Assembly (NCBI RefSeq): GCF_014202895.1
Contig: NZ_JACHHV010000010.1
Coordinates: 1 to 46,483, forward strand
DNA: 46,483 nucleotides
From: Lactovum miscens
GTDB taxonomy: Bacteria; Bacillota; Bacilli; Lactobacillales; Streptococcaceae
Direction of reading: 5' to 3'
Positions within the stretch are counted from its first letter, which is position 1, and every line of letters starts with the position of its first letter. This document shows, piece by piece, positions 1 to 46,483 of the stretch. The notes beneath the pieces were generated by a model. The model was given only the letters and a program-made list of their open reading frames with translations. It made no database searches and was not told the origin of the DNA. Made by a program: the position numbers and the translations under genes.

Positions 1-324
1 GAATCCTTTTCTACTTTATTTTTCCAAATTCAAGTATAAAGGTTTCAGGTGTTTTTTTCTTGCTTCAGGTGGCTAACTTAATTTTACAATTTGCCAAAAT
101 TAAAAAATGTAAAGTACCACTTAACAAACTAACAAAAGTTAAAAGCGTACTCAACTATATATTATATTCGATATTTGAATTAGCAAACTCAAACAATTCT
201 GACGCAAGATAATTAAACACTTGATAATGTCTTGCTGGCGATATATATAAATAATTATTTATAAGTTTTAAACCACATGTTAAATATAGTAAATTTTTAA
301 TAATAAATTTCCAAAATTCAGTAT
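1..324. other. AT-rich non-coding stretch downstream of marR
   Basis: I see no gene here. The only structure noted is a 6-bp inverted repeat, GCAAGA at 204-209 and TCTTGC at 230-235, with a 20-nt loop. It has no T-run on either side, so I do not call it a terminator. The stretch lies downstream of the minus-strand marR gene. Confidence 0.5.
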
Positions 325-1089
325 TTAGAAATCGGACCAGTCCTCATCTTTAGATTTATCTTCTTTGTAATTTGATTTTCCTTTTGGAATAGGTCCAAAC
401 CCGAAATTTCCAAAATCTCCAAGTGCACCATAATCTCCAAAATCTTCAGGGTCCTTCAAATTATTTTGAGTAGCATTCATTACATCACGAAAATTATGAT
501 GCCACTCACGTTTCATCTCATGACCTGCATGATGAATTTCTTTAGCTGCTTGACGCATCTCACCTTTAAATTCAAGACCGAAATTTCCTCGAAAAGGATT
601 TCCTGCAAAAGGGTTCCCTGCGAATTCATCCCAGTTCCATTCTTCCTCACGATGTGCATCAACCAGCTTTTGTATCAATTTTTTAAGCTCTAATTGTTCT
701 TCCTCCGTCAAAGCATCAAAAAGATCCTCGGAGAAGGCATCATATTGTCTCAAACGATCTACCTGAGCCTTTTTTCCTTTTTCAGTCAGAAACACACGAC
801 TAACACGCCCATCCTTTTCATCTGCACGACGCTCAACGAGGCCATGCACTTCAAGCTGTTTGACCTGAGCAGTCACGCTTGAGGGCTTAATATCAAGAAG
901 TTCTGCAATTTCTGCATTAGTAAGACCATCATTTTCCCAAAGTTTGATCAAAAGCCCTTGAGCTCCTGTTCTACTTCCCTGACGGTGCATTTTATTACGA
1001 AAGATTTCAACATGCATTGCTTTGATAAAGCGATGACTCCGCATGAGTTTTAGGAATAAATTTAAAAGATGATTTGTTTGATCAGACAT
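325..1089 (-). CDS. MarR-family regulator with His-rich, Gly/Phe/Asp-rich C-terminal extension
   Basis: A winged-helix transcription factor of the MarR family, 254 aa where the family is usually 140-160. The MarR fold covers roughly residues 5-148; the recognition helix region is near 55-80 (LTNAEIAELLDIKPSSVTAQ) and the wing near 85-103 (ERRADEKDGRVSRVFLTEKG). Residues 150-254 are an extension: a GNPFAGNPFRGN repeat, a His cluster (H186, H187, H190, H197, H198), then a Gly/Phe/Asp-rich stretch and an acidic end (DEDWSDF). It is the last gene after cydABCD, 123 bp beyond cydD, and has its own promoter inside a 19-bp inverted repeat (1145-1193), which suggests autoregulation. The start is preceded by only a weak GAAAG ribosome-binding site. 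The family call is firm; the ligand is unknown, and haem or metal sensing by the His cluster is only inference. Confidence 0.85.
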   Translation of the reverse strand: MSDQTNHLLNLFLKLMRSHRFIKAMHVEIFRNKMHRQGSRTGAQGLLIKLWENDGLTNAEIAELLDIKPSSVTAQVKQLEVHGLVERRADEKDGRVSRVFLTEKGKKAQVDRLRQYDAFSEDLFDALTEEEQLELKKLIQKLVDAHREEEWNWDEFAGNPFAGNPFRGNFGLEFKGEMRQAAKEIHHAGHEMKREWHHNFRDVMNATQNNLKDPEDFGDYGALGDFGNFGFGPIPKGKSNYKEDKSKDEDWSDF

Positions 1090-1117
1090 TTTTCAACACT
1101 TTCTGTTATTTTTACAT

Positions 1118-1193
1118 ACAACCAACTAATTAATTAAAAAAATTATATCAGTATATTTAGTTTTGTCAACAGATAAACTAAATATACTGATAT
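1118..1193 (-). promoter_or_regulatory. 19-bp inverted repeat: cyd terminator, marR promoter and probable MarR operator
   Basis: Perfect inverted repeat with arms 1145-1163 (ATATCAGTATATTTAGTTT) and 1175-1193 and an 11-nt loop. Read on the minus strand it is followed at once by a run of Ts, so it can end cydD transcription. The same minus-strand bases hold TTGACA, a 16-bp spacer and TATAAT, a near-consensus promoter for marR, with the second arm filling the spacer. A dimeric MarR protein binding the arms would block this promoter. The repeat and promoter are seen; binding is inferred. Confidence 0.75.
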
Positions 1194-1212
1194 TTCTTAA
1201 ATTTTTTATGAT

Positions 1213-2925
1213 CTAAATTCCTTTGTCCAAGGCATATAATCGGGCAAACTCAGGGTTAGTTATTAAAAGCTCATTTGGTGACCCATCGATCTTGATTCCT
1301 CTGTCTTCGATAAATATTACCCGATCAAGTTGGTTAATGCCCAACAAGTGATGAGTGATGAAAATAATTGTCTTGTCTTTTAACAAATCAAAGGCTGTCT
1401 TAAGTAATTTATTCTCGGTAATGGTATCAAGTCCAAGGGTTACCTCATCTAAAATAACAATGTCGACATTTTCCAAAAGAATACGAGATAAAGCCAAGCG
1501 ATGTCTTTCACCACCCGAAAATTGTTCACCAGCTTCATCAACCATGGTATCAAGTCCATTGGGAAGTTGTTTAACCAAATTCTTCAATCCAACTGCATCA
1601 AGTGCATGGTAAATTTCCTCATCAGTTGCATCAAGCTTAGCTATTGTCAAGTTGTTTCTCAATGTTGTATTGAAAATATAAGGATTTTGTTGAATCACGC
1701 CAATTCTTTGTTCAACATTCACTGCCTTTCTTGGATTTACCCCAGATATTAAAATTTCTCCTGATACCACCTCAAGATCTCCTCGAATCAAACTGGCCAA
1801 TGTAGATTTACCAGAACCTGAGCGGCCGAGAATTGCAATGTGCTCTCCGTGCTTAATATGAAGACTAAACTTCTCATAAATGATTTCATCTTTAGCATCC
1901 GCATAAGAAAAACTCATATTAGAAATAGAAATATCTGCCCCATCAATTTTCTGATCACGTACTCCTTCAGTTTGGTTTGGCAAATTATCTAATCTTCTCG
2001 CAGAATCTCTATAACGATTAGTTTCAACCCATGCATCTGACAATGGTGAAAAAGCATCAAAAAGTGGGAAAATCCCTAACACCACTGCCGCAATGTAGTT
2101 CGGATTATCTCCAGTCTTAAGATTTGATGAAGCCCAAGCCATCAAAAAAATAACCAAAAGACCATAAACCACCTGAATAACTAAATTACGTTTACGCGCA
2201 AACTGGAAAAGTTGCATTTGCTCTTCATGTACTGATTTTTCTTCCACTTTATAAATTTCAAGGAAGTCGCTCTTGCGTCCAGATAAAACCCAGTCAGAGA
2301 GCCCTAAGATATTATCTGTAAGCTTAGAATAAAGATTATTCCTGTAAAGCTTAAGTTTTTCATCTTTATTAACTGTTAACTTAACCGAAAGGTATGGAAA
2401 AACAAAATAGAGAGTCCCTAAGAAGATAGCTAAACCAATAATGAGCCATATTGAGAAAACACCTGCTAAAATTAATAAAGATATAATCAAAGTTCCGCCT
2501 ACGAAGACTGGGAAAAGAGTTCGTAAATATAAATCTTGTAAGTTTCCGATATCTTCATTAAGCAAACCTAATAGTTCACCTAAACGATGACGATTTGCAA
2601 GCTCAATTGCTTGAGACTCGAGTCTAAAATAGAGTTTTTTACGCAAAAGAGAAGTGACTCGAAAAATCCAATTATGGCTGGTCAAGCGTTCAACATAACG
2701 AAGTAAGGGACGACCAATACCAAAAATTCTTACCATCAGTGTTGGCACATAGATGATCAAGATGTTCTCTGGCAAAGTAGCTGATCGAGAAATGACATAA
2801 CCTGACGAGAACATCAGAAGACCTGCAAAAATCATTGTCAACAAGCCAAGTAATATAGCAAGAAACTGTCCAAAACGATATTTTTTGAAAAAAGGTTGTA
2901 TCCAGTCAGATTTTAAAAATTTCAT
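1213..2925 (-). CDS. cydD: CydD-type half of the CydCD thiol ABC exporter
   Basis: An ABC exporter subunit of 570 aa with an N-terminal membrane domain (six expected helices, about residues 15-300) and a C-terminal ATPase. CydC and CydD form a heterodimer that exports cysteine or glutathione and is needed to assemble cytochrome bd. Visible motifs: Walker A GRSGSGKST near residue 367, signature FSGGERHRLALSR and Walker B VILDEVTLGLD. The Walker B has Val where most ABC proteins have Pro (DEPT), a common sign of the less active site in heterodimeric exporters. The start overlaps the end of cydC by 4 bp (ATGA), so the two are translationally coupled. Naming follows the Bacillus order cydABCD. 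It is the last gene of the oxidase operon before the terminator at 1145-1193. Confidence 0.9.
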   Translation of the reverse strand: MKFLKSDWIQPFFKKYRFGQFLAILLGLLTMIFAGLLMFSSGYVISRSATLPENILIIYVPTLMVRIFGIGRPLLRYVERLTSHNWIFRVTSLLRKKLYFRLESQAIELANRHRLGELLGLLNEDIGNLQDLYLRTLFPVFVGGTLIISLLILAGVFSIWLIIGLAIFLGTLYFVFPYLSVKLTVNKDEKLKLYRNNLYSKLTDNILGLSDWVLSGRKSDFLEIYKVEEKSVHEEQMQLFQFARKRNLVIQVVYGLLVIFLMAWASSNLKTGDNPNYIAAVVLGIFPLFDAFSPLSDAWVETNRYRDSARRLDNLPNQTEGVRDQKIDGADISISNMSFSYADAKDEIIYEKFSLHIKHGEHIAILGRSGSGKSTLASLIRGDLEVVSGEILISGVNPRKAVNVEQRIGVIQQNPYIFNTTLRNNLTIAKLDATDEEIYHALDAVGLKNLVKQLPNGLDTMVDEAGEQFSGGERHRLALSRILLENVDIVILDEVTLGLDTITENKLLKTAFDLLKDKTIIFITHHLLGINQLDRVIFIEDRGIKIDGSPNELLITNPEFARLYALDKGI

Positions 2926-4619
2926 GACATCTCCTCCAACAGTTTTTGATAATAAAAGTTATTAACTTTCAATTCGTCATGTGATCCAATCCCTCGAATT
3001 TGACCTTCTTCAAGTAAGATAATCTGATCCATTTGTGGAAGCCAGTGCAAGCGGTGTGTTGCCAAAAAAACAAGCTTATTCTCAAAAAGAGGAAGTATAT
3101 TATCTTTTATTTCCAGCTCAGTTTCAATATCGAGATGGGCAGTTGGTTCATCCAAGAAAAGAATATTTCGTTCTTTAGAAAGAAAAGCACGACTTAAGGC
3201 AATTCTTTGCATTTGTCCACCTGATAGTGTACGCCCACCAGCACCAATAAAATCATCTAAGTTTAAACCAAGATCAGACAAACCAGCAAGCTTTAAGGCG
3301 TTCATTAACTCTTCATCTGTCGCTTTAGGTTCATAAAATTTAATATTCTCGCGTAAAGTTGCGGAAAAAATATACGTATGCTGTGGAATAAAAGAGAGAG
3401 ATCTTCGCCAATTTTCATCAGTGAGGCTCAAGTGCTCCTTCCCATTTATCTTGACAATTCCTTGGCTAGGTGTTAAGAACCCTGACAGGGTTGAAAGCAA
3501 TGTTGATTTACCAGAGCCTGAGGCTCCAACAATCGCAATTTTTTGAAAACCATTGAGCTTGAAATTAATATCTTTTACACCACGGTTTGTATCATAAGTT
3601 TTAGAAAGATCGGTTAATATTAGTTCTGAATTTTGAGACCATTTTATTGTTTCATTAAATTCATGTGTAAGAAAATTTTTATTTGACATAACTTTATTTA
3701 TGGCAACTAATGCGTTTTTCCCATTTAAGGTTGCATGATAATCATTTGAAAATTCACGTAAAGGAAGAAAATATTCAGGAGCTAGAATCAGAGTAGCTAA
3801 AGCTGGAAAGAGCAATATGTTTGATCCCATTAAGCGTAATCCTAAAAACAAGGCAATAATAGCAATCGACAAGGTTGAGAAGAAATCGAGTGCAAAGTTA
3901 TTAAGCATTGCTAAACGCAGAGTCTCCATAGTGGCTTTTCGAAATTCCTCTGAAGTTTTATAAATTGAGTTTGCATAAGATTTTGACTTGCCAAAATATT
4001 TTAAAGTTGCAATGCCACGAAGCGAATCAAGGAAGTGATTACTCAAAAGTTGATAACTCTCATATTGGCGATTGGCTCGAGCTTGAGCGGTATAACCTAA
4101 CAAAATCATAAAAATAATCGCGAGTGGAAAAGTTATAAGCAATATGATTGAGCTTTGCCAGTCCAAAACCAGCACCGCAACCCAGATTATTATCGGAATC
4201 AACATCATGTTTAAAACCTTCGAGAGAACTAACTTGATGTACGTTTCTACCAAGTCAATATCAGAAACAACGGTTGCAGCTGTCGTTCCCGTTCCAAGCT
4301 CTTGCACGACTGAAGGACCAAGATCAAAGATTTTCTTGAGTAAGTCCTCACGAATTTTTTGAGCTGATTGGTAAGCAAACTTATCCAGAATCTTCTGGCG
4401 AATCATACTTACCACTTCTCTCAAGATAAAACAAACAAGGAAGCAGAACAGTAGGTAAAACAACTGTGTCAACGTTTTTCTCTCCCAAAGTCCTGTTAAA
4501 GTTGCAGATAGAAAGAGACCTTGCCCAATAATTACAACAGCTTGAAAAACAGCCAAAACTCCTAATATGGGAAAGAGTCTTCTAACGCCAGGCAAAACTA
4601 ATAAAGATTTATCAATCAT
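2922..4619 (-). CDS. cydC: CydC-type half of the CydCD thiol ABC exporter
   Basis: Partner of the next gene in the CydCD exporter, which supports assembly of the haem d/b oxidase. Membrane domain about residues 1-310, ATPase about 335-565, with Walker A GASGSGKST, signature LSGGQMQRIALSRAF and Walker B NILFLDEPTAHLD, all canonical. I start it at MIDKSLLVLPG because the frame upstream (to 4658) adds 13 residues that read through an intercistronic hairpin. Neither start has a good Shine-Dalgarno sequence, which is odd for this genome; the hairpin with T-run at 4637-4660 lies just upstream. Length 565 aa fits the family. Confidence 0.88.
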   Translation of the reverse strand: MIDKSLLVLPGVRRLFPILGVLAVFQAVVIIGQGLFLSATLTGLWERKTLTQLFYLLFCFLVCFILREVVSMIRQKILDKFAYQSAQKIREDLLKKIFDLGPSVVQELGTGTTAATVVSDIDLVETYIKLVLSKVLNMMLIPIIIWVAVLVLDWQSSIILLITFPLAIIFMILLGYTAQARANRQYESYQLLSNHFLDSLRGIATLKYFGKSKSYANSIYKTSEEFRKATMETLRLAMLNNFALDFFSTLSIAIIALFLGLRLMGSNILLFPALATLILAPEYFLPLREFSNDYHATLNGKNALVAINKVMSNKNFLTHEFNETIKWSQNSELILTDLSKTYDTNRGVKDINFKLNGFQKIAIVGASGSGKSTLLSTLSGFLTPSQGIVKINGKEHLSLTDENWRRSLSFIPQHTYIFSATLRENIKFYEPKATDEELMNALKLAGLSDLGLNLDDFIGAGGRTLSGGQMQRIALSRAFLSKERNILFLDEPTAHLDIETELEIKDNILPLFENKLVFLATHRLHWLPQMDQIILLEEGQIRGIGSHDELKVNNFYYQKLLEEMS

Positions 4620-4631
4620 AATTATTATTAT

Positions 4632-4660
4632 ATAAAAAATGGAGCAACTTCGCCCCATTT
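4632..4660 (-). terminator. Intercistronic hairpin with T-run between cydB and cydC
   Basis: Minus-strand stem AAATGG-g-GC / GC-t-CCATTT (4637-4660, one internal mismatch) followed by more Ts (to 4632). It resembles a weak Rho-independent terminator in the 158-bp gap between cydB and cydC, and could reduce cydCD expression relative to cydAB. Seen by eye; no energy was calculated. Confidence 0.45.
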
Positions 4661-4777
4661 ATGAATTATCAATTTTAATTATACTTAAAAACACAAAACT
4701 CTTTAGCACTTATTATTAGTTCCACCCAAAAGGAATATAGAAGTCACTACACAAGATATCAGGTAATGGCTTAAATT

Positions 4778-5773
4778 TCATTTTTGAATTCGTTTTCTAA
4801 ACACATAGTAAGTCCAACCAATGTAGATTAAAACAAAAGGCAAGATAAACAATGCAACAAATGACATTGTAGTCAGTGTATAAACAGTGGACGAGGCATT
4901 TTTAATCAATATACTGTTTGCAGGATTATCAGCAACCATGACACGTGGAAAAATTCCTTGGAAAATAAGAGCTACTAAAGCAATAAAAGTCAATCCTGAA
5001 CTTATGAATGCTGTCATTTCTTTATTATTAATGCTTGATAGATGCCCGATAACGGATAAAGCAACAATTACAACAATTAAGATAGAGGACCAAAGCACGT
5101 GCTTTTGAAAGAAGTCTGTGAAAATTACAAGAAGAACTGCAAAAACTACTTCACCCACATAGAGTATAAAATACAACTTGTTTGCAAAACGGTGAGAACG
5201 CTCACGCAGTGGGCCTTCTACCTTAAGCGACAAATAATTCAAACCGTGTAACCAACTTAGCAAAGCTACAGCAACACCACCTACAATTGAAAGCAAGTTT
5301 ACGTAATCAAAGAAACCACCTGTAACATTACCATGTGCGTCCATTGGCATTCCTTGAATGAAGGCTGTGAAAACCATGCCAAATAAAAATGGAATAAAAA
5401 GTGAAGAGATCCCAAGAACTTTTTGCCAGAAATCATGCCCCTTTTTTGATAATGCACGATGACGAAACTCAAAACTAACTCCCCGGCAGATCAAACCTAC
5501 CAAAATTAATAGGAACAAATTATAGAACCCTGAGAAGAGAGAGGCATACCAGAAGGGAAAACTAGCAAACATTGCCCCTCCTGCAGTCAACAGCCAAACC
5601 TCATTACCATCCCAAACAGGACCAATGGCGGAAATCGCTTGATCAACTTCATGCTCATCTTTGGCAACAAAGAGCGTAGAGATACCTACACCAAAGTCGA
5701 AACCTTCAAAGAAGAAAAATCCACTGAATAAGATAGCAATAAGAATAAACCAAAGTAATTGTAAAGTAGACAT
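4778..5773 (-). CDS. cydB: Cytochrome bd ubiquinol/menaquinol oxidase subunit II
   Basis: Membrane subunit of the cytochrome bd terminal oxidase, 331 aa, the usual size for the Firmicutes form. It packs against CydA and oxidises quinol with reduction of oxygen to water. The N-terminal helix and loop (LWFILIAILFSGFFFFEGFDFGVG) and the WDGNEVWLLTAGGAMFASFP block are the family signature, and eight to nine membrane helices are visible. Start and cydA stop share one base (TAATG), so cydA and cydB are translationally coupled. Lactococci need external haem for this enzyme; no haem-synthesis gene is present in the window. Confidence 0.96.
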   Translation of the reverse strand: MSTLQLLWFILIAILFSGFFFFEGFDFGVGISTLFVAKDEHEVDQAISAIGPVWDGNEVWLLTAGGAMFASFPFWYASLFSGFYNLFLLILVGLICRGVSFEFRHRALSKKGHDFWQKVLGISSLFIPFLFGMVFTAFIQGMPMDAHGNVTGGFFDYVNLLSIVGGVAVALLSWLHGLNYLSLKVEGPLRERSHRFANKLYFILYVGEVVFAVLLVIFTDFFQKHVLWSSILIVVIVALSVIGHLSSINNKEMTAFISSGLTFIALVALIFQGIFPRVMVADNPANSILIKNASSTVYTLTTMSFVALFILPFVLIYIGWTYYVFRKRIQK

Positions 5774-7266
5774 TATTCCTTTCCTCCGTCTTCAGTAATT
5801 TCTTGCGTATCTTCTGGTTTATAAGTTATATCAGGAGCGCTAGATTTAAAAGCATCAGCTGAGAAAGGATCAAGTTTTGCATATGCGACTTCAACTGCTT
5901 CAATATCGTTCTTTCGCATAATGTTGACTGAATAGATCACCATAACAGCTCCAAGTCCACAAAAAAGCAAGAAATAAACAATATTAGAAAACAAAAGGGA
6001 ACCTACGGAAACGTTTGGTGAAACAGAGTCTTGAATTGTAAAGAGTCCATAAACTGTCCAAGGATAACGCCCAAGTTCCGTCACTAACCAGCCACAAGTA
6101 ATAGCAATAAATGGCGCATACATGAACCATCCAGTTACTGTAAGCCCAATCTTACTTTTATACAACCAAGGACTCTTCTTACGAGTAAGAAAGAGACCAA
6201 CAGCTGATAGTAGGATCATTAAGGCAGAGATTCCAGCCATAATACGGAAAGTCCAAAACAATGTATTCATAGGAGGAATAAAATTGTTGCCAACCTCTTT
6301 TGCAGCTTTAGGATATTTCGCAGCAAGTTCTTTATTCAACTCAGTCACGCCTTCAATGTCTGGATCTTTTGTAGAAATTGAGTGATAAGTTAAGAGTGAA
6401 AGCATGTAAGGAACTTTGATACCAAATATTTCTTGATCATCAGCCGTGTTATAGAAACCAATCAAAGCCCACTCGGCAGGATTCTTGAGGCTTGTCACTA
6501 CACCTTCTGCAGCCGCAAACTTCATTGGTTGTGAATTTTTAACCTCAATCATTTGTTGATCACCAAAGGAAAAGTTCGCCAAGGCGCCAATAAGGGCGAT
6601 AAGCAAACCAAGACGAAGAACTGGTCTAAAGAAATCTGGGTTACGTTTCTTCAACATTTGAAAGGCTGAAATTCCAGCAACTGCGAAACCACCGGTTAGC
6701 ATAAAGCCAAAGCCAACGTGACCAAACTCAAGTCTAGTTTGCGGATTTGTTAAAAGTGCGCTAAAACTTGTCAAGGTCGCACGACCATTCACAACCTTAT
6801 AACCCACTGGATTTTGCATCCAGCTGTTAGCTGCCAAAATCCAGATTGAAGACAAAATAGAACCAAGAAAAGTAAGGAAAATCGTTGCTAAGTGAAGCTT
6901 CTTTCCTAATTTTTCCCAACCAAAGAGCCAGATACCTATGAAAGTTGACTCCATAAAGAAAGCAAGCAAAGCTTCAATCGCCAACGGAGCACCAAAAATA
7001 TCTCCCACAAAACGACTATAATCTGACCAATTCATACCGAACTGGAATTCTTGAATAATACCAGTTACGACACCAACAGCTACACTCAACAACATAATAG
7101 AACCAAAAAACTTCGTTCTTTGCTTCCACTTTTCATCGCCTGTAATAACATAAATCAACTCAAGTAAGAATGTCATAAAGATCATTCCAACACTGAAAGG
7201 CACGAAGAAGAAATGAAAAATCGTTGTCATAGCAAACTGGAATCTAGCCAAGTTTACAATTGTCAA
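5773..7266 (-). CDS. cydA: Cytochrome bd ubiquinol/menaquinol oxidase subunit I
   Basis: Catalytic subunit carrying haems b558, b595 and d. I place the start at the TTG at 7266 (protein MTIVNLARFQ), because it sits 7 nt after a perfect AGGAGG on the minus strand; the frame runs 11 codons further up without a better site. That gives 497 aa, the short Q-loop Firmicutes type. His18 in MTTIFHFFF matches the haem b595/d ligand, FGHVGFGFML carries the second conserved His, and GWLVTELGRYPW matches the GWxxxExGRxPW quinol-site motif, with Tyr where Gln is usual. First gene of the oxidase operon, with a leader of about 160 nt. Confidence 0.96.
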   Translation of the reverse strand: MTIVNLARFQFAMTTIFHFFFVPFSVGMIFMTFLLELIYVITGDEKWKQRTKFFGSIMLLSVAVGVVTGIIQEFQFGMNWSDYSRFVGDIFGAPLAIEALLAFFMESTFIGIWLFGWEKLGKKLHLATIFLTFLGSILSSIWILAANSWMQNPVGYKVVNGRATLTSFSALLTNPQTRLEFGHVGFGFMLTGGFAVAGISAFQMLKKRNPDFFRPVLRLGLLIALIGALANFSFGDQQMIEVKNSQPMKFAAAEGVVTSLKNPAEWALIGFYNTADDQEIFGIKVPYMLSLLTYHSISTKDPDIEGVTELNKELAAKYPKAAKEVGNNFIPPMNTLFWTFRIMAGISALMILLSAVGLFLTRKKSPWLYKSKIGLTVTGWFMYAPFIAITCGWLVTELGRYPWTVYGLFTIQDSVSPNVSVGSLLFSNIVYFLLFCGLGAVMVIYSVNIMRKNDIEAVEVAYAKLDPFSADAFKSSAPDITYKPEDTQEITEDGGKE

Positions 7267-7433
7267 AATTTTACCTCCTAAATTTACTTGGAACAGCAAA
7301 AGGAACTAGAAAAATAAATTAAATCCGAACTAGACAAAGGCTAGTAAACAGAATCTTTTTACTTCTTCGTTCCCAAAACAAAGCTTCCTAATTTTTTTAA
7401 ATTTTCCAATAGTTAAAAAATAATTACATAAAC

Positions 7434-7481
7434 ATTTTACAGTATTTGTGATGTAATGTCTATTTAAAGGCCTTAAATAGA
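7434..7481 (-). promoter_or_regulatory. Probable cyd operon promoter with a 9-bp palindrome over the -35
   Basis: On the minus strand TAGACA (7457-7462), 17 bp, then TAAAAT (7434-7439) preceded by TG, an extended -10 form. A perfect inverted repeat TCTATTTAA / TTAAATAGA with a 5-bp centre (7459-7481) overlaps the -35 box, a classic repressor position. A transcript from here would have a leader of about 160 nt before the cydA TTG. The regulator is not identified. Confidence 0.5.
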
Positions 7482-7967
7482 GGTTGGAAATTAAGTATAA
7501 CTAAAAAAAAATTAACATTCCATTTCAATTTTTAAAACTTACTAGCGCAGTAACAAGGTCTAAAATTTTCAATAATAAATGATAGTTAGACCTTTATTTT
7601 TATATTATTTTTTTTCAAAATAACATAAGATTTATAATAATGGATTACATTAAAATTAATAAAGCAAATAATTTTTATAAAATCGAGAATGTCTGTTAGG
7701 GGATAACCCCCTTTACAAAGTGTGAAGCAAAGTTTCTGTAGACACAATTTAGCAAGAACTTGACAAAAATATTTAATAAAAAAGAAAATAGAATCAAGAT
7801 TTATGATTTGTAACAATACCCTACAATTAAATAAACTTTAGCTAGTAGATGAGAATTACAAGTTACTCTCCATAGAAAATAGTTAAATGAAATTCAAAAT
7901 TGTATAATTTAAACTAAATCACAGAATCACGATACTTAAAAAAATTATTAAATGGCAAATTATTAAA
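7482..7967. other. AT-rich gap between cydA promoter and natB
   Basis: About 490 bp without a convincing gene. A short GGGG-ATAA-CCCC hairpin lies at about 7699-7710. An open frame at 7586-7816 on the minus strand is AT-driven, lacks a ribosome-binding site and looks spurious. No terminator was found for the natAB operon that ends at 7968. Confidence 0.4.
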
Positions 7968-9362
7968 TTATTTAAAAAAAATAAATTTAGCGAATAAAAT
8001 AATGAGCACTATAATCAAGACTACCAAACGCCAAGGTTGCTCTCGGAGAAGGTGAACACGCCGCATCATGAACCCTTCATCTCCAGAAATATTATTGTTA
8101 ACTACTTCTTTTACTGTTTTTTTCCTCCTTGCATTTCCTGAATTACCACGAAGATTTTGGAAAAATTGACTCATAATTTTATCTGAACTATATGATAAAA
8201 CATTTCTAGCATAAATTTTTTCACCAGCCTTAGCAACCAATATTGTTGCAATTACTTGCAAGCAAAAGGCAATCCAAGCTTCTAGTTGACTCGAATATTG
8301 AATTGCTAATCGAGAGGTCATTAAGGTTGGACTTATAAATGGGATATAACTTAGGACACGCAAAATAACATTTCCTGGAGCTGCAGCCCCAGCTATCCCA
8401 GCAATGTAGCCAATAAGGGAGAAAAAGGCTAAGGGCTGAGTAGCCTGCTGGACTTGGGACTGTTCATTTACCAAGCTAGCAATAATAGAAGCTAAGAAGA
8501 TATAACCTAGGATACCTGAAATAATCATTAAGAAAGCATAAACACCAAAGGAGAGATCAACGCCTGAGAACAGAGAAATGACCGTTTTGACGGTTGAATT
8601 ATCTTTTAAAAAGAAAGCCGTTACTCCAAATCCAATCGCATAGATTACAATTTGGGTAAGAGCCAGACCAATCACACCTATAATCTTCCCATAATATTGG
8701 GTATTCGAAGAAGTAGTCGCGAGCAAAGTTTCCATAATGCGAGATGACTTTTCATTAGCAACTTCTTGAGCAATTATTGTCACATAGAACATCAACAAAA
8801 TCATAACTATAATTGAGGTCGCAGTTGCTAAGCCAATATTTGCACCTGTTCTTGTATCTCCGCCTTGCAAATTCTGTTGATTTGATTGAACAGTCATTTT
8901 GAGATTTGCAGCTCTGAGGAGACTTGTCAGATCAGTTGGACTTAAACCAAGCTTGCTGGCACTAGCCACCATTTTGATCTGAGTCAGCGCTTGTTGGTAG
9001 GTGGCCTCATTAAATTTTGTTGTCGTTTTATTTGTCGTAACAATAGTAAAACTACCATCAGTTGCTTTTGACAGGTAACCATCAATTTTCCCGTCTTCTA
9101 ACTTAATTGCTGCATCAGATTGTGAAGAAATCTCAGTGACATTCGCGTCAAGGATTTTATTTTGTTTCAGTTCTTGAGCAATTTTAGGTTCATTAACAAC
9201 AGCTAAATTAGTTTTTCCAGTAGTCCCTGAAGTTACTACCAGACCAATCACTATAGAAACCAATGGGATCAACAAGGGAGTTAAAATCATAGCCCAATAT
9301 CCAGCTCCCTTGACACGTGTCCGATAGACATTTTTCGCGACCAATATGGTTTGCTTATTCAT
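7968..9362 (-). CDS. ABC-2 type exporter permease, NatB/YhaP-like
   Basis: Membrane subunit of a two-component ABC exporter, 464 aa. One N-terminal helix (about residues 22-45, after a basic start) is followed by a soluble extracytoplasmic segment to about 175, then five or six helices from 180 to 390, and a final helix at the very C terminus after a basic stretch (about 440-460). This layout matches the NatB/YhaP family (ABC2_membrane_3). It overlaps its ATPase gene by 8 bp, so the pair forms one unit. NatAB in Bacillus exports sodium; YhaQP substrates are unknown, so I assign no substrate. Confidence 0.85.
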   Translation of the reverse strand: MNKQTILVAKNVYRTRVKGAGYWAMILTPLLIPLVSIVIGLVVTSGTTGKTNLAVVNEPKIAQELKQNKILDANVTEISSQSDAAIKLEDGKIDGYLSKATDGSFTIVTTNKTTTKFNEATYQQALTQIKMVASASKLGLSPTDLTSLLRAANLKMTVQSNQQNLQGGDTRTGANIGLATATSIIVMILLMFYVTIIAQEVANEKSSRIMETLLATTSSNTQYYGKIIGVIGLALTQIVIYAIGFGVTAFFLKDNSTVKTVISLFSGVDLSFGVYAFLMIISGILGYIFLASIIASLVNEQSQVQQATQPLAFFSLIGYIAGIAGAAAPGNVILRVLSYIPFISPTLMTSRLAIQYSSQLEAWIAFCLQVIATILVAKAGEKIYARNVLSYSSDKIMSQFFQNLRGNSGNARRKKTVKEVVNNNISGDEGFMMRRVHLLREQPWRLVVLIIVLIILFAKFIFFK

Positions 9363-10287
9363 GGATTATTCCCCCATTTTCTTCAATCCTAACCTCATCA
9401 TTGGCCACTTCTTTACGAAAGATTTCGTCTAAAGTTGGTGGTGTTTGCATAAATCCTTGAACATAACCGTTAGTCGTTACTTTATGGAAAATCTCATGAC
9501 CAACTTCTTCATTAGACACAAAAATCGTTCGACCAAGGTTGTTATGCTCTATTAAAAGCACACCATTAATGGACTGGAGTTCATTATCAGAAATTTCTGA
9601 GACTAGATTAATTCGGGTACGTCCATAACTTTCACGAATATCCTTAGTCTTACCTTGTAAAACTGTCTTACCATTTTTGAGCATGGTCAAATCATCTGAT
9701 AACATTTCCACATCTGACATGTTATGGTTAGAAAAGATGACAACTGCTCCTTTATCACGAAAATTTTTGATTTCATTCCTTAATAGACTGGTATTTACAG
9801 GGTCAAGTCCTGTAAAAGGTTCATCAAGAATTAGGAAATCCGGGTTATGAATCAAAGTTGCAATGAATTGGACTTTTTGTGCATTACCTTTAGATAAGGA
9901 TTGAATCTTATCCGAAATTTTTCCAACTACTTCCAACCGTTTAAACCATTCTTGAAGCTGGATACGAGCATCGGATCGTTTCATCCCATGAAGTTCAGCA
10001 AAATACAAGATCTGGTTTTCAACAGTCATCTTTTGATAGAGCCCCCGCTCTTCTGGTAGAAATCCTATTCTTTGCTTCTCAGCAAGACCAATAGGATGGC
10101 CATTCCAAGTAATTGAACCAGTATCTAAGTCAACAAATTTTAAGATTAAGCGAAAAGTGGTGGTCTTACCAGCCCCATTTTGGCCAATTAATCCCATAAC
10201 CTGTCCAGGCCCAATTGTCATATTTAAATTGTCAACGGCAGATCTGTTTCCAAAAAATTTGGAAACATTTTCAATTTTTAAGGTCAT
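9355..10287 (-). CDS. ABC transporter ATP-binding protein, NatA/YhaQ-like
   Basis: Cytoplasmic ATPase of the exporter, 310 aa. Walker A is GQNGAGKTTT (about residue 35), the signature reads LSKGNAQKVQF (LSKGN in place of LSGGQ, as seen in YhaQ relatives), Walker B is FLILDEPFTGLDP and the H-loop is IFSNHNMSDVE. The C-terminal 90 residues form the usual accessory domain of this family (DUF4162-like). Ribosome-binding site GGAAG lies just before the ATG. A candidate -10 (TATAAT) lies about 25 bp upstream of the start on the minus strand. Upstream is the GC-rich hairpin element and sdpI, probably a separate unit. Confidence 0.9.
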   Translation of the reverse strand: MTLKIENVSKFFGNRSAVDNLNMTIGPGQVMGLIGQNGAGKTTTFRLILKFVDLDTGSITWNGHPIGLAEKQRIGFLPEERGLYQKMTVENQILYFAELHGMKRSDARIQLQEWFKRLEVVGKISDKIQSLSKGNAQKVQFIATLIHNPDFLILDEPFTGLDPVNTSLLRNEIKNFRDKGAVVIFSNHNMSDVEMLSDDLTMLKNGKTVLQGKTKDIRESYGRTRINLVSEISDNELQSINGVLLIEHNNLGRTIFVSNEEVGHEIFHKVTTNGYVQGFMQTPPTLDEIFRKEVANDEVRIEENGGIIHE

Positions 10288-10377
10288 TAATCTACTTCCT
10301 TTTCTAGAATTATAGCATTTCTGGATCTACTTAAGTACGGGTTATTACATTAATATGATATTGGCCATTGATAAAAG

Positions 10378-10431
10378 CCGAAGCCTCCCATTCGCCGTGT
10401 TGTGGCAGAGGGGAAACGCCTCTGGCTTCGG
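10378..10431. other. GC-rich nested hairpin element
   Basis: In AT-rich surroundings, an outer stem CCGAAGC (10378-10384) / GCTTCGG (10425-10431) encloses an inner stem CAGAGG (10406-10411) / CCTCTG (10419-10424) with loop GGAAACG. On the minus strand CTTTTATC follows, so it may act as the sdpI terminator. The bases just right of it (10427-10446) match an inverted copy at 12437-12456 in 18 of 20 positions. It could be a structured RNA, a terminator or a plasmid remnant; I cannot decide. Confidence 0.5.
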
Positions 10432-10470
10432 ACCAAGTTTACCCGAAACGACAATAGTTTAGGGCTGGTA

Positions 10471-10496
10471 CAAACAAAAGGCGCTTAAATTGTTTG
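10471..10496. repeat. 7-bp inverted repeat downstream of sdpI
   Basis: CAAACAA and TTGTTTG flank a 12-base centre between sdpI and the GC-rich element. There is no T-run, so it is not a standard terminator. Confidence 0.35.
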
Positions 10497-10522
10497 AATG
10501 GCATTATTCTTGTCTATATACT

Positions 10523-11197
10523 TTATTGCTTTTCTTTTTCACCTTTGTCCATATATCGGTAAATAAAATATGAATATATTGTAGGTATTAATGCCAGCAA
10601 TATCGCATCTACCAACACTCCATAAAAGAATAAATGACCACCTATAAGAGTAAAAATCAAAATGACTATGCCCCCTATTAGCCACAACGGCCCCGCCATC
10701 CGATGGGTCTTTCTCCAAACTTTTTCGTTGGATAATGTCCAAGGGCTTCTAATTCCCAAGAAGTAATTAAACCTAAGCTTTCCCATGATATTCCCGAATA
10801 CAATCACTATGATAGAAATCACAATTCCGACGATTTTGCTTATGTTAAAGCTGTATCCTTGAGCACTAGCTAGCAATAAGATTTGAATTGTTAAAAATAA
10901 TGTGTTAAGCAAAAGCCTCGTGATTTTATAATTGCTTATAAATTTTAAGTAGTTTTGTCTTTGTGGATCAATACGAGGGAATAGATAAAACACCCAATAA
11001 ATGACTAAATGAATTGCAGGCACAAAGAACGCGCCATAAATTTTAGACAAGTATCCATCTGCTCTACCGCTTGCGTCCCAGTGGACAGCAATCTTGCCTG
11101 GTAGATTATGATAAAAAGCCAAGGAAAGAACAACCTCGATTACAATAAATAAAATGAATTGCCTTTCATTTTTGATAAAACTAACTATCTTTTTCAT
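10523..11197 (-). CDS. sdpI: SdpI-family membrane protein
   Basis: Integral membrane protein of 224 aa with a DUF1648 N-terminal part (LPGKIAVHWDASGRADGYLSK, about residues 32-52) and the C-terminal SdpI signature NYFLGIRSPWTLSNEKVWRKTHRMAG (about 144-169; shown across its key residues F146, R149, W152, W161, H165). About six membrane helices are visible. In Bacillus subtilis SdpI gives immunity to the SDP peptide toxin and also senses it, sequestering the repressor SdpR at the membrane. The start overlaps the end of the repressor gene by 4 bp (ATGA). No toxin genes (sdpABC) are nearby, so this is an orphan immunity pair. Assignment rests on family motifs; the toxin it responds to is unknown. 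Confidence 0.85.
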   Translation of the reverse strand: MKKIVSFIKNERQFILFIVIEVVLSLAFYHNLPGKIAVHWDASGRADGYLSKIYGAFFVPAIHLVIYWVFYLFPRIDPQRQNYLKFISNYKITRLLLNTLFLTIQILLLASAQGYSFNISKIVGIVISIIVIVFGNIMGKLRFNYFLGIRSPWTLSNEKVWRKTHRMAGPLWLIGGIVILIFTLIGGHLFFYGVLVDAILLALIPTIYSYFIYRYMDKGEKEKQ

Positions 11198-11475
11198 TCA
11201 TTATCGCTCCCATGTAAATTTCCTAAATCAAAAATCCAACTTACTATTTCTTGAAAAACAGATGTGTTAAGCGTGTAAATTATTTTTTGGCCATTTCTCT
11301 CATCCAATACAAGAGACGCTTGTTTAAGCATTTTAAGATGATGAGAAATGCTTGGCTTAGTCATATTAAACTTGGCAGCAATATCACCAGCAGTCATATC
11401 TTCTTTTCTAAGCATAGAGATGATTTTGCGCCTTGTAGGATCTGAAAGTGCTTTAAACATTAAATCTAAGGACAC
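11194..11475 (-). CDS. sdpR: SdpR-like ArsR-family autorepressor
   Basis: A 93-aa winged-helix repressor of the ArsR superfamily. It shows the ALSDPTRRKIISML start, recognition helix near FNMTKPSISHHLKMLKQASLV and the beta-wing ERNGQKIIYTLN. It lacks the metal-binding Cys motif of ArsR sensors, which fits the autorepressor SdpR group. The start is GTG at 11475, placed 7 nt after AAAGGTGG on the minus strand. It is translationally coupled to sdpI. Its promoter region holds an inverted repeat (11507-11528) suited to autorepression, as known for SdpR. Confidence 0.85.
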   Translation of the reverse strand: MSLDLMFKALSDPTRRKIISMLRKEDMTAGDIAAKFNMTKPSISHHLKMLKQASLVLDERNGQKIIYTLNTSVFQEIVSWIFDLGNLHGSDNE

Positions 11476-11506
11476 AAATATCCACCTTTCTCGTTAATTA
11501 AATAGA

Positions 11507-11528
11507 TATTTAAACAACTTTCTAAATA
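11507..11528 (-). promoter_or_regulatory. Probable sdpR operator
   Basis: TATTTA and TAAATA (perfect inverted repeat, 10-bp centre) 32-53 bp upstream of the sdpR GTG. On the minus strand it lies downstream of a TTGAAA hexamer and covers the expected -10 region, consistent with autorepression. Confidence 0.5.
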
Positions 11529-11682
11529 ACTTTCAATATATTTTATCATTATTTCATAGCGTGTCAATCCTAATATTAAAAAACGATCAGATAAATTGTT
11601 GAATTTAATCCAAAAATGCTGATATAGTGCTATTTATGAGATCAAAATATTAAAAATTTGGTTTTATTACTATATTTATTTT

Positions 11683-12240
11683 TTGACAAAAGCTATATAT
11701 ATATTAGACAATAATCTAAATAAGGAGCAACTATCACTGGATTCAAATTAAAAATTGAAACCGGGTAAATCGCTTTGTTTGTTTGGTATATTGATTATTG
11801 TCATAGCAATATCGTGATGGTGGCTATTTCGTCCGTTATCGCAACGCAGGCGCTTAATAATAGCATTACTGGTAATTACCACAGTTGGTTTTGAACCTTG
11901 ATGAGGCAGGCAGATACATGTGCAATGACTTACTACTATAATTCCGCAAATGGAAGCAAAACTAAGATCATTAATTTTTCCGATTACGCCAGACTAAATT
12001 TCACTTTGACGGAGAAATTAGACAACAGTAGCATAACAATCACCAAAGTCGTCAGGAATGCAGTGGAGTTTAAAATAGTCAATTCGGGAATATACACACA
12101 CTGCTGCTTATAAAACGGTATGGTCCATCAGCCGTGATGATAATTGTTACAGCAGGGCAATCCACTACTGGTGTTACAGCATATGTAGTATTTCTCGTGT
12201 TTCTAATTGCAGGCTAATTACAATAATTATGACAACAGTT
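11683..12240 (+). pseudogene. Decayed gene for a small membrane-anchored or secreted protein
   Basis: A possible promoter (TTGACA at 11683) and a good ribosome-binding site (AAGGAG, 11722-11727) precede a reading frame broken by at least three shifts. Joining frames gives an N-terminal hydrophobic segment (KSLCLFGILIIVIAIS, then VMVAISSVIATQALNN), a beta-rich middle (residues such as YARLNFTLTEKLDN and ITITKVVRNAVEFKIVNSG, 11968-12091) and a C-terminal hydrophobic tail (TTGVTAYVVFLVFLIAG, ending at 12216). Pieces in different frames that still make a coherent protein layout suggest a gene that decayed recently. I do not recognise the family. It sits between sdpRI and the plasmid-like segment, so it may have arrived with them. 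Confidence 0.45.
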
Positions 12241-12299
12241 AACCGGAAAAAGAACAAAGCACAACTTAAAAATCAATAAATAAATTTTAAGAAACCAAC

Positions 12300-12620
12300 G
12301 CTGCAAGTCTGGCGCCGGCCTCTCTAACAGATTTCTAAATGCGGGGCGCAAGCCACTAGTTTACGATTTTAAACTATGATCGCGAGTTGCTGCAAAGTGG
12401 TCAAAACTCGTGACGGTTTTGGCCTTTTAGCTTGCATCGGGTCAACTTGGCCCGAAGTCTGTCCTTCAGAGTTTATAAGTCGCCGTCTCAAACTCCCTTG
12501 CCCTTCCACAGCAACAACGGCATTTTTGCGGCAACGCTAACAGAACGTATAACACACTACACTTTGCTTAGCAAAGTCGTGTGTCCAGGCCTCCCCTGGA
12601 ATTCCCGACAATAGACAGGG
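12300..12620. mobile_element. GC-rich plasmid-like segment with an oriT-like hairpin
   Basis: About 320 bp clearly richer in GC than its surroundings, with no believable gene. It holds a long hairpin: ACACAC (12552-12557) and ACTTTGC (12561-12567), loop TTA, then GCAAAGT (12571-12577) and GTGTGT (12579-12584). Next comes CCAGG/CCTGG (12585-12599). A stem near the boundary of a GC-rich island is the layout of mobilisation origins on small lactic acid bacterial plasmids. A palindromic 20-mer at 12437-12456 recurs inverted at 10427-10446. I infer a plasmid remnant; no mobilisation gene is present, and I cannot confirm the family without a search. Confidence 0.4.
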
Positions 12621-13027
12621 TCAGTGTGAGTTATGATATTGATATCTTTAACTATGTGAAACTCCATTCTCCCAAATAGATAGAGATTGTCTTGAAATAA
12701 ATAGATCGTCCGCAACTTTTTGTTGAGTTAATTTTTTACTTTTCCTTTTTACGAAGCTCATTTTTTAGTCTAACTCACTTTATTTAATAAAGTGAGGGCT
12801 TGGAGGATTACATAACTTATCATGTTTATGCCAACATTAATTTAATTTTCATTGTGCACAAATAAGCTGTTTGCCTTTTTGTGATAATACCTCACATTTG
12901 AATTTATTTCAACTTTTCTTCATACGAGTTCGAGAATAAGTAATTCAGGTACTTTTTTTATTCTCAATATACAAAAGAATTTACAATTTTCCAATATTTG
13001 CAAAAGTACTCTAAATGTAAAAAACAA
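12621..13027. promoter_or_regulatory. Upstream regulatory region of the flavin reductase pair
   Basis: Contains a 9-bp stem CTCACTTTA / TAAAGTGAG with a 5-base loop (12774-12796), the palindrome TTGTGCACAA (12852-12861), and TTGTGA (12879-12884) with TCACA (12892-12896). The last two resemble Rex or Crp/Fnr sites but have non-standard spacing. No gene is seen; a minus-strand open frame at 12920-13129 runs through the promoter and is rejected. Confidence 0.35.
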
Positions 13028-13056
13028 TTGACAAAAAATGTGAAAAGTTCTACAAT
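13028..13056 (+). promoter_or_regulatory. Consensus promoter of the flavin reductase operon
   Basis: TTGACA (13028-13033), 17-bp spacer, TACAAT (13051-13056). It lies 44 bp before the ATG at 13101, which has a strong AAAGGAGAG ribosome-binding site. Confidence 0.85.
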
Positions 13057-13100
13057 CTCCTCTGTAATGATAAACTAATGTTTCTAAAGGAGAGACAATC

Positions 13101-13706
13101 ATGAAATTAATTGGGCTAATCGGCACCAACTCAAATAAATCTACTAATCGGCAGTTGTTGGAATATATGAAAAATCATTTTGAAGATTTCGCGGAGATAG
13201 AACTTATCGAAATCAAAGATCTTCCTGTTTTCAACAAACCAAGTAATCTTAAAATTCCTGATTCTGTTGTAGAAATATCAAAAAAAATAGAGGATGCTGA
13301 TGGAGTAATTATCGGAACTCCAGAGTATGATCATTCTATACCTGCTGTCTTGATGAACGCTCTTGCTTGGCTTTCATACGGAATTTTTCCACTCCTTAAT
13401 AAACCTGTTATGATCACAGGTGCTTCTTATGGTACATTAGGCTCTTCACGTGCCCAAGCTCAACTCAGGATAATTTTAGATTCTCCTGAAATTAGGGCAA
13501 CTGTTATGCCAGGATCGGAATTCTTATTAGGCCATTCTCTTCAAACCTTTGATAAAGAGGGTAATCTAATAGACCTTGAGACTGTTCAAAAGCTCGAGGC
13601 TCTATTTAATGACTTTCGTTTATTTGTCAAGATGATCGCTAAACTTTCAACTGCTCAAGCCTTATTACATAAGGAAGCCGAAAACTTTGACTGGGAAAAT
13701 ATATAA
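13101..13706 (+). CDS. NADPH-dependent FMN reductase family protein
   Basis: A 201-aa flavodoxin-fold oxidoreductase (FMN_red family). The phosphate-binding loop is GTNSNKSTNRQLL (about residues 8-20), the flavin-ring loop GTPEYDHSIPAVLMNALAWLS (about 73-93; key residues P75, E76, Y77, N87) and a third block PVMITGASYGTLGSSRAQAQLR. Such enzymes pass electrons from NAD(P)H to flavin, quinones or azo compounds. It is the first gene of a two-gene operon; the next gene is a paralogue 15 bp downstream. Substrate unknown. Confidence 0.88.
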   Translation: MKLIGLIGTNSNKSTNRQLLEYMKNHFEDFAEIELIEIKDLPVFNKPSNLKIPDSVVEISKKIEDADGVIIGTPEYDHSIPAVLMNALAWLSYGIFPLLNKPVMITGASYGTLGSSRAQAQLRIILDSPEIRATVMPGSEFLLGHSLQTFDKEGNLIDLETVQKLEALFNDFRLFVKMIAKLSTAQALLHKEAENFDWENI

Positions 13707-13721
13707 AGAAAGGTACCAACA

Positions 13722-14960
13722 ATGAAATTAGTAGCGATCGTCGGTTCAAATTCTGAACAATCTTATAACCGAATGCTTTTACAATTTATTCAAACAAATT
13801 TCAAACACAAATTTGATCTAGAACTATTAGAAATTAAAGACATCCCAATGTTTAACCAAGATATAGATAGGTCTAACGACTTTTCCATCCGCTTTCTTTA
13901 TAATAAGCTCTCACACGCCGATGGTATTATTATAGGTACCCCAGAGCACAATCACACTATTCCTGCTGCCTTGAAGAGTACACTCGAATGGATGTCTTTC
14001 AAACTACACCCTTTGGCAAATAAACCTGTGATGATTGTAGGCGCTTCTTACTACGATCAGGGATCTTCCCGTGCTCAACTTCAGCTTCGCCAAATTCTTG
14101 ATTCACCTGGTATCAATGCTTATGTTCTACCTGGTAATGAATTCTTACTAGGAAAGGCCAAAGAAGCATTTAATGATCAAGGCAATATCAAAAACGAAAG
14201 TACCATAAAGTTTTTAGAACTTTGTTTGGATAATTTTATTAAATATGTAGGAGTGATTTCAACATTGAAGACACCAAAGGCAATTGAAAAAGAAGATTTA
14301 GAGGCTCAGCATCCAATTGCCACAACCATTCAAGGTATTGACCCTGATGATCCTGATTGGGTTGATAAAGCTGCAGAATTGACTGGTGCAGTTTCTGGAA
14401 ACACATATGTCAAACTGGATCATGGTGTTTTAACAGTTGATCAAATCAATATGTTCCTCAAATCTATGCCTTTTGAATTAACATATGCCGATGATAATAA
14501 TCAGTTCTTGTATTACAACAATTCTCACCAGGACACCGATAGTATGTTGGCGAAGCGTATAGTTGGTGACCGTCTAGCGACAATTCATGCCACTCTACCA
14601 GCGGCTCAAATGAAGAATGTTGAATGGGTTATCGGTAGTTTGAGAAACGGTAACGAAGAAGTCATACGTACACTTGTTCCTGGAGACCATTCTAGAATTA
14701 TGAATACCCATAATTACCAAGCAATGTACTATCCAAATGGCGATTATGCAGGTATCAATGAGATTGTTCTTGATTTTAAGCCATGGTTGGATTGGTACTT
14801 AAAGTTAACGGGTCAAAAACTTGCTGGTGGAACGAGTAATCCGCTCCCAGCTGCTACCAAGGTAACAACTGATAGCACTACTGGGGCTTCTGACTCCAAC
14901 GGAACAGATGAATCTTCACCTGTTGAAACTGACTCTGATACTGGGGCATCAAAACACTAA
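13722..14960 (+). CDS. FMN reductase fused to a PAS-like domain
   Basis: A 412-aa protein. Residues 1-185 repeat the fold of the gene before it (GSNSEQSYNRMLL; GTPEHNHTIPAALKSTLEW; PVMIVGASYYDQGSSRAQLQLR). Residues about 190-235 are a linker, and about 240-355 resemble the PAS domain found at the end of DUF438 proteins: FELTYADDNNQFLYYNNS, a central VIGSLRNGNEEVIRTLVPG and a closing YAGINEIVLDFKPWLDW. The last 50 residues are low-complexity Ser/Thr/Asp. The reductase and PAS parts suggest flavin or redox sensing tied to reduction, possibly with haem or a quinone as ligand; this is inference. Ribosome-binding site AAAGAAAGG is weak but well placed. It is followed by a terminator. Confidence 0.82.
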   Translation: MKLVAIVGSNSEQSYNRMLLQFIQTNFKHKFDLELLEIKDIPMFNQDIDRSNDFSIRFLYNKLSHADGIIIGTPEHNHTIPAALKSTLEWMSFKLHPLANKPVMIVGASYYDQGSSRAQLQLRQILDSPGINAYVLPGNEFLLGKAKEAFNDQGNIKNESTIKFLELCLDNFIKYVGVISTLKTPKAIEKEDLEAQHPIATTIQGIDPDDPDWVDKAAELTGAVSGNTYVKLDHGVLTVDQINMFLKSMPFELTYADDNNQFLYYNNSHQDTDSMLAKRIVGDRLATIHATLPAAQMKNVEWVIGSLRNGNEEVIRTLVPGDHSRIMNTHNYQAMYYPNGDYAGINEIVLDFKPWLDWYLKLTGQKLAGGTSNPLPAATKVTTDSTTGASDSNGTDESSPVETDSDTGASKH

Positions 14961-14965
14961 CATAC

Positions 14966-15001
14966 AAAAAAAGTACATGTTGGAAAGCACGTACTTTTTT
15001 T
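14966..15001 (+). terminator. Terminator of the flavin reductase operon
   Basis: Hairpin AAGTAC-aTG / CA-cGTACTT with a 7-nt loop flanked by A-run and T-run. It can work in both directions, so it may also end the facing alcohol dehydrogenase transcript. Confidence 0.8.
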
Positions 15002-15018
15002 CTCTTAATTACCAAGAT

Positions 15019-16062
15019 TTAATCGCTAATCTTCAACAAAGATTTGATTGTCTTTCTTTCATCCATATCCGCATAGGCTGATTGGATTTCATCAAGAGTG
15101 TAGCTCTTGGTGAATACCTTACCTGGATTGATTGCACCTGACAAAACCGCAGGAAGTAAGACTCTGTTATGAAAAGTTGGTGAAGCAATTCCTCCTCCTA
15201 GATGAATATTTTTCCAGAACAGAACTTTATCAACCCATTCATTATAGTCAACATCATGAGGAATACCTACACGACCAATGTGGCCTCCAGGCCGGACTGA
15301 TTGGAAGGCAGATTCAATAGATTCTTTCATACCTACACATTCAAGTGCCGCATCAGCACCCAATCCGTTTGTCAATTCGATAATCTTAGCAACTGCTTCT
15401 GTGCCACGTTCAGCTATAATATCTGTTGCTCCAAACTCAAGTGCAAGTTTTTGGCGGTCTTGATGCCGACTCATGGCAATAATTCTAGTAGCCCCAAGAA
15501 GCTTACATGCAATCACGGCACAAAGTCCAACAGCACCATCCCCGTATACCACAACAGTATCACCATTTTTTACATTTGCATTTACAGCCGCATGATAACC
15601 AGTTGGCATAACATCAGCAAGTGTTGTAAAGTTAGCTAGCATGTCTTCTGAATAGTCAGAAGGTTTTCCTGGAATTTTCACCAACGTATTATCAGCAAAG
15701 ATAGCACGGTAATATTCACCTTGATAAAACCCATTGACCGCATCTTTACTATTAGGACAGTTACCTTCATAACCTTCCAAACAGACCTTACACTTACCAC
15801 ACCCATGTGTAAATGGAACTATGACAAAGTCACCAATTTTTAAATCTATGACTTCTGAACCAATACTATCAACAACACCAATGGCTTCATGACCAACACC
15901 ACCTGGTTCACGATGACCAATTCCACGATACCACCACAGATCTGAGCCACAAACGCAGGCACGAACTACTCTAACAATGGCATCCGTTGAATTTTCTATT
16001 TCAGGTTTTGGAAATTCACGAACTTCCATTTTCCTTGGTTCTACAAAATATGCTGACTTCAT
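15019..16062 (-). CDS. Zinc-dependent medium-chain alcohol dehydrogenase
   Basis: A 347-aa MDR-superfamily dehydrogenase acting in the cytoplasm with NAD(P). Catalytic zinc ligands are C38 (ACVCGSD), H58 and E59 (GGVGHEAIG). The structural zinc site is complete: C88, C91, C94 and C102 (HGCGKCKVCLEGYEGNC). The cofactor loop is VYGDGAVGLCAV (about 172-183), a GxGxxG-type turn. The protein resembles the broad family often labelled glutathione-independent or IMP-dehydrogenase-like alcohol dehydrogenases of lactic acid bacteria. A GGAG ribosome-binding site precedes the ATG. It is a single gene facing the flavin reductase operon. Substrate cannot be read from sequence. Confidence 0.88.
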   Translation of the reverse strand: MKSAYFVEPRKMEVREFPKPEIENSTDAIVRVVRACVCGSDLWWYRGIGHREPGGVGHEAIGVVDSIGSEVIDLKIGDFVIVPFTHGCGKCKVCLEGYEGNCPNSKDAVNGFYQGEYYRAIFADNTLVKIPGKPSDYSEDMLANFTTLADVMPTGYHAAVNANVKNGDTVVVYGDGAVGLCAVIACKLLGATRIIAMSRHQDRQKLALEFGATDIIAERGTEAVAKIIELTNGLGADAALECVGMKESIESAFQSVRPGGHIGRVGIPHDVDYNEWVDKVLFWKNIHLGGGIASPTFHNRVLLPAVLSGAINPGKVFTKSYTLDEIQSAYADMDERKTIKSLLKISD

Positions 16063-16175
16063 TCAATTCTCCTTTTTTGTTAATTTAATGGATATAAAAT
16101 ACATTTTAATTTTACCATTTTTGATTAAACCAAATCAATTTATTTAGCTTTACAAAAATTTAACGAACAAAAGCA

Positions 16176-16194
16176 CACCTTTCTTTGAAAGGTG
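16176..16194. terminator. Bidirectional hairpin downstream of decayed genes
   Basis: Perfect stem CACCTTTC-TTT-GAAAGGTG with A/T runs on both sides. On the minus strand GCTTTTGTT follows, so it may be the original end of the transporter transcript that starts at 18224. Confidence 0.6.
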
Positions 16195-16329
16195 AACTTT
16201 TTATATTCTACATTTTGATTCAATTTTATCAACGTTAATTTTTATAGCGGTATTAATAACAATACAGAAAATTACAAAGCATCAAATTAATTCCATATTA
16301 CTATCGTTTTTGTGCTACGATATATTTCC

Positions 16330-16700
16330 TTTATCAACCTCAAGTATTATGATTGATAGTGAAACTGGAAAAATATCAATTAATGATTACTTAAGTTTGC
16401 ATAACACGAGATCTTAAATCTTTCAAAGATGTCCCAAACTTGGTAGTTTTTAAAAAGTATGGAGTTAACAGTTTTGGGAAAACAATTTTAGTTACTCAAC
16501 TTGAAATACAACTACTGCACCAAATATTACAGATTTTAAATCTAGTTCGGCTAACTCCTAATACAGAAGAATTGGCAATAGAATGTCAGTATCGATTATA
16601 AGAAGTAGAAATTTCATTCTTAATAAAAAGAGAGTTCCTTGCAATTTTAAAAGTTTTAAAAATATTTGATGCTCAACATATTTGAAATTTTTCTGTTGAT
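16330..16700 (+). pseudogene. Decayed reading frame, plus strand
   Basis: Frames broken by stops give pieces such as MIDSETGKISINDYLSLHNT, then KSFKDVPNLVVFKKYGVNSFGK, then LVRLTPNTEELAIECQYRL. The amino-acid make-up is coding-like (a Ser/Thr/Asp-Gly-Lys start typical of small immunity-type proteins), but no intact frame over 40 codons survives. Family not recognised; low confidence. Confidence 0.3.
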
Positions 16701-16748
16701 AAGGTATTGATCTTTTTAAATTAATCGCCACCAGCAGAAATTGAGCAC

Positions 16749-16920
16749 TTAGTTTACTGAACCAAATTCTACTGCTGATTTTTCATCCCCATAAAATACA
16801 TTTCTATCCGCAACTCCGTTTTCATTCTTAAGTGCTAAGATTTCTACTGCATCAACTTTTAAAATAACTGCAATGTGCCCGGAATTGGTAACAAAACTTC
16901 TAGGAAATCAATTCTGACAT
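16749..16920 (-). pseudogene. Decayed short gene just after the UMF1 transporter
   Basis: An ATG at 16920 (MSELIS) lies 17 bp past the transporter stop with a GAAGAG ribosome-binding site. After a one-base shift the frame continues as SFVTNSGHIAVILKVDAV, then EILALKNENGVADRNVFYG, and stops after EFGSVN. A single frameshift would restore a protein of about 57 aa. It would have been the second gene of the transporter operon. Family not recognised. Confidence 0.4.
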
Positions 16921-16937
16921 ACTGGTTTTGATCTCTT

Positions 16938-18224
16938 CTAAATCTGAGATTTTGGACTAACCATGAGTAATATTGCCCCAATTATGAAGAGAATAATAAT
17001 ACTCAAGATACCGAATGAAGCTTGTCCTGTAATTCCCGTAATAATGGCAATTAAGAAGGGGCCGATAATTGAGGCAAAGCGGTTAAAAATATTGAAGAAA
17101 CCGAAATACTCGTTAGACTTTTCTTGAGGAATAATCCTACCGAAATGAGAACGAGATAAAGCCTGAATACCACCTTGAACAGTGCCTACAAGAACAGCCA
17201 TCGTCCAAAATAGAATTGTCGCATGTGAAATCGCCAATCCATGTTCCATCCCAGTTCCAGAAGACTCAACACTATAACCCATGTAGAACCCAATAATACA
17301 AATTACTATATATACACCAATCGCAAATAAGATCATATTAATTGCTGAGCGTTTAGTAGCCAATCGGCCAAACAAGATTGAGAAGGGAACTGCAACCAAT
17401 TGAGTACACAGCAATGCAAGAATCATCGAGGTTGTCCCCAAACCAAGGGTTGTACCATAAGAAGTAGCCATATTAATGACCGTACCAACACCGTCAATAT
17501 AGAAAAAATAAGCAACCACATAAGTAAAGAGTGCTTTATCAGCGTATATGTTTTTCATGGTGCCTAGAAGCTGCGAGCCTAGACTTGATAATACTTCAGA
17601 CATTGGCTTCGTATTATAGTGAACTTGGTGTGCATTTAATAACATGGGAAGACTAAAGCCTAGCCACCAAAGTCCACAAAGAATAAATGAGGCTTTAACT
17701 GGTATAGTTGGATCGCCTTTCATCACTGCCATTAAGATGACAGTGATAATCAAAAGTATTGTCCCACCTCCAAAATAGCCTACTGCAAATCCCCAAGTTG
17801 AAACACGATGCATTCGGTCTTTTGTCGCTATGTCAGTAATAAATGAATCATAGAAAAGGGTGGCTGAATTATAAGCAATATTTGACAAGATATAACCTGC
17901 TAGCAAGAATTCCCAGGTATTAGTAAAGGCCAAACTCATCGTTAAGAGTGCACCTGCAATGACAAAGCTTACCCAAAGTTTCTTTTTCATCCCTTTACTA
18001 TCACCGATAACACCGAGGATGGGGCAGCTAATGGCTGAGATCAGCATTACAAATGCCGAACCATAACCTTTCAACTGTAAACCAAGCGTATTATGCCCCA
18101 TCACTGAACTCAGATAAATAGGAAATATGGCAGCTAAAATAATTGTCGCGTATCCATTGGTAGTTAAATCATAGAGCATCCAGCTAAATTCTGCTTTGGT
18201 AAAACCTTTTGTTTCCTTTTTCAA
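16938..18224 (-). CDS. MFS transporter of the UMF1 (Atg22-like) family
   Basis: An integral membrane permease of 428 aa with about 12 helices. The start (FTKAEFSWMLYDLTTNGYATIILAAIFP, key residues W15, Y18, D19) and the ALSRSHFGRIIPQEKSNEYFGFFNIFNRFASIIGP block (about 358-392) are the UMF1 signature; the second is the conserved loop before helix 11. In yeast Atg22 exports amino acids from the vacuole; bacterial substrates are not established. A CACCTCC-complementary site (GGAGGTG) gives a strong ribosome-binding site. It is divergent from estA. Confidence 0.85.
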   Translation of the reverse strand: MKKETKGFTKAEFSWMLYDLTTNGYATIILAAIFPIYLSSVMGHNTLGLQLKGYGSAFVMLISAISCPILGVIGDSKGMKKKLWVSFVIAGALLTMSLAFTNTWEFLLAGYILSNIAYNSATLFYDSFITDIATKDRMHRVSTWGFAVGYFGGGTILLIITVILMAVMKGDPTIPVKASFILCGLWWLGFSLPMLLNAHQVHYNTKPMSEVLSSLGSQLLGTMKNIYADKALFTYVVAYFFYIDGVGTVINMATSYGTTLGLGTTSMILALLCTQLVAVPFSILFGRLATKRSAINMILFAIGVYIVICIIGFYMGYSVESSGTGMEHGLAISHATILFWTMAVLVGTVQGGIQALSRSHFGRIIPQEKSNEYFGFFNIFNRFASIIGPFLIAIITGITGQASFGILSIIILFIIGAILLMVSPKSQI

Positions 18225-18370
18225 CTAACACCTCCAGTCTCCATTATATTCATTTCCTGTTCAATTTATTGTAAATAATTGGTAACTTTTTAAACGCAGG
18301 GTCTAAAGAATGATGATGACTCCACAAAGCTGTGTTAAAATTAAACTATTATAAAAATAAGGAGTAATAT

Positions 18371-19162
18371 ATGGCAATTATAAAGGTTGAGTACTTTTCA
18401 GAAGTTTTAGGTATGAACCGCAAAGTCAATGTCATTTACCCAGAACCATCAAAGGTTGAGGATTATCAGGTGACCGAGATTCCTGTACTTTATCTGCTTC
18501 ACGGGATGACAGAAGATGAAAACACTTGGCTATCACGTTCTGGTATTGATCGTTTAGTTCGTCATACTAATGTAGCTGTTGTGATGCCAGCGGCCGACCT
18601 GAGCTTTTATGTTAACACAAACTATGGAATGGCATATTTTGATGCGATTTCGAATGAGTTGCCTAAAGTCATTCATAACTTTTTCCCAAATTTTTCCACA
18701 AAACGAGAAAAAAACTTCATTGCAGGTCTTTCAATGGGAGGCTATGGAGCTTATCGTATCGGCCTCGGAACGGATCACTTTAGCCATGTAGCTAGTTTAT
18801 CAGGTGCCTTGAGCTTTGACGGCCTCGAAGCTGGATTTGAGCAGAATATTGCCTACTGGGGGGGGATTTTCACTGACTTAAAATCCTTCAAGGGCTCTGA
18901 TAATGAAATCGTAACTTTGGCACAGAGAAAAACCGAAAATCGTCCAAAGTTATACAGCTGGTGTGGCGAGCAGGACTACCTTTTCCAAGCAAACGAAGGT
19001 GTGGCAGCTACTCTTAAGAAATTGGGCTATGACCTGACTTTTGAAACTTCTAAAGGTACTCATGACTGGTATTACTGGTCAATCATGATTGACCGTGTAT
19101 TGGAATGGTTGCCTATTAACTATATCCGTGAAGAACGAAAAATTAATTTTGAATTAAATTAA
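18371..19162 (+). CDS. estA: Tributyrin esterase EstA
   Basis: A 263-aa alpha/beta hydrolase of the esterase D / S-formylglutathione hydrolase type, closely matching the lactococcal tributyrin esterase EstA, which hydrolyses short-chain esters and can form flavour esters from glycerides. Catalytic triad from context: S121 in GLSMGGYG, D202 in CGEQDYLF and H231 in KGTHDWYYW. An oxyanion motif YLLHGMTEDENTW is at 41-53. No signal peptide, so cytoplasmic. AAGGAG stands 7 nt before the ATG. It heads a likely three-gene run with the phosphodiesterase (25 bp on) and LURP-like gene. Confidence 0.93.
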   Translation: MAIIKVEYFSEVLGMNRKVNVIYPEPSKVEDYQVTEIPVLYLLHGMTEDENTWLSRSGIDRLVRHTNVAVVMPAADLSFYVNTNYGMAYFDAISNELPKVIHNFFPNFSTKREKNFIAGLSMGGYGAYRIGLGTDHFSHVASLSGALSFDGLEAGFEQNIAYWGGIFTDLKSFKGSDNEIVTLAQRKTENRPKLYSWCGEQDYLFQANEGVAATLKKLGYDLTFETSKGTHDWYYWSIMIDRVLEWLPINYIREERKINFELN

Positions 19163-19187
19163 TAAAATTTACCCAAGGAGAATAAAA

Positions 19188-19889
19188 TTGGAAATTCAAT
19201 CACACCGTGGTAACGCGGTTGGGTTCGTTGAAAATACTTTGGAGGCTTTTCAAAATATTATTTCAAAAGGTGTCGCTAGCATTGAAAGTGATGTTCGTTT
19301 TACAAAAGATAAAGTTCTTGTCTTACATCACGATGGCGAATTGGGTCGGGTCTTTGAGGGAGTTGAGCAAGTTAAGAATTTAACATACCTTGAATTGCAA
19401 GGCCGAAAAAATTTAATTCTACCAGATAAAAAGGCACATATTCCTAGCTTGTCAGATGTTCTTGACCTTTGTAAACTATCTGGTTGTAAAATTAATATTG
19501 AATTTAAACTTGAAGAATACCAGAATTACCAAAGCCTTGTTAAAGCAGTGCTTGCTATGGTTAATGAAAAAGATATGACTAACTTGGTCTACTACTCTTC
19601 CTTTCACTTTCCAGCATTGACATATCTTAGAACTTTAGAAAAAAGAGATTGTTTCTGGTTGCTTGAACAGATGATTCCTGGTCTTGCAGATTATCTCCCA
19701 GCAATTGATTTTCAAGGATTTCACATGGATATTAAGGTATGGCGCCATTTACCTGAAAACATTAAAAATGACTTGAAAAATGCAGGTATCGTACGCTTAT
19801 GGACAGTCAACGATAAAACAGACATCGAACTTGCAAGAAAAGATGGTATTGATACTATTATCACGGATCAAGCACTTGAGCTCATATAA
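19188..19889 (+). CDS. Glycerophosphodiester phosphodiesterase
   Basis: A 233-aa GDPD-family TIM-barrel enzyme that splits glycerophosphodiesters into glycerol-3-phosphate and an alcohol. Catalytic motif: HRG at residues 5-7 with N9 (SHRGNAVGFVENTLEAF), then E34, D36 (IESDVRFTKD) and H48 (LVLHHDGELGRV). A late WTVND block is also typical. No signal peptide or membrane helix, so it should act inside the cell. The start is a TTG, set by AAGGAG 8 nt upstream; no ATG fits. It follows estA by 25 bp. Confidence 0.92.
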   Translation: MEIQSHRGNAVGFVENTLEAFQNIISKGVASIESDVRFTKDKVLVLHHDGELGRVFEGVEQVKNLTYLELQGRKNLILPDKKAHIPSLSDVLDLCKLSGCKINIEFKLEEYQNYQSLVKAVLAMVNEKDMTNLVYYSSFHFPALTYLRTLEKRDCFWLLEQMIPGLADYLPAIDFQGFHMDIKVWRHLPENIKNDLKNAGIVRLWTVNDKTDIELARKDGIDTIITDQALELI

Positions 19890-19940
19890 TACACATGATC
19901 TTCTTCCAGTTAGCTTCTAGAGAATTTATAAAGGAGTGCC

Positions 19941-20444
19941 ATGTCAATACTTATTGTTAATCAAAAATTACTCAGTTGGGGTAGAAAATTTCTGGTAACT
20001 GATGAAGAAGGAATTAAGAAATACGATATTGTCAGCAGTTTATTCAAAATTCCTAAGGAGTTCATGATTTACGATAACTTCGATCAGCTCGTTGGAAAAG
20101 TCACTCACAAAGCCTTTTCCTTTCTACCAAAGTCATTCCTAGAACTTAATGGCCAGATTGTTGCGACAATTAGCAAAAAATTCACTTTCTTCAAGCCAAA
20201 ATACAATATTGATGCAGGAAACATTACAATTGAAGGAAGCATTTTGGATTTAAATTATGAAATTCAGCGTGATGGTATCACAATTGGATCAATTGACAAA
20301 AATTGGTTCTCCTATCGAGATAAATATAGCATTGAGGTCCAGAGCGAAAAAGATGAGTTACTTATCCTTGGCTTAGTTTTAGCTATTGACAATGCTAAGT
20401 CTCAAGAACCTCCGGCTTCTACGCCAGCTTCTAGTAGCTTTTAA
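19941..20444 (+). CDS. LURP-one-related / YxjI-like protein
   Basis: A 167-aa protein with a tubby-like LOR fold. Features: start LLSWGRKFLVTDEEGIKKYDI, repeated strands with YDNFDQLVGKV and VATISKKFTFFKPKYNI, and a central IDKNWFSYRDKYSIEV that is typical of the family; a terminal LLILGLVLAIDNAKSQ helix may associate with the membrane. The last 15 residues are Pro/Ala/Ser-rich. Function in bacteria is unknown. AAAGGAG precedes the ATG; it is the last gene before the terminator at 20463. Confidence 0.85.
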   Translation: MSILIVNQKLLSWGRKFLVTDEEGIKKYDIVSSLFKIPKEFMIYDNFDQLVGKVTHKAFSFLPKSFLELNGQIVATISKKFTFFKPKYNIDAGNITIEGSILDLNYEIQRDGITIGSIDKNWFSYRDKYSIEVQSEKDELLILGLVLAIDNAKSQEPPASTPASSSF

Positions 20445-20462
20445 TAAATACCAAGTAGATTT

Positions 20463-20490
20463 AAGCACATCAATTCTGATGTGCTTTTTG
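20463..20490 (+). terminator. Terminator of the estA operon
   Basis: Perfect stem AAGCACATCA / TGATGTGCTT with loop ATTC and a following T-run. Confidence 0.92.
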
Positions 20491-20825
20491 ATATTCTTTA
20501 AATAAGGTAATAATGATTATATAATTAAGTAAATTTCTATAATGTGAGTTACAAAAATGACTTCTGTCCAGGAAAATATCAAGTGTTAATGACGATCATT
20601 TGGTAAACCAACAAGTTGCTTCTGAAATTTCAGATAACGATGACCTCTGCTCTGTATGCATTGTTTTGAACAGGGAAAACATCCATTAATTTTTAAAAAT
20701 TTCTCATATAAATTCAAATGTATGTTTTATCATAAAAACTCCCTAAATCTGACTAAACATCTATATTATAGGAAGTACTATTAAAATCCTAACATTAGGA
20801 GGATACATCCTTTTTAAGGTATTAT
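20491..20825 (+). other. Gap with a possible decayed short frame
   Basis: Frame pieces starting at 20557 (MTSVQENI, then after a shift SVNDDHLVNQQVASEI and NDDLCSVCIVLNRENIH, stop at 20688) follow a TATAAT-like box. This could be a broken small gene or chance. Nothing else was seen. Confidence 0.25.
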
Positions 20826-21698
20826 CTATTTATTAAAAGTTTCCATAAAATCTACCGCTGCCCCGATTAGGTTTGCTTCATTCTTAAATTTACAGGTCAC
20901 AATATCAGGCATAAATGGCGCAATATCAATATGAGTCATAATTTTTTTGAACTCTTTTTGAAGTTCAGGAATTAACCAATCAGCTTGCGAAACACCACCG
21001 CCGATAACAATTTTTTCCGGGTCAAAGCTGTAGGCCAAATTGAAAATACCTTTGGCAACATTAAAAAGGAAAATTTGCTTTTCTTCTTCAGCAATGACAT
21101 GCCCTTTGGCAGCCAATTCAAAGATCCCAAAAGCATCAAGGTTTTTACCAGTTCGTTTATTGTAACGTTCTGCCATTCCTACAGTAGTGCCCAATGTAGA
21201 GAAAGAATCCGTCTCATTCATCAACATATAACCAAATTCTCCTCCAAATAGGTGTTTTCCGTGATGAACATGGCCATCCATAACAATTGATCCACCTACA
21301 CCTGTACCAAGAACAACAAATAGTACGTCTGAAAGGCCTTTGGCTGCTCCAAAGTTGACTTCTGCTAAAGCAGCACAGTTAGCATCATTTTCAATAGATA
21401 CCGGAAGTCTAAAGATTTCTTCCTCAAATACCTTATGAATATCAAAATTATGAATGAAGGGAAGAGCACTTGCTCCCTCAATTACACCATTTTTCTTATT
21501 GACCGCACCCGGTGAGCTGACTGCAACACCGTTGATTTCGAATTTTGCTTTAAAATCATCAGCTACTCTCTTTAATGCTAAATAAAAATTATCTAAATTT
21601 TTTGGTGTTGGAAAGGCACCTTTCTCTGATAAATTACTATTGTCAATTTTTGCATATTTAATTGAAGTTCCACCAATATCAAAAGTTAAAAGTGACAT
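20826..21698 (-). CDS. ROK-family sugar kinase
   Basis: A 290-aa ROK kinase, an ATP-dependent sugar kinase of the cytoplasm. Start at 21698 (MSLLTFDIGG) because CAGGAG lies 6-8 nt upstream; the frame runs eight codons further without a site. The ATP loop DIGGTSIKYAKI is at 6-17, the sugar-binding block SIENDANCAALAE near 122-134 and GTGVGGSIVMDGHVHHGKHLFGGEFGYM (about 150-177, catalytic END and GEFGY motifs) follow. The zinc-binding CxCGxxGCxE motif of glucokinase-type ROK proteins is absent, as in beta-glucoside kinase BglK-like members. So the substrate may be a beta-glucoside, N-acetylmannosamine or another sugar; glucokinase is less likely. Stands alone, after the guaB terminator region. 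Confidence 0.85.
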   Translation of the reverse strand: MSLLTFDIGGTSIKYAKIDNSNLSEKGAFPTPKNLDNFYLALKRVADDFKAKFEINGVAVSSPGAVNKKNGVIEGASALPFIHNFDIHKVFEEEIFRLPVSIENDANCAALAEVNFGAAKGLSDVLFVVLGTGVGGSIVMDGHVHHGKHLFGGEFGYMLMNETDSFSTLGTTVGMAERYNKRTGKNLDAFGIFELAAKGHVIAEEEKQIFLFNVAKGIFNLAYSFDPEKIVIGGGVSQADWLIPELQKEFKKIMTHIDIAPFMPDIVTCKFKNEANLIGAAVDFMETFNK

Positions 21699-21771
21699 AT
21701 TTTTCTCCTGCTTCTCAAACAAGTATTCATTAATAAAAATATTTTATCATAAATGTAAGCACTTTCTTTAT

Positions 21772-21795
21772 TTAGAACATGTTAAAGCGTTCTAA
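21772..21795 (-). promoter_or_regulatory. 7-bp palindrome upstream of the ROK kinase
   Basis: TTAGAAC and GTTCTAA flank a 10-bp centre, 74-97 bp before the kinase start, where an operator would be expected. The adjacent TGTAAGC-like words are only weakly cre-like. Confidence 0.35.
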
Positions 21796-21813
21796 TAAAC
21801 AACTAGAAGTAAT

Positions 21814-21841
21814 AAAAAAGCTATCCAGAGGTAGCTTTTTT
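21814..21841 (-). terminator. guaB terminator
   Basis: Stem AAAAAGCTA / TAGCTTTTT with loop TCCAGAGG immediately after the guaB stop, with T-run on the minus strand. Confidence 0.9.
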
Positions 21842-21848
21842 ATTACTT

Positions 21849-23003
<1,155 letters not shown>

Positions 23004-23089
23004 TTATTCTACCACAATTTATGCGTTATGAAATTTTCTGAAATCAGTATTTCAAAGTTTTACAAATTATGCGGAAAATTACAAGTTTT

Positions 23090-23563
23090 CTAAAACTTGG
23101 CGATGACTTCAAACTCTTCACATACAATATCCATATCATGGGCAAAGAGCCCAAATTCTTTAAAGAAGTTTTCATGAACTTCACGCCAATACAATAGACT
23201 TCTATCACCTTCTCCTTCTTTAAAAGCATGCTCAGATGAAACTTGATCAAATTTTACCAAATAAACTTTGGTTGTAGTTATTGCACAAACTGGTTTGCCG
23301 TGCCCATCCAGAAGAATGTCAAACTTACCGTCTACTTCTGGAATATGTTCTCCTTCATCATAACCTGATAAAGCACTAGCAGTAGCTGTTTTTGTACCGT
23401 CTAATACAAGCTTAGCTAGTTGATCTGCCTCCTCGAACATTGTAGGATTAATTTGAATACGAGCATCTGAAGAATTTTCCCAAGGATTTCCAACCATAAA
23501 TGCCCAAGCAGTACGGTACTTATTAAGATCCAATTGATGCTCTTTTATCAATTTATCGTACAT
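23090..23563 (-). CDS. ASCH domain protein
   Basis: A 157-aa protein of the ASCH (PUA-like) superfamily. The typical features are WAFMVGNPWENSSD, ALSGYDEGEHIPEVDGKFDILLDGHGKPVCAITTTKV (about 66-102) and the closing EGDRSLLYWREVHENFFKEFG (about 120-140, key residues E118, G119, W127). ASCH proteins are predicted RNA binders; some relatives are amidohydrolases of modified cytidines. It starts 18 bp after thyA on the same strand, and this pairing hints at a nucleotide-related role, but that is inference. Confidence 0.85.
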   Translation of the reverse strand: MYDKLIKEHQLDLNKYRTAWAFMVGNPWENSSDARIQINPTMFEEADQLAKLVLDGTKTATASALSGYDEGEHIPEVDGKFDILLDGHGKPVCAITTTKVYLVKFDQVSSEHAFKEGEGDRSLLYWREVHENFFKEFGLFAHDMDIVCEEFEVIAKF

Positions 23564-23581
23564 GTTTTCACCTCATTTCTA

Positions 23582-24427
23582 CTATATTGCTAAGTCAAAT
23601 TTTAATTGTGGTTTTACTGGCTCATAATCTAATAGCTGAAAGTCTTCGGCCTTGACATCAAAGAAATTTGTTCTATCAGGCACATTAAGAATCAATTTTG
23701 GGTTCTTTTTTGATTCTGTGCGTTTGAGCAACTCATTGGCTTGTTCAAATTGATTATCATAAATATGGAGATTATTAATAAAATAAAAAAATTTACCAAC
23801 CTTCCATCCAAAATGCTTTGCAATCATTAGTTGGAGAGCTACATATTGCATGGCATTTATGTGATGAGCAACCAGCATATCATTACTGCGTTGTGTCAAA
23901 GTTGCATCTAGAAATATTAAGCCATCACTTGGATCACGGCGAACATCAAACATAGATTGGAATGCACAAGGAAGCAAACCACTGGTCTCATCAAAATCTT
24001 CATACTGCCAAAGATTGATGATATTTCGACGATTCCATGGATTTTTATCAAGCCCATCCAGTAAACGGTTAATAATTTGATGCTTTTTGACTGTAGCGCC
24101 ATAGCGTTGACCAATGCTCCCAGAGCCATCTACTTCCCATTCATCCCAGTATTTCACTCCATACTTTTCACGCAAAACTGAAAGATCACTAGTCTGGTCT
24201 TGATAAATCCAGAGGAGCTCTTTAATCGCAGATTTGATTGGAATTGGACGAAGTGTCGTAATTGGAAATTCACCATTTGATAAATCATACTCAGCAAAAG
24301 AACCAGTAATATACTTTGAATTTGCCTGCTTTCCATCTTTATAATGGGGACGAGAATTTTCGCTCATTACGCCTTCTGACATAATTTTTTTTATGTTATC
24401 TTTAAAAACACTATCTGCATATGTCAT
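23582..24427 (-). CDS. thyA: Thymidylate synthase
   Basis: Makes dTMP from dUMP with methylene-tetrahydrofolate. At 281 aa it is slightly longer than E. coli ThyA (264). Nucleophile Cys is in [15 protein letters not shown]; the residue after it is Ala rather than the usual His (PCH). Other conserved parts: [24 protein letters not shown] (Arg-Ser-x-Asp phosphate motif and the Asn that reads the base) and [10 protein letters not shown] (His and Tyr for the ribose). Divergent thyA is known in lactococci, so this should be active. It begins 2 bp after the alpha/beta hydrolase stop and forms a unit with the ASCH gene. Confidence 0.94.
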
Positions 24428-24429
24428 AT

Positions 24430-25236
24430 TTACTTCTTCCTATATCCAAGTTTATTAATAAACCTTATCACTACTGTATCAAATTCTTCTGGACTTTCCA
24501 AATGAGGTATATGTCCGCACCCCTCAAACATGTAAGCCTCAGACTTCTTATTTTTATTTAAAGCAAGTGCGGCTGCAGCATGTTCAGGTGGAAATACAGG
24601 AGATTCTGAACCAGCCAAAAATAAATGAGGAACAGTTTCGTATTTCAAAACAGAGCGCCAATCTTGAGTAATTACATTTCTTAAAAGAGGACGACCGGCA
24701 TTAAAATCAAAAGGTAACATTCCCTTTCCTAAAACTCTTTTAAGTTTAGGATCCAATGGTTTTTTAGTTAGGTGTGTCTTTGGGAAATCGTCCATAAATT
24801 GTGACAGTTCAGCTAGAACCTTGCCTGAGCCACCCAACCATCCCTCAGTCTTTAAGAAAGTAGGAGATTGATCTTCACTGATAACTGCTAATAAATCACC
24901 ATCAGTAAACATTTGTTCGAAGGCTAAAATTGTAGTAGAACCCATCGAATGACCAATAAAGATTGGTTTTTCAATATCAAGATAATCCAACAGTTCCTTC
25001 AAATCCAGCGCCAAACGCTGGATGCTTAAACCAAAATCAACTTTTTCTGATTTGCCATGCAGGCGATGATCATAGGTTACAACATAGAATCCCTCTTTGA
25101 TGAAAGACTGAATCTGTAATATCCAGGTGACTTCACTTGAAGAATAGCCCTCAATAAGAATTACTGCTTGATTGTTTGAATCACCATAAACGTGATAATT
25201 CAAGGAAACACCGTCATTTGTTTTAAAAAAACTCAT
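24430..25236 (-). CDS. Alpha/beta-fold hydrolase
   Basis: A 268-aa soluble alpha/beta hydrolase. Strand and nucleophile elbow: [15 protein letters not shown], then [16 protein letters not shown] (nucleophile Ser about residue 97). Catalytic acid is probably in [16 protein letters not shown] and the His in [16 protein letters not shown] (about 245-258). No secretion signal. Substrate unknown; perhaps an esterase or lipase-like enzyme. It is the first gene of the hydrolase-thyA-ASCH unit. Confidence 0.85.
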
Positions 25237-25282
25237 AAATAGATTTTATCAAAAAAACTCCGAGTTAATAGAGTTTTAAATT

Positions 25283-26545
25283 TTAAAAAGTTAATAATGA
25301 ATTATTTTTCTTTCCTTTTCGTATAACAACCAGCTGACCTTCAATCATATCTGATTCAGAAAGAACGTAATTAAGATCTTTGACACGTTCACCATTAACG
25401 TAAATGGCACCATTTGTTACATCTTCACGCGCTTGACGTTTTGAACTTTCAATACCTGAACTAACCAAAAGTTCAATTAAATTAAGATCATCATCTGCCT
25501 TTACAGGGTAATGTGGCACTGACTTTAAACCAGACATAATAGACTTAGCATCAAGTTCTTTAAGATTTCCACCACCGAAAAGTACTTCCGTAACATGAAC
25601 GGCATTTTCATAGGATTCTTTACCATGGACCATTGTAACGACTTCGCGAGCTAAGATCTTTTGAGCCAAACGTTCATGACGGGCTGCGTCAAACTTTTTT
25701 TCAATTTGATCAATCTCATCTAATGGCAAGAATGTAAAAATCTTGAGAAGTTTGATTGCGTCATCATCATTAACATTTAACCAGAACTGATACATTTCAA
25801 ATGGTGTTGTTTTACTTGCATCAAGCCAAATTGCATTTCCTTCAGACTTACCGAACTTCTTCCCAGTTGAATCGGTAATAATCGGTGTTGTGATTATATG
25901 TGCAACCACATTTGCTTTGCGTCGCAAAAGCTCCACCCCTGCTGTCAAATTTCCCCATTGGTCTGAGCCTCCCATTTGAAGGGTTACTCCATTAAGTTGG
26001 TTCAACTTGTAGAAATCATACCCCTGCATGATTTGGTATGCAAACTCAGTATAGCTTAGGCCGGTTTCAAGGCGTGTTTTTACTGAATCCTTACTCATCA
26101 TATAGTTTATTGTGAAATATTTACCTACATCACGTAAGAAATCAATAAAAGTCAAATTTTCAAACCAGTTATAATTATTAGTCATCTCTGCACGGTTTTC
26201 GGCTTCAGTCTCAAAGTCAAGGAAACGCTCTAGTTGCAAGTGAATTTTCTCTGCCCAGTTCTTTACAGTCTCTTTTGTCTGTAGTGAACGTTCAGCATTC
26301 TTAAAACTTGGATCGCCAATCAAACCTGTTGCACCACCTACGAGTGCATAAGGCTTGTGTCCTGCCTTCTGTAAGTGCATCATCATAATAATTTGAACTA
26401 GATTTCCAAGATGGAGGCTATCCGCAGTTGGATCAAAGCCGATATAATAGCTAACCATTCCCTCATTCAGTGCTTTACGCAATTCGGTCTCATCTGTTGT
26501 TTGATTAACGAGTCCACGAGCTTTGAGTTCTTCAAAAACTTCCAT
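25283..26545 (-). CDS. tyrS: Tyrosyl-tRNA synthetase
   Basis: A 420-aa class I aminoacyl-tRNA synthetase of the bacterial TyrRS type that charges tRNA-Tyr. The HIGH-type motif is HLGN ([14 protein letters not shown], about 35-48), the tyrosine pocket YDFYKLN and [10 protein letters not shown] (about 190-197), and the KMSKS-type loop [10 protein letters not shown] (about 229-238). The C-terminal S4 RNA-binding domain runs from about 352 ([29 protein letters not shown]) to the end. The ribosome-binding site is AGGAGGAGG. A TG-TATAAT extended -10 lies 30-38 bp upstream of the ATG. I saw no T-box leader in the 445-bp gap upstream. Confidence 0.97.
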
Positions 26546-26943
26546 TATATCCTCCTCCTTCAGTATAATGCCTAATTATAACAAGAATCGTTATAAATTG
26601 AAAGAAATGAAGGTACTTGATCCACTATTTAGTGCTCAATTAGCATTTAGGGTTACTTGTATCATATAGTTGTATGGGTTATTAAAATATGGTGAAAATA
26701 ACAAATCTAAGAGAGTAATTTTAGCTACTATTTTTCTTTCTTGAATTTCTAGGCTAAACATATTAATGTTTCCATCATATAATTTTCACACCTTTAGCAT
26801 CAAAAACTTTTGGATTGCTATAAAAAAGTTTTGAAGGGCTCTCAAATTGACGACCTATCCAAATGGCAGTACCACAGCTAAAATAACTCTTATGAAGATA
26901 TTCATTTTTGTTTTGTTTTATCAAATAGTCTTATTTTTTAACT
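26546..26943 (-). promoter_or_regulatory. Region upstream of tyrS
   Basis: Contains the extended -10 (TATAAT at 26575-26580, TG before it) for tyrS. The conserved T-box sequence GGTGG or TGGNACCGCG is not visible on the minus strand. A gene remnant at 26775-26930 is listed separately. Confidence 0.5.
26775..26930 (-). pseudogene. Short gene fragment between pdhD and tyrS
   Basis: An open frame of 51 codons on the minus strand reads with ordinary coding composition: YLIKQNKNEYLHKSYFSCG, then TAIWIGRQFESPSKLFYSNP, ending KVFDAKGVKII. It lacks a convincing start (a TTG is possible) and ribosome-binding site. The Cys-Gly-Trp-Ile-Gly content is unlike AT-rich noise, so it may be the C-terminal piece of a lost gene. 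Family not recognised. Confidence 0.35.
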
Positions 26944-26972
26944 AAAAAATCATCAATTTTTTGATGATTTTC
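26944..26972 (-). terminator. pdh operon terminator
   Basis: Minus-strand hairpin AAAATCATCAA / TTGATGATTTT with an AAAA loop and T-run, 20 bp after the pdhD stop. Confidence 0.9.
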
Positions 26973-26991
26973 AACAATTTATTAAAAATAA

Positions 26992-28413
26992 TTAAATATG
27001 AATAGGCATGCCATCAGCCAATTCAGCAGTATCCATAATAGCTTCACCAAGTGTTGGGTGAGGTTGGATGGTTAGTGAGATATCATGAGCAGTCAAGCCA
27101 TTTTCAATAGCCAACGATAAGCCTGAAATCAAATCTGAGGCACCTGGACCAGCAATTTGGGCGCCGATGATTGCCCCTTCTTTGTTCTCAGTAATCAACC
27201 GAATAAATCCCTCTGCTTCATCCATTGATAAAGCACGTCCATTAGCTGCAAATGGAAATTTAGAAATCTTGACATCTCCCTTACGATCGGCCACATCAGC
27301 AGGTGTCACGCCCACCGTTGCAAGCTCTGTAGAAGTATAAGCTACAGCTGGCAATGAGATATGCATATCGACTGCTTCTGGATCACCAGAGATAGCTGCT
27401 GCTGCAATCTTACCTTGGAAGCTAGCTTTGTGAGCAAGCATTGGTCCAGGCACAACATCACCAATAGCATAGATGTGTTCAACTGAAGTTTTGTATGAAT
27501 CATCTACTTCTATCAACCCACGATCAAGCATTTTAATGTCCGTATTATTCAAGCCGATAAGATCTGTGTTGGCACGACGTCCTACAGCCACAAGTAGATA
27601 ATCACCCGTTACAGTTTGTTCTTTACCATCAACTTCAAAAGTTAAAGTAACATCTTTGTCTGTTTGAACAGCTGAGATAGCTTTGGCAGAAGTGAAAATA
27701 TCAGAACCACTAGCTTTAACACGCTTAGAAATGATATCCGACATTTCTGTATCGAATCCGTTCAAAATGTGATCAAGTCCCTCGACGATAGTAATTTTAG
27801 CACCAAGCAAGCGATAAGCGCCGCCTAATTCTGAACCAATAACACCACCACCGACGATGATCAAGTGCTTAGGAATTTCTTTAAGGCTCAAGGCAGAAGT
27901 TGAATCAAGGATACGACCACCAAATGGGAATGGAGGAATTTCAATAGGACGTGAACCAGTTGCAATGATACAGTTATTAAAGTGTAAGAGTTTGAAACCA
28001 TCTTCTTGCTCTACATTAAGTGTTTCATTGTCAAGAAATTCAGCATTACCTTTGATGATCTCAACCTTATGTTTCTTAAGCAACATTCCAACACCGCCAG
28101 TTAATTGCTTAACAACTTGTTCGTCTTTCCATTTTTGAGCAGATGCCCAATCAAGCTTAACTCCTGTTGTAGTTAAACCAAATGGGGATTCTTTAGCTTC
28201 TTCTCGCTTTGCATCTGCATAATGATGACCAATGTTGATCAAAGCTTTTGATGGAATACAGCCAATATTTAAACAAACACCACCTACATTATCCTTTTCA
28301 ATAATAGTTACTTTTTGTCCCAATTCTGCAGCACGAATAGCAGCAACATATCCGCCAGGGCCTGAACCAATAACAACTGTGTCAATTTCAGTAGCTTGTG
28401 CACCTACAACCAT
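26992..28413 (-). CDS. pdhD: Dihydrolipoamide dehydrogenase (E3 of pyruvate dehydrogenase)
   Basis: Flavoprotein of 473 aa that reoxidises the E2 lipoyl groups with NAD+. FAD-binding GSGPGGYVAAIRAAE is at 17-31, the redox-active disulfide is C47/C52 (GGVCLNIGCIPSK), the NAD-binding GGGVIGSELGGAYRLLGA is at about 185-202, and the catalytic His-Glu dyad is HPTLGEAI near residue 455. There is no N-terminal lipoyl domain, unlike some streptococcal E3 proteins. It is the last gene of the operon (82 bp after pdhC) and is followed by a terminator. Confidence 0.96.
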   Translation of the reverse strand: MVVGAQATEIDTVVIGSGPGGYVAAIRAAELGQKVTIIEKDNVGGVCLNIGCIPSKALINIGHHYADAKREEAKESPFGLTTTGVKLDWASAQKWKDEQVVKQLTGGVGMLLKKHKVEIIKGNAEFLDNETLNVEQEDGFKLLHFNNCIIATGSRPIEIPPFPFGGRILDSTSALSLKEIPKHLIIVGGGVIGSELGGAYRLLGAKITIVEGLDHILNGFDTEMSDIISKRVKASGSDIFTSAKAISAVQTDKDVTLTFEVDGKEQTVTGDYLLVAVGRRANTDLIGLNNTDIKMLDRGLIEVDDSYKTSVEHIYAIGDVVPGPMLAHKASFQGKIAAAAISGDPEAVDMHISLPAVAYTSTELATVGVTPADVADRKGDVKISKFPFAANGRALSMDEAEGFIRLITENKEGAIIGAQIAGPGASDLISGLSLAIENGLTAHDISLTIQPHPTLGEAIMDTAELADGMPIHI

Positions 28414-28495
28414 TTTATTCTCTTACCTTTCTTCAAAAAAACAGAGTGAAGTTTCAAAACCAAAGTACTTGTCCTTCACCCAGTTAGACTTTCTA

Positions 28496-30094
28496 TTAAA
28501 TTTCCATCAACATAAATGTTGGATCAGCGATAAGTGTCTTGAAGTAATTCAATGCTGATTGTCCCATCATACCGTCAATCAAACGGTGATCATAAGTCAA
28601 TGAGAGCTTCATATTTTGTCCAACAACAATTTCACCAGCTTGGTTAACAATTGGTTCTTTCACAATCGAACCGAGACCCAGAATAGCAACATCAGATCCG
28701 TTAATAATTGGTGTAAACCAAGTTCCACGAGCTGAACCAAGGTTTGAGATTGTAATCGTAGAGCCTTGCATTTGAGCAGGTTTCAATGTACCTTCACGAG
28801 CCGCAATTGCAAGATCAGAAATTTCAGTGGCGATTTCAAAGATTGACTTATTTTCAGCTTCATGGATAACTGGTACGTAAAGTCCTGTAGGGGCATTTAC
28901 GGCAATCCCTAGTCCAACATGTTCATGATAAACAATTTCTTGTTTTTCATAATCAACAGAAGCATTCATATCTGGGAACTTATGAGCTGTTGCAGCTAAT
29001 GCTTTAGCAACATAAGCAAGATAAGTTAATTTGATATTTTGCTTTGCAGCAATCTCTTTATATTTGTTACGGTGATCCACCAAAGCTGAAACTTCTACTT
29101 GATCAAAGTTAGTTACTGGTGGGATGACTGTGTGTTGTTTAGTCATAATCTTAGATACAACCCTACGAGTTGGGTTCATCTTCTCACGATGATCGCCAAC
29201 CTGAGGCGCAACTGGTGCAGGTGCAGCTTTAGCAGGTGTTGATTCAGTCCTAACCGCAGTGGCAACTACAGGAACAGCTGCAGGCGTTTCAACAACACTA
29301 TTAACTGGTGCAGATGTTCCTTTTATAAAGTTATTCACATCAGCAATTGTTGTATGTCCGTGACGACCAGAAGCAGTTACTTGTGTAAGGTCAACATGAT
29401 TAACGCGTGCATAGTGACGAACAGATGGCATCGCAAGAACACGACCAACGATTGTTGTCTTTGTGAGTGGTGATTTTGCTTCAACAGGCGCTGCAGGAGC
29501 AGCTTGTACATTGTTTGGAGCCAGACTAGTTGCAGGTGCTGGTTTTGCGCCATTACCATTATACTCAATCAAAGGCTCCCCCACAGCAACTGTGGTGCCA
29601 GCTTCAACAAAGAGTTTGGTTACTGTTCCTGAGTAAGGAGATAAAATTTCCTGCATAAGCTTATCATTTTGAACCTCGGCAACTGGGTCGTCTTCTTTGA
29701 CAACATCGCCAACTTTTACAAGCCAATTTGCTATATCGCCTTCAGCCATCCCTTCGCCAATATCAGGCATTTTGAAGATTAAAGCATCAGCAGCCACAGC
29801 TGTTTGATCTACCGACACAGGTACTGCTAACTTACTTGCGCTTGCAACAACTTCATCACTTCCATCATATTCAATCAAAGGCTCCCCTACAGCAACTGTG
29901 GTGCCAGCTTCAACAAAGAGTTTGGTTACTGTTCCTGAATAAGGAGATAAAATTTCCTGCATAAGCTTGTCATTTTGAACCTCGGCAACTGGATCGTCTT
30001 CTTTGACAACATCGCCAACTTTTACAAGCCAATTTGCTATATCGCCTTCAGCCATCCCTTCGCCAATATCAGGCATTTTGAAAATATTACTCAT
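28496..30094 (-). CDS. pdhC: Dihydrolipoamide acetyltransferase (E2) with two lipoyl domains
   Basis: Core subunit of the complex, 532 aa, which transfers acetyl groups to CoA. Two lipoyl domains are visible, at about 1-78 and 105-180, each with the lipoylated Lys in QNDKLMQEI (K43 and K145). The two domains are identical over about 75 residues and the DNA repeats with a 306-bp offset. A Pro/Ala-rich linker, an E1/E3-binding domain (about 222-262, PSVRHYARVNHVDLTQVTASG) and a second linker precede the catalytic domain (about 300-532) with active-site H503 and D507 in DHRLIDG. The start overlaps the pdhB stop by 8 bp. Confidence 0.96.
   Translation of the reverse strand: MSNIFKMPDIGEGMAEGDIANWLVKVGDVVKEDDPVAEVQNDKLMQEILSPYSGTVTKLFVEAGTTVAVGEPLIEYDGSDEVVASASKLAVPVSVDQTAVAADALIFKMPDIGEGMAEGDIANWLVKVGDVVKEDDPVAEVQNDKLMQEILSPYSGTVTKLFVEAGTTVAVGEPLIEYNGNGAKPAPATSLAPNNVQAAPAAPVEAKSPLTKTTIVGRVLAMPSVRHYARVNHVDLTQVTASGRHGHTTIADVNNFIKGTSAPVNSVVETPAAVPVVATAVRTESTPAKAAPAPVAPQVGDHREKMNPTRRVVSKIMTKQHTVIPPVTNFDQVEVSALVDHRNKYKEIAAKQNIKLTYLAYVAKALAATAHKFPDMNASVDYEKQEIVYHEHVGLGIAVNAPTGLYVPVIHEAENKSIFEIATEISDLAIAAREGTLKPAQMQGSTITISNLGSARGTWFTPIINGSDVAILGLGSIVKEPIVNQAGEIVVGQNMKLSLTYDHRLIDGMMGQSALNYFKTLIADPTFMLMEI
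29563..29781 (-). repeat. Direct repeat, lipoyl-domain copy 2 of pdhC
   Basis: A 219-bp block nearly identical to 29869-30087, offset 306 bp. I count about five to seven base differences, mostly silent. It encodes the second lipoyl domain. Confidence 0.9.
29869..30087 (-). repeat. Direct repeat, lipoyl-domain copy 1 of pdhC
   Basis: Partner of the block at 29563-29781; encodes the first lipoyl domain. Near-identity at DNA level points to recent duplication or gene conversion. Confidence 0.9.
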
Positions 30095-31067
30095 AAGATA
30101 CTACCTCTTTCACTTTATTTACGATATCTTCAACTTTAATATTCCAATCATTTTCTGCGGATGAAAATGGAAATACTGAATCCGGAGCAGCTACACGACC
30201 AATAGGTGCATCAAGGCTTAGAACAAAACGCTCAGCAATTTCTGCCATGACATTAGCAGCAATTCCAGCAGTACGTTGAGCTTCTTGAACAACAACAACT
30301 CGACCTGTTTTTTCAACTGTTTTACCGATAGATTTGATATCAAGTGGAGCAACTGTACGGAGGTCAATTACCTCAGCATTAATGCCTTCAGTTGCTAATT
30401 CATCAGCTGCCTTAAGAGATAATTGAACGGTACCCCCATAAGCAATAATTGATACATCAGTTCCTTCTTTAGCAACAGAGGCCTCATCCAATGGTGTAGT
30501 ATAATAACCCTCTGGAACTTCCCCTTTCAATGAACGGTAAAGGTGAAGATTTTCAAGAAACATCACTGGGTCATTACTTTCAATTGATGAAAGGAGCAAT
30601 CCTTTTGCATCTTCTGGATTTGAAGGCATCACAACACGTAGCCCAGGGATTTGTGAAAGTAGCCCCTCAATTGAATCAGCATGCATCTCTGGCGTTTTTG
30701 TACCTATGCCATACGGTGTGCGAAGCACAATACCATTTGAACGTTTATTGCTAAAACGATAACGTGTACGGCTCATCTGACCTGCAATACTGTCAAATAC
30801 TTCAAAAATGAAAGTTCCAAACTGGATTTCCATTATAGGTTTGTACCCTTGCGTTGCAAGACCGATAGCTAAACCACCAATACCTGATTCGGCAAGTGGT
30901 GTATTAAATACACGGTCTTCACCATACTTAGCTTGTAAACCGTCTGTGGCACGAAATACACCGCCGTTTTGGCCGACATCTTCACCAAAAACCAAAGTAT
31001 CTTTATTTTTCTCTAGAGCCAAATCAAGAGCTTCTGTAATTGCTGAAATATATGTTTTAATAGCCAT
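30087..31067 (-). CDS. pdhB: Pyruvate dehydrogenase E1 beta subunit
   Basis: A 326-aa thiamine-pyrophosphate enzyme subunit that, with the alpha subunit, decarboxylates pyruvate. It carries the transketolase pyrimidine-binding domain (VFGEDVGQNGGVFRATDGL; catalytic Glu in TPLAESGIGGLAIGLA and EIQFGTF) and the C-terminal domain with VVVVQEAQRTAGIAANV. Length fits the family. It starts 2 bp past the pdhA stop, and a strong coupling to pdhA is expected. Confidence 0.96.
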   Translation of the reverse strand: MAIKTYISAITEALDLALEKNKDTLVFGEDVGQNGGVFRATDGLQAKYGEDRVFNTPLAESGIGGLAIGLATQGYKPIMEIQFGTFIFEVFDSIAGQMSRTRYRFSNKRSNGIVLRTPYGIGTKTPEMHADSIEGLLSQIPGLRVVMPSNPEDAKGLLLSSIESNDPVMFLENLHLYRSLKGEVPEGYYTTPLDEASVAKEGTDVSIIAYGGTVQLSLKAADELATEGINAEVIDLRTVAPLDIKSIGKTVEKTGRVVVVQEAQRTAGIAANVMAEIAERFVLSLDAPIGRVAAPDSVFPFSSAENDWNIKVEDIVNKVKEVVSYE

Positions 31068-31069
31068 TC

Positions 31070-32194
31070 TTATTTGCCCTCACTTTCAAACTTAGCAATT
31101 TGTTCTGCCATTGCTTGGCCGGGAACTTCAAGTGTGTTCTTAATGAAACTTGAAATCTTTTGCTTTTCTACAGCATTAGCTTTCTTAATATTTTCATCAA
31201 TCAGTGCATCAAGTTCTGCCACATAAGCTTCTTCTTGCTTTTCATCCCAGATTTTCTTGTCAATTAAGAATTTGCGCATACGAACAAGTGGTTCTTTCTT
31301 CCACCAACCATCAAGTTCGTCTTGAGTACGATAACGGAGTGGGTCATCCCCAGCTGTTGAATGTGGTTCCAAACGGTTTGTTATCGTTTCAATCACAACC
31401 GGACCATTGCCAGCAACCGCCCATTCACGAGCTTTCTTAGATGCAAGGTACATAGCAATTGCATCCATGCCGTCAACAACAATAGATGGTGCACCGGCAG
31501 CCCAACCTTTAGCAGCTAAGTGCTTCGCTGCTGTTTGAAACTTACGGGGTGTTGAAATAGCATAACCGTTATTTTGAATGAACGCAACTAAAGGTGCTTT
31601 ATAAGCTGATGCAAAGTTGATTCCTTCATAAGTATCGCCCTCTGATGAACCACCGTCACCTGTATAAGCAAAAGCGACAGCATCTTTTTTTCTTTTCTTA
31701 AGACCAAGTGCAACACCTGCAGCTTCAACATATTGAGCACCTATGATGATTTGTGGGAACCAAGAATTTACTGGTTTGCCATCTTCAGTTTCGTATTCAT
31801 TTCCAAGTTGATGACCCCGTGACCAAAGAAGACCCTTCCAGATTGGCCAGCCTTTTGAGTAGATTTGTGGAAGATCACGGTATCCTGGAAATAGCCAGTC
31901 TTCATCCGTGAAAGCAAATGAAGAGGCCATTTGTGAAGCTTCTTGTCCAGCGTGAGGGCCAAAAAATCCCATACGTCCTTGCTTAGCCAATTTCATGCAG
32001 CGGATATCCACCTGACGTGCGAAAAGCATTTTTTTGAAGAGCTCAACGAGCTTCTCATCTGAAAGAGCTGCGGCTTTAAGACCTTCTTGATCGACAATTT
32101 TTCCCTCTTCATTAAGGATTTGCATCATCGGAAAAGAATTGTCTTGAAGTTCAATTTGCTTATTAAAGTCCAAAATTTCTTTTGAATTTGACAT
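31070..32194 (-). CDS. pdhA: Pyruvate dehydrogenase E1 alpha subunit
   Basis: A 374-aa E1 alpha subunit. The TPP/Mg-binding motif is GDGGSSEGDTYEGINFASAYKAPLVAFIQNNGYA (about 181-214; key residues G181, D182, N211), and the phosphorylation-loop region HSTAGDDPLRYRTQDELD follows near 281. The FARQVDIRCMKLAKQGRMGFFGPHAGQEA start of the fold is also typical. Together with pdhB, C and D it makes acetyl-CoA under aerobic or low-sugar conditions. It follows lplL by 25 bp with a GGAGG ribosome-binding site. Confidence 0.96.
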   Translation of the reverse strand: MSNSKEILDFNKQIELQDNSFPMMQILNEEGKIVDQEGLKAAALSDEKLVELFKKMLFARQVDIRCMKLAKQGRMGFFGPHAGQEASQMASSFAFTDEDWLFPGYRDLPQIYSKGWPIWKGLLWSRGHQLGNEYETEDGKPVNSWFPQIIIGAQYVEAAGVALGLKKRKKDAVAFAYTGDGGSSEGDTYEGINFASAYKAPLVAFIQNNGYAISTPRKFQTAAKHLAAKGWAAGAPSIVVDGMDAIAMYLASKKAREWAVAGNGPVVIETITNRLEPHSTAGDDPLRYRTQDELDGWWKKEPLVRMRKFLIDKKIWDEKQEEAYVAELDALIDENIKKANAVEKQKISSFIKNTLEVPGQAMAEQIAKFESEGK

Positions 32195-32219
32195 TTATAA
32201 CCTCCAAATATTATAAAAA

Positions 32220-33215
32220 TTAGATTAACTTATCTGCCTTGAAGAGCTCTGAAAGTTCTTCATTTTCGATTGTCCCAAAGTATTGACCTTCTTTATTTTT
32301 TTCAAGAACTTTGAAAACTTCAGCTGGGTCAAATGTGACACCAATGAATTCATCCTTGATATCACGCCAATCACGTATACCTAAGAAATCACCGACAAAA
32401 TCAATATCAGTAATTTTACCGGCTGTAACATTGATATTAACATCAATAGATCCACCAGTAAACTTAGCATGGTTGGTAAAAGTAAATTTAGGTGATTCAC
32501 CATAATTCCAATTCCAAGTTGAAAACTGATTGTCCCGCCATTCATGAATTCCATTACGCTGCTCATCAGTCAAGATGAGCTCTCCATCTTTACCCTCATC
32601 TGTCAAATAGTACTGAAGAGAGTCCAAAAACTTTTGCAAATCTAGATCAGGTGCATAATCCTTGATCATACCAACACGAGTACGCACTGATTTAGCTGCT
32701 TTTGAAACAAATTTTTCATCTGATACGTTCAGTGAGCGGATCATCGCTTCTACATCTGAATTCCAAAGTAAAGTACCATGGTGCATAAGGTAACCACCTG
32801 CGTAGCGTTGGGCATTTCCAGAAATTTTCTTTCCATCAATCTCTAGATCATTACGGCCAGTAATCTTTGCATTAAGCCCTACAGCATGAAGTGCATCGTA
32901 CATTGGTTTAACAAATTGCTCAAAATTTACACCTGCTGAGCTTGAAACAGGAACAAAGAAAGTAAAACAAATGTTTCCCATATCATGATAAACCGCACCA
33001 CCTCCTGAGACACGTCGAACAACTTGAACATCATTAGCGTTGATGTAGTCTTGGTTCACTTCGGCGAAAGTATTCTGATTTCTACCGACGATGACAGCAC
33101 GTTTATTTTGCCAGAGTGAGAAAACAGGTTTCTCTGGTTTTAAGTTATAGAGTAACCATGAATCCATGGCAATATTTTGATAGGCATCATTGCCTTCATA
33201 CGTTATAAATTGCAA
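32220..33215 (-). CDS. lplL: Lipoate-protein ligase
   Basis: A 331-aa ligase that attaches free lipoate to E2 domains, here in the same operon as its target. I start it at the TTG at 33215 (MQFITYEGNDAYQN), 7 nt after AAGGA; the longer frame to 33251 adds 12 residues without a ribosome-binding site. Motifs: RRVSGGGAVYHDMGN (about 68-82, the lipoyl-AMP loop), KISGNAQRYAGGYLMHHGTLL (about 131-151, catalytic Lys) and a C-terminal accessory domain (about 240-331) that lets the enzyme activate lipoate. First gene of the operon; promoter at 33345-33373. Confidence 0.92.
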   Translation of the reverse strand: MQFITYEGNDAYQNIAMDSWLLYNLKPEKPVFSLWQNKRAVIVGRNQNTFAEVNQDYINANDVQVVRRVSGGGAVYHDMGNICFTFFVPVSSSAGVNFEQFVKPMYDALHAVGLNAKITGRNDLEIDGKKISGNAQRYAGGYLMHHGTLLWNSDVEAMIRSLNVSDEKFVSKAAKSVRTRVGMIKDYAPDLDLQKFLDSLQYYLTDEGKDGELILTDEQRNGIHEWRDNQFSTWNWNYGESPKFTFTNHAKFTGGSIDVNINVTAGKITDIDFVGDFLGIRDWRDIKDEFIGVTFDPAEVFKVLEKNKEGQYFGTIENEELSELFKADKLI

Positions 33216-33344
33216 GAATTTATCCTTTCTATTACCTAAACCGGTTTCCAAACATTGTGGGAAAGGGGTTAATTTGTGACTTCAACTGAACATCATAAAA
33301 AGATTGAATTAATCAACCTCCATCACAAAATCTTCTACAAAATA

Positions 33345-33373
33345 ATTTTAACAAAGTTCACAAGAGCTTGCAA
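33345..33373 (-). promoter_or_regulatory. pdh operon promoter with a Rex-like site
   Basis: On the minus strand TTGCAA (33368-33373), 17 bp, TAAAAT (33345-33350). The spacer holds TTGTGAA, then CTTT, then GTTAAAA (33346-33363): a perfect left half of the Rex consensus TTGTGAA-N4-TTCACAA and a 4/7 right half. Rex senses NADH/NAD+. Confidence 0.55.
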
Positions 33374-33402
33374 ATTTTTGGATCCGCTTTCCATAGTGTT
33401 TT

Positions 33403-33429
33403 GAAAAAAGAAGGCATTTTGCCCTCTTC
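33403..33429 (-). terminator. uup terminator
   Basis: Minus-strand stem AAGAGGGC / GCCTTCTT with an AAAAT loop, followed by TTTTTT, about 40 bp after the uup stop. Confidence 0.75.
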
Positions 33430-33468
33430 AATATTATTTGTGTACCTTGAATTCATCTACCAAGAGAG

Positions 33469-35373
33469 TTAAACGCGCTCAGATAAATATTCCCAACGTT
33501 CATATTTATTGCTTAGCTCTAAATTTTTATCATCTAAGATCTTTTGAAGTTCATTTAATTTTCCAAAGTCTGATCCCGATTGGTTCATCTCCGTCTCAAC
33601 CGCAGAAATTTCTATCTCCAGCTGAGAAATTTCATCTTCTACGGTCTCCCATTCATGTTTTTCGTGATAAGTCATGTGAACTTTTTCAATTTTTCTTGGT
33701 GCTTCTTCTTTTTTTCCTTGCGTCTTCAATTTTTTTTCAGCTGTTGAATCACTTTTAGTTGATAAATAATCCGTATAACTACCAATATAATGCTGAATCT
33801 GACCATTTTCGAAAGCTAATAATTCATTTGAAACTTTATCTTGAAAATAGCGATCATGAGAAACAGTTAATACTGCACCAGGGAAAGATTGCAAAAATTT
33901 TTCCAGAACAGTAAGAGTAGTGACATCCAGATCATTAGTTGGCTCATCAAGTAAGAGAACATTTGGTCTTAATAAAAGAATTTTCAAAAGATACAGGCGC
34001 TTCTTCTCACCTCCTGATAACTTTCGAATTAGCTCACCATGTCGGCTTCGTGGAAAGAGAAACTGTTCAAGTAAATCTACAACTGAGATGCTTTGCCCAT
34101 CATTAGTATGACTAGCCGAAGCCACTTCTTCCAAAAAATTGATAATACGTTTATCCTCATCCTGAGGCGAGATACCTCGAATTTCTTGTGAAAAATAACC
34201 GATACGAACAGTTTCGCCTATATCAATCTTACCTGAATCCAGTACCAATTCATTATTGATTATATTTAAAAGTGTCGACTTACCCACACCATTGTCACCA
34301 ACAATTCCAATTCGAGAATTGGCTTGAACAATCAGATTGAAATTTTGGAAAAGATGTCGATTTGGAAATGAAAAGCCAGCATTTTCAAACTCAATTACTT
34401 TCTTCCCTAAACGTTGGCTACTAATATTGATTTGCATCTCTCCTAATGCCTTATCAGTTTTTAGAGAGTCAGCTAAATAATCAAACCTATCAATTCTAGC
34501 TTGTTGCTTTGTCGAACGAGCTTGTGGTGACTTACGGATCCAAGTTAACTCTGATTTATAAAGTAGTTCCGCCTTATGCAGACTAGCTGAATTTTGTTCT
34601 TCACGAATAGCTTTTTGTTCCAGATAATCCTGATAATTTCCCTTATACTCTTGAAGACCCGAGTTTTCTAATTCGAAGATCCGAGTAGCCACTTGGTCTA
34701 AGAAATAACGGTCATGAGTTACAAAAAGTAGTGTTTTTTTACTTGATGTTAGATAATTTTGTAGCCAATTGATAATTTCTACATCTAAATGGTTCGTCGG
34801 TTCATCTAAAAGTAATAAGTCACTCGGATTAACCAAAGCTTGTGCCAATTGTACTCGTCGTTTCTGTCCACCAGAAAGTGATCCAATTTTTCTACTAAAA
34901 TTGGGAACCCCTAACTGAGTCAAGATAGACTTAACTTCTGCTTCAATGTTCCAGGCATCAAGTTGTGTGATTTCTATTTCAGCCTGTGATAATTTTGTTT
35001 GGAGTGCTTCATTTCCAGGTTCTTCAATCAAATCAGATAATGCTTTTTCATAAGCTTTAACCGATTTAGCTTGAGGCAAACTATCATCTAAAACACTATC
35101 TAAGATGGTCTCATTAGGATCAAAACTTGGCTCTTGTGACAAATAGTTGATTTTAAAATTTGACGGTGCATCAAAGGGAGACATATCTCCATCAAAACCT
35201 ACTCTCCCCTCAATAATATCTAAGAGAGTTGTTTTTCCAGCTCCATTAAGTCCCAAGAGACCAATTCGATCCAAGGGATGAATAATAAATCTTAAATCAG
35301 AGAAAAGGAGCTTATCCCCCACTGATTTTTTTAAATGTTGTGTAATAAAGTCAGGCATAGTACTATTATACAT
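33469..35373 (-). CDS. uup: ABC-F ATPase, Uup-like
   Basis: A 634-aa soluble ABC-F protein with two ATPase domains and no membrane segments. Domain 1 has Walker A GLNGAGKTTLL (about 39-49) and signature LSGGQKRRVQLAQAL; domain 2 has GDNGVGKSTLL (about 350-360) and signature LSGGEKKRLYLLKIL. The inter-domain P-site tip linker is long and basic (about 240-310). The last 90 residues form a Lys/Glu-rich coiled coil, typical of the Uup group, which acts on ribosomes and in genome stability. The start is set at 35373 because AAGGA lies 7 nt upstream; that site lies inside the hairpin of a terminator. MPDF five codons in is the alternative start. Confidence 0.9.
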   Translation of the reverse strand: MYNSTMPDFITQHLKKSVGDKLLFSDLRFIIHPLDRIGLLGLNGAGKTTLLDIIEGRVGFDGDMSPFDAPSNFKINYLSQEPSFDPNETILDSVLDDSLPQAKSVKAYEKALSDLIEEPGNEALQTKLSQAEIEITQLDAWNIEAEVKSILTQLGVPNFSRKIGSLSGGQKRRVQLAQALVNPSDLLLLDEPTNHLDVEIINWLQNYLTSSKKTLLFVTHDRYFLDQVATRIFELENSGLQEYKGNYQDYLEQKAIREEQNSASLHKAELLYKSELTWIRKSPQARSTKQQARIDRFDYLADSLKTDKALGEMQINISSQRLGKKVIEFENAGFSFPNRHLFQNFNLIVQANSRIGIVGDNGVGKSTLLNIINNELVLDSGKIDIGETVRIGYFSQEIRGISPQDEDKRIINFLEEVASASHTNDGQSISVVDLLEQFLFPRSRHGELIRKLSGGEKKRLYLLKILLLRPNVLLLDEPTNDLDVTTLTVLEKFLQSFPGAVLTVSHDRYFQDKVSNELLAFENGQIQHYIGSYTDYLSTKSDSTAEKKLKTQGKKEEAPRKIEKVHMTYHEKHEWETVEDEISQLEIEISAVETEMNQSGSDFGKLNELQKILDDKNLELSNKYERWEYLSERV

Positions 35374-35401
35374 AAAAAATCCTTCCTAAACAGAAAGGAT
35401 T
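35373..35401 (-). terminator. Terminator of the M20 gene overlapping the uup ribosome-binding site
   Basis: Minus-strand stem AATCCTT / AAGGATT with a 9-nt loop, then TTTTTT (35374-35379) directly abutting the uup ATG. The 3' arm contains the only Shine-Dalgarno-like AAGGA, so the hairpin would both end upstream transcription and mask the uup start site. Confidence 0.65.
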
Positions 35402-35447
35402 CAAAGCTGCCAGTTCTGAAACAAAAAATATTAATTGATTTTACTAA

Positions 35448-36629
35448 TTATTTCTTAGAAAAATAATCTATCAAAGCATATGCACTGTGAACATAATATT
35501 GCACCGCCACTGATAAAGATGCATCCTGGACAATTAACTCATCGGAGTGAAGACCTGGACTTCCTGCTTCATTGGAGCCAATAAATGCGAAGACTGAAGG
35601 GGCTTGAATACGATAGTTTGAAAAGTCTTCTCCTGCGCTTGAAGGGTCTGGTAAAACTACCTCTCTCGTCCATTTTTTTGTGGCTACTGTCACAACTTGA
35701 GTTAATTCTGGATCATTATAGGTAAGATTTGTACCCATAAGCCAGTTAATTTTTACTCTTACACCGTAAGCTTCTGCGGTTCCTTCAACGATTTCAATAA
35801 AACGTGATTTAGTTAATTCACGAACTTCATCATCAAAAGTTCGTAGAGTACCTTCAAAAATTGCACTTGAAGGTAAAACATTCCAGGTATTTCCCGATTG
35901 AACGTGTGTAACCGATAGAACAGCTGCCTTCAAAGGTGACACATTCCGAGAAACCACTTGTTGTAAACTATGAATGATAGCACTCATTGCCAAAATTGGA
36001 TCTACTCCCTCATGAGGATATGCTGCATGACTTCCTAAGCCTTCGATAGTTACATAAAATTGTTCTACAGCTGCCATTACACCTGCATCACGTAAACCTA
36101 TCACCCCCGTTCCCAAGCTTGGAATATTATGGAAACCAATAAAAGCTTGGACATCATTCACTAAGCCTGCTTGTAAAACCATATTAGCACCTGTTCCATG
36201 TTCTTCCGAAGGTTGGAAAATTAGTTTTACTGTACCATGAAGCTTAGCTTCATGATCTTTTAAAACTTTGGCTGCCCCCAAAAGGCTAGCCATGTGCAAG
36301 TCATGACCACAAGCATGCATCACTCCTGTATTTTTTGAAGCAAATGAAAGATTGGTTCGTTCAGATACAGGTAGACCGTCAATATCTGCTCGGAGAGCAA
36401 TTACTGGATTTCCTGATCCAATTACACCAACCAGACCGGTTTTTAAGTCACTTCTTAAGATTTCAATTCCCCATGATGTCAATTTTTCACTGAGATATTT
36501 AGTTGTCTCATATTCTTTCTCAGATAGTTCAGGACAGCTATGTAGATAATGCCGTATTGTAACCAAATCATCATATAATTTTTTTTCAATCATAATAATA
36601 TTTTCATTTTCCATAGTTAGCTTTTTCAA
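35448..36629 (-). CDS. M20-family amidohydrolase (N-acyl amino acid hydrolase type)
   Basis: A 393-aa metallopeptidase-fold hydrolase of the M20D group, which removes acyl groups from amino acids such as hippurate or N-acetyl-diaminopimelate. Metal ligands: HACGHDLHMASLLG (about 105-118: Cys, His), E in FQPSEEHGTGANM (about 139-150), H in GFHNIPSLG, and a C-terminal SAGEDFSNYR with a late LHSDEL. A dimerisation domain fills the middle (about 185-295). The start is unsure: TTG 36629 gives 393 aa, while ATG at 36614 or 36593 also fits, and none has a clear ribosome-binding site. The 105-bp gap to ilvE suggests it may be transcribed from the ilvE promoter. Confidence 0.85.
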   Translation of the reverse strand: MKKLTMENENIIMIEKKLYDDLVTIRHYLHSCPELSEKEYETTKYLSEKLTSWGIEILRSDLKTGLVGVIGSGNPVIALRADIDGLPVSERTNLSFASKNTGVMHACGHDLHMASLLGAAKVLKDHEAKLHGTVKLIFQPSEEHGTGANMVLQAGLVNDVQAFIGFHNIPSLGTGVIGLRDAGVMAAVEQFYVTIEGLGSHAAYPHEGVDPILAMSAIIHSLQQVVSRNVSPLKAAVLSVTHVQSGNTWNVLPSSAIFEGTLRTFDDEVRELTKSRFIEIVEGTAEAYGVRVKINWLMGTNLTYNDPELTQVVTVATKKWTREVVLPDPSSAGEDFSNYRIQAPSVFAFIGSNEAGSPGLHSDELIVQDASLSVAVQYYVHSAYALIDYFSKK

Positions 36630-36734
36630 ATCAAAATCATAATTTTGTAATCCTTTGTTTTGCTTTGAATTAATTAATCTCGTATTGAGAGGGTTTGCAG
36701 ATCGCTTGTTGCATATTTCTAAAAAGTTATTTAC

Positions 36735-37757
36735 TTAACTAATTCTATAAACCCAATTCTCTGGGGCTTCAACATCACCAAACTGAATTCCTAGCAACTC
36801 ATCATAAATTTTTTGAGTCAATGGGGAAACAACTTTTTCGGAACCAAAATAATAAGCTTTTTCTCCATCATCAATTCGACTAATTGGAGTAATAATTGCA
36901 GCTGTACCACACGCACCTGCTTCAGCAAATTTATCTAATTCATTGACAAAAATATCTCCTTCAGTTGCTTTAAGACCAAGGCGATGTTCAGCTAAATATA
37001 ATAGAGAATACTTCGTGATTGAAGGAAGAATTGAAGGACTCTTTGGGGTAATAAATTCTCCATCATATGTAATACCGAAGAAATTTGCCGCACCAACTTC
37101 TTCAATCTTTGTATGAGTTGAAGGATCAAGGTAAATAGCATCAGCGTAAGAGGCTTCTTTTGCCTTGACCTCTGCTTCAAGTGAAGAAGCATAATTTCCT
37201 CCCACTTTGGCGCCACCTGTTCCAAGTGGAGCAGCACGATCGTAGTCCCTTGTAATAACAAAAGGAGCTGGGTACAAGCCATCTTTAAAATAAGATCCTA
37301 CTGGCATTGCAAAAACCGTAAATAGATACTCACGAGCAGGTGCAACACCAATAATATCTCCAACGCCAATCAAGAGTGGCCTTAGATAAAGTGTCGCCCC
37401 ACTACCATAAGGTGGTACAAAATTCTCATTGGCCATAACAACCTGAGTCACAGCATCAATAAATTTATCTACTGGAACTTGAGGCATTCGAAGCTTCATC
37501 GCAGTCCTTTGAAGACGTTTAGCATTTTCATTGGGACGAAAAAGTTGGATACCACCATCTTTACGACGGTATGCCTTAAGGCCCTCAAAACCTTGTTGAC
37601 CATAATGCAATGCCGGTGAGGCTTCAGAAATAATCAGCTGATTATTTCTTGTCAACTCCCCATTGTCCCATACACCATCTTTAAAATGAGAGATATACCG
37701 AAAAGGTAAGTTCATATAGTTAAAACCTAAATTATTCCAATCAATTTCTATGGTCAT
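36735..37757 (-). CDS. ilvE: Branched-chain amino acid aminotransferase
   Basis: A pyridoxal-phosphate fold-type IV transaminase of 340 aa that interconverts Leu, Ile and Val with their keto acids; lactococci call it bcaT. The PLP Lys is in the GGAKVGGNYASSL block (about residues 186-197). Other motifs: SPALHYGQQGFEGLKAYR (about 45-62), RLQRTAMKLRMP, and EEVGAANFFGI (about 221-231, pyridine-binding Glu), with EAGACGTAAIITPI near 283. In lactococci bcaT is controlled by CodY; a CodY-like box overlaps the -10 here. It has a GGAAG ribosome-binding site. Confidence 0.95.
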   Translation of the reverse strand: MTIEIDWNNLGFNYMNLPFRYISHFKDGVWDNGELTRNNQLIISEASPALHYGQQGFEGLKAYRRKDGGIQLFRPNENAKRLQRTAMKLRMPQVPVDKFIDAVTQVVMANENFVPPYGSGATLYLRPLLIGVGDIIGVAPAREYLFTVFAMPVGSYFKDGLYPAPFVITRDYDRAAPLGTGGAKVGGNYASSLEAEVKAKEASYADAIYLDPSTHTKIEEVGAANFFGITYDGEFITPKSPSILPSITKYSLLYLAEHRLGLKATEGDIFVNELDKFAEAGACGTAAIITPISRIDDGEKAYYFGSEKVVSPLTQKIYDELLGIQFGDVEAPENWVYRIS

Positions 37758-37791
37758 TTTTTCTTCCTTCTTTTAATAACAAGTTTAATTA

Positions 37792-37829
37792 TCTTTTCTG
37801 AATTTTACCATAATTTTACTTTTTGTAAA
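37792..37829 (-). promoter_or_regulatory. ilvE promoter with a CodY-like box
   Basis: Minus-strand TTTACA (37824-37829), 16-bp spacer, TAAAAT (37802-37807). AAAATTCAGAAAAGA (37792-37806) matches the CodY consensus AATTTTCWGAAAATT at 11 of 15 positions and covers the -10. Confidence 0.55.
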
Positions 37830-38238
37830 AAAGATGATGAATTCGCTTATATCCAGATAAAATATGTTTAAAGACCTTTGTTAATATAATTTTTAAAAAT
37901 TTGATTTATAATTTCTTTTTAATATTACTTGGTAAATAATCAAATTTGAAAATTAGATGGACAAACAAATTAATGAAAAAATATTATCGAGCATGGTTTG
38001 ATCTAGTGATTTAATAAAAAACGACTGTAAACAGTTTGGCCAAGGGAATGTAATCTAAGAATTCAATAATAAAAAATTGTAGAGACTAGTTGTTATTAAT
38101 GAAAAGTAAATTTGAAATGGAAGTTAATCTACTACTCCCAATGAAAATATAAAGTTTCATTGGAAAAATTTAACAGATAAGTTGCATCTTCCACTCAAAT
38201 TTCTATCTAAATTTCTAGTGCTTGTATAAGCAATACAT
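37830..38238. other. AT-rich gap between ilvE and the FMN reductase
   Basis: No gene seen. A perfect 9-bp inverted repeat CCAATGAAA / TTTCATTGG with an 8-bp centre lies at 38138-38163; no T-run is next to it. Broken frame pieces (for example MDKQINEKILSSM at about 37957) may be remnants. Confidence 0.35.
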
Positions 38239-38270
38239 TAAAACCCTAAAGCAAAATTGCTTCAGGGTTT
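38239..38270 (-). terminator. Terminator of the FMN reductase gene
   Basis: Stem AAACCCT(a)AAGCAA / TTGCTT(c)AGGGTTT with an AA loop; a T-run follows on the minus strand. Confidence 0.85.
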
Positions 38271-38303
38271 CATCAAACGTCTATAAAGTAATGAAAGTTA
38301 AAC

Positions 38304-38855
38304 TTAACGAATTGTCTTCAATGCTGTAGACCAAGCAGCCAATTGTTGAAGAAGCTCTTTCAATTCACCTTCGTGAAAGTCAGCTGGGGCGAAAGTGCTC
38401 ATATTTTCAAAATCAGTAATCAATGAGAAGTTGACATTACGTTGAGTTGTTGCTAATGCCAATTCACCAGACACCATGCGCATGCTTTCAATAGCACGTG
38501 CTGCACCTAATCCACCATAACCAATGAAGGCAACTGCTTTGTTTTTTACTTCAGGTTTCAAGAAGTCTAAAGCATTTTTGAAAGCACCAGCAATACCATG
38601 GTTGTATTCTGCTGTTATAAAGATATAGCCGTCAAATGAAGCAATCTTTTCAGACCAGCTACCAATTGCTATAGCTTGTTCGGCTGTTGGCGTCACACCA
38701 AGGAATGGCAAATTGTAATCGGCCAAATCTACCAATTCAAATGATACTTCGTCTGCGTTGCTGAATTCTTTCGATTTTTCTATTGTCCAGTTTGCAACTG
38801 ATAAACCGTTTCTTCCCTCACGTACGCTACCTAAAACTACACCAATTTTTAACAT
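38304..38855 (-). CDS. NAD(P)H-dependent FMN reductase
   Basis: A 183-aa flavodoxin-fold reductase of the FMN_red family. Phosphate loop GSVREGRNGLSVANW (about 9-23), flavin-ring loop ITAEYNHGIAGAFKNALDFL (about 76-95) and AVAFIGYGGLGAARAIESMR (about 103-122). The enzyme passes electrons from NAD(P)H to flavin or quinone. It has an AAAGGA ribosome-binding site. It is divergently transcribed from a TetR repressor whose operators sit between its -35 and -10, so it is the likely target of that repressor. Confidence 0.9.
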   Translation of the reverse strand: MLKIGVVLGSVREGRNGLSVANWTIEKSKEFSNADEVSFELVDLADYNLPFLGVTPTAEQAIAIGSWSEKIASFDGYIFITAEYNHGIAGAFKNALDFLKPEVKNKAVAFIGYGGLGAARAIESMRMVSGELALATTQRNVNFSLITDFENMSTFAPADFHEGELKELLQQLAAWSTALKTIR

Positions 38856-38890
38856 TTTTCTTTTTCCTTTATAATTTAATTTATATTAAG

Positions 38891-38940
38891 CGGAATTCAG
38901 ATTCCTATTTTATTATACGGAATTTGTATTCCGTTTGCAA
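38891..38940 (-). promoter_or_regulatory. FMN reductase promoter with two TetR operators
   Basis: Minus-strand promoter TTGCAA (38935-38940), exactly 17 bp, TATAAT (38912-38917). Operator 2, CGGAAT-TTGT-ATTCCG (38918-38933), fills the spacer. Operator 1, CGGAAT-TCAG-ATTCCT (38891-38906), lies just downstream, 27 bp centre to centre. Both fit a TetR-type palindrome. Confidence 0.85.
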
Positions 38941-38987
38941 ACAATTAGTTTTAAAAATTTGTAAATTGAGTTATAATAATAGTTACA

Positions 38988-39599
38988 ATGGAAGAATGTC
39001 AAGCAATAGAAAGAAAACAGCGACGTGACGCTGAATTAAATAAGCAGAAAATATTAGCAAGTGCCTGTAATCTATTTACAGAACGAGGAATTGATGTATC
39101 AGTAAATGAGATTGCCAAAGATGCCAATATTGGAGTTGGAACTATATATAGAAATTATCCAGCAAAATCAGATCTTTTTGAAGCTGCTAAGCAAACCTTT
39201 CAACTCCAATTTATAACAAATGCCCAGCAATATCTCAATGTAGAGGGTGATTGGGAGGCTTTCTCTGGCTTAATCCATTATATTTTAATCAATAATTTTT
39301 CAAATAAAGGTACATTTGATGCTTTTCAAAATGGTCTTTGCGAATTTTTTGATCCAGAAGGGGACTTATTGGATTTGCAAAATATTTTAGAAATCCTATT
39401 AAATCGAGTTCAGCTAAAACAATTAGTACGTTCTGATCTAGATATCCATATTTTAATGGCTATATTAAGTGGACTCATCATGATGAGTGCACAGTTAGAT
39501 AAAAATAAATCCAAAGATTCTGAAATTTTAGAAATGGCCATAAAAGTTTTTGAAAGAGGTATCGCATTTAATTCGCTTGATTTTAAAAGATCAAGATAG
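38988..39599 (+). CDS. TetR-family repressor
   Basis: A 203-aa TetR-type repressor. DNA-binding domain about residues 14-60: KQKILASACNLFTERGIDVSVNEIAKDANIGVGTIYRNYPAKSDLFEA (key residues G36-Y38 region and Y53). The C-terminal ligand domain is variable, so its inducer is unknown; the target is the divergent FMN reductase. The ATG has no Shine-Dalgarno sequence. TATAAT ends at 38977, only 10 bp before the ATG, so the mRNA leader would be three or four bases: a likely leaderless transcript. Confidence 0.88.
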   Translation: MEECQAIERKQRRDAELNKQKILASACNLFTERGIDVSVNEIAKDANIGVGTIYRNYPAKSDLFEAAKQTFQLQFITNAQQYLNVEGDWEAFSGLIHYILINNFSNKGTFDAFQNGLCEFFDPEGDLLDLQNILEILLNRVQLKQLVRSDLDIHILMAILSGLIMMSAQLDKNKSKDSEILEMAIKVFERGIAFNSLDFKRSR

Positions 39600-39984
39600 A
39601 TACAATAGAAAAATATATGCAAAATCATAAAATGCTGAGATTGTGTTTATAGCTTTATAATTATTACATTTGCGAAACGATTTCTACCCCTAATCCCTAA
39701 TTTGTAAAACTTTTTGGCTAATCCCAAGTCAATTTAATAAATTTCAGTTCTCGATAGTTTCGTACATATATTTTTTGCAATAAATTTTGAGTTTAAAAGT
39801 AGTCTGATCTTATAAATTTTGAAAGTTTAACTTGTGTGAATCTGTTATCTAAAATAATATCGCACCATGCAAAATAAACATACTTCCTTTTTATTTCAAA
39901 TCCCCACATTTATTCATAATAGGACATTTTACAGTTTTAGAAAACATACTAGATAAACATAAGAATATTGATATTTTCCTAATA
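39600..39984. other. AT-rich gap
   Basis: No gene, no clear promoter and no repeat seen between the TetR gene and the terminator of the small basic gene. Confidence 0.4.
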
Positions 39985-40020
39985 TAAAAAAACGCTATTC
40001 AATAAAGTCAGCGTTTTTTT
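39985..40020 (-). terminator. Terminator of the 38-residue gene
   Basis: Stem AAAAAACGCT / AGCGTTTTTT around a 14-nt loop; reading on the minus strand a T-run follows directly after the small gene. Confidence 0.85.
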
Positions 40021-40023
40021 ATA

Positions 40024-40140
40024 TTAGTCTTCTTTTTTTTCGACGGGTTTCACAACTTGTTTAACACCAGTGTGATTGTAGTGAGCGTGACCACCAGAAC
40101 GTGCGTTACGTTTACCTGACTTCTTTGACTTATATGCCAT
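40024..40140 (-). CDS. Small basic protein of 38 residues
   Basis: A minus-strand frame from ATG 40140 to TAA 40024. It begins MAYKSKKSGKRNARSGGHAH, then YNHTGVKQVVKPVEKKED. It has a GGGAG ribosome-binding site 9 bp before the ATG and a strong terminator just after the stop, so it is a real transcribed unit. The N half is very basic with Gly/Ser and two His pairs; the end is acidic. There is no membrane segment. The make-up suggests a nucleic-acid or ribosome-associated protein, but I do not recognise a family, and function is unknown. Confidence 0.75.
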   Translation of the reverse strand: MAYKSKKSGKRNARSGGHAHYNHTGVKQVVKPVEKKED

Positions 40141-40623
40141 GAATAGAACTCCCTTCCAAGAAATTTCGCTTAATTATATCGTAAATTTCATGTTTATTCA
40201 AGTGGAGGCCATATCCTGCCTTAATACGGGCCTTGACTAATTCACATATACATCCATTACACCCATCAATTCATGAAAAAGCTTATATTTTATTACTTTA
40301 CACGTGCACTCCATTTATAATCACAGCATCTGCATGTTAAATTAATTCTTGGTTATCTTCATTAGTAATATTAGGAGGTAAACCCACTTTTGGTCGGAGT
40401 TTTAAGAACTTTATATCAGCAAATTTTGTGAATCTGGATGCTACGATTGATATAAGTTTATGCCAAATTGCTTACTCAAAACACCACATGATTCTTTTAA
40501 ATATCATAACTTTACTTAATATAACAAATCATCATTTTATCTTATATAAATAATTATTAGGTAACAGTCAGAAAGGTTAAAGTTATATGACCTAAGCTTT
40601 ACCTAGAGAATAAGACTGAACAC
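40141..40623 (-). other. Gap upstream of the small gene with a degraded frame
   Basis: A minus-strand frame (40308-40471) with one internal stop reads AIWHKLISIVASRFTKFADIKF, then GLPPNITNEDNQELI, stop, HADAVIINGVHV. The end resembles the last strand of TIM-barrel proteins (GxxPxNI...ADAVIxNG), so it could be a relic. Nothing else seen. Confidence 0.25.
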
Positions 40624-42027
40624 TCAATCTGCAAATGAGAATTTCAAGGTCATGTGTTTTGTACCAGAAATGACCATATCACCCATGAGTTTAGTTTGCA
40701 TCTCCATTGCGATGTCAGATAATTTCTGGTTAACACTATTAAGATTTCCTGACGCACCTAATTTGTCTGTCTCATTTTGAATTAAACGGAAGCGTGAGAA
40801 AGCTTTGAGTTCCGCATTACAATAATTATCAACCGCACGGTCATAATCATTATCACCAAGCAAGCCGCAACTTGCAGCTAACCAATAGTATTTCGTAGGA
40901 TCATAAGAAGTTGTTGTATCGCGGTAAGCTTCCGGTGTGTCTGTAACTTGCGAATAGAAAGGTACAATAAAGTTGAAGGTATTTGCACCAAAACCTACCC
41001 AGTGAACTCCGGCCAATTGTTCATCAACATCATTACGTATCTCAAGTATGTGAACATTCATATTACGATTCAAACCAATTGGGCGAATTGCATGACGTTC
41101 CGCTTCTGTATTTAATTTACTGTAAGGATCAAATTCTGTATTTTCATAGTGGCTTGAGAGAATGAATTTTATATCCTCAATTGTAATCTTTCGATTTGCA
41201 CGCATTATGAATTCAAAGTCTTGATCCATGTAGTCATGTTCAAATTCAACTTCAGGATTGAAAAATTTTTGGCCATACCAAGTACGAGGATTGTTGTAAA
41301 CTGTATCTTTGATTGAGCTAGAACCAAAGATATGTCTCAAGTTGTAACCTTCAAAATCAGGATTCAAATTATTGTCATCAATCAATTTTTTCAAGTCAGA
41401 AGAACATAAAGTATTGTTTGAATCGAAGTTAAAGTGATCAATGTTGAAGCGGTTAGGAGCAACAACATATGCGTCATCAGGAATTCGAACCGCAGCCCAG
41501 TGATGTCCACCAATTGATTCAAACCACCAAACCTCATCTCTGTCAGAAAAGGCAATTCCATTTGGCTCATAAGTGCCATATTCAGCAATCAATTTTCCTA
41601 ATCGCTCGACACCTTCACGAGCAGAATGAATATATGGAAGCGTGACAGTGACAAGATCTTCTTCTCCTAATCCACCATCATTATAAGGGTCAAGCCCTTG
41701 AATTCTTGAATTCGTCGTGATCGTTTCAGTCGCAGACATGGCCACGTTACTACTGTTAATTCCCGCAGCAGCCCAAATTCCAAACTCTGTATTTGCATCA
41801 GGCATTGAAGTATAAGCTTGAGGGTTGTCTGGTAGATCAAACTCACAACCTGAGATAATTGCCTTATAGTGACGCATCTGCTCTGTTGGTTTAATCAAAA
41901 CAAAGCGTTGTGGGTTCAAAGTGTCAGAACCATCTTCATTACGACTAATAATCGTAGCTCCATTAATTGAAGCATTTTTTCCCACCAAAATGGTAGTACA
42001 TGAGCTAGCACGATATGGTTTTAACAT
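40624..42027 (-). CDS. pepD: Dipeptidase, family C69 (PepD-like)
   Basis: A 467-aa Ntn-hydrolase dipeptidase. Cys10 in [14 protein letters not shown] is the likely nucleophile, exposed after removal of the first nine residues; SRNEDGSD and the [12 protein letters not shown] block are also typical of the family. It breaks dipeptides in the cytoplasm and is common in lactobacilli and lactococci. GAGGAG lies 10 nt before the ATG. The start lies inside the end of cca, 23-bp overlap, which suggests coupling. It is the last gene of the run from cca; no terminator seen directly downstream. Confidence 0.9.
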
Positions 42028-43168
42028 AAGCCAAAATCTCCTCTTTTTGATTTTTTAATTTATTGTTCACGATATTCAGTTCAATTTTATTCAAAAGTTG
42101 ACCTAAACTAGGACCAGGTGGATGGCCCTCTTTTATTAAATCTGCACCTTTGACTAAAATCTCAGACTTGCTGTGAATTTGTAAAAGGTCATAGATATTC
42201 TGGGGAATTGAGAGATCTAATTCCAAACCCTGACCAAACTTTAAGTCATCCGCAAGTTGGGCAATTTCAAGGCCATAAGAGTAAATATTTTCAAGCGTCC
42301 AAGCTTTTTCATAATAAGCTTTAACAATTAATTTAGTTTTCTTATTGAAATCATTTGAAACCTTCCAGGCTTTAAGATCAAAAGTATGGAATTTTAAGTA
42401 AAGCAAGGCCCAGGCTTGTTCAGAAGACTTAAATTGGTAATCTTCTGAAAAATCATTCAAGTCAAGTTCTTCAAAACCGGGTAAATACTTAAAGGCCTCA
42501 GATTGATTTAAAGTCCTTAAGCCTTTACGCCAATTTGGAGATAACATAAGCTTTTCTAACTCAACAAAAATACGCTCAATAGAAATCTTTGGTAAAAGCT
42601 TTGCATGACTTTTCATCGCTTCAAAAGTCTCATCTTCAATGTCAAAGTCAAGATCCGCTGCAAAGCGCATTCCTCTCATAATCCGTAGAGCATCCTCGTT
42701 AAAGCGTTCTTCTGCTTTTCCAACAGCACGGAGGATTTTATTTTCCAGATCTGATAAGGCATCAAAGACATCAATAATTTCACCGTCAACAGTCATTGCA
42801 AAGGCATTCACAGTAAAATCACGTCGCTTCAAGTCTTCGGTCAAATCTGAAACAAATTTAACTTTGTCAGGACGACGATAGTCCGTATATTTACTTTCAG
42901 TCCTAAAAGTTGTCACTTCATACTGCTGTTTTCCGCTTAGTACAAGTACAGTTCCATGCTCAATCCCTAAGTCAAAAGTTTTCTTGAAAACATGCTTAAC
43001 CTCTTCTGGATAAGCGCTAGTTGCAATATCTATATCGTGAATTGGTCGTCCTAAAAGTGCGTCACGAACAGATCCACCAACAAAATAAGCCTCAAACCCT
43101 TCGGACTGAAGCCTTTTTAAAACTACTTGTGCTTGAATGAATTCTTTCTGGAGTTGATCAAGTTTCAT
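42005..43168 (-). CDS. cca: CCA-adding tRNA nucleotidyltransferase
   Basis: Adds or repairs the 3' CCA end of tRNAs. The protein has 387 aa, near the size of class II enzymes of Gram-positive bacteria. The catalytic head shows [22 protein letters not shown] (about 31-52; the two Asp of DxD), then the base-reading neck [22 protein letters not shown] (about 115-136) and [15 protein letters not shown] (about 158-172). The C-terminal body is divergent. The stop overlaps the pepD start, and it follows degV after 69 bp. Confidence 0.93.
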
Positions 43169-43237
43169 CTTTCTATTTTAGCAAAAATTGAGACTTCCTG
43201 CTCACAAGAGGAAGTAATGAAAAATGCCTGATTTTTC

Positions 43238-44089
43238 TTAAAATATTTTGGGAACCATCGCATAGGCCGTCGCACCAATCCCTAGATGAGTCGCGATAAC
43301 CGCTCCAAATGAAAGAATTTCTACATCCTTATACCCTTGAGCTACCGCAAATTCATATAGCTCCTTAGCTTTTCTTTCAGCTCGGGAATGAATTATGTAG
43401 ATTTTATAATCATCAGGTTTCGAATGCTCAAGCAATAATTTTTTCATGCGAGACATGGCTTTCTTAGTCGTGCGAACTTTTTCAAAAAGTTCAACTGATC
43501 CAGCATCAGAAAATGTCAAAACAGGTTTAATGCCAAATAATGTACCAAGAACAGCTGCACTATTTGACAGACGACCAGATTTAGATAACCATTTCAAGTC
43601 ATCTACCAACATGAAGGCCGAATCATTGTCACGTAACCTTTCAAAATTTGCAATAACTGTGTCAAAATCAAGATTTTTCACTTCAGCTTCCAAGGCCGTC
43701 TCAACCATGTAACCAAGCGGACTTGAAGTGATGAAAGTCTCAGGAAAGACCACTTTCATGTTTTCATCAGAATATTCGTTTTGAAGATAATAAGCATTCT
43801 GATAAAAACCAGAAATTGCTGAAGGAAGAAACAGACCCAAAACATGAGTGTAACCTTGAACCTTCAAACGCTTTAAGAGCCCTTCTAATTCCATCACACT
43901 TGGTTGAGAAGATTTTGGTACATCTTTTGAAGTAGCCATTAAATCAAAAAAATCATCAAGAAAGATTTCTTTTGATGAATAAGTCACACCATCTATGGTG
44001 AGTGGAATATCAAGAATATGAAGATTATCAAACTTCTTGTATTTCTTACTAATTGCAGCTGATGAGTCTGTAATGAGGGCAAGTTTCAT
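43238..44089 (-). CDS. DegV-family fatty-acid-binding protein
   Basis: A 283-aa DegV-fold protein that binds a fatty acid between its two domains. In Firmicutes related FakB proteins present fatty acids to the kinase FakA. Fatty-acid pocket residues are in the start ALITDSSAAI and SSQPSVMELEGLLK (about 60-73, Thr/Ser and Gln), and FLPSAISGFYQNAYYLQNE (about 88-106) carries the SxxSGT-like turn. A late IHSRAERKAKELYEFA and HLGIGATAYAM are typical. FakA is not in the window. It is 3 bp after the DUF1149 gene. Confidence 0.88.
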   Translation of the reverse strand: MKLALITDSSAAISKKYKKFDNLHILDIPLTIDGVTYSSKEIFLDDFFDLMATSKDVPKSSQPSVMELEGLLKRLKVQGYTHVLGLFLPSAISGFYQNAYYLQNEYSDENMKVVFPETFITSSPLGYMVETALEAEVKNLDFDTVIANFERLRDNDSAFMLVDDLKWLSKSGRLSNSAAVLGTLFGIKPVLTFSDAGSVELFEKVRTTKKAMSRMKKLLLEHSKPDDYKIYIIHSRAERKAKELYEFAVAQGYKDVEILSFGAVIATHLGIGATAYAMVPKIF

Positions 44090-44092
44090 AGA

Positions 44093-44491
44093 TTAAAACT
44101 CCAACTTCAAACCTGGCTTATCAAGCGCAACTTCAGTGACTTCATAAGTGAGGCGTTGCAATAAATCAAACAAAGGATAAGCCAACTCTTGCATTTCTTC
44201 CTGGCTGAAGTCTTCTTGACTTTCAATTACACGGCCCTCAATCTGACTTAATTGGCTCAAACCAGCAGACAATACATAATCATCAATTACTATAATAGCC
44301 GACAAATGTAATTGCAACTGACTGTTATTTAATTCAGCACTATTTGATATGATTTGTAGCTGAACATTAATTTGTGTTTCAGGCTTACCTTGTTCTTTTT
44401 CAAACTCTAAATTACGAGCATCGTAATGATAAAATTGAACAAATTCCTTTTCTCTTGATAATTCCATTTTTTCTAAGTTTCCTAATTTCAT
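44093..44491 (-). CDS. DUF1149-family protein
   Basis: A 132-aa protein of the DUF1149 family, a SecB-like fold found mostly in streptococci and lactococci. The sequence is rich in strands, with FVQFYHYDARNLEFEKEQGKPETQINVQLQI (about 18-48, near residue 20 in the family core) and the C-terminal PLFDLLQRLTYEVTEVALDKPGLKLEF. Function is unknown. It may be co-transcribed with degV and lies 40 bp after trmD. Confidence 0.85.
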   Translation of the reverse strand: MKLGNLEKMELSREKEFVQFYHYDARNLEFEKEQGKPETQINVQLQIISNSAELNNSQLQLHLSAIIVIDDYVLSAGLSQLSQIEGRVIESQEDFSQEEMQELAYPLFDLLQRLTYEVTEVALDKPGLKLEF

Positions 44492-44531
44492 TTTTCAAAT
44501 CATAAGCCTAATTATATCACAACAAAATTTT

Positions 44532-45302
44532 CTAGAATTCTAAGTTATTTTTGTTAAGCGGTTTGTCTCTGAAGCTTTCGAGCTCACTTTTTAATTCGTT
44601 TAAAATCAGTGCTTCTTCACTGTCTAAGACTTTTTTCTCTATAAGATCTGGCCGACGCTCCAAAGTTTTTTTGAGACTTTCCCTCAAACGCCACTTACGG
44701 ATATTTTCATGATGGCCACTCATAAGAACTTCTGGTACTTTCATTCCTTGAAAGTCTTCTGGGCGGGTATATTGTGGATATTCTAGTAGCCCCGATGAAA
44801 AACTATCATCTTCATGGCTTACTGCTCGCCCAAGTACATCCGGAATGAGACGGACAGTCGCATCAATAATAATATTAGCTGCCATCTCACCACCTGTTAA
44901 AATGAAATCACCAATTGAAAGCTCATCTGTAACAAGTTCTTTAATCCGCTCATCATATCCTTCATAATGGCCACATATGAAAATCAATTGTTCTTCTTTT
45001 GAAAGCTCTTCGGCTTTGGATTGGCTAAATAGTTCACCAGCAGGGTCAAGTAATATTACCCTAGGGTTTTCACTAATTTTAGGAATAGCATCATAGCAAG
45101 AAAAAATCGGCTGGGGCATGATAAGCATGCCTTGGCCTCCACCGTAAGGCATATCGTCCACGTGACGTTGCTTGTTTTGGGCATAGTTACGAAAATCAAA
45201 TGTGTTTAACTCAACCAGACCTTTTTCTTGAGCTTTTCCAATCATAGACTGATTAAGAGGTGACATCATATCTGGAAAAATGGTCATGACATCAATGCGC
45301 AT
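44532..45302 (-). CDS. trmD: tRNA (guanine-N1-)-methyltransferase
   Basis: A SPOUT knotted methyltransferase (256 aa) that methylates G37 of tRNAs with proline, leucine or arginine codons, preventing frameshifts. Typical blocks: [30 protein letters not shown] (about 54-62), [13 protein letters not shown] (about 108-120) and [28 protein letters not shown] (about 132-159). It is coupled to rimM by a one-base TAATG overlap. Confidence 0.96.
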
Positions 45303-45814
45303 TAGTCATCTAGCCCTTCCGGTATTACAACATCCACCCTGTTATGTTTCACAGATACATTTATGATAACTGAATCAATATAGGGTAACAAAAGATCTGT
45401 CTTATCTTGACGTTTCACTACCCATACATCATTTGCTCCTGGTTGAAGAATTTCTGATATTATTCCTATCTTTTCATCATTTGAGAAAACATCCAATCCA
45501 ATAATATCATGATAGTAAAATTCCCCTTCGCCCAGTTCTGTCAGGTTTTCCTCTGCTATTTTCAAAGTGAAACCTTTAAAAGGTTCCACATCATTAATAG
45601 AGTTAAGCCCTGAGAACTTCAAAATCCATACATTCTTCTGCTTGCGAGAATGGCTTATTTCAAGCTCACTTACAAACTTATCTGCCTTGTTAAAAAGCGA
45701 AAGCATTGACTTTTTAGCAAAACGTTCCTCAGAAAAATCAGTCAAAGATTTTACTTTGACTTCACCCTGCAGGCCTTTTTCATTTACAATCACAGCAACA
45801 TTATAAAAATTCAT
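45302..45814 (-). CDS. rimM: 16S rRNA processing protein RimM
   Basis: A 170-aa ribosome maturation factor that binds ribosomal protein S19 and helps mature the 30S head. The N domain starts [27 protein letters not shown] (residues 1-27, key G14, G17, E18), and the PRC-barrel C domain has [35 protein letters not shown] (about 97-131). A ribosome-binding site GAAAGAAG precedes the ATG. Its promoter is at 45855-45883, inside a terminator-like hairpin. The rpsP-khpA pair that often precedes rimM is not present within the window. Confidence 0.93.
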
Positions 45815-45854
45815 ATTCTTCTTTCAAACTAATTCTATTTCAATTTTACCATTT

Positions 45855-45890
45855 ATTATACTGAAAAACCCAACACTTCACAAGTTGGGA
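45855..45890 (-). promoter_or_regulatory. rimM promoter inside a terminator hairpin
   Basis: On the minus strand CCCAAC-TTGTGAAGT-GTTGGG then TTTTT forms a terminator hairpin. The same bases give TTGTGA (45878-45883), a 17-bp spacer and TATAAT (45855-45860), a good promoter for rimM. It may stop upstream transcripts and start new ones at the same place. Confidence 0.6.
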
Positions 45891-46318
45891 ATTACAATCA
45901 ATACTTTCAAAATAAATATTTTAGCAAAATAAACTTCGAATTCTTTGTTAAGTTAAACATTATCCTCAGTCCTCTAGACTAATATTCATAAAATTGTAAT
46001 CTCCACTAAAATCAACTTTCTTCGAGGTTAGAATTGATTAATTTTCTCATACAGGTTGTGCCTAGACAAGTGATATCTTTTCAATTTTCAACTATATTTT
46101 ATTCACGGTTAATTTAATAATAACTTATAAAATCTTTTTTCCATGTTTCAAAGTTAACCTAAATATTTTAATTAATCTTAAAAATGCTTCGTCCTCTTTC
46201 TTGCTTTATTTGTTAAAAATGTGTTCCATTTAAAAACATCATATTGATTTATTATCCAGATATTAATACTTTTATTAATTACAATATTTATATTAGGACG
46301 GCAAATTGCAAATTTAAT
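45891..46318. other. Non-coding stretch next to the IS30 element
   Basis: About 430 bp, AT-rich, with only broken frames. The IS30 right end should lie just beyond the transposase stop (about 46285-46318). No intact gene seen. Confidence 0.35.
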
Positions 46319-46483
46319 TTAGCCACCCCGATACATCTGAAGTGGTGTCTGATACTTGAACATTTTTCTTGGATATTGATTCATCCAGGTCTCAATTTTA
46401 GCAACTGCTGAAGCTGTTGTTTGTTTTGTTCCTTTGGGTAAGAAACGTCTGATCATGCGGTTATGATTCTCATTGCTTCCACG
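46319..46483 (-). mobile_element. IS30-family transposase, 3' end only (truncated by window edge)
   Basis: The last 54 codons of an IS30-type DDE transposase read from the window edge: RGSNENHNRMIRRFLPKGTK (the SNEN...R..PKG block carrying the catalytic Glu) to the end QTPLQMYRGG. The frame is intact to the stop at 46319. The 5' part, left end and possible target repeat lie outside the window. Related copies are common in lactococci. Confidence 0.93.

Follow-up and report, generated by a model that had tools for sequence, protein, structure and literature searches.

Comparison with related loci makes it likely that a perfect 19-bp inverted repeat between cydC and rmaB of Lactovum miscens serves as the upstream one of two operators, O1 and O2, through which RmaB would regulate its own promoter; the chances are about even that the same 58 bp also serve as a terminator of the cyd cluster. 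Autorepression of rmaB through O1 and O2 is well supported as a prediction. Within the window (the whole stretch of DNA analyzed, 46,483 nt), the locus is most likely an autoregulated MarR promoter whose operator appears to have grown into a terminator-like hairpin.

According to this model, RmaB, a MarR-type repressor, would bind the half-sites TTAGTT and AACTAA, which embrace the -35 box. O2 (1106-1129), a less perfect copy positioned over the transcript start, would be bound together with O1, and RmaB dimers on the two sites would exclude RNA polymerase from rmaB; release of RmaB on a signal would raise rmaB. Beyond the operator core, the symmetry extends to 19 bp, which of all the loci compared is seen only here, and it would give transcripts arriving from cydC a long hairpin and a T-run, placed exactly where rmaB transcription should begin.

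The regulator gene, the repeat, and the rmaB promoter

The regulator gene (325-1089, minus strand) encodes a 254-aa protein of the MarR family with a long Gly/His/Trp-rich C-terminal tail that ends in WSDF. The Pfam MarR model (PF01047) scores 49.5 bits against a curated cut-off of 24.6, and no NCBIfam equivalog scores the protein above its own cut-off. The protein and its L. cremoris counterpart are 50% identical over 202 aa. In L. cremoris, the genes downstream of the homologue are, in turn, a flavodoxin gene, an esterase-like gene, and lmrA; this is the order llmg_1860/rmaB, llmg_1859, llmg_1857, and llmg_1856/lmrA given in a passage on L. lactis, and it supports the identification of the window protein as RmaB. 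As judged by alignment and gene order, the window gene is an ortholog of Lactococcus RmaB, with which it also shares the neighbor cydC. RcrR of streptococci had been considered as the nearest characterized regulator and was dropped, RmaB being named in the L. lactis passage. Passages of two papers (PMC3139573, PMC3164122) place the genes from rmaB to lmrA in the putative CesSR regulon of L. lactis and report 3.1- to 1.8-fold induction of these genes upon membrane-protein overproduction. CesSR is the envelope-stress regulon of L. lactis, and deletion of rmaB is reported in the first of the two papers (PMC3139573) to make growth ~20% slower.

Homologues at an E value of 1e-20 or better occur in 27 of the 295 family genomes, representing four of ten genera, and in all five genomes of the window's genus. 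A contig scan with an alignment of homologues yielded 70 named loci from Lactococcus, Floricoccus, Weissella, several lactobacilli, and a few metagenome bins; the scan with the single protein alone gave no relative. By tblastn, 21 of the 79 distinct regions upstream of rmaB homologues contain cydC (window included). The long tail of RmaB proteins has a conserved end, W-x-(D/E)-F, at 19 loci (L058-L071, L074-L076, L078, L082) as well as in the window, and in many lactobacilli the tail is Trp/Phe/His-rich.

The arms of the repeat, 1145-1163 and 1175-1193, are 100% complementary and enclose an 11-nt loop. Read on the minus strand, 1175-1193 is the upstream arm (the 5′ arm in the cyd transcript) and 1145-1163 the downstream arm. 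The repeat is intergenic and lies 19 nt past the stop of cydC (1213-2925, minus strand, assigned by domain and family matches; the stop ends at 1213). This is the last gene of its cluster, for which the sequence-only reading had given the order cydABCD; the actual order is cydA-cydB-cydD-cydC. The 46-kb window contains three perfect dyads of at least 14 bp with loops of 3-30 nt (20, 19, and 18 bp), the repeat being the 19-bp one. The other two (21804-21851 and 39979-40027) are likewise intergenic and are followed by T-containing tails. Dinucleotide shuffling of the intergenic stretch 1090-1212 (1000 rounds) never produced a perfect dyad longer than 14 bp, compared with the 19 bp observed. The 19-bp inverted repeat claimed earlier is confirmed. 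The minus-strand RNA 1215-1125 folds at -23.1 kcal/mol (z = -6.5; 0 of 200 shuffles fold equally well), and a second RNA-fold computation gave z = -7.4. Three of the 19 pairs in the arms are G-C. A scan of the genome for further copies of the 19-mer gave none at 0-2 mismatches and five at 3 mismatches; the absence of a second copy at 0-2 mismatches rules out a dispersed repeat or a mobile element.

On the minus strand, the rmaB promoter consists of TTGACA (1169-1164), a 16-nt spacer, and TATAAT (1147-1142), with TG before the -10 box. It is the sole 12/12 match within 900-2200; this region has six promoter-like sites compared with 4.7 expected, which leaves the perfect score as the one notable feature. 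The -35 box is located inside the repeat loop. The downstream arm, 1163-1145, covers the whole 16-nt spacer and reaches three bases into the -10 box, in agreement with the earlier proposal that the second arm occupies the space between the two promoter boxes. Transcription of rmaB is expected to start at about 1135, at the T-run. This run, a possible terminator tract for cyd transcripts, was also part of the earlier reading: seven T are indeed present (1142-1136), but they begin 2 nt beyond the stem, after AA.

Predicted operators in relatives and ahead of lmrA

Alignment of the promoters on TTGACA places TTAGTTT a few bases ahead of this box and AAACTAA directly behind it. The inner repeat so defined, with the core TTAGTT-N13-AACTAA around the -35 box, constitutes the predicted RmaB operator O1 (1157-1181, minus strand), and it matches 12 of 12 half-site bases in the window. 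The second predicted operator, O2 (minus strand), is situated in the rmaB leader at an offset of 52 bp from O1 and matches 11 of 12; it also turned up independently in a relaxed genome scan. The alignment comprises 30 of the 79 distinct upstream regions, namely those of the Streptococcaceae type with a TTGAC-anchored O1 and two from Weissella. Left out were four regions with O2 but no O1 (L033, L034, L037, L081) and a further 45 rows, nearly all from Lactobacillaceae; among the left-out rows, mostly Lactobacillaceae, many have a single operator ~70 nt ahead of the gene. The O1 score is the best of all TTGAC positions, and the background was taken from 20 shuffles per locus and a reversed-pattern control.

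At least 11 of 12 half-site bases of O1 are present in 26 of the 30 loci (window included) and only nine in the other four (L009, L015, L025, L026). O2 reaches at least 10 of 12 in all 30 and at least 11 in 29; in mononucleotide shuffles, a score of 10 was reached in 12 of 900 and a score of 11 in none. The offset between O1 and O2 is 47-50 bp in 27 loci, 39 bp in two, and 52 bp in the window. Across the 70 named loci, a dyad of 11 or 12 of 12 was found in 60 and a lower-scoring one in 10 (20 shuffles per locus); the lower-scoring dyads of L088, L091, and L107 were equalled by 11, 7, and 9 of 20 shuffles, respectively. In some relatives the half-sites differ symmetrically (TTAGCT...AGCTAA in L107 and L119), and such a like change in both half-sites is as expected for a symmetric dimer site. 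The operator is also kept in L010, which has no cydC upstream. Center to center, the half-sites are ~18-19 bp apart, a wide spacing for a single MarR dimer. Among the 79 distinct upstream regions, no perfect dyad around an operator core is longer than the window's 19-bp run, the next longest being 15 bp (O2 of L009) and 14 bp (O1 of L011 and L028).

Two further features of these leaders were observed. L035 (Lactococcus termiticola) has a 33-nt near-perfect inverted duplication upstream of rmaB that pairs O1 with O2. Moreover, a conserved small frame of 34-37 aa, with a core like IRLIERPDELL..FDEQL, is present between promoter and rmaB in L019, L020, L022, L023, L024, and L036; similar frames were seen by eye in L012-L014, and the frame is absent from the window.

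The strict 24-26-bp pattern TTAGTTT-N3-5-TTGACAAAACTAA occurs at 17 places in 16 of the 295 family genomes, compared with none for the reversed control. Fifteen of these places precede an rmaB homologue by up to ~820 nt; one of the fifteen has the opposite orientation. At the other two (in genomes G017 and G042), O1 and O2 are situated directly upstream of a gene for an LmrA-like exporter. The G017 exporter is 61% identical over 471 aa to the LmrA-like protein of L066, and the start of the G042 exporter is almost identical by eye to the LmrA-like protein. The exporter encoded behind the L066 rmaB homologue matches BmrA and the solved fragment 1mv5 (430.9 bits), which we take to be LmrA. The presence of O1 and O2 ahead of unlinked lmrA-like genes is the strongest argument that the element is the binding site of a regulator and not a promoter oddity. 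Collectively, half-sites conserved at the -35 box ahead of rmaB and ahead of unlinked lmrA strongly support the earlier suggestion that the repeat would act as an operator over the promoter of the regulator gene.

In the L. miscens genome itself, an LmrA ortholog was not found, the best matches being 29-32% identical; linkage to lmrA is visible only up to the contig end, 324 nt past rmaB. A wider regulon in this genome was considered and rejected. The pattern TTAGTT-N9-16-AACTAA has two places compared with 17 for its control, and the one other than O1 looks like an ordinary terminator; relaxed operator scans gave 46 and 33 two-mismatch places, below the 87 and 73 of the controls. In one L. 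cremoris record (L065, 5185-6606), the lmrA frame appears as several shorter frames, as if interrupted.

The closest known system is the Lactococcus rmaB-llmg_1859-llmg_1857-lmrA locus, which has an orthologous MarR regulator and the same promoter with O1 and O2, and most lactococci examined also have cydC upstream of rmaB. The window differs in that its genome is without an LmrA ortholog, it has no CesR-like box, its repeat arms are 19 bp long, and O1 and O2 are 52 bp apart instead of the 47-50 bp found in Lactococcus. Among the closest solved relatives of the window protein by profile is Staphylococcus aureus MepR (4ld5, E 4.1e-15), a MarR repressor of itself and of a multidrug efflux pump with the operator signature GTTAG; the half-site spacing and the partner pump of MepR and RmaB differ.

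Possible termination and the cydC-rmaB junction

The repeat had also been read as the terminator of the cyd genes. In favor of this are its long stem, the T-run, and its being the sole hairpin at this place, no other having been found between cydC and rmaB in the window; against it are the low G-C content, the late start of the T-run, and support from one of three scorings. By hairpin and T-run score, the repeat read from cyd ranks 12th of 30 candidates in the window, with a score similar to those of candidates close behind other gene ends, and 6th when read in the opposite direction. It fell below the cut in two other terminator scorings, one of which applies a loop limit of 8 and the other a stricter tail cut; in the former, its absence is explained by its 11-nt loop. 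Like intrinsic (rho-independent) terminators, the repeat provides a hairpin and then a T-run soon after the last gene of a cluster. Unlike them, it has 3/19 G-C pairs, an 11-nt loop, and a T-run 2 nt off, and it overlaps the next promoter. A role as terminator is plausible. With its AT-rich stem, the repeat would be a moderate terminator at best, and we consider the chances about even that, as the sole terminator of the cluster, it also stops some of the cyd transcripts.

The junction was compared at the 21 loci with cydC upstream, window included. A hairpin with a T-run separate from O1 is present in 11, of which six were marked by the script (L013, L015, L016, L020, L022, L028) and five were added by eye, the stem running into the T-run or lying farther off (L019, L023, L024, L027, L035). 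By the script alone, 12 of the 21 have a hairpin with a T-run in the interval from cydC to O1. At six loci (L017, L018, L021, L025, L026, L070), the 3′ arm of the cydC hairpin, with the T-run, is the left half-site of O1. In L012 the hairpin between cydC and O1 is doubtful, and between cydC and O1 no hairpin with a T-run was found in the same-genus relatives L009 and L029 or, besides O1 itself, in the window.

The separate lactococcal hairpin is often TCAGTC-N4-GACTGA between an A-run and a T-run, a sequence close to TCAGHCTnnAGDCTGA, which a passage of PMC4447274 gives as the CesR/LiaR motif. A CesR-like box with at most two mismatches is present in 10 of the 30 aligned loci, compared with 0.05 expected from shuffles. 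In nine of the 10 it is located 24-26 nt ahead of the rmaB -35 box (48 in L027). Eight boxes directly follow cydC (L016, L019, L020, L022, L023, L024, L027, L028), and the other two lie behind other genes (L014, L036). Because rmaB is listed with the CesSR genes, these eight lactococci probably have their CesR box for rmaB in the cydC hairpin. According to a passage of the same paper (PMC4447274), the S. mutans protein failed to bind the 16-bp repeat when the adjoining A-rich stretch was missing, and the lactococcal CesR-like hairpins do carry an adjoining A-run. In these relatives, the CesR/LiaR box resembles the window repeat in being an inverted repeat upstream of rmaB with the shape of a terminator (A-run, stem, T-run). 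It differs in sequence and position, and the box is absent at the window's rmaB promoter, where the best match in the scanned stretch has 6 mismatches; the whole window has one two-mismatch match, elsewhere, where chance gives 1.05.

Taken over the lactic acid bacteria, the cydC-rmaB junction may repeatedly use a single inverted repeat as both the stop signal of cyd and a regulator site, in three ways: as a CesR box, as a half-site arm (in the garvieae group), and as the whole operator (in the window). We put this forward tentatively.

Alternative readings and implications

The sequence-only reading had coupled expression of the marR gene to read-through from cyd. Nothing found beyond the overlap supports that claim: the hairpin needs no protein to form, and L009 and L029 are without a hairpin with a T-run at this place. 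A related reading is a two-layer element, in which RmaB bound to O1 would roadblock polymerase coming from cyd and, without RmaB, read-through would add to rmaB expression, which would then track cyd. Operator, hairpin, and T-run do coincide within 58 bp, 19 nt past cydC; however, most relatives keep the operator together with a separate cydC hairpin, so the coupling is not a conserved design, the two same-genus relatives have no hairpin with a T-run at the junction, and L010 retains the operator without cydC upstream. We regard this reading as unlikely. The long arms might instead be a mutational by-product, template switching being able to perfect near-palindromes, in which case the operator would be real and the terminator incidental. 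The inverted duplication in L035, where O2 comes close to being a reverse copy of O1, is in keeping with such a process, as are the outer bases of the window repeat, which match no conserved outer motif of the relatives. The loss of a separate terminator in the window and the presence of the T-run fit selection equally well, and we hold the by-product explanation to be possible, if on the doubtful side.

That the repeat is a cyd terminator only, with the promoter overlap due to chance, would account for the hairpin energy, the T-run, and the position after cydC, but the half-sites are conserved in relatives with another terminator, in relatives without cydC, and ahead of unlinked lmrA, which makes this very improbable. 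Just as improbable is that the repeat is the site of another regulator, e.g., CesR. Although a passage of PMC3139573 includes rmaB among the CesSR genes of L. lactis, and 10 of 30 loci have a CesR-like box close to the promoter, the window promoter is without the box (6 mismatches at best) and elsewhere the box is separate from O1. The preferred reading remains the operator O1 of an autoregulated rmaB promoter.

For RmaB, which in L. lactis has a growth and membrane-protein phenotype according to a passage of PMC3139573, O1 and O2 provide a concrete and testable predicted operator; a described RmaB binding site was not found in the literature searched. The predicted operator is tied to lmrA, a much studied multidrug exporter gene, even in genomes where it is no longer next to rmaB. 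A published terminator doubling as an operator was likewise not found in the literature searched, which is no proof of absence. The loci compared form a small natural series that runs from a separate terminator and operator through partial to full fusion of the two, and this series is useful for asking whether protein binding and formation of the RNA hairpin interfere. If the reuse of the junction is true, regulator occupancy and termination would share base pairs there in three different ways.
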